From Picocystis sp. L7 (taxonomy: Eukaryota; Chlorophyta; Picocystophyceae; Picocystales; Picocystaceae), in the NCBI GenBank assembly GCA_020975725.1, contig QXJR01000008.1:310001-374000 (forward strand): a stretch of DNA of 64,000 nucleotides. Direction: 5' to 3'. Position numbers and translations under genes: made by a program. The notes under the pieces are model-generated. The model was given only the letters and a program-made list of their open reading frames with translations, searched no databases and was not told the DNA's origin. This document shows positions 1 to 64,000 of this stretch, piece after piece (the stretch's first letter is position 1; each line of letters begins with the position of its first letter).

Positions 1-2
1 TT

Positions 3-692
3 GTGCTTGCAAAGAAATTGCCGCTGCTGAAAGAGCTCGGCATGGACTTGCTAAATATTTCGCTAGATACCCTCCGTCCAACCACATTCCAGCAGCTTAC
101 CCGTAGAAATGGATTGGAGAAAGTGCTCCGGTCCATTGACGTTGCCTGTGACTTGGGCTACGATCCTGTGAAGGTGAATTGTGTGGTGATGAGGGGACAG
201 AACGATCAAGAAATTTTGGACTTCGTGGAGCTCACGAGAGAAAAACCAATAAACGTGCGTTTCATCGAATACATGCCGTTCGATGGAAATGCATGGGCCA
301 ACAAGAAAATGGTATCCTACAGAGAGATGGTGGGGATGATAGAGGCCAGGTATGGAGAGGGGTGCTTGAGGAGGATGAACGACGGGAAGAGTGAAGTGGC
401 AAAAAACTTCACCATTGATGGACACAAGGGGAGTGTGTCTTTTGTCACATCGATGACGGAGCATTTCTGCTCAGGCTGCTCTCGTTTGCGAATCATGGCA
501 GACGGGAACCTGAAAGTCTGTCTCTTTGGTCCTTCAGAGGTTAGCTTAAGAGACGCCATGCGCTCCGGCGCTACTGACGATGACATGTTGGGCATTATAT
601 CCGCGGCCGTGGATCGTAAAAAGGCTGCCCACGCGGGGATGTTCGAACTTGCGAAGACCAAAAACCGTTCGATGATCAAGATCGGGGGTTGA
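3..692 (+). CDS. CNX2: GTP 3',8-cyclase (MoaA/CNX2-like), 3' part
   Basis: C-terminal 229 residues of a radical-SAM enzyme that converts GTP to 3',8-cyclo-GTP, the first step of molybdenum cofactor synthesis; the plant enzyme is mitochondrial. The window edge cuts off the N-terminus with the radical-SAM CxxxCxxC site. What is visible is the end of the TIM barrel (NISLDTL, VNCVVMRG, FIEYMPF), then the second Fe-S site CSGCSRLRIMADGNLKVC (C-x2-C-x13-C), which is diagnostic of MoaA. The protein ends in the conserved Gly-Gly tail (MIKIGG). The frame is open to the left edge, so the true start lies outside. The next gene on the same strand begins about 0.55 kb downstream. Identification is firm; the CNX2 name rests on the eukaryotic context. 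Confidence 0.93.
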   Translation: MLAKKLPLLKELGMDLLNISLDTLRPTTFQQLTRRNGLEKVLRSIDVACDLGYDPVKVNCVVMRGQNDQEILDFVELTREKPINVRFIEYMPFDGNAWANKKMVSYREMVGMIEARYGEGCLRRMNDGKSEVAKNFTIDGHKGSVSFVTSMTEHFCSGCSRLRIMADGNLKVCLFGPSEVSLRDAMRSGATDDDMLGIISAAVDRKKAAHAGMFELAKTKNRSMIKIGG

Positions 693-1243
693 TTGGCTGC
701 CGTGCTTCCAGGCCTTGCACTTTCTCTCGTTCCCTCACGGTGGGCCTTCGCATGTCGATGTTGTCTTGCTGTGCCGTGTTGGAAGCAGTTGTTTCACGTA
801 TAATATGTGTACACTTCAAGAGCACTTGGGATGGGGTCTCCCGGCTCCTCTCGACCGCCCCTCGACGTCTCCGAATCCACACTGTCCGGGATCCTCGTCG
901 GCGATTGACCGAGCCTTGCCCTCTCCCGGACATAAAACCAGTCATCGACCGTGCATGCGACGGATTGCGTTGAGGAATCTCTCCTCCACGGCACACGCCC
1001 TCGTCCGCGTCGCACTCGATCCCTCCCTGGCGATCTCGATAGACCCGGATCCCCCTCGATCCATCCTTCTCTCCCTAGGGGAAGACGGCCTTCGTCCCTG
1101 GTTCGATAGGGGCGTTCCCGCCGCGTGTTCCCGCCATGACCCGTCGAGGAGTGTTCGAACACTCTTCCAAACAGACGCGAATCGAAGCAAAAAAGGCGCG
1201 AGACGAAGCACGCCGCGTGCGCACACGAGCGCTTCCATCCGCG
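693..1243. other. Intergenic, CNX2 to PDS5
   Basis: About 550 bases. The first part is mixed in composition and the part from about 840 is strongly GC-rich, as at most gene starts here. Open frames on both strands look like by-products of base composition. I see no RNA gene, repeat or recognisable site. Confidence 0.5.
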
Positions 1244-4200
1244 ATGGCGAAGCGACGCACGCGAGGGAGAGCCAAGAAGGAACAGGTGGAAGCGGCGAAG
1301 GAGGTGGAAGAAAAAGCAGATGAGAAAGAGGAGCGCGTGGAAGGGCCGCGAAGCCAAGACGAGGAGCTGGCGATGCTCGCCGGAAGGATCAGGAACGAAA
1401 GCGGTAAAGATGCACTGGTCAAAGCACTCGGGAAGCTGGCTGAGATGCTCGAAGTGGCGCCGCAAGCAAAGATGAGCGTCAGGAGCGCGTACCTGCCATG
1501 CGCCTTGGCCCTGACGGAACCAGGTGTCTTTCGCCACAAAGACAGGGAAGTCAAGCTGCTGCTTGCTACTTGCTTGGCGCACGTCATGCGCCTCTACGCC
1601 GGCGTGCCTGACCATCCCTACAATGACTCTAGGCTTGCAGATGTTTTCGGACGGTTCTTATGGACCTTTCGTCTCCTAGGTGATGCTGGGGGTAGTTCGT
1701 ATGCACGTGCTCTGCATGTGCTGGAGATCATCAGCCGCATCAAGTGCTGTGTGCTTCTCCTTGACTTCGAAAATCAGGAGCTCACGCTTGATGTGATGAC
1801 AGTTCTGTTCAGTGCTGTCAATGCAGAGAATCATGGAAACGTTGCACCGCTGGCATTGGATGTTTTGTGTGATATTGTCCGGGCCTGTGAAGGTGATGTT
1901 CATCAGGATATGCTAGATGTAATACTTTGGGCTTTGATTGAGGGCAGAAAAATAGAACAGCACACCTTCGAATTGGCACTAGGAGTTCTCCGTCGCTGCG
2001 AATTGGAATTGATGGGCCCTGTGCAAGCCTTCCTGTGTGCTACCATTGAGACCGGGCCGATTCAGAATAGTGAGCTTCATGACCAATACCACGATATAAT
2101 CTTACTGCTGTACGAAAATTGCCCTTCAATGATGGGTAATGTACTTCCGGCGTTGGAGGTAGAGTTGACTGTAGATGATGAGGGAAAACGAGCAAGTGCA
2201 GTAAATGTTTTGGGCAAAGTATTCGGATTGAGCGAGGGCGATGCCGTATCAGAATTTCCAGCTTTGTTTGAATCTTTTTTGGACCGCTTTCACGACAAAA
2301 GAACTTCTATACGCCAAAGCATGGTTGACTGTGCAAAAAGTATAGCTTTGTCATCTGAGGATGGGAGGGAAAAGATCGTTGCTGCGTTGGAAGAACGGTT
2401 GCTTGATCCCGAAGATAAGGTCCGAAGCTCAACTGTCTCTGCATTGTGTGACATCGCCTGTGTTGTTCCTAATGAGTTGTCTAAACACACAATATTACAA
2501 GCGGCAACTCGCTTGCGAGACAAGCGTGTTCCAGTACGCAAAGAAGCCATGAACAAACTGGCCAGTGTATTTTCTAAGTTGTCCACGATGGAGGAGGGCG
2601 TTTTCGAGAAAATTGTTTGGATTCCAGCCAAGATTCTGCCCCTTGTGTATGATGAACACATTGGCCTTCACACCGTTGAACATTTGTTGCAGAAGAGACT
2701 GGTTTCGCCGAAGCTTGAACCTGAAGTTGTTGTTGAGATTTGGTCGAAAGCATACGCGCACTGTGAGGCAACAGCAGCCCATGCTCTCCACGAGATTTTG
2801 CATTCCAAAGCTGCACTGCAAAAGCTTTTCAAGGTATACATAAAAAAGCGGGACAAGTTGAAAACTGCATCAAAAGAATGCAACACCTCGGTGGAAGCTG
2901 AAATGAAAGATGCAATGCACGCCATGGCACAATTCTTCCCTGAGAGAGAGATTGCACTCGAACATTTGGTTGGCATTCATGCCCTCAAAGATGGTCACAT
3001 TATGAGGGGCCTTGAGACGCTTGCTGAAAATGACACCATCCCAGAGGCAGCCAAGAGGGCAGAAGTGGATGTACTTAAGCGAGTCGGCAGTCAATCACCT
3101 TTGTATGACTTTGTGAGGACGCTTTGTGCAAGGCTGTCTTGTGCTCCATTCAGGAAGGAACATGTTGGAGTGTTATTGGACACAATTGGGGATATTTTAG
3201 AGAACAGTGCAGCGCCACTTGCGGATCCTTATGCCTCTCTCCTCCTTTGTTTGAGCAAAGCACTCCCTGCACTGCTCAGCGATTCATTGCCACGGCTGGA
3301 AAGAATACTGCATGCATCCGAAAGATGTCACGATATGATGGTCGAAAGCACGCTCAAAATTATCGTATCTGCAGGCAACTATTTTCAGTCAGATCCCAGT
3401 GACCGATCAAAGCTTCAAGTCATCCTTTCTAGAATTTGTAGAACAGGGACAAGGCAGCAAGCAAAGTATGCGGTCCGTGCTTTGGGCGCCCTTTTTGGTG
3501 TGGATGTGAAGGACATATCTGCTACTCTGGGAGTGGCAATGCACAATGCTCTGAAGGCGTCCAACGCATCAATGGGAAGGAAAAAGGCTGCGCTTGTTGC
3601 CTTCGCAAATCTTTGCCAGCGGTGTCCGGATGGCATGGAGTCCTATGTACCAGCAGTGCTAGACACCGTTGCGGATATACTGCGCAGGAAGGAAAACTCA
3701 GCTGAGACAATATCTCTCAAGATCGAGGCAACTAAATTCTTGGCAAGGGTATGTCTTCCAACTGACACCAAAGATCTCCAGCTAGTGCCTCCAAAGGAAA
3801 TTTCATGGAAACTTGCAGATGCGCTAGCAACTTTGACATCATTGGTAGAGGTGGATGTGAATGGAGAGCCAAGAGAGGAATCAGCAATGGTCAGGCTAGC
3901 TGCAGCAAAGGCTCTATTGCGCATTGTGAGGTGGCGGAATGCAAAAGTCCACGTTGAAGCTTATAGGTTGATTGCATATGTTGCTCTAGATCCAGTAGCA
4001 GATGTGCGGCACGGTTTTGCAACTAAACTATACAAGGGCATACGCCTGTATGGTTTGAATAGCAAATTCGCAGCTATTTTTGCAATGTTTGCAGTAGACG
4101 TGGAGCCCGAATTTGTGAATTATGCCAAAGCATGCCTGAAGTACTATATTCGGTCAAAAAGGCAAACAGCACAGAGAGCAGCACTGGCAGGCAAAAAGCT

Positions 4201-5053
4201 GACCGTCTCATCGCATCCGGAGTTCATACTGCCTTTTTTGCTGCATGTGCTTGCGCATCATCCTGACTTCCCTAATGTTGAAGCCCAGAATGTTGGTCAA
4301 AAGGATGATAACATTGCAGATGCCATAGCGCCATTTCAGACAATTATATCCTTTGCAATCGGTGCCTTGCTTCTAACACCAACCGATGGACTGGAGCCTG
4401 GAAGTAGTCTTCCTGCAGTTCTTGCAGTCCTCAGGAGGCTGAAAGCGGTTGAAGATCCACATTCCCAAAAAGCATCCTGTGCGGTTTGGACACTGGCAGA
4501 TATTGCACTACAAATGGCAAAGGAGCTTGCCCTAAAGAGACATTGGGATATTACAAGAAAATTTCCAGGATCAGTACCAGTGCCCAACATCTTCAAGCCG
4601 CGTGAAGAGAAACGGGATCCACTTGCATCTCCTGCTGCCAGAAGACCATCCGTTGAAGGAAGCTTCCTTCCTGATCAGTTGTTGCCAATTTCGCCCGGTT
4701 GGAAAGGTTTCTTCTCAACAACCCCTTCAAAGCGCACAAGGCCAACTCCAGCAGCTGAGAATACACCGCCTGAAAACAGGGGAGCAGCAGTGCACCATAT
4801 CACCCCCCCTGATGGGTTAGCTATGAGAACAAGACCTTCGCGCGCAGCTTCTGCAGCTGCAAGAGACAACATTCTTAAAGATGCTCAGCAGCAGGGGAGC
4901 GAAAAAAGCAATGATAGCAATGCCAGTATGAGGAGCTCCCCAGAGCAGTTGCTCGATCCAAAGGTATCACGACAAAGCAAGCGCATGAAATCAAAGCTTG
5001 CAGGCAAGGAAAACGAGCACGATCTGCCACGGCGAAGTCGCAGAAGAATATGA
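1244..5053 (+). CDS. PDS5: Sister chromatid cohesion protein PDS5
   Basis: HEAT-repeat cohesin regulator that binds the kleisin with WAPL and sororin-type factors and controls cohesin release and cohesion. About 1,269 residues in one exon. The N-terminal signature is clear: HKDREVKLLLATCLAHVMRL, followed by LHVLEIISRIKCCVLLLD, both typical of Pds5. The middle is helical HEAT-type repeat. The last ~150 residues are low-complexity, basic and Ser/Pro-rich, ending RRSRRRI, which suits a nuclear DNA-associated protein. I chose the Met at 1244 because it begins a compact Lys/Arg-rich segment (MAKRRTRGRAKK); an in-frame Met at 1136 would add 36 basic residues and cannot be excluded. I do not see the Tudor-like domain of some plant PDS5 proteins. 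Confidence 0.9.
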   Translation: MAKRRTRGRAKKEQVEAAKEVEEKADEKEERVEGPRSQDEELAMLAGRIRNESGKDALVKALGKLAEMLEVAPQAKMSVRSAYLPCALALTEPGVFRHKDREVKLLLATCLAHVMRLYAGVPDHPYNDSRLADVFGRFLWTFRLLGDAGGSSYARALHVLEIISRIKCCVLLLDFENQELTLDVMTVLFSAVNAENHGNVAPLALDVLCDIVRACEGDVHQDMLDVILWALIEGRKIEQHTFELALGVLRRCELELMGPVQAFLCATIETGPIQNSELHDQYHDIILLLYENCPSMMGNVLPALEVELTVDDEGKRASAVNVLGKVFGLSEGDAVSEFPALFESFLDRFHDKRTSIRQSMVDCAKSIALSSEDGREKIVAALEERLLDPEDKVRSSTVSALCDIACVVPNELSKHTILQAATRLRDKRVPVRKEAMNKLASVFSKLSTMEEGVFEKIVWIPAKILPLVYDEHIGLHTVEHLLQKRLVSPKLEPEVVVEIWSKAYAHCEATAAHALHEILHSKAALQKLFKVYIKKRDKLKTASKECNTSVEAEMKDAMHAMAQFFPEREIALEHLVGIHALKDGHIMRGLETLAENDTIPEAAKRAEVDVLKRVGSQSPLYDFVRTLCARLSCAPFRKEHVGVLLDTIGDILENSAAPLADPYASLLLCLSKALPALLSDSLPRLERILHASERCHDMMVESTLKIIVSAGNYFQSDPSDRSKLQVILSRICRTGTRQQAKYAVRALGALFGVDVKDISATLGVAMHNALKASNASMGRKKAALVAFANLCQRCPDGMESYVPAVLDTVADILRRKENSAETISLKIEATKFLARVCLPTDTKDLQLVPPKEISWKLADALATLTSLVEVDVNGEPREESAMVRLAAAKALLRIVRWRNAKVHVEAYRLIAYVALDPVADVRHGFATKLYKGIRLYGLNSKFAAIFAMFAVDVEPEFVNYAKACLKYYIRSKRQTAQRAALAGKKLTVSSHPEFILPFLLHVLAHHPDFPNVEAQNVGQKDDNIADAIAPFQTIISFAIGALLLTPTDGLEPGSSLPAVLAVLRRLKAVEDPHSQKASCAVWTLADIALQMAKELALKRHWDITRKFPGSVPVPNIFKPREEKRDPLASPAARRPSVEGSFLPDQLLPISPGWKGFFSTTPSKRTRPTPAAENTPPENRGAAVHHITPPDGLAMRTRPSRAASAAARDNILKDAQQQGSEKSNDSNASMRSSPEQLLDPKVSRQSKRMKSKLAGKENEHDLPRRSRRRI

Positions 5054-5472
5054 AGACGAATGATTGAAATGCTACAGTAGAGCACCAGCACCTTGCCTTG
5101 GCCTGTGCGGTCTTCTTCTTCTAGATGAATACCTTTCGTAGCAATTCTCCCACAAGCATAAGTTAATAAACCAACATCTAGTGCATGCTGTATCCTTATT
5201 GGAAATCTCACCAACCGCAATATCTTGCACTTGGAAAGCTTTTTCATTTTAACGCAGCAGGACAAGGTCAACGTGCCTGTAAGCAGGCTTCTTCAAGGAC
5301 AGGAGCAGCTTGACATGCTTGTCACAACCACATACCACAGTCCTTCCTTGAGCGATAACAGGCACCAAGGGAAGGAATCAAAGAAGTTCAAGACAGCCTA
5401 GCAATAATTGCAACAACGGACGGTCTAATCGGGTTGCCTTCAATGTTCTTACCACGACACAGTCATGTTTGG
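5054..5472. other. Convergent 3' spacer
   Basis: Space between the ends of PDS5 (+) and the amino-acid transporter (-). It probably holds both 3' UTRs. I see no coding or RNA feature in it. Confidence 0.5.
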
Positions 5473-7086
5473 CTAATCCAACTCTTGCAAGTCCTCGTCC
5501 AGCGGCATGGAGCTCAAGGGTCTGTGTTGTTTGTCCACAATGGGCACCATTTCTGATTCTGCCTCAATATTGCTGTAATGTACACCATAGAATAGGTACA
5601 AAACAATACTAATTGCGCTCCATACCACAAACCTAATATACGCCAGGATCCCCAGACTTCCAATCAGGTAGATCGCAGAGAAAATACCCAGCACTGGAAC
5701 GTATGGCACGAAGGGCACCTTGAAGTTTCGAGGTCCATCCTCGGCCAGGGGCAAAAATGAAAGAGAGTTGGCAACTCCAGCCAGAACCACCAATAAGGGT
5801 ATAATGATCCAGAATGGTTCCTCAAATCTGGATACTTCCCCAGTGGTCACGGAGAGAGCTACCACAGTTGCAAGCCTCCAACCAAGCGGCAGGGCTGGAC
5901 GTTCTTCCACACGGTAGCGCCGCCAAAGAACGGCACCGCAGACACATGCAAATACGAAGAGTGTACCGATCGACACAAGTTCAGCGAGAATTTCAATGTC
6001 AAAGAGGAAAGAGAGAAGACCGGCAGTCACAGCGGTGACCGCAGTGGCAAAGACTGGCGTACCTCTTGTTTCGTGCACTTTAGCAAAAACGGGGGGCAAC
6101 AAACCCTCTCTGGCCAAAACAAGATAAATACGAGTCTGTCCAAGAAGTGAGACCATGATGCTTGTTGTGATACCTGCAACTGCGCCAAGTGAAACAATTC
6201 GACTTACCCACGCCATTCCAGCTGCATCAAAAGCCGCGCTGAAAGGTGCATTTGTGTCAATCTGGGAGTACGGAACCATCCCTGTGATCACAAGGCACAT
6301 GACAACGTAGAGGATGGTACAGATGCCCAGACTGCCCACTATCCCGACTGGAAGGTCAAAGGCCGGATTCTTTGTCTCTTCTGCAGCTGTGGAAACTGTA
6401 TCGAACCCAATGAAGCTGAAAAATACGATCGAAGCACCTGCGAAAATGCCTCGCACCCCGTATGGGGTGAACGGATTGTAATTTGCAGTATCGATTTGTC
6501 CCACACCAGCAACGAAGACCACCAAGATGGTCGCCACATTCAGCCCTGTGATGACAATGTTGAATTTGGACGATTCTTCGATTCCATATGCAAGAATGGC
6601 GCAGAGTAGGATGATCACCGTCAATGCGGTGAAATCCAAAGAAAGTGGGCCCAAGTTGACAATGAGTGCAGTGGGATGCATTCCGAAGAGTGTGGACAGA
6701 TAGCTGGAGAATCCCCTCGCGATTGCTGCAGCAGACAATGTGTACTCGAGGATGAGGTTGCAACCCACAATCCACGCCAGTAGCTCTCCAAACGTCATGG
6801 CCACATAGTTGAAGGCTCCACCAGCGATGGGGAATTCCGAGGCGAACTCCGAGTAGCAGAGTGCCGAGAACAGGCTGGCGACGCTGGCGAGCGTGTAGGA
6901 GATCGCCACGGCTGGTCCTGCTTTGCTTTCTGCCGCCACTCCAGTGAGCACGAAGACACCTGCACCAATGATGCCACCAATGCCGAGCATGGTCAGGTCT
7001 TTCCAGTCCAGCACCTTTTTCAATCCTTGGCTGGTTTCACCGTGGTTCCCGTCCATCCCCTCTGGTCCTCCTTCCTCGTGCGACAT
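5473..7086 (-). CDS. Cationic amino acid transporter (CAT family, APC superfamily)
   Basis: Multi-pass membrane carrier, about 537 residues, probably moving Arg/Lys-type amino acids across the plasma or vacuolar membrane. The N-terminal part reads LDWKDLTMLGIGGIIGAGVF, the helix-1 substrate-site pattern of APC carriers. It is followed by GPAVAISY and YSEFASEFPIAGGAFNYV and then a long run of hydrophobic helices (about 12-14). Closest match by pattern is the CAT group (mammalian SLC7A1-4, plant CAT). I placed the start at the Met at 7086 (MSHEEGG), shortly before the conserved core; the frame stays open to 7257, but the extra residues are Arg/Gly-rich and look like translated GC-rich leader. 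It is divergent from UMP-CMP kinase. The exact substrate cannot be read from sequence. Confidence 0.88.
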   Translation of the reverse strand: MSHEEGGPEGMDGNHGETSQGLKKVLDWKDLTMLGIGGIIGAGVFVLTGVAAESKAGPAVAISYTLASVASLFSALCYSEFASEFPIAGGAFNYVAMTFGELLAWIVGCNLILEYTLSAAAIARGFSSYLSTLFGMHPTALIVNLGPLSLDFTALTVIILLCAILAYGIEESSKFNIVITGLNVATILVVFVAGVGQIDTANYNPFTPYGVRGIFAGASIVFFSFIGFDTVSTAAEETKNPAFDLPVGIVGSLGICTILYVVMCLVITGMVPYSQIDTNAPFSAAFDAAGMAWVSRIVSLGAVAGITTSIMVSLLGQTRIYLVLAREGLLPPVFAKVHETRGTPVFATAVTAVTAGLLSFLFDIEILAELVSIGTLFVFACVCGAVLWRRYRVEERPALPLGWRLATVVALSVTTGEVSRFEEPFWIIIPLLVVLAGVANSLSFLPLAEDGPRNFKVPFVPYVPVLGIFSAIYLIGSLGILAYIRFVVWSAISIVLYLFYGVHYSNIEAESEMVPIVDKQHRPLSSMPLDEDLQELD

Positions 7087-7530
7087 GGGTTTTTTTCGCA
7101 CGCATCGTCGCCACACCTCCCCCCTGGACAGGCGCATGAGCACGAAAACGAGTCGAACCGCGCCTCGACCCGACGAGGACTCGTTTCCCTCGAAACGGCG
7201 GCCTGGTCCCGCGAACCTCATCCCCCCCTTCCTCCCGAAGACGCCCCATCCATGCAATCCTTTACTGTTAAACTACGTTCCCAAAACGGACGGTCTTTTT
7301 GCGATCCACGAAAGACGACCCATCCACAATGTCTTTCCTCCAGTCCATCTCTCAAATCACGGTGGATCCTTTCACGGTCCACAAAAGACCGCTTGTCCCT
7401 ACGGTCTTTCCCCGCGGATCGACGGGCTCAGGGGGGGAGTCGAGGACCGGTCCACGAAGAGAGGTGGAAGCAGTGGGACGCGTTTGGTGCGCGCGTCCTG
7501 TTTCGTGCACTGGCGACGGCGCTGCGCACC
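7087..7530. promoter_or_regulatory. Divergent promoter region, transporter / UMP-CMP kinase
   Basis: This 444-base gap between two divergent starts must hold both promoters. It carries three copies of a short motif, consensus G(G/A)TCCAC(G/A)AA(A/G), at about 7303, 7377 and 7449. The inverted and direct words CGGTCTTT / AAAGACCG occur near 7291, 7384 and 7401. One further match to the motif (GGTCCACGAAA) lies upstream of the oligopeptidase gene at 14550. I infer a candidate regulatory element; no known factor is recognised. Confidence 0.4.
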
Positions 7531-8115
7531 ATGGCGAGGAGGATCGTGTTCGTGCTGGGAGGACCAGGATCCGGGAAAGGAACCAACTGCACCAGACTGG
7601 TGGAGGAGTTCGGGGTCGTGCACCTGAGCGCGGGAGACCTGCTGAGAGCGCACATGAAATCAGGAACCCCCGAAGGAGAGATGATCGCCGACCTGATCAA
7701 GCAAGGCAAAATCGTGCCTAGTAGTGTCACGGTGTCGCTGCTGCAGAAAGCGATGGAGGAAAGCGGAAAGGACACCTTCCTGATCGACGGGTTCCCTCGC
7801 AACGTCGAAAACCGCGACTCGTTCGTCCAACAGACGGGATGCGACTGCGAGTTCGTGCTCTTCTTCGACTGTCCCGAAACGGTCCTAGAAAAGCGACTCT
7901 TAGGTAGAAACGAAGGTAGGACAGATGACAACATCGAAACCATCAAGAAGAGATTCAGGACCTTCATCGAATCCAGTATGCCTGTGGTGGAGCTCTACGA
8001 AAAGCTTGGGAAGGTGTGTCGAGTGAACTCAGACCAAGAGAGAGAGCAGGTCTATGAGCAAGCAAAACTTTATTTCTCGGAGAGGCTGCAGCTCTCGTTT
8101 GCAAGCAGCAAATAA
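7531..8115 (+). CDS. UMP-CMP kinase
   Basis: Nucleoside monophosphate kinase of about 194 residues, phosphorylating UMP/CMP with ATP in pyrimidine nucleotide metabolism. The P-loop reads GGPGSGKGT near residue 10. The NMP-binding part follows (HLSAGDLLRAHMKSG), then IDGFPRN. The short lid has LLGRNEGRTDDN, the UMP-CMP/short adenylate kinase pattern without an inserted zinc lid. Length fits the short cytosolic eukaryotic form. The start is the Met directly before the P-loop (ARRIVFVLGGPG); the in-frame upstream extension to 7027 runs through promoter sequence. The gene converges on polyprenol reductase with only 67 bases between stops. Confidence 0.94.
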   Translation: MARRIVFVLGGPGSGKGTNCTRLVEEFGVVHLSAGDLLRAHMKSGTPEGEMIADLIKQGKIVPSSVTVSLLQKAMEESGKDTFLIDGFPRNVENRDSFVQQTGCDCEFVLFFDCPETVLEKRLLGRNEGRTDDNIETIKKRFRTFIESSMPVVELYEKLGKVCRVNSDQEREQVYEQAKLYFSERLQLSFASSK

Positions 8116-8182
8116 CCATTTGTTATCGATTTGAGAGCACCACGTCCCTGTCCATCTTCCTCGTCCAACACAGCGGACAAAC

Positions 8183-9211
8183 TCAGTACACAAACGGAAA
8201 AATGGCTTTTCGATTGGCTGGGTACTCCGGAAAGTTAGACTTATACCATCTGTGTGTTTCCGCTGCTGCAAATGTGAGGTTGGTCACCACCAGGGTGAAC
8301 AGGAGCCAAAGTGTAACCCGACTGGGATCCAGCATGAGGATGAGCCCCAAATAAACCACAATCTCTGCAAAGTAATGAGGGCTAGATACATACTTGAACC
8401 AGCCGCCCTCTGGCAAGTGGTACAACTTCCTACTTTTCTTGTCCTTCCTGAGATCTGCCAAGATCTTGTGTGCTCGCCATTGATTCCAGAAGCCAACCAC
8501 AAACAAGGTAACCCCCAGTGGATCCAACCACCAGTGGTATTCCAAGCTCAGGTCAAGAATATCTGTCGGATTCGCTTCGCATGACTTCCGAAGGAGCTCA
8601 ATCGGGTTGTGTTTCAAAACATCTTCCAAGACAGATTCGTGAAGCATAGACAGCGGCACAAAAATGTAGTACAGTATACCAAAAGCCCAAGCCACGCAGT
8701 GCATACGGGCTTGCTTGCTGTACTTCATCATCAGCACGGTCTCCAGAAACCTTCGAGTGAGGTGGACCTGGAAAAGAATCAGGATGGCGACGCACGCAGC
8801 CCCTTCGAGGGCCTTGTCATCGACCGGAGGTAAACCCCACAGCCTCGGGTGTTCGAAAGCAAAGGCGCCCGCTGCCAACGCAATGACGATGACGTTCCAA
8901 ATCAACCCAACCAAGTAGAAGTGTGCAAACCACGACTGCGGTACTGTCCAGGCCAGGAAACCGGCCGATTTCTTCTTGTCTCTCTGTTTGTCTCTCACCT
9001 TTCCGCGGCTTGTCAGCGCGTCGAAGGCATCTCGAAGCTTTGGCGGGATCTTTTCGTCCGGCACGAGGACCTTGAGGAGCCCAAGTCCACCGCTGATGAG
9101 CCAGAAGGACCGGATAATCCACACCGCCACTGCCAGTTGCATTTCTGTGGACGCCACCCCGTTCGTCCCGCGTTGTTTCGGATTCACGTTCGCGTCGTCC
9201 CCCCTGGACAC
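8183..9211 (-). CDS. Polyprenol reductase (SRD5A3/DFG10 family)
   Basis: ER membrane enzyme that reduces the alpha-isoprene unit of polyprenol to make dolichol for N-glycosylation; about 342 residues. The C-terminal steroid 5-alpha-reductase domain is clear: HLPEGGWFKYVSSPHYFAEI, then a hydrophobic helix and the end WYKSNFPEYPANRKAIFPFVY-type tail, as in SRD5A3. Earlier hydrophobic segments and LTRRFLETVLM also fit. The first Met (9211) is followed by about 23 polar residues and a second Met (9142) just before the first membrane helix; either could start the protein. Steroid 5-alpha reductase activity is an alternative, but the sequence pattern favours the polyprenol branch. Confidence 0.86.
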   Translation of the reverse strand: MSRGDDANVNPKQRGTNGVASTEMQLAVAVWIIRSFWLISGGLGLLKVLVPDEKIPPKLRDAFDALTSRGKVRDKQRDKKKSAGFLAWTVPQSWFAHFYLVGLIWNVIVIALAAGAFAFEHPRLWGLPPVDDKALEGAACVAILILFQVHLTRRFLETVLMMKYSKQARMHCVAWAFGILYYIFVPLSMLHESVLEDVLKHNPIELLRKSCEANPTDILDLSLEYHWWLDPLGVTLFVVGFWNQWRAHKILADLRKDKKSRKLYHLPEGGWFKYVSSPHYFAEIVVYLGLILMLDPSRVTLWLLFTLVVTNLTFAAAETHRWYKSNFPEYPANRKAIFPFVY

Positions 9212-10011
9212 GCTTTCCCTTCACGTTTCTTTCACGATCGTTCGTCTGCTGCACGGACGCTTGCTTTCGAGGCGATTCGCTGCGCACGTCGCGGCACGAG
9301 TGGCGTCACCAGAGCAGTTGGTTGGGTTTCACCGCTCCCAAACGCACCTCCAGCATCCTCCAGGTGGACACGACCTTCTGAATTCCGACCCGAGTCGGAG
9401 CCACTGGGAGGTGGGATGGGAACCGAACGACACCAGGGCTGGTTTCGAGGGGCACGTGGAGGGTGCGATCCAAGCGGGAGGGGAAGAAGGGATGGCGGAT
9501 GGATGGCGGCTGGCATCCATGGAGGCGCAAACGTGCGCTCCTGTCCAGGCCATGCCGCGGCTGGTCCGGCTTCTCCTCCATCCTGCTCCCAGCCTGTTCT
9601 CTCCCCCTCCGACACCCCCGCTCCTGCCTAGGGGGCGAGTTTCAGACGACGCAGGAGGTCCCCCCACCCCCACCCTCGTGTTTAACGATCGAGTTAACCA
9701 TTCGCCCTTCCCCATCGGTTCGGGGTACAAGAAGACACCTCCAACCTGGGTCGGGAATCGAGACTGGACACAACACAGGAAGAAACGGACACAACAGAAG
9801 CACCGGACACGAGCAGAGGGGAAGGAAAGGAACCGAGGTCCGACCTGGAAGAAAGGGAAGAAGCGGTCGTGCACACACGAAGATATTCGTCGAGAGGGTG
9901 TTCCCGAAGCTCGTCCCACCGGTCCATTCGTCGGCCCAAGAAAGGTGTGACCAGTGGGAACAAGTCCAGCCCTTGGGATAGGTATGCAGCAACGTAGCAT
10001 CGTCCAAACAC
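9212..10011. other. GC-rich divergent upstream region
   Basis: About 800 bases between the starts of polyprenol reductase (-) and the NEDD8 protease (+). Several overlapping open frames on both strands are compositional: Pro/Arg/Gly-rich with no family resemblance. It presumably holds two promoters and 5' leaders. No repeat or RNA gene seen. Confidence 0.45.
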
Positions 10012-10692
10012 ATGGATGACAAAGTGCTCGATTATCACGATATTTTGCTGCGGAGAGCGGATGTGGAGTTGCTCGATGGGCCGTTCTGGGTAAACGACCA
10101 AATAATTGCTTTCTACTTCCAATACCTTTCCCTGGAGAAATATCCAACCACACAGGGAGATGTCATGCTCATTTCGGGGAGTGTTGCATTCCTTCTGTTG
10201 CATGCAAACGAGAGCGATGCATCCCTGACCATTCGAAAGCTTGGCATTGCAGAGAAGAAAGCAGTATTGTTTGCTGTGAACAACAACCCTCACATTCACT
10301 CCCCCGGTGGAGGGAGCCATTGGAGCTTGCTCCTCTATCTCGTCGACCAACAACAGTTTTGTCACTTCGATTCGGTAGGTCACACAAACCTTGAATCTGC
10401 CAAGAGGCTTGCCAAAGTGGTTGAGAAGGGGGTCGGAAGGGAAGGCATGGATTTCATCAACTTTAACACCCCTCAACAGAACGACGGTTGGATGTGTGGG
10501 TACTACACCATGCAAATAGCAGACACTGCTTGCGACCTTGCAAGTGTTGGACAATTGGGCGATGTGGAATGCCTGAAACAGTGCATTAAATTTGACGTGG
10601 AGAACAAGCTACCGTTACTGCAAGAGGACTTGAAAGCAACGATCGGAAAAATCTCACAGCGCCAGGCGAGCAGTGCAAATATCCAGGTCTAG
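10012..10692 (+). CDS. NEDD8-specific cysteine protease (SENP8/DEN1, Ulp1 fold)
   Basis: Deneddylase of the C48 (Ulp1) clan, which processes NEDD8 or removes it from substrates other than cullins; about 226 residues, the usual SENP8 size. The start reads DYHDILLRRADVELLDGPFW followed by NDQII, a close match to the SENP8 N-terminus. The catalytic set is visible: His in GGGSHWSLLLY, Asp in FCHFDSVG, Gln and Cys in QQNDGWMCGYY. A SUMO protease would normally be longer and carry other N-terminal sequence, so DEN1 is favoured. The gene converges on SSRP1 with 75 bases between the stops. Confidence 0.88.
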   Translation: MDDKVLDYHDILLRRADVELLDGPFWVNDQIIAFYFQYLSLEKYPTTQGDVMLISGSVAFLLLHANESDASLTIRKLGIAEKKAVLFAVNNNPHIHSPGGGSHWSLLLYLVDQQQFCHFDSVGHTNLESAKRLAKVVEKGVGREGMDFINFNTPQQNDGWMCGYYTMQIADTACDLASVGQLGDVECLKQCIKFDVENKLPLLQEDLKATIGKISQRQASSANIQV

Positions 10693-10767
10693 TTATTCTG
10701 CAAGAAACCAGTAAAGCCATGCATACGCTCCTGATTCATTTTACACGTACAGTGCAAAACAAGAGCC

Positions 10768-12532
10768 TTAATCATCCTCTCCAGTCTTCTTCTTCTTCTT
10801 TGGTACAGGCACGTCCTCATCCTCTGCACCATCTTCAGGCTCATCATCGTCGTCGTCACTCAATTCAGCAGCATCTGCATTGAAATCTTCGTCTTCTTCG
10901 CTATCCTCATCCTCGTTTTCCATTTCTTCATCCTCGCTCGAAGCGCCCAGAGCAGTTGGAAGCTGATCTGGTTCCCCAAAGTTTTCAATGCGCAACTTTT
11001 TAGCTGTCATAAAGTGAAGCAAATTCGAGTATTCTCCCCGTTGCAGCCCTCTGAACTGATAGTCCTGACCACTCTTCAGTCTAAATACCAGGTCGAAAGT
11101 GCTTGCTGAACCCATATGAATGGAATTCCCTTGCCGTTGAAATTCCACAGAAGAAATTTCATCGTGCAGGATTAGTGTTGGAGGTTTGTGCACATAGAAG
11201 AAAGCCTTTTCCAGAGGGAAGAGGTAACCGTCATCCGCCTTGTAAGAACATCGCACAGCATGCTGCTCGGTGGTGCTCCGGAATTGGCCGGGCTTGGTGA
11301 CTTTAGCACCAGATAGGCCACGAAGAATGCGAGCAAAGACATCCACGGAAAGTCCACCCATCTTGGCCTCAAGCTTTCCATTGTGCTTCTCATTCACTTG
11401 GTTTAGGTTTGCCGCATCAATGGCCAGCTCGATTTCCACTTCCTCGTCTGTTGGCATCTGTACCATGATGTGTGGATAAAAAGTTTGGCCTTTCCTAATG
11501 GGAGGATCCAATGAAACGATCACCAACGTCTGCGGTATGTTGGGTTTTGGCAAGATAAAGATCCGCATGATGCTCGAATACTGGATCTTGAAATCTTGGG
11601 ATTGTCCCTGTAGCATGAGGAAGCCAAAGTGCATGCCAACTTCAAAGCGACCTCTAGGTGTCAGAATAGCCACGTTGTCAAAGGTTGCAATCGCATCGCC
11701 TGCAGATGCCGCGGTCACATCTGCTAGGCTAAGCAGTTGCGACCTGAAGTTCTCAGCCGCTGACATGATCTCTGTAGCGGCCTCCCCCTCTTCTCCGCCT
11801 TCCTCTGCTTCTGCTTTGAACGTTGGATTCGTTGGAGGCACATAGAAGGACATTTCCACCAGAGAATCCGTGTCCATCGCGGTGTCATCGGTGTGGAATT
11901 CTAGCTGGACATCGCTCTTTCCTTGGATCTGGACCTGGCCGACGTCTTGCAGCAGGACGTCAAAAATGGACTGGCCTTCGGACTCGAATTTCAAGACTTT
12001 GCCTTCCAGTTTCGCGTCTCCCCAGTTGAATCCGCTTACGGACAGGGGCCTGACACCGACCTGCTTCCCGAACGCCTTCGCCGAGAAGTCTTGTACCTGT
12101 TTCAGATCGGCTTCTCGGAACCCGACGAAGTTGACGTTGTTTCCTTTTTTGAGTTTGAGCACCAGCATGTAGTTTCGAGGGAGTTTCGTCCACTCCATGG
12201 ACTCGATTTCTGTCGCCGTGACGTTCCCTTCCGGTCAGTTTCTCCGTCCTCGAGCAGGGCCAGCTTTTCGTCCTCGTCCGGCATGCCTTGGGCCTCTTCT
12301 CACGCACCTCGCTTGCCCACATCCACCTGCTTCCCTCCACCCTGCTTCTTCCAGACGAATCCGTCTGCGCTCACTTTCAGCTGTCCGGCGATCTGTACGA
12401 GTCGTGCGCGCCTGTCAGCACCAGCTCTCCTCCTTCGCGACCTCTTCCACCTGCTCCGTGTGCACGTACACCCGAAGTTTTCCCGCCGAGCACGATGTTC
12501 CCGTACTGATGGACGGGTGCCACGTCCGCCAT
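10768..12532 (-). CDS. SSRP1: FACT complex subunit SSRP1/Pob3-like, three exons
   Basis: Histone chaperone subunit that works with SPT16 on nucleosomes in transcription and replication. I infer three exons: 12532-12470, 12392-12308 and 12209-10768, giving 529 residues. Exon 1 begins MADVAPVHQYGNIVLGG; exon 2 reads IAGQLKVSADGFVWKKQGGG; exon 3 continues IESMEWTKLPRNYMLVLKL. Joined, this matches the N-terminal SSRP1 domain of plants. PH-like domains follow, then a long acidic stretch and a short basic end (PKKKKKTGEDD). There is no HMG box, so the layout is like yeast Pob3 rather than land-plant or animal SSRP1. Without splicing the first 50 residues would be lost. Both splice joins keep frame and use GT/AG ends. 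Confidence 0.9.
12210..12307 (-). other. Intron 2 of SSRP1 (98 nt)
   Basis: On the minus strand it begins GTGCGTG and ends GCGACAG, with a CTGAC branch-like word about 25 nt before the acceptor. It lies after the first base of a Glu codon (phase 1). Splicing restores KREIESMEWTKLPR, the expected SSRP1 continuity. Confidence 0.85.
12393..12469 (-). other. Intron 1 of SSRP1 (77 nt)
   Basis: On the minus strand it begins GTACGTG and ends CGTACAG. Phase 0: the upstream exon ends in TCG GGT and the downstream exon begins ATC GCC. Removing it joins two segments that both match the SSRP1 N-terminus. Confidence 0.8.
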
Positions 12533-12805
12533 GTCCAACACCGGACGCGATGCACGAGGCGATCGAGCAAGAAGCAGTTCTGTCGAAGAAAGCCGAGCAC
12601 GAAGAATGGAACACGAGCGCGGGAACCACGCCGTGCGATCCGGACGCGCACGTGCCGTGACCCGCGGAGGAATCGAGGGGGTCGCAGCCAGAGTTCCTCG
12701 ACGGGTCGCGTGGGAGATCGTCGCAGGACGTGCGGTGAGTTTATTCTCGAGGAAGGGAAGGGGGACCGTGTGGTCTTGGGAACCGACACCACCAGGTGGA
12801 ACCAG

Positions 12806-14227
12806 TCACCACAGGTCCTCGTCTTCCTCTTCCAACTGCAAAGCAAGGTCGGCGAGCTTCTGACGGGCACCCTTGCGAGATTCACGACGGTGCTTCTTGG
12901 GTTCGAGCTTGGCCTCGACAGTTTGCTGTCCACCCTTGGCGTCCTTCAAACGCACGCCACTCTCGTTCTTCATCCGCCCCTGCTCCAAAAGCTTCCTCTC
13001 CCGCTCCTCGATCTCCGAAAGCATGGACAAGTACTCCGAGTAACGTTCCCATTCCCCGCGAACAGAGCATCCAGGCTCGGACACATGACGACAGTCCTTG
13101 AATTGGCATGGCCCTCTCTCCTGCAAGCGCTTCAACGCCTCGGGAAAGCAAGCGGTGAGCTCCTCCGCATTCTTTGCATTGATTTCTGCAGGTTGGCTGT
13201 AACCTGGTGTGTCAGCTAGTAATCCTCCGGTGGGGAGCGGCAAGAGAGTGACATGCCGTGTGGTGTGCTTGCCCCTTCTGCTCCTTTCGGAGACTTCTCC
13301 CACCGCCACGGGTTCCCACTGCTTCGGATATAGGAACTGATCGGCAGCGGCATGGGATTCGTCATCGGCTCTGGCTCTGTGGAAATTCCAGATAGCATTG
13401 ATCAAGCTAGATTTCCCCACACCGCTAGGCCCAGCAACTACGGATACACGTCCGACCAGGCTTTTCACAATGGGCTCGATCGACCGCTCTTCCTTCACGC
13501 TGCATGGAATGGCTTGATATCCCCATCCTTGCAACTTTTGGACCCACATTTCGGCGATCCCATGTCCGGCGAGTTCCACCTTATTCAGCACGACGGTGAC
13601 GGGTAAGCCACAGGCTGCGGATCCGATGAGGAACCTGCTTATTTGTGCCCCTTCGGCGTGCGGTTCCTCCAGCGAAAACATGAGGAGTACGTGATCGACA
13701 TTCGCTACTGGAGGTGCAGTCATCATGCTTTTTCTGGGCAACACGTCCACGACCATTCCTCTCTTGTCCACCCAATCGATACCCGACACGGTGACGTAAT
13801 CTCCCACCAGAACCCTCCGTTTCATCTTTTTCATCAGAGCTCGAACAACACAGAGAAGTTCCACCGGTTCACTTCTCCCTTGCGATGTCCCGTGGCTGAC
13901 AATCACTCGCAGGAAGTTGGCTTGGGCGTTCATGACTCGTCCTTCCACCAACGCTTCGGTGTCGGGGATCGAATCTCGTGCCGTGATACCTGACCCGTTG
14001 GTCTCTGCCCGTCCAAGAAGCCTTACTTTTCGTCTGCGATCGCCTTTCCGGTGGTCTTCGCTGGCGTGCACGTGCCTTCCACCCACGGCGAACCCGTGCC
14101 CCGCCACTTGCCGAAGGTCGGAGCGTTTCGTCCTCGTTTCGACCTGAAGCCTTCTCACGTTCACCAAATTGCTCAACCACGAGAGTTTCGAACCACGCAT
14201 CGCATCGATCAGCTTCGTGTTGCGCAT
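12806..14227 (-). CDS. RsgA-type circularly permuted GTPase, probably plastid
   Basis: Small ribosomal subunit maturation GTPase (RsgA/YjeQ), about 473 residues from the Met at 14227. The domains are in family order: an OB-fold region, then permuted G motifs G4 (LNKVEL), G1 (GPSGVGKSS, about residue 266) and G3 (DTPGY). The C-terminal zinc site follows (C-x-FKDC-RHVSEPGC). The first ~60 residues are basic and poor in acids, which suits a plastid transit peptide. A second Met at 14200 is also plausible, and the frame stays open to 14458 through GC-rich leader. The C-terminus adds a charged helical tail ending EEEDEDLW. Bacterial RsgA acts on the 30S subunit; I infer the plastid ribosome. Confidence 0.9.
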   Translation of the reverse strand: MRNTKLIDAMRGSKLSWLSNLVNVRRLQVETRTKRSDLRQVAGHGFAVGGRHVHASEDHRKGDRRRKVRLLGRAETNGSGITARDSIPDTEALVEGRVMNAQANFLRVIVSHGTSQGRSEPVELLCVVRALMKKMKRRVLVGDYVTVSGIDWVDKRGMVVDVLPRKSMMTAPPVANVDHVLLMFSLEEPHAEGAQISRFLIGSAACGLPVTVVLNKVELAGHGIAEMWVQKLQGWGYQAIPCSVKEERSIEPIVKSLVGRVSVVAGPSGVGKSSLINAIWNFHRARADDESHAAADQFLYPKQWEPVAVGEVSERSRRGKHTTRHVTLLPLPTGGLLADTPGYSQPAEINAKNAEELTACFPEALKRLQERGPCQFKDCRHVSEPGCSVRGEWERYSEYLSMLSEIEERERKLLEQGRMKNESGVRLKDAKGGQQTVEAKLEPKKHRRESRKGARQKLADLALQLEEEDEDLW

Positions 14228-14656
14228 TTCGCGTGGCGAGGTTTGCACTCCCGTCCGTTCCCTCGACGGTCCGCTGGTTTCCCCAAGAACAGATGGAGGT
14301 TCTAGACCGGTCTCTCCCGGGTTGATTGGAAGGTCTGAACCCGGTGTCCCGATCGGAGGGGGGAGGGACCCCTCGTCACCGGATCCTCGGTTGTGACGTG
14401 GTTGTGAAAATTGGATGGATGGGGGGAGGGGATCGACCCGGTCCCTTCTTTCCCCCAACCACGTGGACGTTCGAGGAGGGACCGTTCCCTTTTTCGGGCT
14501 CCTCCCTCAACTTCGTCTCCTTGAAGACCGTATAGACAGCGGTCTCTGCGGTCCACGAAACGGGTCCCTTCGGCAAACGGCAAGTGGAGGGGAACGTGCT
14601 CGAAGCACGTCCATTCGTTCGTACGATCACCAGCGAAGCGGTGCGCCTGCGCGTCC
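14228..14656. promoter_or_regulatory. Divergent upstream region, RsgA / oligopeptidase
   Basis: About 430 GC-rich bases between two divergent starts. It contains GGTCCACGAAA at 14550, matching the motif seen three times upstream of UMP-CMP kinase. Nothing else recognised. Confidence 0.35.
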
Positions 14657-16861
14657 ATGCGCGCCTTGAGAGCCACCAACCGAGCGGCACTGTCGAGGAG
14701 GACCACGAGGGGAACGAAAGGAAGGGGACAAGCGGGGATCGCTGGAGCCAAACCACGCGCAATGGCCGTGGACGCAACCGTGCACAACCCACTCCTCAAG
14801 CCAGGAAAGTTCCCAGCATTCGATCAAGTCAAGGCCGAACACGTCGTACCTGGGATCCGAAACCTTCTGCAAGAACTCGGCATGGAACTCGAAGAACTCG
14901 AGAAGAATGCAGACGCGTCCTGGGACTCCCTGGTGGTCCCACTGGAGAGAATCACCGATCAACTCGGACGTGCATGGGGAACCGTCTCCCACCTCAAATC
15001 CGTGAAAGACACTGAAGAGCTCCGCAAGGCCGTGGAAGAGGTGCAGCCGGAGCAAGTGGCTTTCGGATTGCGGCTGTCTCAAAGCAAACCCCTCTACGAA
15101 GCCTTCTGCAAGATCAGGGACGAGAAATGGAGCGAGCTGAACGAGGCACAACGAAGGATCGTCGAGACGGAGATTCGCGACGCGACTTTGGGAGGAGTTG
15201 GTCTCGAAGGCGAGGCGAAGGATCGTTTCAATGAGATCCAACAAGAGCTTTCCAAGCTCAGCACGGATTTCTCCAACAACGTCCTCGATTCGACCAAGGC
15301 ATGGAAGAAGCTGATCGAAGACCCGTCGGAGGTCAAAGGACTCCCACCTTCTGCCCTCGGTCTTCTCTCACAGCAAGCTGCAAGGGAAGGACATCAAAAT
15401 GCCAATCCGGAGAACGGGCCGTGGCTGATTACGCTGGACGCTCCATCGTACATACCCATCATGCAATACTGTGAAAATCGCTCGCTGCGGGAGGAGACTT
15501 ACAAAGCGTACATCACGAGAGCAAGCGAAGGGAGTTCCGACAACAAGCCGCTGATCGAAAGAATTTTGGAACTGCGCCTTGAAAAGGCAAAACTGCTTGG
15601 TTACCAGAATTTCGCTGAAATGAGCATGGCTAGGAAGATGGCAACTCTTCAGTCTGCCGAGAGGCTGCTAGGAGAGCTCAGGGAAGCCTCCTATGATGCC
15701 GCAGTGAAAGATTTGGAGGAAGTTAAAAACCTCGCGAAGGCCAAAGGAGCGCCTGAGGGAGATGACTTTAAGCATTGGGATGGCTTGTTCTGGGCAGAGA
15801 AACTGAGAGAGGATCGCTTCCAGTTTAGCGAGGAGGAGCTTCGCCCTTACTTTTCTTTGCCACGAGTGCTGGATGGGTTGTTTGGACTTGTAGAGAGGAT
15901 TTTTGATGTTCAGGTATCGGCAGCCGATGGCCTTGCACCTGTCTGGGATAAGGACGTGAGGTTTTTCTGTATCAAGGACAAAACTGGGAGCCCTCTTTCA
16001 TACTTCTACTTGGACCCCTACTCGCGCCCATCCGAGAAACGGGGAGGGGCATGGATGGATGAGGTCGTGGGCCGCAGCAAAGTATTTGCGGACAATGGGG
16101 AGGCGGCACGTCTTCCGATTGCCCACATGGTCTGCAATCAGACCCCACCGGTCGGTGAGGATCCAAGCTTGATGACTTTCCGTGAGGTGGAGACACTCTT
16201 TCACGAGTTTGGGCATGCCCTTCAGCACATGTTGACTAGAGTCGATGAAGGATTTGTCTCAGGCATCCGCGGGGTGGAGTGGGATGCTGTAGAACTTCCT
16301 TCCCAATTCATGGAAAACTGGTGCTACCACAGGGACACTTTGATGGGCATGGCGAAGCATTACAAGAGTGGAGAGACCTTGCCGGAGGATCTGTACCAGA
16401 AACTACTGGCAGCCCGTACGTTTCGAGCTGGAACCATGACTTTGCGGCAGCTACACTTTGCTTGCACCGATCTTGAACTCCATGCAAGGTACGTGCCAGG
16501 TGAGGGCAGGAGTGTCTTTGATGTAGAGCGAGAGGTGGCCAAATCCACGACCGTGATGCCACCTTTGCCTGAGGATCGTTTCTTGTGTGGTTTTGCCCAT
16601 ATCTTTGCAGGAGGGTACAGTGCGGGATACTACAGCTACAAGTGGGCTGAAGTGTTGTCTGCGGATGCGTTCAGTGCATTTGAGGATGCTGGATTGGATG
16701 ACGATCAGGCTGTGGTTCAGACAGGACAGCGTTTCCGGAACACAGTGTTGGCGATGGGGGGCAGTCGTCCTCCTTTGGAAGTCTTTGTGGAGTTCCGCGG
16801 CCGGGAACCCTCCACGGAGGCACTTTTACGCCACAACGGTTTGATTTCTGCTACCAATTGA
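14657..16861 (+). CDS. Oligopeptidase A-like M3 metallopeptidase (organellar)
   Basis: Zinc oligopeptidase of family M3A, about 734 residues, probably the organellar oligopeptidase that degrades short peptides such as cleaved transit peptides in plastid and mitochondrion. The active site reads LFHEFGHALQHML (HExxH), followed by EWDAVELPSQFMENW with the third ligand Glu region, both typical of the OpdA/TOP group. The N-terminal helical domain begins NPLLKPGKFPAFDQV. I keep the first Met because residues 1-35 are Arg/Ala/Ser-rich with no acids, as expected of a targeting peptide; a Met at 14762 would give the mature cytosolic-like form. The next gene is on the same strand about 0.54 kb later. 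Confidence 0.92.
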   Translation: MRALRATNRAALSRRTTRGTKGRGQAGIAGAKPRAMAVDATVHNPLLKPGKFPAFDQVKAEHVVPGIRNLLQELGMELEELEKNADASWDSLVVPLERITDQLGRAWGTVSHLKSVKDTEELRKAVEEVQPEQVAFGLRLSQSKPLYEAFCKIRDEKWSELNEAQRRIVETEIRDATLGGVGLEGEAKDRFNEIQQELSKLSTDFSNNVLDSTKAWKKLIEDPSEVKGLPPSALGLLSQQAAREGHQNANPENGPWLITLDAPSYIPIMQYCENRSLREETYKAYITRASEGSSDNKPLIERILELRLEKAKLLGYQNFAEMSMARKMATLQSAERLLGELREASYDAAVKDLEEVKNLAKAKGAPEGDDFKHWDGLFWAEKLREDRFQFSEEELRPYFSLPRVLDGLFGLVERIFDVQVSAADGLAPVWDKDVRFFCIKDKTGSPLSYFYLDPYSRPSEKRGGAWMDEVVGRSKVFADNGEAARLPIAHMVCNQTPPVGEDPSLMTFREVETLFHEFGHALQHMLTRVDEGFVSGIRGVEWDAVELPSQFMENWCYHRDTLMGMAKHYKSGETLPEDLYQKLLAARTFRAGTMTLRQLHFACTDLELHARYVPGEGRSVFDVEREVAKSTTVMPPLPEDRFLCGFAHIFAGGYSAGYYSYKWAEVLSADAFSAFEDAGLDDDQAVVQTGQRFRNTVLAMGGSRPPLEVFVEFRGREPSTEALLRHNGLISATN

Positions 16862-17402
16862 TTTGTCGCATTGGATCGGATTCGTTGCTTCGACAGGGAT
16901 GGACGGTTGTTCTCCACTCTTTCCCTGGGTTGTGGTTGGTCTACTTCCAGACCTCCCACCAATCCCCGTCGCTTTCGACCTTGGACACGAAGGACCGTCG
17001 GGTGGTCCGGACGTTCCCTTCCCAACCTCCAGAGCGCGCAGAGGAATCGGGAGTGCCCCCCTATTCTTCCGTTGCCTTTTCCCCGCCTCCTCCGCGGGGA
17101 GTGGTCTCCCTCCTCCCGGCCCCCTCGCCCCCCTTCGCCCTCCGATATCGATCCCTCCATCCCCTCCATCGACATCTTTCTTCCCCAATCGATATCTTTC
17201 CCGGCAAGACCTCCCCGAACCACTCGGGTGGCCCCCGATCGCCTCAAACCCCCCGTGGCCTTCTCTCCGACCCCCCAGCTCTCGCGAAGGTTTGAGACGA
17301 TCCCGTCGGTCTGTGTGGTGTGTGGCGGTGGTGCGCATTCCATGTCACAACCATCGTCAACGTCCACGTGCGAGACCAAGCACGCGCTTTTGGGGTGCGA
17401 AG
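16862..17402. other. GC-rich upstream region of desaturase
   Basis: About 540 bases of C/T-rich, GC-rich sequence on the coding strand, typical of gene starts in this window. Open frames running through it, including one in frame with the desaturase, are Pro/Ser/Arg-rich and unlike any protein I know. It probably holds the promoter and 5' UTR. Confidence 0.45.
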
Positions 17403-18938
17403 ATGGGAGCAGGTGGACGCACGTCCACCACCTCCACGATGGGAAGACTGGCTGGAGAGGCGGTGGACGCACTGGCGTCGTTCAACGCCAAGAAACCGAC
17501 GCCGAAGGAGCGGGAAGGAACGAAGAAGGATCCGAACGCGGTCCAGACCCAAGCCGTAAATGGACGCGTGCCGATGGCGGAGGTTGCGAAACACAATGTA
17601 CCAGAGGACGGCTGGGTCGTGATCAAAGGAAAGGTGAGGAACGAAAGGGAAACGTACGGTCTAGGAGGACGCGAGAGGAAACGGAACCTAACCAACGAAC
17701 TGCCTCACTTCCAGGTGTATGACGTCACCAAGCTGGCTAAGGTCCATCCTGGTGGAAATGTCATCTACACGCAGCTGGGAAAGGACGTGACCGACGTGTT
17801 CTCGGTGTTCCATGATCCTCACACGTGGAAGCTTCTCAAGGAGATGTACGTTGCCGATCTGGAACCGGTGGAACCGACCACGGTGGAAGAGAAGAAGCAG
17901 AACGAGCTGCTCGAAGACTTCCGCAAGATGAGAATGGACATGATCCGAGACGGGCTCTTCGAAAGCAACAAATGGTACTATGTACTCAAGGTGATGACCA
18001 ATGTGAGCATCTTGGTTGCATCCATTGCATGCATCTACCGTAGCTGCAGCTGGACCTCACTCCTGACCTCCTCTTTCTTGCTGGGCCTCTTCTGGCAACA
18101 ATGTGGATGGTTGGCCCACGACTTCTTGCACCATCAGGTTTTCAAAAGCCGCAAGTTGAATGATTATGTCGGCCTTGTACTGGGTAACGTCGCCCAAGGA
18201 TTCAGCAGCAGTTGGTGGAAAGATAAGCACAACACACACCATGCAGCACCCAATGAGCTCGACGGCGAACATTATGCTGTAGACCCGGATATTGATACCC
18301 TCCCGCTCATAGCATGGAGCAAAGAGATGCTAGACACTTTGGAAACAAGAGGGGAGCAGGCCCTTGTTGCAGTCCAGCACTATCTGTTTTTTCCCATTCT
18401 TTTCTTCGCTCGAATGAGCTGGGCACAGCAATCACTAGCCTTTGCAGCAGACTCCAAAGTGCTGGGTAGGCGCCGTTCCATCGAAGAGTCAAGTCTTCTG
18501 CTGCTCCACTATGTTTGGTACTTTGGGGTTTCTTTTAGTGCACTGCCCTTCTTGAAGGCGTGTGCTTTTGTTCTGTTGTGCCAGCTATTTTCTGGCGTCT
18601 TGCTAAGTATTGTCTTTGTGCAGAGCCACAATGCCAAGGAGGTCTATGCTGATTCAAAAGATTTTGTTTCTGCACAGGTTGTTAGCACTCGTGATGTCGA
18701 TGGTGGTGTGTTCAATGATTGGTTTACAGGGGGGCTGAACAGGCAGATCGAACATCATCTATTTCCTACTATGCCTAGACACAACTTGGGGAAAGCACAA
18801 GGTAGAGTTCGTGAATTCTGTCTGAAGCACGGGCTTGTATACGAAGAGTGCAGCATGCTGTCTGCCACGTGCAAGGTGATGATACTTCTGAAAGACGTTG
18901 CAGGCATGGCACGTGAGCGCCTTCAGAAAGAGCACTGA
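17403..18938 (+). CDS. Cytochrome b5-fused front-end desaturase, delta-6 type
   Basis: ER enzyme that adds a double bond between an existing one and the carboxyl end of polyunsaturated acyl chains, using its own cyt b5 domain. Two exons (17403-17633, 17715-18938), 484 residues. The b5 heme motif is KVHPGGNVI. The three His boxes are HDFLHH, HNTHH and the diagnostic QIEHH, with Gln for the first His. GGVFNDWFTGGLNRQIEHH resembles the delta-6 enzymes of picoplanktonic prasinophytes. Hydrophobic spans fit four membrane helices. Delta-5 or delta-8 specificity is possible; regioselectivity cannot be read here. The start at 17403 is the best Met before the b5 domain; a Met at 17439 is an alternative. 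Confidence 0.88.
   Translation: MGAGGRTSTTSTMGRLAGEAVDALASFNAKKPTPKEREGTKKDPNAVQTQAVNGRVPMAEVAKHNVPEDGWVVIKGKVRNERETYGLGGRERKRNLTNELPHFQVYDVTKLAKVHPGGNVIYTQLGKDVTDVFSVFHDPHTWKLLKEMYVADLEPVEPTTVEEKKQNELLEDFRKMRMDMIRDGLFESNKWYYVLKVMTNVSILVASIACIYRSCSWTSLLTSSFLLGLFWQQCGWLAHDFLHHQVFKSRKLNDYVGLVLGNVAQGFSSSWWKDKHNTHHAAPNELDGEHYAVDPDIDTLPLIAWSKEMLDTLETRGEQALVAVQHYLFFPILFFARMSWAQQSLAFAADSKVLGRRRSIEESSLLLLHYVWYFGVSFSALPFLKACAFVLLCQLFSGVLLSIVFVQSHNAKEVYADSKDFVSAQVVSTRDVDGGVFNDWFTGGLNRQIEHHLFPTMPRHNLGKAQGRVREFCLKHGLVYEECSMLSATCKVMILLKDVAGMARERLQKEH
17634..17714 (+). other. 81-nt in-frame intron in the desaturase
   Basis: Begins GTGAGGAAC and ends CTCACTTCCAG, with CTAAC about 25 nt before the acceptor. 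Splicing joins VIKGK to VYDVTKLAKVHPGG, the normal cyt b5 sequence. The intron is 27 codons long with no stop, so it hides inside a single open frame. Confidence 0.88.
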
Positions 18939-19097
18939 ACATTCTCACATAGGACCTGGCAGAACAGAGAATGCTACGATTTTCTACAGTCGCAGCATGC
19001 TGAAGCTGCACTGGGTGGGGAGAGGCTATGCATCAGCAACATTTGCACACAATTTATTCACATGATGGTGCCAAGGTCCTTTGGTAGTCATCTTCAC

Positions 19098-20066
19098 CTA
19101 GCTACTCATTGAAAGTTGTGCAAGCTTTCCGAAGTAGACTGTAATAGCTTTCATTTTGGGATGGCCTCTCACCGGAGGTATCCAATTTTGCTCTACTTCA
19201 CACGGTATCCCCACTTCTTCTGTAAACATAGCCAATTCTTCGACAGATGTATTGCGGGGCAAAAATACAGCAACGTGTGGGGTTATAGCGAGGCATCGCT
19301 TCAGCAACTCGATTCCGTCAATGCCTGCGACATTGATGTCGGTCAGACTGAACTCTTTGCCGCCCCTGCTATAATCAATCCCTCCCCATGGAGGCGACAA
19401 AAATATGACATCGGCTTTGAGATTGCTAAGAAGGGAGATGCTTTCCCCGCATACGAATTCTAGGCGCTCAGACACACCGTAGACCTCAGCATTGTGGATT
19501 GCCATATCCAATCTCCCTCGGTTGTGGTCAATTGCAAGCACTCTGCCGCAGGTATTTGCTAGCGCAATGGCATTCCCGCCAACCCCTGCAAACAAGTCAC
19601 ACGCCAGTGCAGACGCGCAGCGTTTCGCGTGGTGGTTGGCTATCGCTTCTGGTGTTACACTGTACCACCCTTCGTCATCCATTTGGACCCCATCGTCGAA
19701 CTTGGAGAAGAGAAGGTACCTCTGCCTCCAGTACTTTGGATGGGGTGCAGGTAAGTGGTGCATTTTTGCTCCAGTTGGAAGCGACGTGTCCGTGTGAAGG
19801 TCTTTCGAGCTCGATCTGAATTGCGTGGGTAGTCCCATCTGTTGCATGAGTTTCTGTTCTGCGACCCAGGTCGCGTTGGTCCAAGCCCTGTCTCTCGACA
19901 AAACATCATCCAAAGTCACGCATGTCACGACCAAGAGGTCGCTGATCCTTTCCAACAAGGTGACCTCGGCCTGCATCGCCTCGGCATCCTGCATGAATGC
20001 CGTGGTCAGCGGCGGCATGCTGTCGGTTCCTTGACACAAGTTCTTTCGTAAACTCGCCCGTTCCAA
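19098..20066 (-). CDS. TGS1: Trimethylguanosine synthase (TGS1)
   Basis: SAM-dependent methyltransferase that converts the m7G cap of snRNA and snoRNA to the 2,2,7-trimethyl cap in the nucleus; about 322 residues. The substrate-side motif is KYWRQRYLLFSKFDDG (111-126), followed by DDEGWYSVTPE (131-141). SAM motif I is CDLFAGVGGNAIALA (156-170), the acidic motif is AIDHNRGR, and the catalytic loop is FLSPPWGGIDYSRGG (222-236). These are the core TGS1 signatures. The long N-terminal extension of animal TGS1 is absent, as in yeast and plants. Start is the first Met; Met-17 is possible. The desaturase upstream converges on it with 159 bases between. Confidence 0.9.
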   Translation of the reverse strand: MERASLRKNLCQGTDSMPPLTTAFMQDAEAMQAEVTLLERISDLLVVTCVTLDDVLSRDRAWTNATWVAEQKLMQQMGLPTQFRSSSKDLHTDTSLPTGAKMHHLPAPHPKYWRQRYLLFSKFDDGVQMDDEGWYSVTPEAIANHHAKRCASALACDLFAGVGGNAIALANTCGRVLAIDHNRGRLDMAIHNAEVYGVSERLEFVCGESISLLSNLKADVIFLSPPWGGIDYSRGGKEFSLTDINVAGIDGIELLKRCLAITPHVAVFLPRNTSVEELAMFTEEVGIPCEVEQNWIPPVRGHPKMKAITVYFGKLAQLSMSS

Positions 20067-20095
20067 CCGGTGGATCCATCGAACGACAGTCCAAG

Positions 20096-20501
20096 TGTTA
20101 AAACATGGGGAGTTTACAACCGCAGGGAGTCAACAAGAACGGAAGGGATAGAACTTGTGACGTCTTTTCAAACCTCGGGAGGGGTGCAACACAGGAAGAT
20201 CGTGTCAACGATCCTTCTAGAAGCCAAACACCCCGATAGTACATAGGTTTACTATTTTGTGACTACAGGGATGGGTTAGCATATGTGGGGAACATGCATC
20301 TACCACAGTGTTGTCGCTACCTTTTAGAAAGGAGTAAGATAACGCATAATTGATTAGTTCAGTCGGCGCAAGCTTAAGCAAATCACACTTAAATGTTTAG
20401 AAGTGAAGATTTGCAGTAAGGCCATGCAATCCACGAATAGGGATGGGGACATAAAAGGGGCTCATTTCAAACTAGCCAAAGTAATAATACTCACCTCAAC
20501 C
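20096..20501 (+). repeat. Solo LTR, related to the second copia element
   Basis: About 406 bases, clearly alignable by eye to the LTR at 58668 (shared words such as TCTTCTAGAAG and GGCGCAAGCTTA/GACGCAAGCTCA) but diverged. It starts TGTTAAAA and is flanked by a 5-bp duplication CCAAG (20091-20095 and 20502-20506). No internal region remains. This is the mark of an old insertion reduced by LTR-LTR recombination. Confidence 0.82.
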
Positions 20502-20506
20502 CCAAG

Positions 20507-21532
20507 ATGTCCCCCATCTTTATAAGCATCAATGTTGCAACTATCTAGGGATGGTGAGGTAAACCCTTTGGCTTCCTATTTGAAGGAAAAATGAGCTATG
20601 AACACGCCCGTGGCGGTCTCTTGTGTGGGAGCTAGTGTATCTTATTCATTGGTCAAAGAAGAGCCTCCAAGGTGATGTGAGGGCAACCCGAGGGAGAATG
20701 TTGCTAGAACCACGCGGATCTAGGTGGATGCATGTGCGTTGAGACACAATCGGCAACACTAGCGATAGGTGTCTGAAGGCAAGGCTTCTAAACGGTGACT
20801 CTTCTCTTCCACACAACCACCTTGATCAAATTACTAGTTAGTACTTGAGAGAAGATGCAACTTGAACGAATAGGCCCTGTCGGTATTTCGTTCCCTATTA
20901 TGCGGAATCACGGCACAAGCGATGAGAATTCTTGGAAAGACGTTGCGTACGTTCGATACGAGGAAGATCGGCAACAAAGTTGTTGGGCTAGTCATCGCTC
21001 CCTTCCTCCCAAGGAATGCAATGAAGGAAATTTGCATCGGAAACGGAGGCTTTAAAATCATAGTTGAACGCTAGATAGCGAATCTGCAGCTGACCGACAA
21101 TGAAAAATGGCGAGGATGTATGGACTGTGTAGTGGGGCAAGTGACGAAGGGGTTCGCACGCTCAAGGCACGTTGGGGTCTTGCTACGAACCATGAAGCTA
21201 AGCAAACGAACGAATTCGTGTATGCTTCGGTCCGGGAGAGAGGTAAAAGAGGAGAGTGGAACCCTCATCCACCGAAGCGGAACCCAAGGAAGAAAGCTAT
21301 AGTACCACCACCTTCAAAAGGCGCGCAAAGGCAGCTCCGCTGTTCCGAATGAATCACTCCGTCTGAACTAGATGCCCCGCACGCGGTCTGTTGGTCTCCG
21401 TGAATCGATACTCGTGGCGAGGGGTTCGAAAGTGCACTTATCCGGAAGACATTGCCATCGGTGTTGATTTAATTTCATGGCTTAACCCGGTGCGGACGGG
21501 TCGTGGAAAATTGGATTGGATTTCATCGATTG
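20507..21532. other. AT-richer intergenic stretch
   Basis: About 1 kb between the solo LTR and the Nudix gene. Short open frames only. No tRNA, further LTR copy or decayed gene that I can identify. Confidence 0.4.
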
Positions 21533-22027
21533 ATGGCGTCGGCGCACATCGGCAGAGCTCTTCCTCGCACACTTGTGCGTCGCATGGCGGCACCTGCAAG
21601 TTCATCGCTACAAAACCAAGATACCAAGCTGGTCCTTGTGGTGGCTGCTTGCCTGGTCAACGAAAAAGGGCAGGTGTTGCTTGCAGAGAGGCCCAAGAGC
21701 AAACATATGGGCGGACGCTACGAGTTCCCAGGTGGAAAAGTAGAAGCTGGCGAGAGACCAGAAGCAGCGCTCAAGCGCGAACTGCAGGAGGAGTTGGGCA
21801 TTACCTGTGGGACCCTCAACCCTCTGACCTTCTGTTCCCATGCATACGAAGCCTTCCATCTACTCATGCCACTGTACTTGTGCCGCTCTTGGGAAGGAGT
21901 GCCAACCGGCCAAGAAGGGCAGCAGCTGGTGTGGGCGGGAGCGGATGAGCTAGAGGAATACGAAATGCCTCCAGCCGATATACCACTCCTACCCTTCGTG
22001 AAAAAGGCATTGGAAGGGGAGATCTGA
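21533..22027 (+). CDS. Nudix hydrolase, MutT-like (8-oxo-dGTP diphosphatase type)
   Basis: Small hydrolase of about 164 residues that cleaves nucleoside diphosphate-X bonds; MutT-type members clear 8-oxo-dGTP. The complete Nudix box lies at residues 68-90: GGKVEAGE...REL-QEELGI, with the REx2EE core that binds metal. The preceding GGRYEFPGGKVE pattern is typical of MutT rather than of ADP-ribose or coenzyme A hydrolases. The first 25 residues (MASAHIGRALPRTLVRRMAA) are basic and suggest organelle import. An in-frame Met at 21503 would add ten residues. It converges on the Mbb1-like gene with only 38 bases between stops. Substrate is inferred from the family. Confidence 0.85.
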   Translation: MASAHIGRALPRTLVRRMAAPASSSLQNQDTKLVLVVAACLVNEKGQVLLAERPKSKHMGGRYEFPGGKVEAGERPEAALKRELQEELGITCGTLNPLTFCSHAYEAFHLLMPLYLCRSWEGVPTGQEGQQLVWAGADELEEYEMPPADIPLLPFVKKALEGEI

Positions 22028-22065
22028 ATCCTTGGAGTAATAGGTATCTCTGAAAGGGCGTCCGA

Positions 22066-23739
22066 TTAATTATTGCGAAATGAAGACCGCCTGGGGCTTT
22101 GGTCGAGTTTCCTAGGTGGTAAGCGCATATTTCGTTCTGAGTCTGATGGGGCAGAAAGCCAGTTGCTCAGTTGTTTCACTATGGGTACAAATAAAGAGTC
22201 TCCAATGGCCGCTGTTGGAGAAAGGTCCAGGTTGCTGGCCTCCTCAATTCTGCTCTGCAACGAGTATCCCCTGAGCTCATTTGCACGAATGAGATTTCCA
22301 ATTCGCTCCTCAAGTTGAGCCCATGCTTGCCAGGCTGGTGAGCTTTGTGGATCTACTTTCACCGCACACTTGAACAAGCTACGTGCAAGCTCCACATTCC
22401 CCTCCTGGGCTTCAAGCAGGCCCCATGCCTGGAATAACTTGCATGCATCCTTCGAGTCCGGAGAAACCCAAATGCCCTTTTGAAATAGCTCTCTTGCCTT
22501 TTCTGAATCATTCACTTTCCACTCCATGATTCCCCATGCTTGCCATAGAGGTTGATGTTGTGGGTCCACCTTTGCTCCCTTTCCAAAGAGTTTTCTTGCT
22601 TTGTCTACATCACCAACGCTCGCTTCCAGGCGTGCCCAGGCCTGAAGCAAGGCAGGGTCCTTGAGGTTGAAGGAGTGCCCCTTCTCAAACAGACGCCTGG
22701 CTCTATCTCCATTCCCCTCTTTGGCTTCCATATCTGCCCATGCAAGCCACAAGAATCGATTCCTTGGATGTTTGTCGAGACCGGATTTGAATATCTCCCT
22801 GGCTTCCACAAGATTGCCTTGGTTGTACTCCAATAATCCCCAGGACTGCCACAGTGCAGGTGAAGACTTTCCCAATCCCACGTTGCAAGCCTCCTCAAAC
22901 CACTGCCGTGCCTCGTCGGGACGACCTTGTTCAGCTGCCAGCACGCCTACAGACTGATACAGAAAAGCGTTCGGACTCTGTGGTGGCTGGTATCTTATAC
23001 CCTTGACAAACAAATCCCTCGCCCGCTTGAAGTTGCCCTCGCTCTTTTCAAGCATCCCCCATCCATGCCATGCGGCTGCATGTTGATTGTCTGCCACGGT
23101 CGCGGCGTCGAAAAGCTTCCGAGCCTGTCTAACATTCTTTCTTCTGTACTCAAGCGTCGCCCAGGCCTGCCAAATGTACGCATTTTCACCCCTTGTTGCT
23201 TTGGTGCCTTCTTCATACACACTGGCCGCATCCTCCACGCGGCCCAGAGTTGCATAGTGTTTTCCAAGACTCACATAAGGACGTCCGTCGCTTGGATCCT
23301 GACTCATGCATTTCAACAATCCATCTTCTACCTCCTGCAAAAGCTTCTGTCGCACCTTCGGATTGTTCACACGTCGGGCTTTTTGTCGCTTCTGGCGTAG
23401 CTTGTACAGCGACAAATCCTGGTTGATCTTGAGCGGTTTGTCGCTGGACGGTGCGGGAGCTTGTTCTACCACTTGTTGAAGCGAAAACGCAGCCACGACG
23501 CCGTTTCTCTCCGACGGTTTGCCTGGTTCGCCACCAGGATCTGCACGTTCTAGTTCCTGGCGTTCCATATCCACCTCCCTTGCGCTGTTTCCGCCCTTGG
23601 GCAGAGCCAGCACGGCTCGTTTCTTTCCACCACGTGCTGTGGATCTCCCGATGGTTTGGACCAGGTTCGATCGAACGAGACGCGGTGCGCATTGTCCGCT
23701 GGACGAAGCACCAGAGGCGCGTGTTTGGTGCATTGCCAC
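22066..23739 (-). CDS. Mbb1/HCF107-like plastid RNA maturation factor (HAT/TPR repeats)
   Basis: About 557 residues. Chlamydomonas Mbb1 and Arabidopsis HCF107 stabilise and process plastid psbB/psbH transcripts through half-a-TPR repeats. Here residues ~140-500 form a run of 34-36-residue repeats with the HAT pattern, for example LWQSWGLLEYNQGN, LWLAWADMEAKEGN and AWQAWAQLEERIGN. Between repeats the pattern A-R-x-L-F-x-x-G recurs. The N-terminus is basic with Ser/Ala and suits a transit peptide; the Met at 23739 gives it whole. The C-terminus has a Pro/Arg-rich tail. Repeat proteins are easily confused with other TPR families, but the W-x-x-W-G/A-x-L/M-E spacing favours Mbb1 strongly. Confidence 0.85.
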   Translation of the reverse strand: MAMHQTRASGASSSGQCAPRLVRSNLVQTIGRSTARGGKKRAVLALPKGGNSAREVDMERQELERADPGGEPGKPSERNGVVAAFSLQQVVEQAPAPSSDKPLKINQDLSLYKLRQKRQKARRVNNPKVRQKLLQEVEDGLLKCMSQDPSDGRPYVSLGKHYATLGRVEDAASVYEEGTKATRGENAYIWQAWATLEYRRKNVRQARKLFDAATVADNQHAAAWHGWGMLEKSEGNFKRARDLFVKGIRYQPPQSPNAFLYQSVGVLAAEQGRPDEARQWFEEACNVGLGKSSPALWQSWGLLEYNQGNLVEAREIFKSGLDKHPRNRFLWLAWADMEAKEGNGDRARRLFEKGHSFNLKDPALLQAWARLEASVGDVDKARKLFGKGAKVDPQHQPLWQAWGIMEWKVNDSEKARELFQKGIWVSPDSKDACKLFQAWGLLEAQEGNVELARSLFKCAVKVDPQSSPAWQAWAQLEERIGNLIRANELRGYSLQSRIEEASNLDLSPTAAIGDSLFVPIVKQLSNWLSAPSDSERNMRLPPRKLDQSPRRSSFRNN

Positions 23740-24352
23740 GTCTTCTCCGACTCGTCGATGTTTCTGGCTGGTATCGAATCACGGAGGGATTCCAACCCCC
23801 CTCCTACATCGACCCCGGACGCGGTGGTTCGAAGGGCAATCATTCCCTTCTATTCGAGATCGGGTAGACCTGGGAGGAGCGGTGGAGCCCTGCAGAGTCG
23901 ATTGGGGAGTTCGGTTCCTCGAAGATCCGGTCGGATTGGGGTGCAGCCTGCATTGGAGGTCAAATGAACCAGTGCAAGCTGGAGCTGCTGAGGCCCAAGC
24001 TGTCCATCTCCTTTCCTGCTGCATGGGTTTCGGCTGAACAAGGAGCCTGCTTCGCGATCCGGAAAGGGACGAGTCATCCCAGGGAGGCTCAGGAGAAACA
24101 AGCGCAGCCTCGTTCAGGCACGAAAGGTGGAGGATGCTCACCGACAATCCCAGGTCCCAAAACGCTTGGGCGACATCCCAAGATTGGGGAGGAGATGCAG
24201 GATGACGGTCTATGCGTTCCATAGCAACGAAATGCACGAGTAAGAGCGCTGGCAAAAGCCTGCAGATTAGAGAATCATGATGCAGCTTATCCATTACATT
24301 GGAGGAAGCGGTGTCAAATTGCCCTTCCTTCCACCAGACAATCAAACTAGAT
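23740..24352. other. Spacer between two minus-strand genes
   Basis: About 610 bases upstream of the Mbb1-like gene and downstream of the stress-protein gene. The part near 23740 is GC-rich as at other starts. No feature recognised. Confidence 0.4.
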
Positions 24353-24877
24353 TCAGGGAACCATCAGCACTGGACAGTCCACAAATTCAGCCAATAGATT
24401 CGCATTGAGGCTGTGCTCGTGCACAGCATCAGCGCTGACTACTACCAGTTCTGCATCCACTTCATCCGCCACATCTCCACACGAAACAGAAGGAGGCTTG
24501 TCATCGTTTCTTTCGTACATTGCGAAGTCTTGCATCCCATGCTCTTCCAGGTGAAACTTCAGAGCCGATGCCCGTTGCTCTTGATCGATCTGAGTGTCCG
24601 GTTTGTCAACGGCGAGCACCGTCAGACGCGAGCCGAACTGCTTGCCCAGCGATGCAGCAACAAGAGCAGCTTGTCTGGAACCTTCGGATAGATATGGGTT
24701 GCTGTCCACCAAGCACAAGAGGATATGCTTGAACATGGGGTTGGTGTCGGTAGCTCCGGCCGCTGCATAGTGCGTGCGCACACCGCAGGCCACCGTACCT
24801 CCACCACGCTGGGCCTTGGTACGACGCCTTCCCGTGAAGGTGGCATTCCTTCCACTGATCGTTCGCGTTGCAGGCAT
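24353..24877 (-). CDS. Universal stress protein domain protein, probably plastid
   Basis: Single UspA-type domain of about 130 residues after a leader of about 45. The domain begins FKHILLCLVDSNPYLSEGSR, followed by LTVLAVD, the first strand and loop of the alpha/beta fold. It ends HEHSLNANLLAEFVDCPVLM, comparable to the UspA end where a Gly-rich ATP-binding loop usually precedes S-VA--L. The canonical G-x2-G-x9-G ATP loop is not obvious, so it may be of the non-ATP type. The leader from Met 24877 is rich in Arg, Thr and Ala with no acids and looks like a transit peptide. A copia element sits 186 bases upstream, in the presumed promoter. Role is unknown beyond the fold. Confidence 0.7.
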   Translation of the reverse strand: MPATRTISGRNATFTGRRRTKAQRGGGTVACGVRTHYAAAGATDTNPMFKHILLCLVDSNPYLSEGSRQAALVAASLGKQFGSRLTVLAVDKPDTQIDQEQRASALKFHLEEHGMQDFAMYERNDDKPPSVSCGDVADEVDAELVVVSADAVHEHSLNANLLAEFVDCPVLMVP

Positions 24878-25063
24878 CCCGCACTTCGCCAACTTGGTCC
24901 GCGACCTCCGACGCACAGAAGCTTCGAGGCGACGAGTCTGCCTTACGTGTCGCAGTTGTCCAATCCAGGGATAGCGTCCATCTGATTGGAAAGCAGTTCG
25001 GGTTCGATTGGAAGTACACCCGGGGTGAGAGAGCTTGCTCACCCAATCAACGTTCGGCCAACC

Positions 25064-25379
25064 TGTTGAAAGGATCTGCTGTTTAACCGCAAGGTTAACA
25101 GGCAGCGTTGGAGGACCTGGGTTCGTGAAGGTCCTTGGGAGTTCGGAGCACGGAGGTGCACGGAGGAGCGAGGTTGGAAAGAGTGTGTGGCATGCATTCA
25201 AGGCGTGGCCCCTTGGGCCCTAATAGCCGCCACAATGCCTACGTGGTATTGTGGATAGGGTATCCTATCCACAGCCGCCGCCGAACGTGCGGCTGTCCTG
25301 GTCGGAAGGGACGACCTGCACGACCAGTCCCATAGAGAATAAACTCCATAGAACTGGTCCTGTACTTAACTTTTCAATA
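25064..25379 (-). repeat. 3' LTR of the first copia element
   Basis: 316 bases. In element orientation it starts TATTG and ends CAACA, a near-perfect inverted pair of ends. Same sequence as 29783-30098 by eye. Confidence 0.93.
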
Positions 25380-28300
25380 CTCTCCCTCAGGACCTGTTTC
25401 ATTGCTTGTTAACTCAGGTAACTGCACAAGTCCAATCTGCTTAACACTGGCACCAAATTTCTGAACACTGGTGGGTTTTGTGAGGAAATCTGCCAACATT
25501 TCTGTTGTTGGGCAATATTTGAACTGCACCTCACGTCTCATAATCCTCTCACGGACGAAGTGGTGAGCAATGTCAATATGTTTTGTCCGCTGGATGGACT
25601 TAACATCATTCAGCATCTTGATGCAGGCCTGGTTGTCACACTTCATGTTAACAGTGTGAATTTTGCCCCTGGAGTTAAGTCCGTTAATTAACCTCTTCAG
25701 CCAGAGGGCTTCTTTGACTGCTGCTGCTGCTGCTTGGTACTCTGCCTCTGCTGTGGAGGTAGATACGGTCTTCTGCATTTTGCTCTGCCAAGAGATTAAA
25801 CTCCCATTCAGGAAGAATAGGTATCCTGTCCTGGATTTCCTTGTTAACTTGTCTGCTCCATAGTCTGCATCACAGTAACCAGTGAGGTTAAAGATATCAA
25901 TATCTGCATCGAGATCTTCTGAACTGTCATCGATACGATTTCCAAGAACCAGGCCCAGGTCCATTGTGCCTCTCAAGTACTTGAGCACTGACTTTGCTGC
26001 ATTCATGTGCTCCACACTTGGCTTGTCCATGAATCTTGACAAATGTGACACTGCATGACACAAATCTGGCCTGGTGGTGGTGGCCAAGTAGAGTAGTGAG
26101 CCCATGAGCACTTGGTAGGATTGTTGAGGGGCTGCAGGTTCATTCTCTAGTGCAGTAAAGTGGTATTCCAGAGGTACCTGCTTAACCCTGCAGTTTTCCA
26201 TGTTGAACTGCTTAATTAACTGCCTTATCTTCTCAGGCTCACTGAGTGTGAGGGTCCTGTTTTTTCTGTCCCTGTGAACCACCATGCCACAGAAGAAACT
26301 CACAGGTCCTAGGTCTCTGGCCTGGAATCTCTTGCAGATGCTCTCAATGACTTCTTCAATCATATGGATATCTTCTGCTGCAAGGAGTATGTCATCCACA
26401 TAGATGCACAGGATGCACTCCTTGCCTGTTTCTTCGTTAACTTTCTGTAAAATAGTGTCCTCCACTGGGTTAACTACGAATCCCAGCTCTGTAGTTAACA
26501 TGTTGATGAGGTGGAGGAACCAGAGTCTTGGAGCCTGTTTCAGGCCATACAAACTCTTGTTGAGTTTGAGAGCCAGATGGCTGTTTCCATCTAATTCTTT
26601 CCCTTTGAGTCCATCAGGTATCTGGATGTAGATAGGTTCATCCAATTCTGCATTTAAGAAGGCAGTTTTGATGTCCACCTGCCTGATTTCATAGTCCTTC
26701 AAGGCTGCATAAGTTAAGTAAACTCGCTGGGTTACCTTACCAGAGGTGGGGGCAAACACCTCCTGGTAGTCCAAACCCTCACGTTGCTCGAAGCCACGCA
26801 CGCACAGGCGGGCTTTGTAGCGCTCCACGTCGCCACCACCGTCGCGTTTCACCTTGAAGACCCACGTGGTGGTGAGGGCCTTGCGTGCTGGAGGAAGCTC
26901 GGTGAGCGTCCAGGTCTCGTTGGCCACCAGCGAGGTAAGTTCTTCGTGGATGGCTTCTTTCCAGAGGTCGGCGTCCGATCTTCGCATTGCGTTTGCGAAG
27001 CCTGAGAATTCGTCGCTGACCATCCAATCGTCCTTGCAGGTGGTCTTCAAAGCTTTGCTGGAGCGAGGACGCAGGTTGTACCCATGCGTTGGGTTTGCTG
27101 GAGGTGCTGGACTGGCTGCTGGATTGGATGCTGGAGGTGAGGCTGGAGCCTGCAGCTGCATTGCTTGCTGGATGCCATGTGGAGATGGTGAAGAAGGTGC
27201 TTGAACATGCTGAGCACCTTCTCCATCATCTAGGATGCCTGCTGGATTGTCGTTTTCGCTGCTGCTGGACTGCTGAAGGCGTTGCAGGATTGCCGGAGTA
27301 GATTCTGGATTGCCCGTAGTTTGGGCAATGGCTTGGTTGGGTGGTGAAGAAGGTACTTGGCTTTGCTGAGCTCCTCCTTCATCACCTACATAACCAGGTT
27401 GAACAGGTGGAACCTGCTGGAGGTTTGCTGGTGGTTGCCGGCGAATGGACTGCTCGCTGCCGAAAGTTTGTGGAAATTCTGCACCTGCAGAATACACGGG
27501 ACTCCTCTCCCCGTTTGGTGATCCCATAAGGTCCAAAGCGCTTGGATCCTGTGGAATCACTGAACCATCTGGACCGTAACTGGAGCGGAGTTCGGAGAGC
27601 TGAAGCTGCGGAGGCTCAGGGAAGAGTTCAGGGAGGACCTGACCTTCCAAATCTTGCTGACTTTGATTTGCTGCAGGTCCAGGAGTGCTCTCCACAAACT
27701 CCACATTTCTGCTGAGCACAATTTGGTCCTTTACAAGGACACGGTAAGTTGAGCTGTTTTCATAGCCCAAAAATGTTCCCTCGACTGACTTTGGTCCGAA
27801 CTTTCCAATGCGTTTTTCTGCAGGTACGAGCACCCAAGCCTGACAACCGAATGTTCGCAGGTTGTCTAGGCTTGGTTGCTTGTTGGTCAGCAATTCAATT
27901 GGGCATTTTCCTTCTACTGATGCCTTCACGGGCAGTCGGTTTCGAAGGTAGTTGGCACATCGGATGGCCTCTCCCCAGAAGGTACGAGGCAACTTGGAGG
28001 ACAGCAGCAACGCACGCGCACTTTCGTTGAGTGTGCGGTGCAATCGTTCTGCTGCATTTTGCTGTGGTGTATACCCAGCAGTTGTTTCATGGGCTATGCC
28101 CTTTGATTGTAAGAATTTTTTGAGTTCAGCATTCACAAACTCTGAACCTTGATCCGTTCGCACGGCTTTCACCGTCTGACCTGGGGAAACCTTTTCAAAG
28201 GTGTGTATCCCTTCCATGAGTGCACCTACCGCACTCGATTTGTTCGGCAGCAAGTACACCTGACTTGCTTTGCTGCCTTGGTCATAGATGGAGAGGTAAT

Positions 28301-29771
28301 ATCTGTGACCAGATATACTTTCTACCTCCATGGGACCTACCAGGTCAGCATACAAAAGGTTAAGTGGGGCATATTTGTATCCACTGGGTTTGTATGGTTT
28401 ACTGCACTGTTTGGCCTGTATACAAGGGGTACAGGGGCAATCCAGTTTGTGGGGTAGACCCAAGAGCCGTAGTTTTTCCTCGCTGGCATGCCCCAGTCGT
28501 TCGTGCCAGAGTTGCGCTGGGGCAGAAAGGGCGAAAACGTTTCCGGGGCACAGGGGGGCGTCCAGGACCCTTCCTGCCAAGGAGATTCGACAGTGACCCT
28601 TCGAAAACTGGAAATCGGCACCGGCTTCCATGGCTGCCTTGACCGAGATGAGGTTGTGCGCCAAACCAGGGATGAACAAGACATTCAGCAGTCGAATGTT
28701 TGTTCCATCTGGAGTTGTAATATGAACTGTCCCCTTGAATCGACTCGACAGCACAGTCCCGTCCGCGGTCATGATGTCTGAGATATGAAGGTCCGTGTTC
28801 CCTTGTTCAAGGAGACCCAGATCTCCTGTCATGTGATAAGAGGCTCCTGAATCAATGATCCAGGGCTGAGACGGACCTCCTTCAATTTTGCTGGTGGTCT
28901 TGAGCATATTGCTGGCCTGATTGACCATAGAAAAGGCCATTCCATCGCAAGGGCTGTTGGTATCCAGGGGCGGTGTGTCGTTGAGACGGTCATTGGCTGT
29001 GGTGGTCAACAAACTTGCTGCCTTCTCCCTTGCCCGTTTCTCTTGAAGTTTGTGGCAGTTGTCAACTGTGTGACCTTGCCTCTTGCAGTACTTGCAGAAA
29101 ATCACCCTGTCCAGTGGTGAGGAGGTCTGTGAGCCACTATAGAGGCTCTTTGACCTGGAATTATGCAACTCATGCCGAATGAGTGCGTTTCGCACGAGGT
29201 CCACGGTAGGTTCGATGCCGTTGTTCTCCAGGACAGTGCACACAATATTGTAGCTTGGTGGAAGCCCAGAAAGAATGGCAATGGCCACAGCGGAGTCCGT
29301 AACGGGATTGCCGGTCTCCCGCAACATGTTGGCCAACTCCATGGCCCGGTTCACGTAGGACTCGATGTCCTCCACATCAAGTTTCCGAAGGTTGTGAAAT
29401 TGCTTTTGAAGATAGATGGTTTGCTGAATAGACTTTTGTCTATAGAGATGCTGAAGCTTCGCCCACACTTGATGTGATGTTTCGCAATCGATCACATGTG
29501 GAAGGAGCTTGTTTGACACTCGAAGCAAAATTTTTGCTTTTGCTTTGGAAACCGAACTGAATTTCAATTTGTCTTGGTCGGTGAATTGAGTGGTGTCATC
29601 AGTGGAGTACACCGGTTCACTTTGAGTAACATCCCAAAGGTCAGAAATGACCAAGCTTGATTGCATGCGGACGGACCATGTGGTCCAATTGTGAGAGTCC
29701 AATTCTGGGACTCCGAAGTTGTCCACCATTGAGTTTGACATGGCTTCTGATCTCTCTTGGTGAGGCTTCAA
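25374..29771 (-). CDS. copia Gag-Pol polyprotein
   Basis: Single frame of about 1,465 residues. From the N-terminus come a Gag region of the UBN2 type (~1-220), a zinc knuckle (~225-240), a protease (~305), a GAG-pre-integrase and integrase core (~420-680), a Pro/Gln-rich linker (~700-930), reverse transcriptase (~950-1200) with the YVDD motif, and RNase H (~1290-1420). Gag and Pol are fused without a visible recoding site, as in many copia elements. The frame ends just inside the 3' LTR. It belongs to the copia family because integrase precedes reverse transcriptase. Confidence 0.95.
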   Translation of the reverse strand: MKPHQERSEAMSNSMVDNFGVPELDSHNWTTWSVRMQSSLVISDLWDVTQSEPVYSTDDTTQFTDQDKLKFSSVSKAKAKILLRVSNKLLPHVIDCETSHQVWAKLQHLYRQKSIQQTIYLQKQFHNLRKLDVEDIESYVNRAMELANMLRETGNPVTDSAVAIAILSGLPPSYNIVCTVLENNGIEPTVDLVRNALIRHELHNSRSKSLYSGSQTSSPLDRVIFCKYCKRQGHTVDNCHKLQEKRAREKAASLLTTTANDRLNDTPPLDTNSPCDGMAFSMVNQASNMLKTTSKIEGGPSQPWIIDSGASYHMTGDLGLLEQGNTDLHISDIMTADGTVLSSRFKGTVHITTPDGTNIRLLNVLFIPGLAHNLISVKAAMEAGADFQFSKGHCRISLAGRVLDAPLCPGNVFALSAPAQLWHERLGHASEEKLRLLGLPHKLDCPCTPCIQAKQCSKPYKPSGYKYAPLNLLYADLVGPMEVESISGHRYYLSIYDQGSKASQVYLLPNKSSAVGALMEGIHTFEKVSPGQTVKAVRTDQGSEFVNAELKKFLQSKGIAHETTAGYTPQQNAAERLHRTLNESARALLLSSKLPRTFWGEAIRCANYLRNRLPVKASVEGKCPIELLTNKQPSLDNLRTFGCQAWVLVPAEKRIGKFGPKSVEGTFLGYENSSTYRVLVKDQIVLSRNVEFVESTPGPAANQSQQDLEGQVLPELFPEPPQLQLSELRSSYGPDGSVIPQDPSALDLMGSPNGERSPVYSAGAEFPQTFGSEQSIRRQPPANLQQVPPVQPGYVGDEGGAQQSQVPSSPPNQAIAQTTGNPESTPAILQRLQQSSSSENDNPAGILDDGEGAQHVQAPSSPSPHGIQQAMQLQAPASPPASNPAASPAPPANPTHGYNLRPRSSKALKTTCKDDWMVSDEFSGFANAMRRSDADLWKEAIHEELTSLVANETWTLTELPPARKALTTTWVFKVKRDGGGDVERYKARLCVRGFEQREGLDYQEVFAPTSGKVTQRVYLTYAALKDYEIRQVDIKTAFLNAELDEPIYIQIPDGLKGKELDGNSHLALKLNKSLYGLKQAPRLWFLHLINMLTTELGFVVNPVEDTILQKVNEETGKECILCIYVDDILLAAEDIHMIEEVIESICKRFQARDLGPVSFFCGMVVHRDRKNRTLTLSEPEKIRQLIKQFNMENCRVKQVPLEYHFTALENEPAAPQQSYQVLMGSLLYLATTTRPDLCHAVSHLSRFMDKPSVEHMNAAKSVLKYLRGTMDLGLVLGNRIDDSSEDLDADIDIFNLTGYCDADYGADKLTRKSRTGYLFFLNGSLISWQSKMQKTVSTSTAEAEYQAAAAAVKEALWLKRLINGLNSRGKIHTVNMKCDNQACIKMLNDVKSIQRTKHIDIAHHFVRERIMRREVQFKYCPTTEMLADFLTKPTSVQKFGASVKQIGLVQLPELTSNETGPEGEY

Positions 29772-29782
29772 GGCTCTTAACC

Positions 29783-30098
29783 TGTTGAAAGGATCTGCTG
29801 TTTAACCGCAAGGTTAACAGGCAGCGTTGGAGGACCTGGGTTCGTGAAGGTCCTTGGGAGTTCGGAGCACGGAGGTGCACGGAGGAGCGAGGTTGGAAAG
29901 AGTGTGTGGCATGCATTCAAGGCGTGGCCCCTTGGGCCCTAATAGCCGCCACAATGCCTACGTGGTATTGTGGATAGGGTATCCTATCCACAGCCGCCGC
30001 CGAACGTGCGGCTGTCCTGGTCGGAAGGGACGACCTGCACGACCAGTCCCATAGAGAATAAACTCCATAGAACTGGTCCTGTACTTAACTTTTCAATA
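29783..30098 (-). repeat. 5' LTR of the first copia element
   Basis: 316 bases. Its inner end is followed directly, in element orientation, by the tRNA-Lys-like primer-binding site (about 29769-29782). Confidence 0.93.
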
Positions 30099-30103
30099 CA
30101 ACC

Positions 30104-30978
30104 ACCTCCAGTTCGGCGATACAGGGGCGGTTTCATGACGGATGACGAGGAACCACGCGTAGATGGACGTGGTGGATGGGCCAGGCTCATGTCGGGCGAT
30201 CAGCGTCTTTCATGCTGAATCTGGATGCCCCCTTCTCCGAAAGAAGTGTCCAGTGAAAGGGCAAGAGCCCAAGTGCGCCCTGTCAGAACCCTGGGGTAAA
30301 GAGGCAAGGCGTGCAGGGAGCGAATGGCAGGAAATGACATATCGTTCGAGGCAAGCACTGCGCCAGTCGCACGACACTCTATGTATGGAGTTCGAGGAAC
30401 CAGGAGCCGTGCTTGTCTTCCCGGACGCTAGTCGAGGGGCGTTTAGTCGGTGTAGAACTTTCTCAAGATCGATGGCCACCTGTCCATCTTCCATGCCACT
30501 TTGCGCTCCCTTTTGAGGAATCGGGGGATCCGTTTCACCGTTCAAATGACCTGGGAAATCACGTGACGTGACCGGACAGGTCTCGGTCATGGTTGTCTTC
30601 GAACGGATCCGTGTTCCTCGGATCCATCGTCCCAGGCTGGTCCCAGATTCCCCAGCGAAGCAAGATCTCGATAGGAGGTCCGAACCTATCGATTGAAACG
30701 GAAGATCTCGAACCGGGTTTTCTCGGCAGGTCCCCCGAACCGGCGTTTCCTCGGCACCACCAACCCTTGGGATTCTCGACGGTCCGTTTGTTCTGCGTGG
30801 GATATCCACATTTCGTGCGGTAGCTGCAGAGGATCGCCCCTCTGTTTTGGGGGGAGGCACCGTTCGCGCCACCGAATTCTCCGATAACAGGTCGACGAGA
30901 CGCGACCGGTGTCGACCGGCATCACAAAAGGGACCAGCTTCTCGTCGCGACGTCGGAACGGGAGGCTGCCTTGTATCC
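30104..30978. other. Upstream region of the AP2 gene
   Basis: About 875 bases, GC-rich toward the gene. Before the copia insertion it would have joined the short region upstream of the stress-protein gene. Open frames here do not resemble proteins. Confidence 0.4.
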
Positions 30979-32118
30979 ATGGCGGATGTGAGAGCGGAAT
31001 GCCAACGACCAGGAGTGTCAGAAGCGCGTTCGGAATCTTCGGAGGGGAAACGGCCGACGACAGATGCGACAGAACAGAACAAGGCCATGGGGGAGGGCAC
31101 TGCGTTCCCGGGAAACTTTGCACAAGCAATGGCTTTGAGTGCTTTGTTCGGAGGTTTCTCGCCGTCGGGAATGCCGCATCCCTTCGTCCCTTTCCTATCT
31201 AGCCAGATGCCGTGGAATGGAGCAGACTATTCGGGGTCTCCTAGGCAGCACAACACAAACAGTACCATATTGGCACCAGTAGCGAAACCTGCAGTGCCAG
31301 CCAACCGACAAGAATCAAAGGGCTGTCTGACCATGGGATTCAATGAGGGCCTACGCGAAAAGAAAGGATCACTCTTCGTGCCATACAGGCAGGGGGAGAA
31401 AAGAAAACTTCCGTCCGATGAACCACCACAAGATGGTAATAAACCCAAGAGCATGCGTGGCACTTCCAAATACAGAGGCGTCACAAGGCATAGGCGTTCA
31501 GGTCGCTGGGAGGCACATATTTGGGTTCCTGAAACAAACAGGCAACTTTACCTTGGTGGATATAAGCTAGAGGAAGATGCTGCAACCGCCTACGATATTG
31601 TTGCCATCAAGTGCAAAGGTATACACTCCGCGAAGGCAAACTTTCCCAAGACAAACTACAATAACTTACTTCAGCTGATGCAGAAAGTTTCATTGGAGGA
31701 AATCATCATGGCCGTGAGGAGGCAAAGTGAGGGATTCTCGACTTGCAAAAACCCACTGCTGCCTGGAAAGTACGTTGGAGTAAGGCGCGCGAAAGACCAT
31801 TTTGAGGCGTTCCTATCTCTACCTGGCAGCCCAGAAATTTATTTAGGTCAGTTCAAAACGGAAGAAGCAGCAGCTAGAGCCGTAGACAGATCCCTCATAC
31901 GCATAAAGGGAAACAACGCGCAGATAAACTTCAGTATAGAGGAGTACCCGGAGGAGATGGCTGAATATCTGAGAAGGAAAGATGCCAACAATTCGCTGAA
32001 GCCCGAAGAAAAGGAGCAGCCATCGAATACTCTACGACCTGTTGCCACTCAAACATGTGAAACGACAGAAGTTCAACCAGGGATAGATCCAATCAAGACC
32101 CAGGCAAAAGGCGCCTAA
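30979..32118 (+). CDS. AP2/ERF transcription factor with two AP2 domains
   Basis: About 379 residues. AP2 domain 1 lies at ~163-225 (SKYRGVTRHRRSGRWEAHIW, then LYLGGYKLEEDAATAYD). AP2 domain 2 lies at ~264-320 (GKYVGVRRAK, then IYLGQFKTEEAAARAVD). A linker of about 40 residues separates them, as in the AP2/AINTEGUMENTA group of plants and algae. The first repeat is the better conserved; the second lacks several DNA-contact residues of the YRG element. The N-terminus (1-160) is low-complexity with Ser/Pro and basic patches. The start at 30979 has a good context (ATCCATGG); upstream in-frame sequence is promoter-like. Target genes unknown. Confidence 0.88.
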   Translation: MADVRAECQRPGVSEARSESSEGKRPTTDATEQNKAMGEGTAFPGNFAQAMALSALFGGFSPSGMPHPFVPFLSSQMPWNGADYSGSPRQHNTNSTILAPVAKPAVPANRQESKGCLTMGFNEGLREKKGSLFVPYRQGEKRKLPSDEPPQDGNKPKSMRGTSKYRGVTRHRRSGRWEAHIWVPETNRQLYLGGYKLEEDAATAYDIVAIKCKGIHSAKANFPKTNYNNLLQLMQKVSLEEIIMAVRRQSEGFSTCKNPLLPGKYVGVRRAKDHFEAFLSLPGSPEIYLGQFKTEEAAARAVDRSLIRIKGNNAQINFSIEEYPEEMAEYLRRKDANNSLKPEEKEQPSNTLRPVATQTCETTEVQPGIDPIKTQAKGA

Positions 32119-32136
32119 CTTTCCAACAACAATCAT

Positions 32137-33477
32137 TCACGCCGAATCCACCTGTACATGCATCTCATAGCGACGGAGAGCGCCCAGGATTTTTGCGGAA
32201 CCAAGGCAAGTGTTGTCGTGGTAAAATACAGCATACTGCCCAGCAGCAAGGCCCTGGTCATCTTCTTGGAGGAAAACTTCCCCTTGGCCCCTGTCTTGGG
32301 AAAGCTTAAACGCACAGTCATACAGACGGGCTCCATGCCGCACTTTGCACTGTAAACCTGCCAAATCTACCAATGACATGCTATCAAAGTTTTCATCAAT
32401 CCAATTGAATTGTCCACATGTGAATGCATCCCTCCTCTTGTCTTCCGCGTAATAGTTCTTCGACACAAAGATCGTGTTGCTAGGGATGTCCTTGCGCACA
32501 ACATACCACGGTCCATGCGAGAGGCCCAGCCCCTGGCGCTGCCCAATTGTGTGGAACCAATAGCCATCATGCTGCCCTAGAACCGTACCGGTCTCTTCCT
32601 CGACAATGGGTCCTTGACACTTTCCCAAATGCTCCGCGACAAACTCTTTGAACTTGACCTTCCCAAGGAAACAGATCCCTTGGCTGTCTTTCCTATCCTT
32701 GGTAGGAAGGTCAGCTGCTTCAGCGATTTGGCGGACCTCCGGTTTGGAAAGATAGCCCAAAGGGAACATGGCCAACCACAGCTGCTTGTGGTTCAGGTGG
32801 GCCAAGAAGTAGGTCTGGTCTTTCTGGGCATCCGAGCACAGGGCAAGCTCCACTTGCCTGCTTTCATAATCCCTCGTTATTCGCGCATAGTGCCCGGAGG
32901 CGACCCGGTCGAATGCCCCTGGATACTCTTGGGCAATGTGGGCATAGAAAGCTCCGAACTTGATGCGCGAGTTGCACATCATGTCTGGGTTCGGTGTCCT
33001 ACCTTGTTTGATTTCTCTGATGCTGTCTTCCACTACCATTTCCCAGTACTCGTCGGTGAGTGGCACGACGTTCAGTTCGACACCTAACCTTTTGCACGTT
33101 TCCTGTGCGTAGGCAAGGTCTTCTTCCCACGGACAGTTGTCCCAGAAATTTCGGAAGTCTTCTTGGAACCAGATCTTCAAATAGAAGGCCGTGCATCTGT
33201 GTCCAGCTCGATGGAGGAGCTCCAGAGCCACGCTGCTGTCCACTCCACCGCTCAGAAGCACCGCGACGTCCATCGGCGCACGTTCCGCTTCGCATCCGAG
33301 CAGTGCGTCGGGCCAGTCCTGCAGCAAGCTTCGTTGCAGGTCGCTCCGTTCTGCCACTCTCGTGTGTACCTTCGTGCGTTTCTGCTTCTGTTTTTTCGGC
33401 TTCACGTGTACCCTCTTGCTTGTGGACGTCTCCTGGGATCCCGTTCGAGCGTTCCTCGTCGCTCGTAGCGCGCGCAT
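32137..33477 (-). CDS. tRNA-uridine 2-sulfurtransferase MnmA/MTU1, organellar
   Basis: Makes 2-thiouridine at wobble U34 of Lys, Glu and Gln tRNAs; about 446 residues. The PP-loop is LLSGGVDSSVALELL (residues ~74-88). The first catalytic Cys is in TPNPDMMCNSRIKFG and the second in DSQGICFLGKVKF. The middle has GHYARI and KDQTYFL, and the C-terminal beta-barrel domain follows. The first ~68 residues are Arg/Lys/Thr-rich with few acids, suggesting import to plastid or mitochondrion; the catalytic domain starts at Met 33273. The gene converges on the AP2 gene with 18 bases between stops, and its 5' end is divergent from the PsbP-domain gene. Confidence 0.92.
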   Translation of the reverse strand: MRALRATRNARTGSQETSTSKRVHVKPKKQKQKRTKVHTRVAERSDLQRSLLQDWPDALLGCEAERAPMDVAVLLSGGVDSSVALELLHRAGHRCTAFYLKIWFQEDFRNFWDNCPWEEDLAYAQETCKRLGVELNVVPLTDEYWEMVVEDSIREIKQGRTPNPDMMCNSRIKFGAFYAHIAQEYPGAFDRVASGHYARITRDYESRQVELALCSDAQKDQTYFLAHLNHKQLWLAMFPLGYLSKPEVRQIAEAADLPTKDRKDSQGICFLGKVKFKEFVAEHLGKCQGPIVEEETGTVLGQHDGYWFHTIGQRQGLGLSHGPWYVVRKDIPSNTIFVSKNYYAEDKRRDAFTCGQFNWIDENFDSMSLVDLAGLQCKVRHGARLYDCAFKLSQDRGQGEVFLQEDDQGLAAGQYAVFYHDNTCLGSAKILGALRRYEMHVQVDSA

Positions 33478-33800
33478 CGCCGATGTCGTCCGACGTCCAC
33501 TTCGTTCACCACGTGTTTCCCACCTGCAGCAGCCTCCATCGCGATCTTTTCCGTTTTGAATCGATATCTCGCCCTTGATCTCGATCCACCGATCTCGAGA
33601 CCTTCCCCGGCCTCCCCCGACCCCGACCTCCGTCGTTTCACCCGGATATCCTCCACAACGGTACCCGTTTCGTCCGGTTGCGGTTGTGGTCGGAATAGCG
33701 ATCGGTTGTGGTCCGTAACCATTTGCGTTCGCCCGGGTGTGGGTGGAACGGGGGGACGTAGGCCTCCCTTTTATCCATTCGAGGGGCCACGACCGACGCG
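33478..33800. promoter_or_regulatory. Divergent promoter, MnmA / PsbP-domain gene
   Basis: About 323 bases, GC-rich, between two divergent plastid-protein genes. It must contain both promoters. Short CGATC-type words recur, but I recognise no defined element. Confidence 0.4.
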
Positions 33801-34544
33801 ATGGCGTGGCGGATGAAGGTCCACGTGCAGGCTCGTGGCGGCGCACTCCTGCGCACGAACGCCGCCTCCGGGGGGGAGGAGGCGCGTGTGGGGAGGAGGA
33901 AGGCGATGGCGTCGTCCGCATGGGCGGCAGTGGCGTTGTCCAGGCCTGCCTTGGCCATCCAAGGGATGACCGCGGGTCGGTTGCCAGGTCTGTCGGAACC
34001 GGACCAGGACGGCTTTTCCATGTACATGAGACCAGAAGGCAAGTCAGGAGGACATGGGATCGGCTGGTCGGAGATCCCACCGTACTACTTCAAAGTGCCG
34101 TCCACGTGGGAAGAAGTGCCGGTCTCCATCGCCGATTTGGGCGGCACGGAGCTGGACCTGCGCTTCAAGAGCTCCGAGGACGGAGACTTGGCGGTGGTCG
34201 TCGCACCTGTCATGCGTTTCGCAGACATCGGTTTCAACGCAGACGTGCGCATCGAAGACCTCCTGAGCCTGGAGCAGCTGATCTACGGGTTTGGTCCAGA
34301 GCTGACCGGTGACACCGTCGAGCCCGACCAAATCGTGGACATGCACGTCGACAAGGATCCGGAGAGCGGCCTTTCGTTCTACAAGTACGAGCTCGTGGGC
34401 AGTCCGCACATGCTCGTGTCCGCCACGGCCTTCAAGAACCGCCTGTACATCATGACCGTGCGTGCCAACGGTCGCCAGTGGCGGAAGTCGAAGGACAAGC
34501 TGCGCACCATGATCGACAGCTTCGGCGTCGTGCCGAAGATCTGA
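33801..34544 (+). CDS. PsbP-domain thylakoid lumen protein (PPD family)
   Basis: About 247 residues. The N-terminus is bipartite: a basic plastid transit part, then twin Arg (residues 32-33) and a hydrophobic run with a cleavage-like AxA site (about 34-52). That is the form used by Tat-routed lumen proteins. The mature part has the PsbP pattern: GWSEIPPYYFKVPSTWEEVP early, LVVVAPV-type and ELVGSPHMLVSATAFKNRLY late, ending in the amphipathic KSKDKLRTMIDSF. PPD proteins serve assembly or stability of photosystems I/II and NDH; the particular member cannot be fixed by eye. The oxygenase gene follows 146 bases downstream on the same strand. Confidence 0.8.
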   Translation: MAWRMKVHVQARGGALLRTNAASGGEEARVGRRKAMASSAWAAVALSRPALAIQGMTAGRLPGLSEPDQDGFSMYMRPEGKSGGHGIGWSEIPPYYFKVPSTWEEVPVSIADLGGTELDLRFKSSEDGDLAVVVAPVMRFADIGFNADVRIEDLLSLEQLIYGFGPELTGDTVEPDQIVDMHVDKDPESGLSFYKYELVGSPHMLVSATAFKNRLYIMTVRANGRQWRKSKDKLRTMIDSFGVVPKI

Positions 34545-34690
34545 TCGATGGGCTTGTATTTCAATGGCGGATGGATCCATACGAATCCTCTCTCCTTCGG
34601 ATCCGATTCGCCTTCCATCCCTTCTCCAGCCTCCAACGCCTTCCCACGAGCCACCTGCCGACACCGACGCGGTCGAGGCGCACGTTTCGG

Positions 34691-36166
34691 ATGGCGCAAC
34701 GCATCCGTCGCAACGCGCCTCTGTGTCGTCCACGTCGCAGTCGAAAGGCGCGTGCGGCGGCACGTCCCAGCGCGACGGACGTGCGACGAGGCTTGGATTG
34801 GGAAGCGCAGTGGTATCCGCTGGCCTTCGTCGAAGACTTGGACGAAGGAAAACCGACGAAGTTCACGTTGCTGGGACGCGATTTGGTGCTCTGGAAGGAC
34901 GAAGGCCTTCAATGGCGCTGCTTCGAGGACGTGTGTCCGCATCGACGGGCTCCGCTCTCGGAAGGAAGGCTGGAGAACGGACAGCTGCAGTGCACGTATC
35001 ATGGCTGGGTGTTCGACCGCACAGGTGCCTGCACGCGCATCCCGCAGCTGCCCAGGGAAGATCACCAGAAGAACAAGGCGATCATGGAACAACCCAAGGC
35101 GTGCTGTCGATCGTATCCGTGCCAAGTGGCGCAGAGCACCGTGTTCGTGTTCGCCAAGGCCGATCGAGAACAGGCCAGGAACACGCCTTTGCCGCTCGTG
35201 CCCATGGTGGACGAACCAGACTACGTAGGATCCACCGTGGTGCGCGAATTGCCGTATGGATGGGACACCTTGGTCGAGAACGTGGCGGATCCAAGCCACG
35301 TGCCGTTCGCGCATCATGGGATCCAAGGGAAGTTCGCCAAACACGGCATCCAGGGAAACCGTGCCAAAGCGGTCCCCATTCCCATGAAAGTGGAAGCAGC
35401 AGTCCATGCACAGGGAGCCTCCACGACATGGGATGCGAAACTACCAGGTGAAGAGACGCCGAGGGCGACCACTTGGCTGCGGTACAGTGCGCCCACCGCA
35501 GTGACCTATACCACGGAAATCAAACGAGGAGACTTCGCCGGGAAGAAAATCTTGCTTCACACGTATTGCATTCCAATTGCTCCGGGTCGGTCGAAGATCC
35601 TCTTCCGTGCAGGAACAACCATGGGTGGAGCTCCTGCCCTGTTGACAAAGATCCTTCCCAGGTGGTACGACCACATCGAGCGCAACGATATACTCACCGG
35701 TGATCTCGTGCTCTTGCACAAGCAGGAGCGGCTCTTGCGGAAAGCCGGTGACGGAGAAGGAAGGGATTGGCGCTCCAGGTTTTACACACCAGCCTCTGCA
35801 GACCTCATGGTCAACTTGTTCCGTGAATGGATCGACAAATATGGGCCCCCCACCTGGGCGCCAGGGACGAGTCCCGACCTGCCCCCCGTACTGGAGAATC
35901 GCAAGCAGCTGCTCGATCTTCAAGGATATCACACCGATCACTGTGCTAGTTGTCGCAAAGCACAAAAGTTCTTCCAGACACTTGTGGTGGCACTTGGAGC
36001 CCTTGGTCTGCTCCTCCTGGGTGGTGGCACTGCACTTGCAGCAAACGCAAGGTTGGCGCGGATTCTTGCAGCTGGTGCAGTCGCAGCATGTGTGGCTTCC
36101 TTCGTGGTATGGCGGATAGAGCGCCGCACTTTCGTATTCAGGGACTATGTGCATGCATATCGTTGA
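34691..36166 (+). CDS. Rieske oxygenase of the PAO/TIC55/PTC52 family
   Basis: Plastid non-heme iron oxygenase, about 491 residues. The Rieske [2Fe-2S] site is CPHRRAPL (C82, H84) and CTYHGW (C101, H104). The mononuclear iron site is NVADPSHVPFAHHG (D200, H203, H208). A C-terminal CxxC (HCASC), typical of this family, precedes two hydrophobic helices that anchor it in a plastid membrane. The first ~33 residues form a basic transit-like leader. Pheophorbide a oxygenase (chlorophyll breakdown), TIC55 and PTC52 share this layout, and I cannot decide among them by eye. A Met at 34571 could start a longer form. Confidence 0.88.
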   Translation: MAQRIRRNAPLCRPRRSRKARAAARPSATDVRRGLDWEAQWYPLAFVEDLDEGKPTKFTLLGRDLVLWKDEGLQWRCFEDVCPHRRAPLSEGRLENGQLQCTYHGWVFDRTGACTRIPQLPREDHQKNKAIMEQPKACCRSYPCQVAQSTVFVFAKADREQARNTPLPLVPMVDEPDYVGSTVVRELPYGWDTLVENVADPSHVPFAHHGIQGKFAKHGIQGNRAKAVPIPMKVEAAVHAQGASTTWDAKLPGEETPRATTWLRYSAPTAVTYTTEIKRGDFAGKKILLHTYCIPIAPGRSKILFRAGTTMGGAPALLTKILPRWYDHIERNDILTGDLVLLHKQERLLRKAGDGEGRDWRSRFYTPASADLMVNLFREWIDKYGPPTWAPGTSPDLPPVLENRKQLLDLQGYHTDHCASCRKAQKFFQTLVVALGALGLLLLGGGTALAANARLARILAAGAVAACVASFVVWRIERRTFVFRDYVHAYR

Positions 36167-36300
36167 TCGGAGATGAAAGTTACATGTTTATTGTGCGGCA
36201 CGTTGCTTTGCACCTCGTTCGATATCTGCGTGTTCCTCTTCGAACGAATCCCTCGGAGTCATCAGAAAAGATGAAGATACGCCAGAAAGAATCAACGCAG

Positions 36301-37128
36301 TCATTCCGAATCCAACTCTGCTTCTTCCTCCCTGTAGTTGCGAATTTCTGCAACCAAGCTCTCGCGGAACACCTTTTCAAGATCCTTGTACCGTGGTCTG
36401 GGTACACCAATTCCTGCAGGTTGCCATCTTTCGTCATTCCGATCCACGATCTTTCCCCTCTGCTCACGCACATCGTACACAGCATTCCACAGACGTACGT
36501 CTCCACTCCGAACTAGCACTTCACATGCCTGGATGTCCTGCGCCCACTCTTGGAAGGTCTCGGCCGTCTTCTTTGCTAGTTTGGTGGCTTCCTGTGCACG
36601 TAGCCTAGCGCCTGCACTACGGGATTGTTGCTTACCACTGCGCAGCGCCTGTGCACCACCCTGTCCTTTCCTCACGGTGTAGGCGGTGATGACGCGATGT
36701 CGCATGGCCACTCCGTCGCCCCGAAACACGGCCATGGCCGAAGATTCCGACGCCAAGAGAGCCACGAACTGCATTCCCACTGCACCTTCCAATTCGGCTT
36801 CTTGCAGAGCTTGGAAGAAGTCGCCGAAGCGCCAACCAGCTTCTCCGCCGGACGCACACCACGGCGGCGGCAAGGCACGTGGTGGAATGAGCTCGCAGGA
36901 TCCGTCCATTTTCACGAAGAGACGTCGCTCTGTGTCCCAGGACCATCCACGAGGTGCCAGTTTCGCGCGTAGCGAAGGCCAAGGCACGCGTTCCACCCGC
37001 GACGGACGGCGCGACGGTGCGGCGGGCGCACCCACCGACCGCTTGGGTGGCGGATGGCGCGACAGCCACGATTCGAAGTCGTCTTCTTCGTCGACGGCGC
37101 CCGCACAGCCGCGCATGGCGGCGCGCAT
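36301..37128 (-). CDS. VLRF1-domain protein (Vms1/ANKZF1 release-factor-like)
   Basis: About 275 residues. The recognisable part is residues ~150-240: YTVRKGQGGAQALRSGKQ then SRSAGARLRAQE, the core of the VLRF1 domain in Vms1/ANKZF1. There it cuts peptidyl-tRNA on stalled 60S subunits in ribosome quality control. The Gln in the GGAQ turn matches the catalytic-loop Gln region. Vms1 normally also has a zinc finger, ankyrin repeats and a VIM motif; none is visible here, so this is a stand-alone VLRF1 protein, as in some bacteria and plants. The C-terminal third is helical and charged. Start is one of two Mets, 37128 or 37116. Subcellular site unclear. Confidence 0.72.
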   Translation of the reverse strand: MRAAMRGCAGAVDEEDDFESWLSRHPPPKRSVGAPAAPSRRPSRVERVPWPSLRAKLAPRGWSWDTERRLFVKMDGSCELIPPRALPPPWCASGGEAGWRFGDFFQALQEAELEGAVGMQFVALLASESSAMAVFRGDGVAMRHRVITAYTVRKGQGGAQALRSGKQQSRSAGARLRAQEATKLAKKTAETFQEWAQDIQACEVLVRSGDVRLWNAVYDVREQRGKIVDRNDERWQPAGIGVPRPRYKDLEKVFRESLVAEIRNYREEEAELDSE

Positions 37129-37506
37129 CGCCCACTTGACTCGAACACGCGCCGTGTGTCGCTTCGATGGAAAACTGTCGACGACTGACTCGGAACACGT
37201 GGCCCCTACCACGACTCCCTCGCATTCGAAGGAGGAGATGTGCACCCCATCTGCCCAAGTGCAAAGCGAATCGATGGGCCGCTTCCAAAAAGCAAAGGCA
37301 GCAGAAGCCGCACTGTGAAGCTGCAACAAAAGCCTGCCATGCGAAGCTTCTTGTCCCGTGCATGTACCGGTGTTTTACCTCGCCAGCAGCATGGGACCTG
37401 CCTTGGTGCACTGCAAACAGCTCCGTGTATCAACGATCACGCTCCCTTGGGAGCGACAAAGTTCGTAGAACTGTGTGGGCAAAGCTGTGCACAGACTTGA
37501 TGCCAG
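37129..37506. other. Spacer between two minus-strand genes
   Basis: 378 bases upstream of the VLRF1 gene. GC-rich next to the start, mixed further on. No feature recognised. Confidence 0.4.
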
Positions 37507-38514
37507 TCAAGCACCCTTTCCGTCCGACAAATTCAAGCCAATCACCCCCTCGGATTGTGCTGATCCCTGGGCCAACTCCAAGTGATGTAGGCTCTTCCTC
37601 ATGGATAGAAACTCCGGTATGAATTTTTCTGCACTGATGTCGCCAGAGACGAGTCGACCCTCCAAAGCATCGGATTGCTCGTCAAGTTCGAGCATTGCAT
37701 TCTCCACCATTTGTGTCAGACTCCTGGGGTCCAACTTGTCACTCACCTCCAAGAAGCGAGCCACGAGCTTATCGTACTTTTCTTTTGCCTCCGAATACTC
37801 AGAGGAACGAATCACTGAGATTTGTCCCTTCAAATCTACAATCGCTGCTTCCTTGGACTGGTTGTCCTGCGCCAGCTGGATGTTGCACTGGATGCATCGT
37901 TCCAAGTTGGTATGCAGGTTACGCCCAAAATCTGTGCTACTCACGAACGCATCAAAACTTTCTTCTTCTAGCAACATGTTCTGGAGCTCCACAATAGATA
38001 AATCCTGCAATAGTGGAAAGTTTTGGGGCACCTGTCCTTCAGCAACAGGAGGTGAATGTATTGGCTGATTCATCACGCTTGTGGCCTGGGCTGCACAACT
38101 GCAGACATCATCGACTACTGCACAGATGACCACCGCCAGATTGCTGTCGGCACTCCAGTTTGACAAGAGCGCATGATTTATCTTTCCGCTTGATTCTGAA
38201 AAGCCGCATTCCACAAAGTAATCCAAGGTCAACAATGGAGCCTCTCGAGGGTAGGTGGATGGAAGTTCAATTTTCATGTCCACGTATCTTCCCGAACCAA
38301 GGGAAAGTGTGACTTTCATGACTGTGAAGTCTCCGTTCAACACCCTCACGCCTGGAAGCGCTGAACATAGCTCCTCCACGTCCGCCTTCATGCGTCTCCT
38401 TGCTTCTCCTCCCGGAGTAAAGACCATGGTCCAGTCCGACAAAGAGCCACTCGCCTGACAAGTCTCTGCGTTTCTATTCGGGTTCACTTCTGTGATACCC
38501 CTGTACCTTCTCAT
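37507..38514 (-). CDS. ESCRT-I subunit VPS37-like (UEV-like plus Mod(r) domain)
   Basis: About 335 residues. Residues ~165-315 form the coiled Mod(r)/VPS37 domain: LLQDLSIVELQNMLLEEESF, then long amphipathic helices with KYDKLVARFLEVSDK and SGDISAEKFIPEFLSMRK, typical of VPS37. Residues ~30-140 resemble a ubiquitin E2 variant (VDMKIELPSTYPREAPLLTL with the P-x-Y-P-x-x-P pattern), as in human VPS37A. ESCRT-I sorts ubiquitinated cargo at endosomes. Start at 38514 is the simplest. An alternative has an upstream exon (38803-38507) joined by a 52-nt GT/AG intron (38506-38455) in phase 0; I rate it lower. Confidence 0.78.
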   Translation of the reverse strand: MRRYRGITEVNPNRNAETCQASGSLSDWTMVFTPGGEARRRMKADVEELCSALPGVRVLNGDFTVMKVTLSLGSGRYVDMKIELPSTYPREAPLLTLDYFVECGFSESSGKINHALLSNWSADSNLAVVICAVVDDVCSCAAQATSVMNQPIHSPPVAEGQVPQNFPLLQDLSIVELQNMLLEEESFDAFVSSTDFGRNLHTNLERCIQCNIQLAQDNQSKEAAIVDLKGQISVIRSSEYSEAKEKYDKLVARFLEVSDKLDPRSLTQMVENAMLELDEQSDALEGRLVSGDISAEKFIPEFLSMRKSLHHLELAQGSAQSEGVIGLNLSDGKGA

Positions 38515-39538
38515 CCACGTACGATCCCGTTTCGACCGCGACTGGGGGTGGAGATGTGCTGCAGGTCCTTGGTCTCAACGGCTCGTCTTGCTCGGTCTTC
38601 GCGTGTTCGCAGTCCTTCGCAAGCACAACCTCGCGGTCTTCTTCGTCCAACGTTCCGACGCTCCTTCCAGATCCAGGCTCGACTACGAGATACCCTCGGC
38701 AGATCTGGTCCGATCTCACGCCAGGCGACGCGGACACGCGTTGCTTAGCACGTCGTTTCGGCGTCTTTCTGCTGTTTCGTCGACGAGTGTCTGTAGTGGA
38801 CACCTGGCAGCCAACCCGCTCCCACCTCGGGTTCAGTAAGGGAGCCCTTGAAGGGAGAGTCGGAAGGGAGTCCGGTCAAGGTGTTCGTCCATGGGTCGTA
38901 CCCTCGGTCTCATCCGGGGTGGTGCACTCGGGTCCCCCCAGTTTGGAGAAGATACTCCCATCTGCAGCGAGGAGGGTCCGACTCTCGGATGGGATCCGAG
39001 TGGGTCATCCCTGTGCAGCAGCATGGAGATCATAGGGAACGTGGAGTGCATGGAACAAGGCAGCACTGCCACACCCCGATGGAGGGGATCCATTGGCATG
39101 TCGGAGGTGAGTGGGAGAGACAAGGGTGGACGCTCGGTGTTGCCGTGTTGGCACCGCGGGTGGGCCAACGAGGGAATCGGATGAGCACGGCAACCTGTGG
39201 AACCCATGCACTCGCCATGGGAACCTGGTGTTTTGGGACTCGCCTGCACGTGCGTTTGGAAGGGTCTACCCAAGCAACGAATGGCGGGGGAGCACCATCC
39301 ATCTCTCTCGTCCAACAACAACAACAACAACAACGCCAGGGTGAGACCATTCGTTCCATGCAAGACCCTGCATTGAGCGGTGTATGTATCGCCCTGGGGC
39401 CAAGAGCCTGGGCCCTGGGATGTGGCTGAGGAGGAGGGCGTGTTTTCGTTCAAGTTAACCCATCGGATCGACAGACCGAGCTGGTGGAGGACGAGTTGGT
39501 CCACGTGGACTGGCGGCGCCAAGCACGAAGCTGCGAAG
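38515..39538. other. GC-rich divergent upstream region with a CAA run
   Basis: About 1 kb between VPS37 (-) and deoxyhypusine hydroxylase (+). It holds a short (CAA)n microsatellite at about 39312-39335. Overlapping open frames on both strands have skewed composition and no family match. Confidence 0.45.
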
Positions 39539-40441
39539 ATGGTGACGGACGAGACCCTCCGAACGCTCGCCGAGGTGCTCCAGAACGAAGACAGCCGCCT
39601 TCCCAAAAGGTTTCGGGCGCTGTTCGCTCTGCGTGGGGCCAAAGGAAAGGGTGCGACGGTGGCGAGACAAGCCATCGTGGCCTCGTTGGGAGCGAAGAGC
39701 GCACTCCTCCGGCACGAATTGGCGTTCTGTTTGGGACAAATGCAAGACGAAGAAGCCGTGGATACCTTGGAAAAATTACTGGCCAACACTGCCGAAAATT
39801 CCATGGTCCGGCACGAGGCCGGTGAGGCACTGGGAGCAATCGGCTGCTCGCGGTCCATCACTGCTTTGGAGACAGGAAGCAAGGACGAGCTTCCGGAAAT
39901 AAGGGAGACCTGCGAACTGGCGCTGTATCGGATTCATGCACTTTCAGAGGCGAGGCAAGCTTCCGGTTACACCCCGTACAAATCTGTGGACCCCACCCCG
40001 CCCCTCCCTCTTGGCACTCCGACAGAGGAGCTGAAGGATATCCTTCTGAGCGAAAAGGCACCCATGCACCAGCGGTACGGGGCCATGTTTGCCCTCAGAA
40101 ACAGTGGTACAGAAGAAGGTGCACTAGCACTGGCGAACGCTCTGCGATATGGAAAGTCGGCTCTTCTCAAACACGAGTTGGCGTACGTTTTGGGGCAGCT
40201 ACAACGCCCTAGCACCGTTCCTGCTCTTGAAGCAGCGCTGCGCGATGTAAAGGAACATCCGATGGTTCGACATGAAGCAGCAGAGGCTCTTGGAAGCATT
40301 GCAACAGCAGAAGCCAGGGCTTTACTTGAGGAGTTTGTGAGGGATCCAGAACCGGTCGTCGCAGAGAGTTGCGAGGTTGCACTGGACATTCTCGAGTTCG
40401 AAACCAGTGGTGAGTTCCAGTACTGCACTGTAGACGCCTGA
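39539..40441 (+). CDS. Deoxyhypusine hydroxylase
   Basis: Completes hypusine on translation factor eIF5A by hydroxylating deoxyhypusine; about 300 residues, the usual size. It is an all-helical HEAT-repeat protein with a di-iron centre. The four His-Glu pairs that hold the irons are visible: LLRHELAFCLGQ, MVRHEAGEALG, LLKHELAYVLGQ and MVRHEAAEALG. The two halves repeat each other, as expected, joined by a Pro-rich linker (VDPTPPLPLGT). The Met at 39539 precedes the first helix; upstream in-frame sequence is Trp/Gly-rich leader. Identification is firm. Confidence 0.95.
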   Translation: MVTDETLRTLAEVLQNEDSRLPKRFRALFALRGAKGKGATVARQAIVASLGAKSALLRHELAFCLGQMQDEEAVDTLEKLLANTAENSMVRHEAGEALGAIGCSRSITALETGSKDELPEIRETCELALYRIHALSEARQASGYTPYKSVDPTPPLPLGTPTEELKDILLSEKAPMHQRYGAMFALRNSGTEEGALALANALRYGKSALLKHELAYVLGQLQRPSTVPALEAALRDVKEHPMVRHEAAEALGSIATAEARALLEEFVRDPEPVVAESCEVALDILEFETSGEFQYCTVDA

Positions 40442-41749
40442 GCGGGGGGGAAATTCCCCTACCAAAATGGTATTAGCTTGCAATGTTCCCCCCTCTTCTT
40501 TACAACTTTCGAGTGCATGTTTGCTGGGAAATTCGGCCGGGTGTTTTCGGCACATTGGAGTTCAGCACACAGCTGTTGTTGACCATGGGTATGCCGGTGC
40601 AATTGCTCCTCCTGGTTGATCATAGTGGGCTAGGTAGGCCAATCGTCCATTCTACAGCGATACGTGATAATCTGAACCTTGTCCTTCAAGCTTGCTTCTT
40701 GAAGATGGGGCTCTAGCTCTGCAACAACTGTCTTGCATGTTTGAGATTGACTGTTGCAGTATAGGTGCAGTGTAATAAGAAGGTACCAATGACGAAAGAG
40801 TGCGGTTGCACCGACAAATGTTGGGCTCTGGTGTTTGTGTATATTCCACTGGTTGATACGATGTTTGCTCATTCCTTGCTAGCGGGAACCTTGCTCTCTC
40901 TTCGCTGAAACTCTCGTTCCAACCAGAAGCAATTCAACTTGCAGCGCCTTCCTGCGATGTTGGATCACTGGGCCATCAAAAAACAACCTAATGTTCCGTC
41001 CTGTTGGTCGTGGATGGTCCAAAGGAAGAAGCTTTCAAAAGTCGTGGCATGCCCGTCCGGCATGAGATCGGGCAAGTGCGCTGTTGTCGGCGGCCTCCAT
41101 TTGTGTTCATCCCAGTATGTGTCTTCACCCATCCATCTCTCGATCCAGGGCATCTCTTCTCCACCTGTTCCTCCGTTGCACAGGGCAACCTTGGCCGGTC
41201 TTCCGTCCATCCACTGGCCTGTACACGCCCACCCTGTCCTTTCGATTGGCTCGATGCTACATCCTAGGGTTCTTTTGTCGGTGCTGTGTCTCATCCAGTC
41301 AACCGTCGCCCGAGCTTTTCACACAGTTGTGATGAAACCTTCGTCCCTCGTGTCACCCGTTGAGCACGCCCCGATCGACGTCCCATCGGACGGCGCCCCT
41401 TGCCCCTCGGCTCTGCATCGGACGGCGCCCCTATCCCTCGATTCGACATCGGACGGTGCTCCTCGCCTTCGGTTTTCATCGGACGGTGCTCCTCGCCTTC
41501 GATGTCTCCGGAGGGGTCCAGAAGGGGGTGGGGTTGCTGGGTTGGACCCGGTCGGGAGGGGATGAGAGAGAACAAGAGAACCAAGCCACTCGAGGGTGGC
41601 AGCCTGTGTGGAACCATTTGTGGACCAGGACACCTGCGACACACCACACGCAAAACGCACCGCAAATGCCATGCTCCGAGACGGCTTAAGCGACTGCTGC
41701 ACACGTCAAGAGGTCCAGTAGGAAGTGAGAAGCGAAGGAAGTGCGCAGG
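40442..41749. other. Intergenic, hydroxylase to FADS fusion
   Basis: About 1.3 kb. The first half is AT-richer and without features. The second half is GC-rich and contains a short tandem array (listed separately). Open frames across the array are repeat-driven. Confidence 0.45.
41384..41507. repeat. Minisatellite, ~31-bp unit, four copies
   Basis: Four copies beginning CATCGGACGG at 41384, 41416, 41447 and 41477. Each continues with YGCYCCT and a CCTCG-like end; spacings are 32, 31 and 30. Copies 3 and 4 are the most alike. Confidence 0.85.
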
Positions 41750-43303
41750 ATGGCCGACCCGAAAAGGAAGGGGGTCAAGGCGCAGGAAATCCCCGCGGCC
41801 GTCGAAGCCACCGGAGATAAGAGGCTGCTGGAAAAGTTCTGGAACAGCGTCACGGACGCCAGGAGGACCCTTGAACTCTACGGACTCGAAGGATGTGCGT
41901 TCAGCTTCAACGGGGGAAAGGATTCCACCGTGCTGCTCCATTTGCTGCGAGTGGCCATCTACACCGAGGGCTTCGATAGCCTCTCCAACAATGCACAACT
42001 CGCAGACATGATGGTGTTCACATTCTCGAAACAGGACGATTTTCCGGAAATCAAAAAGTTTGTCAAAGATTCTTCACAACAGTACGGACTTGATGTAGTC
42101 ATGCGCAGCGAAACCTTCAAAGAGGGATTGGAGATGTTCGTGCACAACGGGATACGGGCCATCTTTATGGGCACCCGCCAAGGTGATCCAAACTCGCAAG
42201 GCCAAGGCACATTCACACCAAGCAGCATGGGATGGCCGCCATTTATGCGCGTCAATCCCATCTGGGATTGGACGTATGCTGAAGTTTGGAAATTCCTGAG
42301 AGCAATCCATGCTCCCATTTGCAGCCTGTACGAAGTTGGGTACACATCGGTAGGCCAGATGAAAAATACGCTTCCCAATGAAGAACTTCGTCAGGAAGAT
42401 GGAACGTATAGGCCCGCTTGGGAGCTAGTCGATGGACGTGCAGAGCGGGCGGGGAGAGAAAACCCAAGATCTTTGCGCAGGTCGACCTCACGGCGGCGGA
42501 CGTACCAAGCCGGTATATTGATTGTTGGCAATGAGGTGTTGTCTGCAAGTGTTGAAGACAGGAACACGTACTTTCTTTGTCAGCAATTCAGAGAGATGGG
42601 ATGGAGAGTTGCACGAGTTGTGGTTGTAGAGGATGATGTGGCAGCCATAGCAGACGAATTGAGAGTCATGTCAGAGGTGTTTGACGTTGTCGTGACTGCA
42701 GGGGGTGTGGGTCCGACAGTGGATGACGTGACTATGACAGGAGTAGCACAAGCATTGGGCAGGAAGGTCGTCATGCATCCAGATTTGGTCTCTCGGCTTA
42801 GTGAGTTCTATGGAGCAAAGATCACCCCTTCACACTTCAAGATGGCCCAGGTGCCGGATGGGGAAGTGACCTTGCACGAAGCTGTGCATTCTTGTCCGAA
42901 CGGGTGGACTTCAGGCCGTTCCCCTTATCCTTTAGTGCAATGTCGCAACATATTCATTTTACCAGGTGTGCCTTCAATACTGCAAAAGAAATTCCAGGAC
43001 CTGCGGCAACACCTGGTCGCGCAGTGTCCGCAGCAACCTTTTGTGCATGCAGAAATCCGGTTGGCCGCCGGAGATGAGACTCTGATTGCAGATATCCTCG
43101 AGGGTGTGTCCCGCGAGCTTGATCCCTCTGTGGTGATAGGAAGTTATCCAGTGACTGGTCGCGATGATCATGTTGGCATCATTCTCACCATCGAGGGCAA
43201 GGAGAAAGAAGAGGTCGATAAGACGCGTCAGCGGCTCCTGGAACAGCTTCCCCAGGAACTGTTAGCGGAGCTCCACGAGTCCAGCGCCCGTGCTGAAGGT
43301 TGA
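41750..43303 (+). CDS. FAD synthase-like fusion: PAPS-reductase domain plus molybdopterin-binding domain
   Basis: About 517 residues. The N-terminal domain (~1-235) is of the PP-loop PAPS reductase/FAD synthetase type: CAFSFNGGKDSTVLLHLLR, then MGTRQGDP and MRVNPIWDWTYAEVWKFL, as in FMN adenylyltransferases of the yeast Fad1/human FLAD1 type. The C-terminal domain (~250-500) is a MoaB/CinA-like fold: ILIVGNEVLSASVEDRNTYF, then VVTAGGVGPTVDDVT and FILPGVPSI. In human FLAD1 the order is the reverse; this order is the one I recall for the plant homologue. I infer FAD synthesis from FMN; the second domain may act as a hydrolase. The start at 41750 has good context; 41741 is an alternative. Confidence 0.88.
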   Translation: MADPKRKGVKAQEIPAAVEATGDKRLLEKFWNSVTDARRTLELYGLEGCAFSFNGGKDSTVLLHLLRVAIYTEGFDSLSNNAQLADMMVFTFSKQDDFPEIKKFVKDSSQQYGLDVVMRSETFKEGLEMFVHNGIRAIFMGTRQGDPNSQGQGTFTPSSMGWPPFMRVNPIWDWTYAEVWKFLRAIHAPICSLYEVGYTSVGQMKNTLPNEELRQEDGTYRPAWELVDGRAERAGRENPRSLRRSTSRRRTYQAGILIVGNEVLSASVEDRNTYFLCQQFREMGWRVARVVVVEDDVAAIADELRVMSEVFDVVVTAGGVGPTVDDVTMTGVAQALGRKVVMHPDLVSRLSEFYGAKITPSHFKMAQVPDGEVTLHEAVHSCPNGWTSGRSPYPLVQCRNIFILPGVPSILQKKFQDLRQHLVAQCPQQPFVHAEIRLAAGDETLIADILEGVSRELDPSVVIGSYPVTGRDDHVGIILTIEGKEKEEVDKTRQRLLEQLPQELLAELHESSARAEG

Positions 43304-43391
43304 TTTATTTGTTTGCATGTCGGATGTGTGACGAGCGGGCAGCATTGGTGTTTGTTGCGCTTCACCAAGCCTCGTTTCCTTCCACTCGTGT

Positions 43392-43712
43392 TCAGGTATC
43401 CAGGAAATTCGCCGCCATGAGTAGTTCCAGTGCTTCTTCGGGTGGAATATGGAACTCGGGAGTGGCTCCTGTCGACCTGCTGCACTGCAGTTTGTAATAA
43501 AAGTACTGGCACACCTTTTCCAGCACTGGTGCGGAGATTTCTGGGAAGCGCACTTCCCCTCTTTCGGTTTCCGTGAACCCTCCCTGGGAGCTCAACATGT
43601 TTCGGATCGTGCTGCTGACGCACGCAGCTTCGTAGTCCACCACGAATTCGAACCCTTCTGCGGAGATGAGCTTGACGGTCCCTCTCTCCTTGGCCATGTT
43701 CTCCTCCTGCAC
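43392..43712 (-). CDS. Elongin C
   Basis: Adaptor of the SKP1/BTB fold, about 106 residues. It links BC-box substrate receptors to cullin ubiquitin ligases. The sequence follows elongin C throughout: [18 protein letters not shown], then [30 protein letters not shown] and the hallmark end [19 protein letters not shown]1 would be longer and carry a WTxxD C-terminus, which is absent. A second Met at 43697 could also start it. It converges on the FADS fusion, 88 bases apart. Its 5' end is divergent from the omega-3 desaturase. Confidence 0.95.
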
Positions 43713-44274
43713 GTGCTTCCCTTTTCGTCGAAGGCGCTTTCACGTGCTTCCTTTCCTTCTCTCCTGCATCCCAGGGGTCAAAGGGGGGCATTGGAAGCCT
43801 CCCTCGGTAGGCCTTGCGGACATCCAATGCCCCCCTTTCTGGATCTGGTGGGGTTGGGGGGAGCGAGACCATGGGGTGGAAGTTCCCAGGCCTTCCCTGG
43901 CTGTGCCACGTACGAAAATATCTCGACCCAGGGATCGTGCCCGACTGGGCCTGAGGGGGGGACGATCGATCCTCTGCGTGCATCGTCCCATCCGTTCCAG
44001 ATCGGTGGGTCCTCTCTGCTACGTTCCGTCCCCCCACCGGACGTTCCCGCGGAGCGCTTTCCCGTGCCTTCCGTTCCTCCGGGGTTCCCTTCTCCCACCC
44101 CGGATCGTCCTTCGATTGAACCCGAGATCGTCTCCTTTCCATCCGGGTTCGTCCTTCCTGAACCCTGGGCAACCCACGTCGGTGTCAGCAAAACAGAGTG
44201 GAAGGCTTCCCGACCACACAGTCTTGTCCAACCGGACCACACGTGCGCACACCAGCGCCGCACCGCGAGAAACG
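43713..44274. promoter_or_regulatory. Divergent upstream region, Elongin C / omega-3 desaturase
   Basis: About 560 GC- and C-rich bases between two divergent starts. Open frames here are Pro/Ser/Arg-rich by composition. No specific element recognised. Confidence 0.4.
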
Positions 44275-45570
44275 ATGATGGCGAGCACCATGCGCGTGTG
44301 CGTGGCCGTGAAACCCTGCAAGGTGGACAGGGAAGGAATCGGGACGAAAAGAAACGGAAGAAACGCACGGGTGACCCGGTGTGGAGCCTCCGGAAGGCGT
44401 TCCCCGGACCTGAGGACTGGCGTGGCCGCCGCACCGAACCCAGCCACGGCCGAAGAGCCCGAGTGGAAGAAGATCAACGAATTAGCTGCACCGCCACCGT
44501 TCACGTTGAAAGACCTCCGAAACGCCATCCCCGAACACTGCTGGAAGAGAGATCCAATCCGCTCCTTTGCGTACCTGGTGAGAGACGTGGCAATTGTCTT
44601 CGCCCTGGCCTACGCTGCCTTTCAACTCGACAGCTGGTGGTCTTGGCCTCTCTACTGGATAGCTCAAGGCACCATGTTCTGGGGATTGTTTGTGGTCGGA
44701 CACGACTGCGGGCACCAGAGTTTTTCCTCCAGCAAGACATTGAATGATCTGGTGGGAAACATTGTGCACTCCACCATCCTGGTCCCCTACCATGGTTGGA
44801 GGGTCAGCCACAGGACGCACCATAGCAACCATGGCCACGTGGAAAACGACGAGTCCTGGCATCCAGTCTCCAAGCACCTGTACGATGAAATGGACCAGTG
44901 GGGCAAGCTTGGAAGGCTGTCGCTCCCATGGGCCCTATTTGCTTATCCCTTCTACCTCTGGAAACGGAGTCCCGGGAAGGAAGGATCCCACTATGATCCG
45001 AATTGCGATTTGTTCACCAAGAACGAAGCATCAAACGTTATCACGTCCAATATTTTCCTCGTGGGTATGCTTGCCATTCTAGGGGCGTGTACCTGGAGCC
45101 TAGGCGCTCTGAACATGCTGAAACTGTACTTTATACCATATGTCATCAATGTGGTGTGGCTGGATGTGGTCACCTACCTGCACCACCACGGAGCATCGGA
45201 CGGAGAAAAAATGCCGTGGTACCGAGGTGAAGAGTGGAGCTATCTGAGGGGGGGGCTCACCACGCTGGATCGCGACTATGGAATCATCAACAACATTCAC
45301 CACGATATTGGAACACATGTCATTCACCACCTTTTTCCGCAAATTCCCCACTACAATTTGTTGGATGCTACAGAGGCATGCAAGCCTGTCCTTGGAGATT
45401 ATTACAGGGAGCCAGAACCATGCCCTGGTCCGCGCATTGGCAAGTTCTCGATTGGGCTGCCCACTCATTTGATTAAGCCACTCATGGATTCTTTTAAGAA
45501 AGACCACTATGTGTCTGATGAAGGAAATATTGTTTTCTATGAAACAGACCCTGATTTTGGGAAGAAATAA
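44275..45570 (+). CDS. Plastid omega-3 fatty acid desaturase (FAD7/8 type)
   Basis: Adds the omega-3 double bond to glycerolipid acyl chains; about 431 residues. The three His boxes are [18 protein letters not shown] and [13 protein letters not shown], exactly those of the plant FAD3/FAD7/FAD8 group. The upstream motif [17 protein letters not shown] and the internal [12 protein letters not shown] are also typical. The first ~60 residues ([14 protein letters not shown] and on) are basic and Ser/Ala-bearing and look like a plastid transit peptide, which favours FAD7/8 over the ER enzyme. Two adjacent Mets (44275, 44278) could start it. With the front-end desaturase at 17.4 kb it points to polyunsaturated lipid synthesis. 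Confidence 0.93.
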
Positions 45571-45808
45571 AGTGTTCATTTGTGAAGTTAATGTACTCTT
45601 TGATGTGATTGGCCGCACTGTACTTCCTTTGGGTTCCAACCAACCAACTGGCCGCCAAGAGTATATGTTAATAGAAGATACGGTTTAGTTTTACTGATAA
45701 ACGCCATCAACGGTTGTCATCACCCATGCGAGCGTTTCCATGAAGATTTTTTGTTGCGGGTGCGAAATTTTATTGCAAGGCACCTTCTATTTCTTATTTA
45801 GGAATGCA

Positions 45809-47641
45809 TCAGCGTTGTTGCTCGTAGGTCTCCACAAGGCTATTCAAATGTAGAGAACCTCCAGCGCCAGTGGACGATGCCTTTTTTCTCAAGCGAAAAC
45901 CTTCTTCGTGGGTGTTAAAGCGGTCCCCCGCTACCCTGCCTATCGCTGCAGCAGAAGCAGGGAAGTCTTCAAGTACATAGTTGAGGCTTTCAGCTGAGAG
46001 CACAGCGATGTCAGTGCAATTAATGGTCGTGCAGCTTGCTGTACGCCGAGCAGCAGTGATCAGCGCTGCTTCACCAAATGCATCCCCTTCACGCAGCACA
46101 GCTATGGTCTCGTTGGACTTATTTGTTACAGCAACTGAGCCTCTCACAATCAAAAACATATTTCTTCCTACATCGCCAGCTGAAAACATTTGTTCCCCTA
46201 CTGCATACAACTCGTAGCGTAGCTCCCCAGCCACCTTTCTTAGGAACGACTCCTCACAATGTGCAAAAAGTGAAACTCTCCTCAGCGCCCCCAGATGTAG
46301 AAAATCTGCAATGTCAGCCCTCAGGTTGGGGGGCAATCGGGTCAAATACCGAAGACCATCCGGGCCAGGGTGTGACCTAGTTGACAGGAGACTGAAGTAA
46401 TTTCCTACGCGAGATTGTAGATCACCTGGCAGCCCTAGGTAGATACAGGTCCGTTTTAGCACATCGACCTTCTCCCTGTGAAATTGACGCATTGCATCCA
46501 TGTTGTTCAAAAGAAACATCACATTGCCAATTATGAACCCATAGAAGCATACTCCCAGAGACAAGCCAATGCTACAAAATAGCCTTTCAGCATCGGAGTA
46601 AGCTTCGAGGTCTTCACCAGTCATTAATAAGAGGCAGTTATAAAAGCTCAACAGGTACGCAGTACGCATTTTCAAAATTTCCTTCTCATCCTCCAAGTCG
46701 GCGTGCAGATGTACCGTTCCCTGGGAACGAACCAGGGGGTACCAAATGCATCCCATCCAATGTGCCACCAGCACCATGAAAAAAAACAAGCGGATAACAT
46801 GGAAGACGTTGGCCATTTTCAGCTTGTCTAGTGCTCCCATCAGCTTGCCAAGCCGAAGCAGCCTGGGGGTCTTAAGAAGCGACAGATACCTTACCTGGTT
46901 GCCACTGTCCTCCAAAGAGGGGATAAATGCAAAAAGTTCAAAAGGAATGGTGCCGACCAAATCGAGGAGAAACCATGTTTTTGCATAGTGCTTTGCAATT
47001 TCCTTTCTATCCGTGACAACTTTACCCTGAGGGTCAATGTAAGCAGTACAGAACTGAACCGCAATATCTGTGCTAAATACCAGAAATCCACACACATCCA
47101 ACCATCCCCACGAAGCTTTGCTACCAACACTGAACCCTATTTGAAAGGGAACTAGTACAGCGTTTATCAAAACGACAAACAGGACCAAAATATCCCACCA
47201 AGATCGAAACCGAGAGTCCGGCATGATTGTTGGAATGTTCCGAAACCTGAAGAACGCACAGAAGTATGTTCTCTTCTTGACATTCGCAATCTTTCCCTCG
47301 GGCGTTCTATAAAGGACTCTGTGGAAGGCTTCCACAGCTCTCATTCTGAGTAAATCTTCTCTCGGCATGTCCTTCAGGCCAGCGTGCTCGTCGTTCTGCG
47401 TTCTGTACTTGTTTTCGAACATCAAGTTCTCTTTGTTGTCTCGTACCTTCTTCCACCAGAACGCTCCCAGGCTGGAGACCCTGAATCTTTCTCTACTACT
47501 TTCCTTCTTCTTGCTGGAGAATATGGACAACATTCCCATTCCAGGAAATCTTCTTGCGCTCCCGCCATCTTTCTCCACGCCGACTTCAACGTCCACTGTC
47601 GGATGCACTTTTCGCTTCGACTTGGTCCCTTCCACCATCAC
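45809..47641 (-). CDS. Voltage/cyclic-nucleotide-type cation channel (S1-S6, pore, CNBD)
   Basis: About 610 residues. The N-terminal cytosolic part (~1-150) leads into S1-S4; S4 is weakly charged (KTPRLLRLGKLMGALDKLK). S5 contains LVAHWMGCIWYPL. The pore is LLSFYNCLLLMTGEDLEAYS, followed by S6 (YGFIIGNVMFLLNNMD). A C-linker and a cyclic-nucleotide-binding fold come next (AGDVGRNMFLIVRGSV, then GDAFGEAALI and RRTASC). The family layout is that of CNG/HCN/EAG channels. The filter lacks the K-selective GYG/GFG and has TGED instead, close to the TIGE of animal CNG, so a non-selective cation channel is likely. The RxA in the phosphate cassette (RRTAS) supports real nucleotide binding. Confidence 0.85.
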   Translation of the reverse strand: MMVEGTKSKRKVHPTVDVEVGVEKDGGSARRFPGMGMLSIFSSKKKESSRERFRVSSLGAFWWKKVRDNKENLMFENKYRTQNDEHAGLKDMPREDLLRMRAVEAFHRVLYRTPEGKIANVKKRTYFCAFFRFRNIPTIMPDSRFRSWWDILVLFVVLINAVLVPFQIGFSVGSKASWGWLDVCGFLVFSTDIAVQFCTAYIDPQGKVVTDRKEIAKHYAKTWFLLDLVGTIPFELFAFIPSLEDSGNQVRYLSLLKTPRLLRLGKLMGALDKLKMANVFHVIRLFFFMVLVAHWMGCIWYPLVRSQGTVHLHADLEDEKEILKMRTAYLLSFYNCLLLMTGEDLEAYSDAERLFCSIGLSLGVCFYGFIIGNVMFLLNNMDAMRQFHREKVDVLKRTCIYLGLPGDLQSRVGNYFSLLSTRSHPGPDGLRYLTRLPPNLRADIADFLHLGALRRVSLFAHCEESFLRKVAGELRYELYAVGEQMFSAGDVGRNMFLIVRGSVAVTNKSNETIAVLREGDAFGEAALITAARRTASCTTINCTDIAVLSAESLNYVLEDFPASAAAIGRVAGDRFNTHEEGFRLRKKASSTGAGGSLHLNSLVETYEQQR

Positions 47642-48477
47642 CGACCGTGCTTCACTTTATATCCAGTGTGCGTTCCAGCATTCAAACCACACTTTTCCCT
47701 GATTTTTCTTGCTCCTAGCGTCCTCTTTGACCCTCGCTCTCGGAGTGAAAAGTGACACATGCGAGTGCACATGTCGACCGTCGGCATCCATCCATCCTTC
47801 TGAGAGAGGCTGGGAGGGACCACCTCCCCCCGTCCTTCGGGAGTTTCTTCTCTCCGACCTTGGAGGACGGTCCAAGGTGGTGGGCTAGCGGTGAAAGAGG
47901 CAAGGGGACAATGCCAAGGAGCATGACCATCCCAAGGCGATGGAAGAGGCGAACGAACGGTGGAAAGTGGCATCTACCGGATGAGTCATGCGGTTGGAAG
48001 TGGCCGTTGTTTTCTTGTTCCCACGGACCGGTTTCCTTATCGACTTGAGTTGAGTTATCATCGACGCCAAGTGAGTAATTTGATCTTGGTGAATTCCAAC
48101 ACATCAGGGTGATGCCCGCAAAGGTAAAAACGGCTGATCGTGAAGTCAAGGATGTTCCTCGGTTGGATCCATAGAGGACCGACCAATAGCACTTGACTCG
48201 TTCCTCAAAGTACGAGGAAGATGGACCGGGCGTGTCGTTGCTTGCCTATGCCATCCACAAACACGCCCCTCCATTCGCGCACTCTCCTTGAATCGACTTG
48301 CTCCGACTCCGAAGCAAACCATCCAATTCTGGCGCGAAGTTCTACTAATGATGTCCATCGTCCAATGGCCAATGCAAGACCAAGTTGGCGTCCAAAAGTG
48401 GATCCCATCCGTTTGTCTCGGAAGGGAATGGCCCCTCTCGTTTAAGTCATCAAGTTAACACAGAAAATGCACCGACG
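47642..48477. other. Divergent upstream region, channel / murF
   Basis: About 835 bases between two divergent genes. Mixed composition with short chance frames. I see nothing specific. Confidence 0.4.
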
Positions 48478-49977
48478 ATGCGGCGATGGATTCGACCCGC
48501 GCGCGCTGCTTGCGGTGCGCCTGAGAGGCGACGGAAAGCTCTACGTACGCACGCATGGAAGTGGAAGGACTCGGAAAACGGCGCGTGTATCGATGCAGAA
48601 AGGATGGCCCGATGGTGTGGAGGGGAACTGGTGAAACATGGTCCGTGTGGTGCAGTGCACACCGACACCAGGAGCTTGCGAAAGGGAGATTGGTTTCTTG
48701 CGCTCTCAGGTGATCGCTTCGATGGGCACGACTTTCTTGAGGTTGCTTCAGAATGTGGATGTGCGGGCGCGGTCGCAAAACACGTGCCTGAAGGCTGGGA
48801 GAGAGGATTCATTCGCGTGGAGGATGGGCTGGTTGCTCTACAAGCACTGGCCAAAAATCTCCGGGAGCACTTTGAAGGTCCAGTCGTATGCATTACTGGC
48901 AGCTGTGGCAAGACCACTGCAAAGGAAATGACAACATTGGTGTTGCAAGCAGGACTCGGGACAGTCCATCAAACGAAGGGAAACCTGAACAATCATGTAG
49001 GCGTGCCGCTGAGCATTCTATCCACACCTGCAGCTGCCGATGCAATGGTTTTAGAGCTAGGTATGAGTGCAGCAGGAGAGATTTCTCTTCTTACTGGTCT
49101 TGCCCAGCCAAGTGTAAGAGTAGTCACCAACGTTGGCCATGCACACATTGCATCTTTTACAGATGGGTTGGATGGCGTGGCGAAAGCGAAGGCTGAAATA
49201 CTCGAAGGGTTGAGAGAAAGCGACGTAGTTGTCCTGAATGCTGATGATGAGAGAGTTGCAATCATGGGCAAAGCTGCATGCAAACCCCAGGTCAAATCCT
49301 TCGGAACAGGTAAAGGTGCCGATATCCGCATACTAGAGGTTGCCCCGGCAGGTAACCATGGGCTTCACACCCACATTAGACTTCTGGAGACCTGCTCAGA
49401 CAAGGTATCTGTGATAAAACTTCGATGCCCTGGAAAGCATCTAGCTATCAATGCTGCCCTGGCTGTTGCTGTTGGAACAGCACTTTCTGTCACGTTTGAG
49501 CAATGCTGCTTTGCTCTGCAGGGCTACCAATCTTTAGGCATGCGCATGAAGGCCGAGGCAATGAAGGATGGCAATTGTCTGCTTCTGGATGATAGCTACA
49601 ATGCCAATCCTTTGAGCACTGCCAATGCCCTGGAGGTTCTTGCTAACGTGTCACATCCCGGCCGACGCATTGTTGCATTGGGGGACATGTTGGAACTGGG
49701 AGACACAGCATACGTAGAGCACGAAAAAATTCTTCACATATGCCTGAGTGGCCCTTATGACGTACTTGCAATGTTAGGACCTCAATACAAGGCTGCTGCA
49801 CAGATTGCCTGCAAATATCCTCACGGAAAGATCTTGATCTTTGCTGACACGCCTGAAGCCCTTGCAAGCCAACTGCTCGAAATTGCAAAGGATGGGGATG
49901 TGTTCCTTGTCAAGGGCAGTAGGTCCATGAGAATGGACCTGGTTGCACACAAGCTCCGTGGGATGAAGAAGCTTTGA
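48478..49977 (+). CDS. murF: MurF: UDP-MurNAc-tripeptide D-Ala-D-Ala ligase, probably plastid
   Basis: Mur ligase of about 499 residues that adds D-Ala-D-Ala to the UDP-MurNAc-tripeptide, the last cytoplasmic step of the peptidoglycan precursor. The P-loop is ITGSCGKTTAKEM (139-151). It is followed by TKGNLNNHVGVPLSIL, the MurF signature, LELGMSAAGEI, NVGHAHI, and DDSYNANPLS in the C-terminal domain. The N-terminal domain has HTDTRSLRKGDWFLALSGDRFDGH-type sequence (split here by domain, residues 61-84). Residues 1-30 are basic and poor in acids, suggesting plastid import. In green algae, mosses and glaucophytes such genes serve plastid division. It lies tail to tail with the homeodomain-SIS gene, 124 bases apart. 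Confidence 0.93.
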   Translation: MRRWIRPARAACGAPERRRKALRTHAWKWKDSENGACIDAERMARWCGGELVKHGPCGAVHTDTRSLRKGDWFLALSGDRFDGHDFLEVASECGCAGAVAKHVPEGWERGFIRVEDGLVALQALAKNLREHFEGPVVCITGSCGKTTAKEMTTLVLQAGLGTVHQTKGNLNNHVGVPLSILSTPAAADAMVLELGMSAAGEISLLTGLAQPSVRVVTNVGHAHIASFTDGLDGVAKAKAEILEGLRESDVVVLNADDERVAIMGKAACKPQVKSFGTGKGADIRILEVAPAGNHGLHTHIRLLETCSDKVSVIKLRCPGKHLAINAALAVAVGTALSVTFEQCCFALQGYQSLGMRMKAEAMKDGNCLLLDDSYNANPLSTANALEVLANVSHPGRRIVALGDMLELGDTAYVEHEKILHICLSGPYDVLAMLGPQYKAAAQIACKYPHGKILIFADTPEALASQLLEIAKDGDVFLVKGSRSMRMDLVAHKLRGMKKL

Positions 49978-50101
49978 CGACGTTTCCCCAATTCTGCCTG
50001 GAAAAGGTTCACTGCCTTGCACCCATTCTCCCGTCCAACTGGTAGCTCAATGAAATAAACACTTCATCGCACACTAGGAAATGGCACAGTATGGGCTATA
50101 C

Positions 50102-51172
50102 TCACTCCAGATTGGTATGTCTCTGGACCATATCAATGGACTGAACCCCCCACTGTTGCTGAAGAAGGGAGACAACACAATCCAGGAGCACCCACAAGCT
50201 GATTTCATACGAACTGCCCATCATCAGTGGGCTGTCAATCTCAGGACACTCTACTTGAAACGATGATTCCATGCTATCCCTCATACCAAGATGGCTTCCT
50301 CCACTATGGTGCACATCAGGCGGTAGTGTCTGCGCAGCACCCAATCGAACCACTGTATCTGCCCAGTCAATTTGATTGCTGGAGGCGGTGAGTAGGAGTA
50401 TGTGCCCTCCATTCCTACGCGCTTGCTCTGTTAGAGCAACAACAGTTGAAAAATACCCAGGCCCTGCACTGACGACCAGTAGATCTCCTGCGGCTACAGG
50501 TGGACAGTTCATGTCTCCTACAACACTGACTTGTTTGCCAAGGTGGTACAATCTCATAGCAAACGAGCGTACCACCAAGCCTTCCCTTCCCACTCCATAG
50601 CAGAATACTCTTCTGGCTCCATGGATCAGCCTCATCAGGTGGCAGACGTCTTCGTCTGCCACAGATCCGACCACATCGCAAACCTGCTCGCACACGGCGT
50701 ACGCTCTGGCGTAGACCTCGCCTTCACGAACTTGCAGTGGAGCGGCGATCTCCGAATCGCGGAGTCTCTTCCTCCTACCCGTTCCAGACGTGAGGGGAGC
50801 ATTTGTACGTCGCACCTCTCCCACGCCCATCTCTCGCATTGCATTCTGTCCACGCCTGGCTGTCTTCTTCTTCGCACGCGCCATTCGGTTCTTCATCCAC
50901 ACGCTGACCTGCGTTTCGGTGGCTTCTCCCGCCGCTTGCACGGCTACCAGCAGCTCCGGCGTAGCCTTGACGTGTCCAGCGGAGAAGAACCCTTCCAGTA
51001 TGGTCATCTGTGCCTGTGTGGGCTTCCATCGCGGCCTACACATCCGTCCCGACACTCCCATCGTCAGCTCGTCTCCGTTCTCGTCTCTTCCCTCGTCGGC
51101 TTTTCCCGCCACGCACCTCTTGGCCGCATCCGCGAGCCCTTCGGAGGGCGAGGCCAGCGCGTGTTCCTCCAT
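50102..51172 (-). CDS. Homeodomain-SIS fusion protein, candidate sugar-phosphate-sensing regulator
   Basis: One continuous frame of 356 residues. Residues ~47-105 form a homeodomain: RPRWKPTQAQMTILEGFF (47-64) resembles the WOX-type first helix, and TETQVSVWMKNRMARAKKK (85-103) is the recognition helix with the W-x-x-N core (W92, N95; Met for the usual Phe). A basic linker follows (TGRRKRLR). Residues ~165-345 form a SIS domain like 6-phospho-3-hexuloisomerase: GARRVFCYGVGREGL (185-199), FAMRLYHLGKQVSVVGDM (204-221), GDLLVVSAGPGYFSTVV (229-245) and PLMMGSSYEISLWVLL (315-330). The usual SGSGET sugar-phosphate loop is replaced by AGPGYF, so catalysis may be lost. Start at 51172 begins an acidic leader. 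I know no described homeodomain-SIS protein. Confidence 0.82.
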   Translation of the reverse strand: MEEHALASPSEGLADAAKRCVAGKADEGRDENGDELTMGVSGRMCRPRWKPTQAQMTILEGFFSAGHVKATPELLVAVQAAGEATETQVSVWMKNRMARAKKKTARRGQNAMREMGVGEVRRTNAPLTSGTGRRKRLRDSEIAAPLQVREGEVYARAYAVCEQVCDVVGSVADEDVCHLMRLIHGARRVFCYGVGREGLVVRSFAMRLYHLGKQVSVVGDMNCPPVAAGDLLVVSAGPGYFSTVVALTEQARRNGGHILLLTASSNQIDWADTVVRLGAAQTLPPDVHHSGGSHLGMRDSMESSFQVECPEIDSPLMMGSSYEISLWVLLDCVVSLLQQQWGVQSIDMVQRHTNLE

Positions 51173-54100
51173 CCAGTGCCTCGACGTCTGCTCGTTTCTT
51201 CTGATGCGATTCAATGCGAGGCGGTGTTGCAAATGGTTGCAAGCCTTCGTGCACGTGGAAATTGTGTGGCACGAGAGAAGGAACCCGGACAGCTGTGGCA
51301 TCCATCCGTGTGGGATGCAAGGGAAGTTAATAACACCCTTACAACGTGGCGGGGAACAACCAAGGATACGGATCCAACACACAGGAAGAGCCAATCGTGT
51401 GTGAGAGGGGGGAGATGCTCGAGAGGAGCAGAAAGAGGAGAAACCATCCGTCCACTACATGGCATCAATTGTCAAGTGATGAACGTGCTGGTGGGTCGTG
51501 TACCTCTCTCGAGGCGAGGATGCAACGAAGCAAAGGAAAGACGACGCGCATGCAAAGCGAAGGAAACTAGTAAACGATCCATCTTTCGGACGTCAATCAT
51601 CCATCCGATGCAACAATCGGATTCCGAAGCAAATGGCGGTGGGGAGTCATTCCAAGATCATCAAGAATGTACTCCGGTAGCATTTGCTTGCGAATGCACA
51701 ATACAAGATACAACTTCAACACAAACGAGTCTGGCATGCATAAAAGGTCTCATTCCTACCAATAAACTACCGCGGTCAAGCGCTAAATGAAGTGGAGTTT
51801 AGCCCAACCGGTGAAAAGATGGCTCAATCCCAAATGACGAAATACTTCAGCACCAAAATAGCAATCCGTTCCATGGATACTACGACTTATTTTTAAATGC
51901 AATATGCTAGCTAGGAAATATAGAGCTTTCGAAAAGCACGACAAGCAGGGGGGCATAATGCAAGAATATCTATGGAGGACTTTGCCATCAATCCCATTCT
52001 ACTTTGTGTCGTCTTTTTTCTTCCATATTCGGTCCTCTTAGCTTTTCGCGACACCATAAATGGTCGAAAGTTTGGATGTGTTCTTGTTCATGAATTTCAA
52101 TCGAGTCTCTAGGGCGCAAGTTTGTTTATGATTCCTTGGAGGCCAAAAATCTCATCATCCTCTCAAGCTTATGTTGAATGAGAGGTGATAGTGCTATGTT
52201 AACTAGTTGAAGAACGTCACACATTTGTGATCGGGATGGCGGTGCATCTTGTATGCTAGAGCGTGGATGGTATGCGATTGTTTTTCCTACAAGAAAAGGT
52301 AGGCAACCGTGCGCCCTCATCAGTTTTTCCGTGATGCTTCCAATTCTCGTACGTCGGTACGCAAATTTCCGGATCATGGCTTGGTATGTTGATCTCCATT
52401 CAAGGAATAAACTTAGCCTTCCTTGCCTTCCTTGCCTTCGTTGGCCTTTTCCTTTGCCCGGGACCCACTTCCATTGATGGCGAATTCTCCCATGCCATGT
52501 ACAACGCTAGTTCAAGCTTGCACTTAAGCGTTACATACACGAACGAAATAGAAAAAAAGCCTTGGCCTACATGTCGCACGCAGTGAATCCTATATACCTT
52601 TGTGTGTGTTCTCCCGGACAACCGAATCTTGGAATTTTCCCTCTTTTCTTACTCTCTTTTGCGTGGCGGGGGCATTTGATTTCATCCCATCCATTCCCCT
52701 TGTCACAACACATGTAGAGCTTTATGCCGTACATGTACCATTCTTAAGTGAAAGTACAGTCCCCCTAAATTATGGGTGTTGTAAGGCAATATAGGACCCC
52801 ACGACTTTTTTGCAATACCCCTAGTTTAGTTTTTACCCAATGAACCAAGGAATGTTCGGTCATCGAATCTTCAAGGAATGGCTATCATTGGGGTGTGTGG
52901 CGTGGGCCAAACCTCTAGCACTAGATGTGAAGTAGACAACTCCCTTACATACTTGGATCGATTAAAGGGTGTTGACACTTCTCATTGGTTGTAAATTCTC
53001 TTTCGAATTTGACTAGAGCACGGTCTCATCCCAAGTCTTTACTAGGAGTGATGCTACAAAGTAGATTAGCATTTTAGGACATGCGCACCGAACGTTCACC
53101 CTCTCCATCTCATCAACGGCATCAGCACGAAGCAGTTGGGTTTCACCACAAGCGAATGTCAACCCCCACATTTTCGGATCCATTGCATTGAAGTTTCAGT
53201 AATGCTAAGAAAGGCTATTCTGAATGCGAGCATTTGTCCCGGCGCCTTATAAATAGTAAAATTAGCAACAATGGCTACCCATCATATTTACCAAGTTGGC
53301 TCAAAGCTAAAGCTTGTAAAACGATCACACCCTTGACAATCATCACGACAAAATTTTCGAACATGGAAGCTCCGGAAGCCTTAGATAAGATAGGAGTGAT
53401 TATAGGAAGGAATTACACAAGTGCAAGCAAATGAGATGGAAAGCTTACCATAGATACACGATCGAAACTTCTTACCACCATGTGGGCATGATCGCAAAGG
53501 GCACTTGCTACTCGAAATAAATCGATGAATTTGATTTATGCTGACCGCATGTTGGATGATCAGATAACAATCGCATGTACAATACGGAGGATGTGAACAA
53601 AGTGTTGCACATTGGGCCATGGTACGAAGGTACTTTCGGTAGTCAGCCTTCAGTTAGAAGAATCCTTACTTGGTAACATACGAAGATCCATACACAAAAG
53701 AAACAACGCCAAAGCATCTGGAAGAGGTAGCTTGAATGTAAATGACCCCGTCCCCTTGGTTGGTGATCGGATGGTATAGCAGTATTCGTGGACTACTAGT
53801 GTGAGTTCTAGCATGGATTTCCTTGCCAATTTGTGGAAGCATCGCAGCGGTGCGAAGATATTTTGAGGTTAAGATCATCCAGAGCAAGGGCAGCTTGTAC
53901 AACTAAGAACCCGAGCACTTTCTCTCGAGGTATAATCGCATCGCGATTCTGCACTTCTACTTTGCACAAACACCAGTTGTCCCATGCAACCCATGCTAGT
54001 GCCCTCCTCAATTGCATGGACAGTCTTTGAAGAACAGCCAATCGCATGACTTTCCAGCATAGTTTGTGCCTGTGTAGATTTCTGGACAGTGATCGCTTGC

Positions 54101-54569
54101 TCCTTCTTGAGGGAAGCAAGAGTGTAGACGGGGACACAAACATTATATTTAAGTCCATCAAATTGTTGCAAGGAGGCAGGCATCCTGTTCCATAGCACTC
54201 CATTGCAAATTTGCCACGCAACTGAGAATGTCACTCGTGGACTTGGCATGTACACGCCCGTACGCACCATGCCTTCTTGCTGCCCGTCACAAAAGGTTCC
54301 CCGCTGGCACCTGTTGGACCCTGAATTCTTACCTCCCAGAAAAACGGTGTCTTGAATTACTGGCATCAAGTCATCTTCTACAACCTTTAACTCTATGCAG
54401 TCGCGCCAAGACCCCAACACCAATCAAGAAGGGCATTTCTGTCTGAAACCCCCATGTGCCGCAATTGAGCAGGGGGCAAGGCAGAATTGTGCACAAGACC
54501 GCGCTGTGTGCATGATCAAAGTGCACTTCATTCACCTTCAGCCGACGTCAACTGCTCGATAGAATACAG
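51173..54569. other. Gene-poor AT-richer region
   Basis: About 3.4 kb. The first 300 bases are the GC-rich upstream of the homeodomain-SIS gene. From about 51.8 kb the sequence is AT-richer with only short frames. A stretch at 53808-54423 has two overlapping minus-strand frames of 137 and 182 codons, with no family I recognise; it could be a decayed gene. A short CCTTG-type run lies near 52418-52440. No LTR, tRNA or rRNA seen. Confidence 0.5.
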
Positions 54570-55148
54570 CTACTTCTGTTGCCCCTGAACCACCCACTTC
54601 TCGAACTTCCCCATGGCATCGAGGATGGGATTGCTTTGTTTCTGCTCCTCTCCGGGGGAACGTCGCGCCACCACCACGTTGGCGAATGGATCTCCTCCCG
54701 CACGGATTTCACGCTCAGACATTTGCTTGGCATCCCTCAGCCGGAACCCATATTCTAGTCCCGGATCGTTTTTTTTGGAGGCGAGCTGAGGATACATTTT
54801 GAAGGCGGCATTCAGCAGCGGTTTTTCGGCGTTGAAGATCTCCGTTTCGATCGTGGTCTCGTCTTGCACCGCGATTGATCCGACGGGGAACCACTGGTAC
54901 GTTCCAGAAGGACCAGGTCCAGATCCGTCTCGTCCACGGATGCGCACGAACACGGCATACGCCTTGCCACCACCACTCACGACTTCGTCAAACTGTTGCG
55001 ACTGCTTCTCCTGCATCGGTCGGCGACGCGATTTTTCAGACGGATCCGGACGGTTTCCGAATCCCTTGGACGCACGTACGCACACGCTTCTCCCGCTCTT
55101 TGTGGCTGTGCGTCGCATCGTGCTCCACGTGGCCAGGTTCGTCGCCAT
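54570..55148 (-). CDS. HHL1-like thylakoid protein
   Basis: About 192 residues. The first ~30 (MATNLATWSTMRRTATKSGR and on) look like a plastid transit peptide. The conserved core at ~55-150 contains FDEVVSGGGKAYAVFVRIRG, then QWFPVGSIAVQ and a helical LLNAAFKMYPQL, followed by LEYGFRLRD. This pattern matches, as I recall it, the HHL1 (hypersensitive to high light 1) family of thylakoid proteins that help repair photosystem II. The C-terminus ends in a short amphipathic helix (ILDAMGKFEKWVVQ). An upstream in-frame Met at 55334 lies in GC-rich leader. Family call is from memory of motifs, so moderate certainty. Confidence 0.62.
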   Translation of the reverse strand: MATNLATWSTMRRTATKSGRSVCVRASKGFGNRPDPSEKSRRRPMQEKQSQQFDEVVSGGGKAYAVFVRIRGRDGSGPGPSGTYQWFPVGSIAVQDETTIETEIFNAEKPLLNAAFKMYPQLASKKNDPGLEYGFRLRDAKQMSEREIRAGGDPFANVVVARRSPGEEQKQSNPILDAMGKFEKWVVQGQQK

Positions 55149-55954
55149 TTCCCTCGTGTCGGAAGATAAGACACGTGGAACCGCGTCCCACCGATGTTCG
55201 GCAGGGAGTGGCCGAGGACCACGAACCGCAGAGGATGATGGAAGGGCGAAGGAGTTGGATGCGTCGCATGGAAAGGATGGGAGGTTCCCCACGACGGAGT
55301 TTTTTCTCTCGGAAGGTCCAGTTGGTACCGGCAAGCTGTGCAGGTGGAGGCTTGAATTTCAGGACGGTTCGCGAGAGTTGCACCTGCAAGGGCCTTGTGA
55401 GAGGCTGGATCCTGGGTGGTGAAGAAGGAATACGCATGTGTGCAGTCACACTTCTACCGCATGAAGCACTTCCACCGCCAAAGCACAATTCACCTCGCTT
55501 GGGTGCATCCCATCGGAATCTGTCTTGTACTCATCCGTCCTTGGGCACAGGGACAACCCTCTTTTCCTGGAGAGGGAATCCCCCGGTTCGTTCCCTTCCT
55601 CTCTTGGCCTGCATTTTCGGCCACCTTCCCTTTGTGGCTGCACCATCCATGGACGAATCCCACGGACACGTCCATTGGAATGGTTCCTGCCACCTTTCGC
55701 ACTATGGATCTGCCCAGGAATATTCTTTGCCTATTCCCACGGCTGGTTCGGGACCGAACCGAGCTCTCGGACCCACCCGGGTCAATCGGAGGTCGATCCT
55801 GGGATACTTGGGACAACGGTTGCCAACACAAAAGGAAAGGATTCCGGTTTCAGATGGGGAAGACGGTCGGCACCGGTCGCGCACCAAGGACGTCGCGAAC
55901 ACACGGAGTTCGCGACGAAAGAATGGCATGGCAATTCGCAAAGGGAACGCCGAA
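55149..55954. promoter_or_regulatory. Divergent upstream region, HHL1-like / ACR3
   Basis: About 800 GC-rich bases between divergent starts. The ACR3 frame stays open through it, but the encoded sequence is His/Arg/Pro-rich and not conserved-looking. No element recognised. Confidence 0.4.
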
Positions 55955-57220
55955 ATGAAAGAAGAAGGTACATATCATGGTGAAGAGGTCGAAGGCAGCG
56001 AGGCACCTGGCGAACCTGCACGATCGGGCAAGGCAGAAGGGGAGGCATACCACGAACCGTCGGAAAGGAAAGAAAACGAGGACGTGGAAGCTGCCTTCTA
56101 CACTGCACGGGAAATCGACGCAAACGTATGCGAGGAGAACGAAAAACAAAGGAAACACGCGGAGGGAGGGGGGGAGGAGGAAGAAGAAGAGAGCCCGCTG
56201 GGTGTGTTTGGTAAATTCTTGTCGCTGTGGGTGTTGCTGTGCATGATCGTGGGGGTCCTCATTGGACACTTTGCACCTGCCGTGCCCGAGGCACTGAACA
56301 AAGCCACCGTGGCACAAATTTCCATTCCCATTGCAGTATTGATCTGGCTTATGGTGTACCCAATGCTCCTGAAAATCGATCTGAAAGCACTGCTGTCCGT
56401 GAAGAAAAATCTGAAGCCTGTGTTGGTGACGTCTGGCATCAACTACCTCATTCAACCGTTTACTATGTATGGTCTTGCCATGCTGTTCTTCAAAGTTGCA
56501 TTCGTCAGGGTGATTAGCGATCCAGACCTGCAGAACGAATACGTCGCAGGTGCTGTGATTCTGGGGGGATCCCCGTGTACAGCGATGGTGTTTGTTTGGT
56601 CATTCCTGACCCAAGGAGATGCTGCTTACACTCTCGTGCAAGTTGCAGTAAACGACATACTGATCTTTGTCTTCTACATACCAACACTCATGCTCCTTCT
56701 TCAGGTTACGGAGATTCCTGTTCCATGGGATACTGCACTTTTGTCAGTGGCGATTTTCATGGTAGCACCTGGAGCACTGGCCATTGCCACCCGATGGTAT
56801 GCCATGAAACGTAGAAACAAGCAATGGTTGTATTCGTTGGTAAAGAAATTCAAATATGTGACCATCGTGGCATTGTTGGGAACGATTGTGCTGATTTTCA
56901 CTTTTCAGGGGAGTCAGATTTGGGACAATCCAGTTAATGTGTTGCTGATTGCAGTGCCGCTTACTATACAATCTTACCTTATTTTTGCGCTGGCCTATGG
57001 CATCTTCTACAAGTTGCAGACTCCATTCAGATATGCTGCCCCTGGTGCCATGATAGCAACATCGAACTTTTTTGAGCTAGCCGTTGCCGTAGCGATGTCC
57101 CTGTTCGGTGCTGACTCGGGTGCAACCCTGGTGACCGTTGTTGGCGTTCTTGAGGAAGTCCCCATCATGCTTTCTTTGGTGTGGTTTGCAAACAAAACCC
57201 AACATTACTTCCCCAATTAG
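55955..57220 (+). CDS. ACR3: Arsenite efflux carrier ACR3 (BART superfamily)
   Basis: About 421 residues. After an acidic, Glu-rich N-terminus (~1-80) come ten hydrophobic helices typical of ACR3: LSLWVLLCMIVGVLIGHFAP, then PIAVLIWLMVYPMLLKID. Helix 4 has GGSPCTAMVFVWS with the Cys that binds As(III). Next come VNDILIFVFYIP, ATSNFFELAVAVA and VLEEVPIMLSLVW, all family signatures. It exports arsenite, and in some cases antimonite, from cytosol to outside or vacuole. Angiosperms lost ACR3, while algae, mosses and ferns keep it. The unusual part is the long acidic leader. Start could also be the Met at 55928. Confidence 0.93.
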   Translation: MKEEGTYHGEEVEGSEAPGEPARSGKAEGEAYHEPSERKENEDVEAAFYTAREIDANVCEENEKQRKHAEGGGEEEEEESPLGVFGKFLSLWVLLCMIVGVLIGHFAPAVPEALNKATVAQISIPIAVLIWLMVYPMLLKIDLKALLSVKKNLKPVLVTSGINYLIQPFTMYGLAMLFFKVAFVRVISDPDLQNEYVAGAVILGGSPCTAMVFVWSFLTQGDAAYTLVQVAVNDILIFVFYIPTLMLLLQVTEIPVPWDTALLSVAIFMVAPGALAIATRWYAMKRRNKQWLYSLVKKFKYVTIVALLGTIVLIFTFQGSQIWDNPVNVLLIAVPLTIQSYLIFALAYGIFYKLQTPFRYAAPGAMIATSNFFELAVAVAMSLFGADSGATLVTVVGVLEEVPIMLSLVWFANKTQHYFPN

Positions 57221-58662
57221 ATTGGACCATGCACTTGATATCTACATCTGAAGGATGTTATAAATTCATATACTGCTTTCTTGCATGAGTGGCTGAACGA
57301 ACTTGGATGGATATAGCTGATGCTAATGTTGTGATGTTGCACTGATTGCCATTCAAACAGGATCTGCAGCATGACATAGACAAAATCGAGAGCTAGTTGG
57401 AAGGATACAACTGCTAAAGGTGCTCTTTACCTAGGCGAGTTTCAGTCCTCGTGGACATCTTGCATCATGCCACTCAAACTTTGGAAGGTTGGAGGGGTAC
57501 CTCTAGTTCAGATGCTGACTCCATGGACACTGCAAGTGAAAACACCTCTTTTGTGATCATGTTGCGTCTTGAGGCGAAAGGGAGGTTTGAGACTCCTTCG
57601 CACTGGCAAGAGCAGAAAACTTTCTAATCGTCCATATGACATGCCTGCATAATTAATTGTGCATTTATCTTGAATTTAGGAACCAGGCAAGCTTGAGGTT
57701 GCATACACACACATGAAAAATATTGCTATCCTTGTGTTCAAAGCCAAGCAGGTGGTAGGTGGATGCAGCTACCAAGCTAAAAGAGGAGCGGCAGTTGAAC
57801 CACAATGGCTAAAAGGACCGAGGAAACAGGAACGACCACACCTAATCCGTGCTTGCAGGGTGGCAACGGTGCCCACAAAGTGCACTCCAAGGCTCTAGGA
57901 TGGGCAACATTGGAGACCAGTCGCTAAAACGTGGTGGATACTAGTGTGCCGTGAAGACTTTCGGGTTCAGTGTCCTCATGAGCATTCGGCCTTAAGTAGG
58001 CCGCTGAAGCCGTGGAACCATCTCTTCACAGTGTCTCATGGTAGTCGGTTTAGGCTTGTTGTCGTGGATTATCACTTTGCTTCTCATTTGGTGTGCATAA
58101 TCGGTGTCCATTGAATGATTGGAAGTTGCTCGGTGAGATGTTCCAACCTGGTCTCCTTGGTGAATTGAATCTGGCTTGCATAGCACGGCAACTTCATCTT
58201 CCACTTTCGCAGATGGAAATCGATCTCGGTCGATCTGCTACTGCACCGGTACGACAGTTGGACCTCCCCGTTTGGGTTGCGGGATTGATCCTCCTGTGAT
58301 CAATCTTTTTGCGTGACCGGTTGTAGGGAAAATGAATTGTGAAATGGTACGTTTGTTTGGCGAAACCCCGAGGGTTTCCTTCGATCTTCCGAAGAGATCA
58401 TGTGTTAAGTGGCATGGCGGGAGGCCAGGGATGAAGGCCGCTCAACGTTGAGGAAGAAGATGTCGAGGCTCGGGTGGGTCGGATGATTCTCTTTCACACG
58501 AGACGCATGCGCGCTGTTCATAGCACTCTAGGTTTTTCGAAACGATGATTGGTTCAACGTATCACCACAGCCACCAACTTCAGTGGCTCGCTGTCGGTTT
58601 TCGTCTTTTGGCCAACCGTGAGTTTGTCGTGTCCAAGGTAGGATTTCTCGGCATCTTCGTCG
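57221..58662. other. AT-richer intergenic stretch
   Basis: About 1.44 kb between ACR3 and the second copia element. Only short frames; no RNA gene, LTR copy or decayed host gene that I can name. The last bases include one copy of the target duplication. Confidence 0.4.
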
Positions 58663-58667
58663 ACGGG

Positions 58668-59081
58668 TGTTAAAATATGGTGAGTTTACAATCACAGACA
58701 GTAAACAAGAAACGGAAGGATTTAAACTATGAAGACCCTCCAACTCACGTAAGGGGTGGAAGACAAGAAGATCGGGGCAAAGATTCTTCTAGAAGACAAA
58801 TGTCCCTCGGAAGTAGAGAGGCTTACTATGTTGTGACTAGTAGGATGGTCTTGCACATGTGGGGAAGATGCAACTACCACAACGTTGCCACTACCCTATA
58901 AATAGGAGCAAGGTACCATGTAATTGATCAGTTGAGTCGACGCAAGCTCAGGCAACCCACATCAACGGGCGCGGGAGCGAGAACCCGCAGTGGGACCATC
59001 TACCCCACAAACGAGCACTAGGATATACTAAGGGACTCATCTCACTTAAAACTAGCCAAATTAACTGAGCAAATCTCAACA
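58668..59081 (+). repeat. 5' LTR of the second copia element
   Basis: 414 bases, TGTTAA to CTCAACA. A TATAAATA box lies at 58897-58904, probably the promoter. Related to the solo LTR at 20096. Confidence 0.93.
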
Positions 59082-59100
59082 GGTTAAGAGCCTTGGAAGC
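59082..59100 (+). other. Primer-binding site of the second copia element
   Basis: GGTTAAGAGCCTTGGAAGC, directly after the LTR. Its complement reads CAAGGCTCTTAACC in its inner part, the anticodon stem-loop of tRNA-Lys(CUU) with loop CUCUUAA. There is no TGG start, so the 3' CCA end of a tRNA is not the primer; a 5' half-tRNA is. Confidence 0.7.
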
Positions 59101-62100
59101 TACGAGATAATGGAAGACCAAGTTGCAAGGAGCAAGATTGACAAAGGCGACATCCCAATACTTGTGCAGGGCAACTGGAACTTGTGGAAAGGATCGGTAT
59201 TGCTAGCGTTGGAAGAGGCAGGAGGCGATGACGTGTTGAACGATAAAACACCCTACGATGCGATGGGTGCCGAGACTCGGCAAAGGTCGAAGATGGTAAG
59301 AGCGGCGATGTTGAGAAGGATCAACAAGGAAGAAAGAACGCTCCTTCAACATGATGTGTCACTCATGGCAAAGAATATATGGGACCGACTTCATGAAAGT
59401 TATGGCATCCACAATGCGGCCACCTCGCTACGCATACTCAAAAGGTACCGAACGTTGAAGAAAACCTCAAATGAAACAGTTATGCAATATTACACAAGGG
59501 CATTGTCATTGGCTAGTGAGCTTAGAGAAAGCGGCGAGAACATCTCAGAGACAGACATGGTTGCTACGATTATGAATGGACTACCGAGAGAATACAACTT
59601 GGTGAAGACAACGATCGATGCAAGTGGCGTGATGCCAGCGTTAGATCGCTTGAAGATGATTCTAATCAACGAGGAAAGCAACATGGTAGGAGATGAGAAC
59701 ATGGTGGAGCAAGCAATTATGCATTGTGATCAAAGGGAGGTAAGTCCTCAACCATCATTCGCAAGACTCGGGCATGCCAAGCAAAGAAAGAAGTTCAATG
59801 AATAATGCTACAAATGTGGCAAGAGAGGTCACATGGCCCGCCATTGCCGAGAGACGATCATTGAAAGCAAGCAAGGCCAAAGCCTACGAGTAAGCAAGCA
59901 AAACAGTCCATGTATTGGAGACTGGATTTTGGATAGCGGCGCGTCGGACCATGACAGGCGACGCATCAAAGTTTGATGAGGGAAGTTTGAAGCAAGCTTC
60001 AGGTCACATTGTGTTGGCGGATGGCCGGAGCACGGCCATCGTCGGCAAAGGAAAGGTCACGATCGAGGTCGGAAAGATGAAAATGCAACTAAGAGATGTC
60101 TTATATGTTCCAACAGTTGCATTCAACTTGCTATCAGCTGTAAAAGTTGGGAGTCAAACAGGAGCAAATATTATCATGGGAAATAACGGAACCTGCGCTT
60201 TACAGAAAGAACAAGACATCATTGAGTTGCATACACAATCTGATGGGGTGTATGCCCTTCGAGCAGATGCAAACTTATGGCACACACGCTTGGGTCATGC
60301 AAGTGCAGATACTCTCAAGCAAGTGGGACTACCATGCGATTTAAAGACATGTGAAGCGTGTGTTAAGGCAAAGTTAAATCGAAAACCGTATTCATCGGAC
60401 GTAACGGTCAAAAGAGCTTTGGATAGAATATCAATGGACGTGCTTGGGCCGGTTACTCCTGAAGCAGTGGGAGGCCAAAGCTATGCACTTGTAGCCATCG
60501 ATGCCGCAACAAAATTTAGCTTTGCTACTCTACTCCCAAACAAAGGACAAGCAACAGATGCCGCGAAGCAAGCCATTTCATGGTTTGAACAGCTTTCAGG
60601 TGAACGTGTGAAGTGCATTCGCACGGACTGTGGCAAAGAGTTTCTTCAAGAACAAATGAGAGAATGGTTGACCAACAGAGGGATCAACCACGAGACGACT
60701 GCTGGTTATGAACCTCAACAAAATGGTCAAGCAGAACGTTTGAATCGTACCTTGATGGAAGGAACACGGGCATTGTTGGAGGACACAAAGCTTCCTACAA
60801 CACTATGGGCCGAAGCTATGAGGACTATCAATTATGTGAGGAACTTAAAACCATGCAACATCAATGGAAGGCGGAGCAAGAGTCCGTTAGAACTACTACC
60901 AAGAAAACAACCGGATTACCAACAATTGAAGAGATGGGGATGCAAAGCCTTAGTACACATCCCACAAGACCGACGAGTTGGTAAACTCGCCTCACAGGCC
61001 GAGCCTGCCATATTCATTGGATACTCAAACACTACCACGTACAGGTTCTTGGTAAGGAAGAAAGTTGTGACATCACGCACAGCGGTATTCTTTGAAGACC
61101 AAATTGGAGAGTTGGATCATGACGCACATAGTGGTACTAAGCCTGAATTGCTCATGGAGCCTAGCCCACTACCTCAGACGGTTGAACATGTGGACACCTA
61201 CCTTGATACGACGCCAAGCGAATCTTGTGTGAAAACCACATCATCATCAAGAGAGAAGAGTGAAACGAACAGGGCGGCAATGAACGACATGATGGACAAC
61301 GATGGGCACAGTGCGACCCTTCCCATAATGGATGATGTGCACGGTCCTCCTAGAGATACTATGACAGGAGAAAATTGTGAGATCAATGATGACGACCATA
61401 ATTCAACAAGGAGTGAGACAGAGAATGATCCTGTGAAGAGGTACAACCTCCGTGAAAGAAAACCTATGGATTATAAGTAGATTGCTACCAAAGGCTTGCA
61501 TGTGAACATGGCACCACTTCCAGATGAATTCTCAGGTAATGATGAAGCGATGGATCGTCCCGACAAGGCAATGTGGAAACAAGCGATTGAAGATGAAAAA
61601 CGCGCGTTATTGGAGAATGAGACTTACGAAGGAAGAAACCTACCACAAGGCAGAAAAGCACTTCAAACTAAGTGGGTGTTCAAGGTTAAACGAGACAATC
61701 TTGGAAACGTGGAACGCTACCGTGCCCGCCTAGTAGTGAAGGGATATCAACAACGTGCTGGCATAGATTACACTGACATATTCTCACCAGTTGTCTCTAA
61801 GCCAACGGTAAGATTGTTTTTGACAATTGCAGCAATCAAAGACTATGACAACCATCAGCTAGACATCAAGGCAGCATTCCTACATGCAGACTTGGGAGAG
61901 GAAATATACATGGCTATCCCCGAAGGTATTGATGAAGCTCCAGGGAAAGTATACAAACTTAAGAAGAGCCTCTATGGGCTAAAGCAGGCACCTCGAGAAT
62001 GGAACAAGGAACTAATCTCTTTCCTTTCCATGGACCTTGAGTGTAAGTGTGCAAGTGTGGACGAAACTCTACTGATATGTAGAAAGGAGAATGAAGTGTG

Positions 62101-63103
62101 CTATGTGTGCGTATATGTGGACGATATACTCTTGGCGTCCAACTCACGAGACTTGGAGCAAAAACTAATCAAGAAAATATGCAAGAGATTTCAGGTTGGC
62201 TCAAAAGGAGAAATCAATACATTCTGTGGAATGCAAGTGAAAAGAGATAGGTCGAAGAAAATACTCCACCTAAGTGAACCATTGAAAATTGAGAGAATGA
62301 TTGAAGAATATGGAATGTGTGAAGCTAAAGAGACAAAGGTGCCAATATGTGAGAACATATGTGAAGAAGATGGTGAAAGTGATCCTACGATCACATCGAA
62401 ATATCAACAACTGGTTGGCCAGTTGCTTTACCTATCGACAACAGTACGCCCGGACCTTGGACATGCAGCGGCAGTATTATCAAGACACATGAGCAAACCA
62501 AGTAAGAGACATTGAGTTATTGCCAAGGATGTGATTCGGTATTTGAAAGGTACTAAACATCATGGTCTTTATCTGGGAAATCTGCAGCAAGCAAGTGACA
62601 TATCGTTGGAAGGATATTGTGATGCAGATTACGCAACTGACAAGGAAACAAGACGTTCAAGAACTGGATACTTATTCTTGGTGAATTGAAGCCTCATTGA
62701 CTGGAGAAGCCAACTTCTATCTACCGTGGCAACAAGTACAGCTGAGGCTGAGTACATGTCCCTCGCGGAGTGTGTGAAGAAGGCTTTATGTTTGAGAACA
62801 CTACTTGCAGAGTTGCTTGGAGATGAAGCCAAACCTGTGCCGATTTACTGCGATAATCAACCGGCACTCCACATGGCTAAAGACTTGAATTGTGTGTCGA
62901 GGACAAAGCATATCGATGTAAGGCATCACTTTGTTAGAGAACGTGGACTCAGAGGAGAAATGGTATACGTTTACTGTCCATCCGAGGACATGTTAGCAGA
63001 TTACTTAACGAAGGTTCTACGGCCCGAGAAGTTCCAAGAACTTATGAACAAACTTGGCGTACAGCAAATGTGATGAACGATGACTTCTGTGGTTGGGTGG
63101 GAG

Positions 63104-63517
63104 TGTTAAAATATGGTGAGTTTACAATCACAGACAGTAAACAAGAAACGGAAGGATTTAAACTATGAAGACCCTCCAACTCACGTAAGGGGTGGAAGAC
63201 AAGAAGATCGGGGCAAAGATTCTTCTAGAAGACAAATGTCCCTCGGAAGTAGAGAGGCTTACTATGTTGTGACTAGTAGGATGGTCTTGCACATGTGGGG
63301 AAGATGCAACTACCACAACGTTGCCACTACCCTATAAATAGGAGCAAGGTACCATGTAATTGATCAGTTGAGTCGACGCAAGCTCAGGCAACCCACATCA
63401 ACGGGCGCGGGAGCGAGAACCCGCAGTGGGACCATCTACCCCACAAACGAGCACTAGGATATACTAAGGGACTCATCTCACTTAAAACTAGCCAAATTAA
63501 CTGAGCAAATCTCAACA
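63104..63517 (+). repeat. 3' LTR of the second copia element
   Basis: 414 bases, same as the 5' LTR by eye. Confidence 0.93.
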
Positions 63518-63735
63518 ACGGGTCACCTGGTCTTGGACCCGGTCGAAGTTGTGGGACTGGGTCAGTGAGTAAGGGGCTGTTCCCCAACCGAAAGGACCCT
63601 TCTTCCAACTGCACCTTCCCTTTCGTTCCTTATGGGACAGGGTACATCCCTTCGGATAGGAAATCTAGTAAGACATTCCCAGACGTTGCGACACTTGCGG
63701 CCAACCTCGACGTCTTTGCGGCTTGGCGCGTCGGC

Positions 63736-64000
63736 ATGGTCGCTCCTTGCGCTTCGACACGAGTCAATGCTTCGTGGAGGGAGACAGGGAGACGAACGAA
63801 CGTTTCGGTCCGCGCCTCTCGCGTCGTGGATGCGTCCTTGGTCGCGCCTCGTCCACGTTTCAACGACGGGAGTGACACCCGATTCTCGCCGCTGCTCAAT
63901 GGGATGTGGACGCTTGCAGGCGGACACGGGAGCTTCGAGGTGAAAGAAATCATGGAAGTGATGCAAAGCTATGCCAGGAGAGGATACACCACCTTCGACA
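63736..64000 (+). CDS. Plastid aldo/keto reductase, 5' end
   Basis: The first 88 residues of a gene cut by the right edge. It starts MVAPCASTRVNASWRE, a leader of about 40 residues without acid clusters that suits plastid import. Then comes FSPLLNGMWTLAGGHGSFEV, followed by MQSYARRGYTTFD at the window end. This is the opening of the aldo/keto reductase barrel: the G-x-W-x-x-G-G strand and the A-G-x-T-x-F-D motif that precedes the catalytic Asp/Tyr segment. Similar plant plastid reductases begin in the same way. The frame is open at the edge. The second copia element ends 218 bases upstream, probably in its promoter. Confidence 0.8.
   Translation, partial: MVAPCASTRVNASWRETGRRTNVSVRASRVVDASLVAPRPRFNDGSDTRFSPLLNGMWTLAGGHGSFEVKEIMEVMQSYARRGYTTFD

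Follow-up and report, generated by a model that had tools for sequence, protein, structure and literature searches.

A homeodomain joined to a PHI-like SIS domain in green algae, a candidate sugar-phosphate-responsive transcription factor

A protein encoded in the genome of the green alga Picocystis sp. L7 carries a homeodomain and a PHI-like SIS domain in a single chain, hereafter HD-SIS. This homeodomain-SIS fusion is real and old. Judged from sequence, HD-SIS would be a conserved transcription-factor candidate of several green algae, with an architecture of which we found no earlier report in the open-access literature, which omits most subscription journals. Our main reading, to which we assign a probability of about 0.6, is a sugar-phosphate-responsive homeodomain transcription factor, for which we infer the ligand, the DNA binding, the nuclear location, the oligomeric state and the direction of regulation.

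Results

The window analysed is a stretch of 64,000 nucleotides (contig QXJR01000008.1, positions 310,001 to 374,000). The HD-SIS gene runs from 51172 to 50102 on the minus strand, with 356 codons plus a stop from a putative ATG at 51172, and needs no intron. An initial annotation of this DNA had placed a single 356-codon frame at 50102..51172, which was borne out; it had left unstated the strand, and the plus frame over 50102-51172 is interrupted by stops. The minus frame is still open upstream of the ATG at 51172, within a 450-codon frame. All features of the protein are given on the minus strand. The homeodomain (residues 46-105, 50858..51037) has R48-W49 in its arm and W92, K94 and N95 in helix 3. 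It is followed by a variable linker (residues 106-149, 50726..50857) with an NLS-like basic motif, RRKRLR (residues 133-138, 50759..50776). The PHI-like SIS domain (residues 150-356, 50105..50725) contains a GREGL motif (residues 195-199, 50576..50590), a SAGPGYF loop (residues 235-241, 50450..50470) that in the alignment occupies the place of SGSGETK in PHI, and the C-terminal motif RHTNLE (residues 351-356, 50105..50122).

Structure prediction, which the initial annotation had proposed as a check, was done with AlphaFold2 and showed three homeodomain helices (53-64, 72-81 and 86-112) and a SIS fold across 152-350. The pLDDT values (10-residue means) were mostly at least 88 in both domains and low in 1-40, 111-140 and 281-310. 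The homeodomain is as first described, with W92, N95 and a basic tail, in agreement with Pfam and the predicted helices, and the presence of both domains in one protein of the window is confirmed.

A MurF-like Mur ligase frame (48385..49977, plus strand; Pfam Mur_ligase_M 4.7e-35, Mur_ligase_C 1.3e-18) is convergent with the HD-SIS gene, their 3' ends lying about 125 bases apart. The frame hints that the alga has enzymes of the peptidoglycan type. The signal that MurR detects is a peptidoglycan sugar; we do not claim the MurF-like neighbour as part of an HD-SIS system, and there is no evidence either way for a link. Elsewhere in the window, Copia-like retrotransposon frames were found by Pfam at 25374-29771 (minus strand, open over 1465 codons) and 59915-62515 (plus strand, with 61496-62515 assigned by eye). 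A frame at 30847-32118 (plus strand) encodes an AP2 DNA-binding domain (Pfam 1.5e-11), with a second, weaker repeat seen by eye.

The distribution of the fusion was assessed by searching about 5.8 billion proteins, which gave 61 matches; a profile search gave 12. The homeodomain motif W[LM]KNR is present in 20 of the 181 collected proteins, and in all 20 the REGL motif of the SIS domain lies 80 to 121 residues downstream, so that the database search suggested at the outset finds the fusion recurring. Carriers include Ostreobium quekettii (P0007), Myrmecia bisecta (P0009), Bryopsis sp. KO-2023 (P0014) and Trebouxia spp. C0004, C0006 and C0010 (P0016, P0017 and P0064). Identity to the window protein is 98% for P0002, 81% for P0003 (which lacks the first homeodomain residues) and 62% for P0004 (about 61-62%); P0065 is a partial model. 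Against P0004, 47 of 60 residues are kept in the homeodomain and 90 of 133 in the SIS core, compared with 19 of 45 in the linker, and residues 106-150 align without gaps to both P0003 and P0004. Because both halves recur together in 20 of 181 proteins, and because the domains are conserved against P0004 and the linker much less so, the fusion is beyond chance. A [KR]RxR motif occurs in the linker of 16 of the 20 fusions, a raw count that carries no chance control. It could be a nuclear signal, and HD-SIS would be a nuclear protein. When Pfam was run at E 0.01 on 21 members of A1 (17 fusions and 4 SIS-only proteins), Homeodomain matched 13 and SIS matched 8; SIS is thus weak as a sole detector, which may be why the architecture went unnoticed.

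Pfam Homeodomain (PF00046) scored 21.0 bits on the 356-amino-acid protein (residues 46-102), just under the cut-off of 22.9; in the genome search it reached 24.0 bits and passed that cut-off. Pfam, AlphaFold2 and Foldseek agree on a three-helix fold with W48 and N51 in helix 3, and the first Foldseek match was the STENOFOLIA homeodomain (E 0.0062). The RWxPTxxQ arm and helix 1 of the WOX class are present as RWKPTQAQ. Across ten aligned fusion homeodomains, 23 of 63 columns are invariant, among them the W, K, N and R of helix 3 and the RW arm (10/10). The genome search gave 11 homeodomain matches. One of them, L005 (G000:C1:49653-49835), is a WOX homeodomain frame by its PDB matches (STENOFOLIA 4.9e-12, WUSCHEL 1.6e-10). 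A profile of the ten fusion homeodomains gave 37.5 bits to L005, the best score in the alga's own genome (the next own homeodomain had 12.2), 30.0 to bicoid, 25.0 to STENOFOLIA and 21.5 to WUSCHEL. HD-SIS thus shares with WOX the RW-x-P arm and the Q of helix 1, but lacks about four residues of the longer helix-2 region of L005, WUSCHEL and STENOFOLIA, and has W[ML]KNR where WOX has WFQN. The K at position 50 is shared with bicoid, which the profile scores above both plant proteins. Since the arm resembles that of WOX, the WOX insertion is absent and K50 is bicoid-like, the homeodomain is best called WOX-related, not a WOX. Three other loci of the genome may be mentioned here. L010 (G000:C1:716984) and L011 (G000:C2:21365) are TALE-type homeodomain frames of 437 codons that are identical and sit on separate contigs, either a recent duplication or an assembly duplicate, and L008 (G000:C28:344852-344992) lies in a 199-codon frame with two divergent tandem homeodomains by eye.

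The SIS domain was matched by Pfam SIS (PF01380) at 28.6 bits (cut-off 25, residues 183-266) and by the PHI model TIGR03127 at 127.9 bits, below its cut-off of 160. PHI was also the best match in the PDB for both sequence and fold, which upholds the original description of this half as PHI-like. PHI (HxlB) differs from HD-SIS in having a SGSGET phosphate loop where HD-SIS has SAGPGY, and in lacking the joined homeodomain. Its partner, hexulose-6-phosphate synthase, was not seen in the genome by a PF00215 search that ignored introns and returned one strong UMPS-like match and two below the cut-off; a PHI role in the RuMP pathway was therefore set aside. Free-standing AGPG-loop SIS proteins of bacteria and streptophytes share GREGL, GPG and RHTNLE with HD-SIS and belong to the same subfamily, but have no homeodomain. 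We assume that Arabidopsis AT5G52190 belongs to this subfamily. A published screen (PMC11131428) lists the gene of this SIS protein as one that plants acquired from bacteria. A frame of more than 1000 codons at L018 (G000:C22, around 60228-60362) has a start resembling glutamine amidotransferase by eye and a SIS match of 17.1 bits, below the cut-off.

We compared fixed residues of the SIS half. No paper on the PHI active site was found by title or abstract in the open-access literature, and the consulted part of a paper on GmhA (PMC5705639) gave no help in placing catalytic residues. From 149 gathered free-standing relatives, P0046 was dropped for want of a REGL motif, leaving 148; P0019, P0024, P0031, P0036, P0051, P0061 and P0074 were kept out of the count. 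In this set, which was chosen by similarity so that its invariance is partly a product of selection, every GREGL position is fixed (148/148), as are S235, G237, P238 and G239, with A236 in 144. The AGPG loop had been proposed as a mark of sensing; this argument fails, G-P-G being kept in all 148 free-standing relatives. Seventeen of the 20 fusions (P0002, P0017 and P0065 were left out) were scored at the 20 positions fixed in all 148. The window protein, P0003, P0004 and P0009 keep all 20, so that these four could still be catalytic, and in the other 13 of the 17 between 3 and 9 of the positions have changed. Among the 17, M206 survives in 4, R207 in 6, G239 in 4, H210 in 13 and H352 in 13, whereas R196, E197, G237, P238, E323 and N354 are kept in all 17. 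None of the 20 is lost from the SIS-only proteins P0018, P0021, P0037 and P0052, nor from the Mesostigma, Closterium and chytrid entries; P0020 of Ostreobium has the fusion pattern at 206, 207 and 239 and is probably a fusion with an incomplete gene model. With residue positions taken from the alignment, the losses in 13 of 17 fusions would be the best support for sensing, and they fit relaxed selection for catalysis with the binding site retained. The rows with such losses all belong to two adjacent branches, which means few loss events.

A tree of 62 SIS rows, including 18 of the 20 fusions (P0017 and P0065 were left out), places the fusions and five SIS-only rows on one side of a branch with support 93/88. 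On the other side are bacteria, two streptophyte algae, one chytrid entry and unassigned rows. The five SIS-only rows were taken as chlorophyte: Chlorella sorokiniana P0052, Ostreobium P0020, and P0018, P0021 and P0037, which were placed by the tree. On the free tree the fusion label has to change three times, and SIS-only rows sit among the fusions. A constraint joining the 18 fusions and P0020 (added only after the tree was seen) as one clade was not rejected (p-AU 0.476), the unconstrained tree being better by 0.16 log units. A single origin of the fusion is thus not rejected by these sequences. Chlorella-type algae may have lost the homeodomain. The SIS halves of the fusions adjoin bacterial free-standing proteins in the tree.

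We examined the gene environment of these bacterial relatives in the best 80 of at least 587 confirmed loci, mostly Alphaproteobacteria by title. Each neighbour type takes its name from a single representative, and those for ATPases, solute-binding proteins and permeases are broad. Within the flank of these best 80, ABC transport genes of the kind that serves sugars were found at 55 loci (42 with stricter matching), a gene for one of the catabolic enzymes sought at 35 (30), both at 28 (22) and a SorC/DeoR-type regulator at 15 (14). None of the ten neighbour types sought was present at 16 (26).

Discussion

HD-SIS has the domain order of bacterial RpiR, MurR, HexR and NanR regulators, with a C-terminal SIS domain after a DNA-binding domain, but carries a homeodomain in place of the N-terminal RpiR helix-turn-helix, which Pfam does not find. 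NF008590 gave 25.5 of 355 bits, on the SIS part only. The best reading by analogy is that HD-SIS would work like RpiR/MurR; because it lacks the RpiR DNA-binding domain, it is not a member. The initial interpretation as an RpiR-like sugar-phosphate regulator stands in part, for the domain order, and falls for the loop argument. In the proposed mechanism, the WOX-related homeodomain would bind DNA through helix 3 (K50/N51 type), while the C-terminal PHI-like SIS domain would form a dimer or tetramer, pairing homeodomains on DNA. The SIS pocket would bind a small sugar phosphate. This is probably a ketose phosphate, a guess based on the PHI relation and the bacterial neighbourhoods. Binding may then change how far apart the paired homeodomains sit or how tightly they bind, and target genes would follow carbohydrate status. 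Plants offer a precedent for joining a homeodomain to a small-molecule-binding domain in HD-ZIP III/IV (HD-START), although those proteins have a START lipid domain and a leucine zipper; no START domain was found in the window protein by a Pfam scan at E up to 1.

The same residues can be read in another way. The SIS half could still be an active sugar-phosphate isomerase in a protein with a second role in gene regulation, so that it would report flux and not concentration. The four proteins with all 20 family-fixed residues intact, the window protein among them, speak for this, as do the ABC transport and catabolic genes near the best 80 of the bacterial loci; we regard it as unlikely, since R207 is lost in 11 of 17 fusions and H352 in 4, and no PHI partner enzyme was seen in the intron-blind genome search. 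More doubtful still is a SIS half that only dimerises, fixing homeodomain spacing without a ligand. SIS domains do oligomerise, and 13 of 17 fusions show drift at family-fixed positions, but the six residues fixed in 17 of 17 are more than a scaffold seems to need.

It is also conceivable, at long odds, that HD-SIS is an enzyme with a vestigial or protein-binding homeodomain and no transcription factor: the Pfam score is near threshold and F49 is replaced, yet the helix 3 residues and RW arm are invariant in all ten aligned homeodomains. An artefact of gene models or assembly joining two genes is hardly credible. Public gene models are incomplete for some family members (P0065 and probably P0020), but the same domain order at 80 to 121 residues between motifs is found in 20 proteins from several sources, and the linker is ungapped against P0003 and P0004.

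The sugar-phosphate-responsive transcription factor thus remains our preferred reading. For its history we tentatively propose, at a little under even odds, an early green algal joining of a WOX-like homeodomain and a sugar-phosphate domain of bacterial origin. HD-SIS would then be a eukaryotic family of one-component metabolite sensors built on a homeodomain; it would connect carbon metabolism directly to transcription, having converged on the design of bacterial RpiR, and later lineages would have shed enzyme residues step by step. Homeodomain surveys of green algae may have filed proteins of this type elsewhere. In a 2019 survey of WOX proteins (PMC6788696), Codium and Trebouxia are among the chlorophytes credited with ‘WOX’ proteins, and these, coming from kin of HD-SIS carriers, are candidates; the survey has Picocystis entries too.

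If the reading is true, it shows how a metabolic enzyme can turn into a regulator's sensor. Transcription factors that sense sugar phosphates directly are common in bacteria, and the usual view for plants is that kinases and hexokinase carry carbon signals to the genes. HD-SIS would be a testable candidate for a shorter route from carbon to gene.
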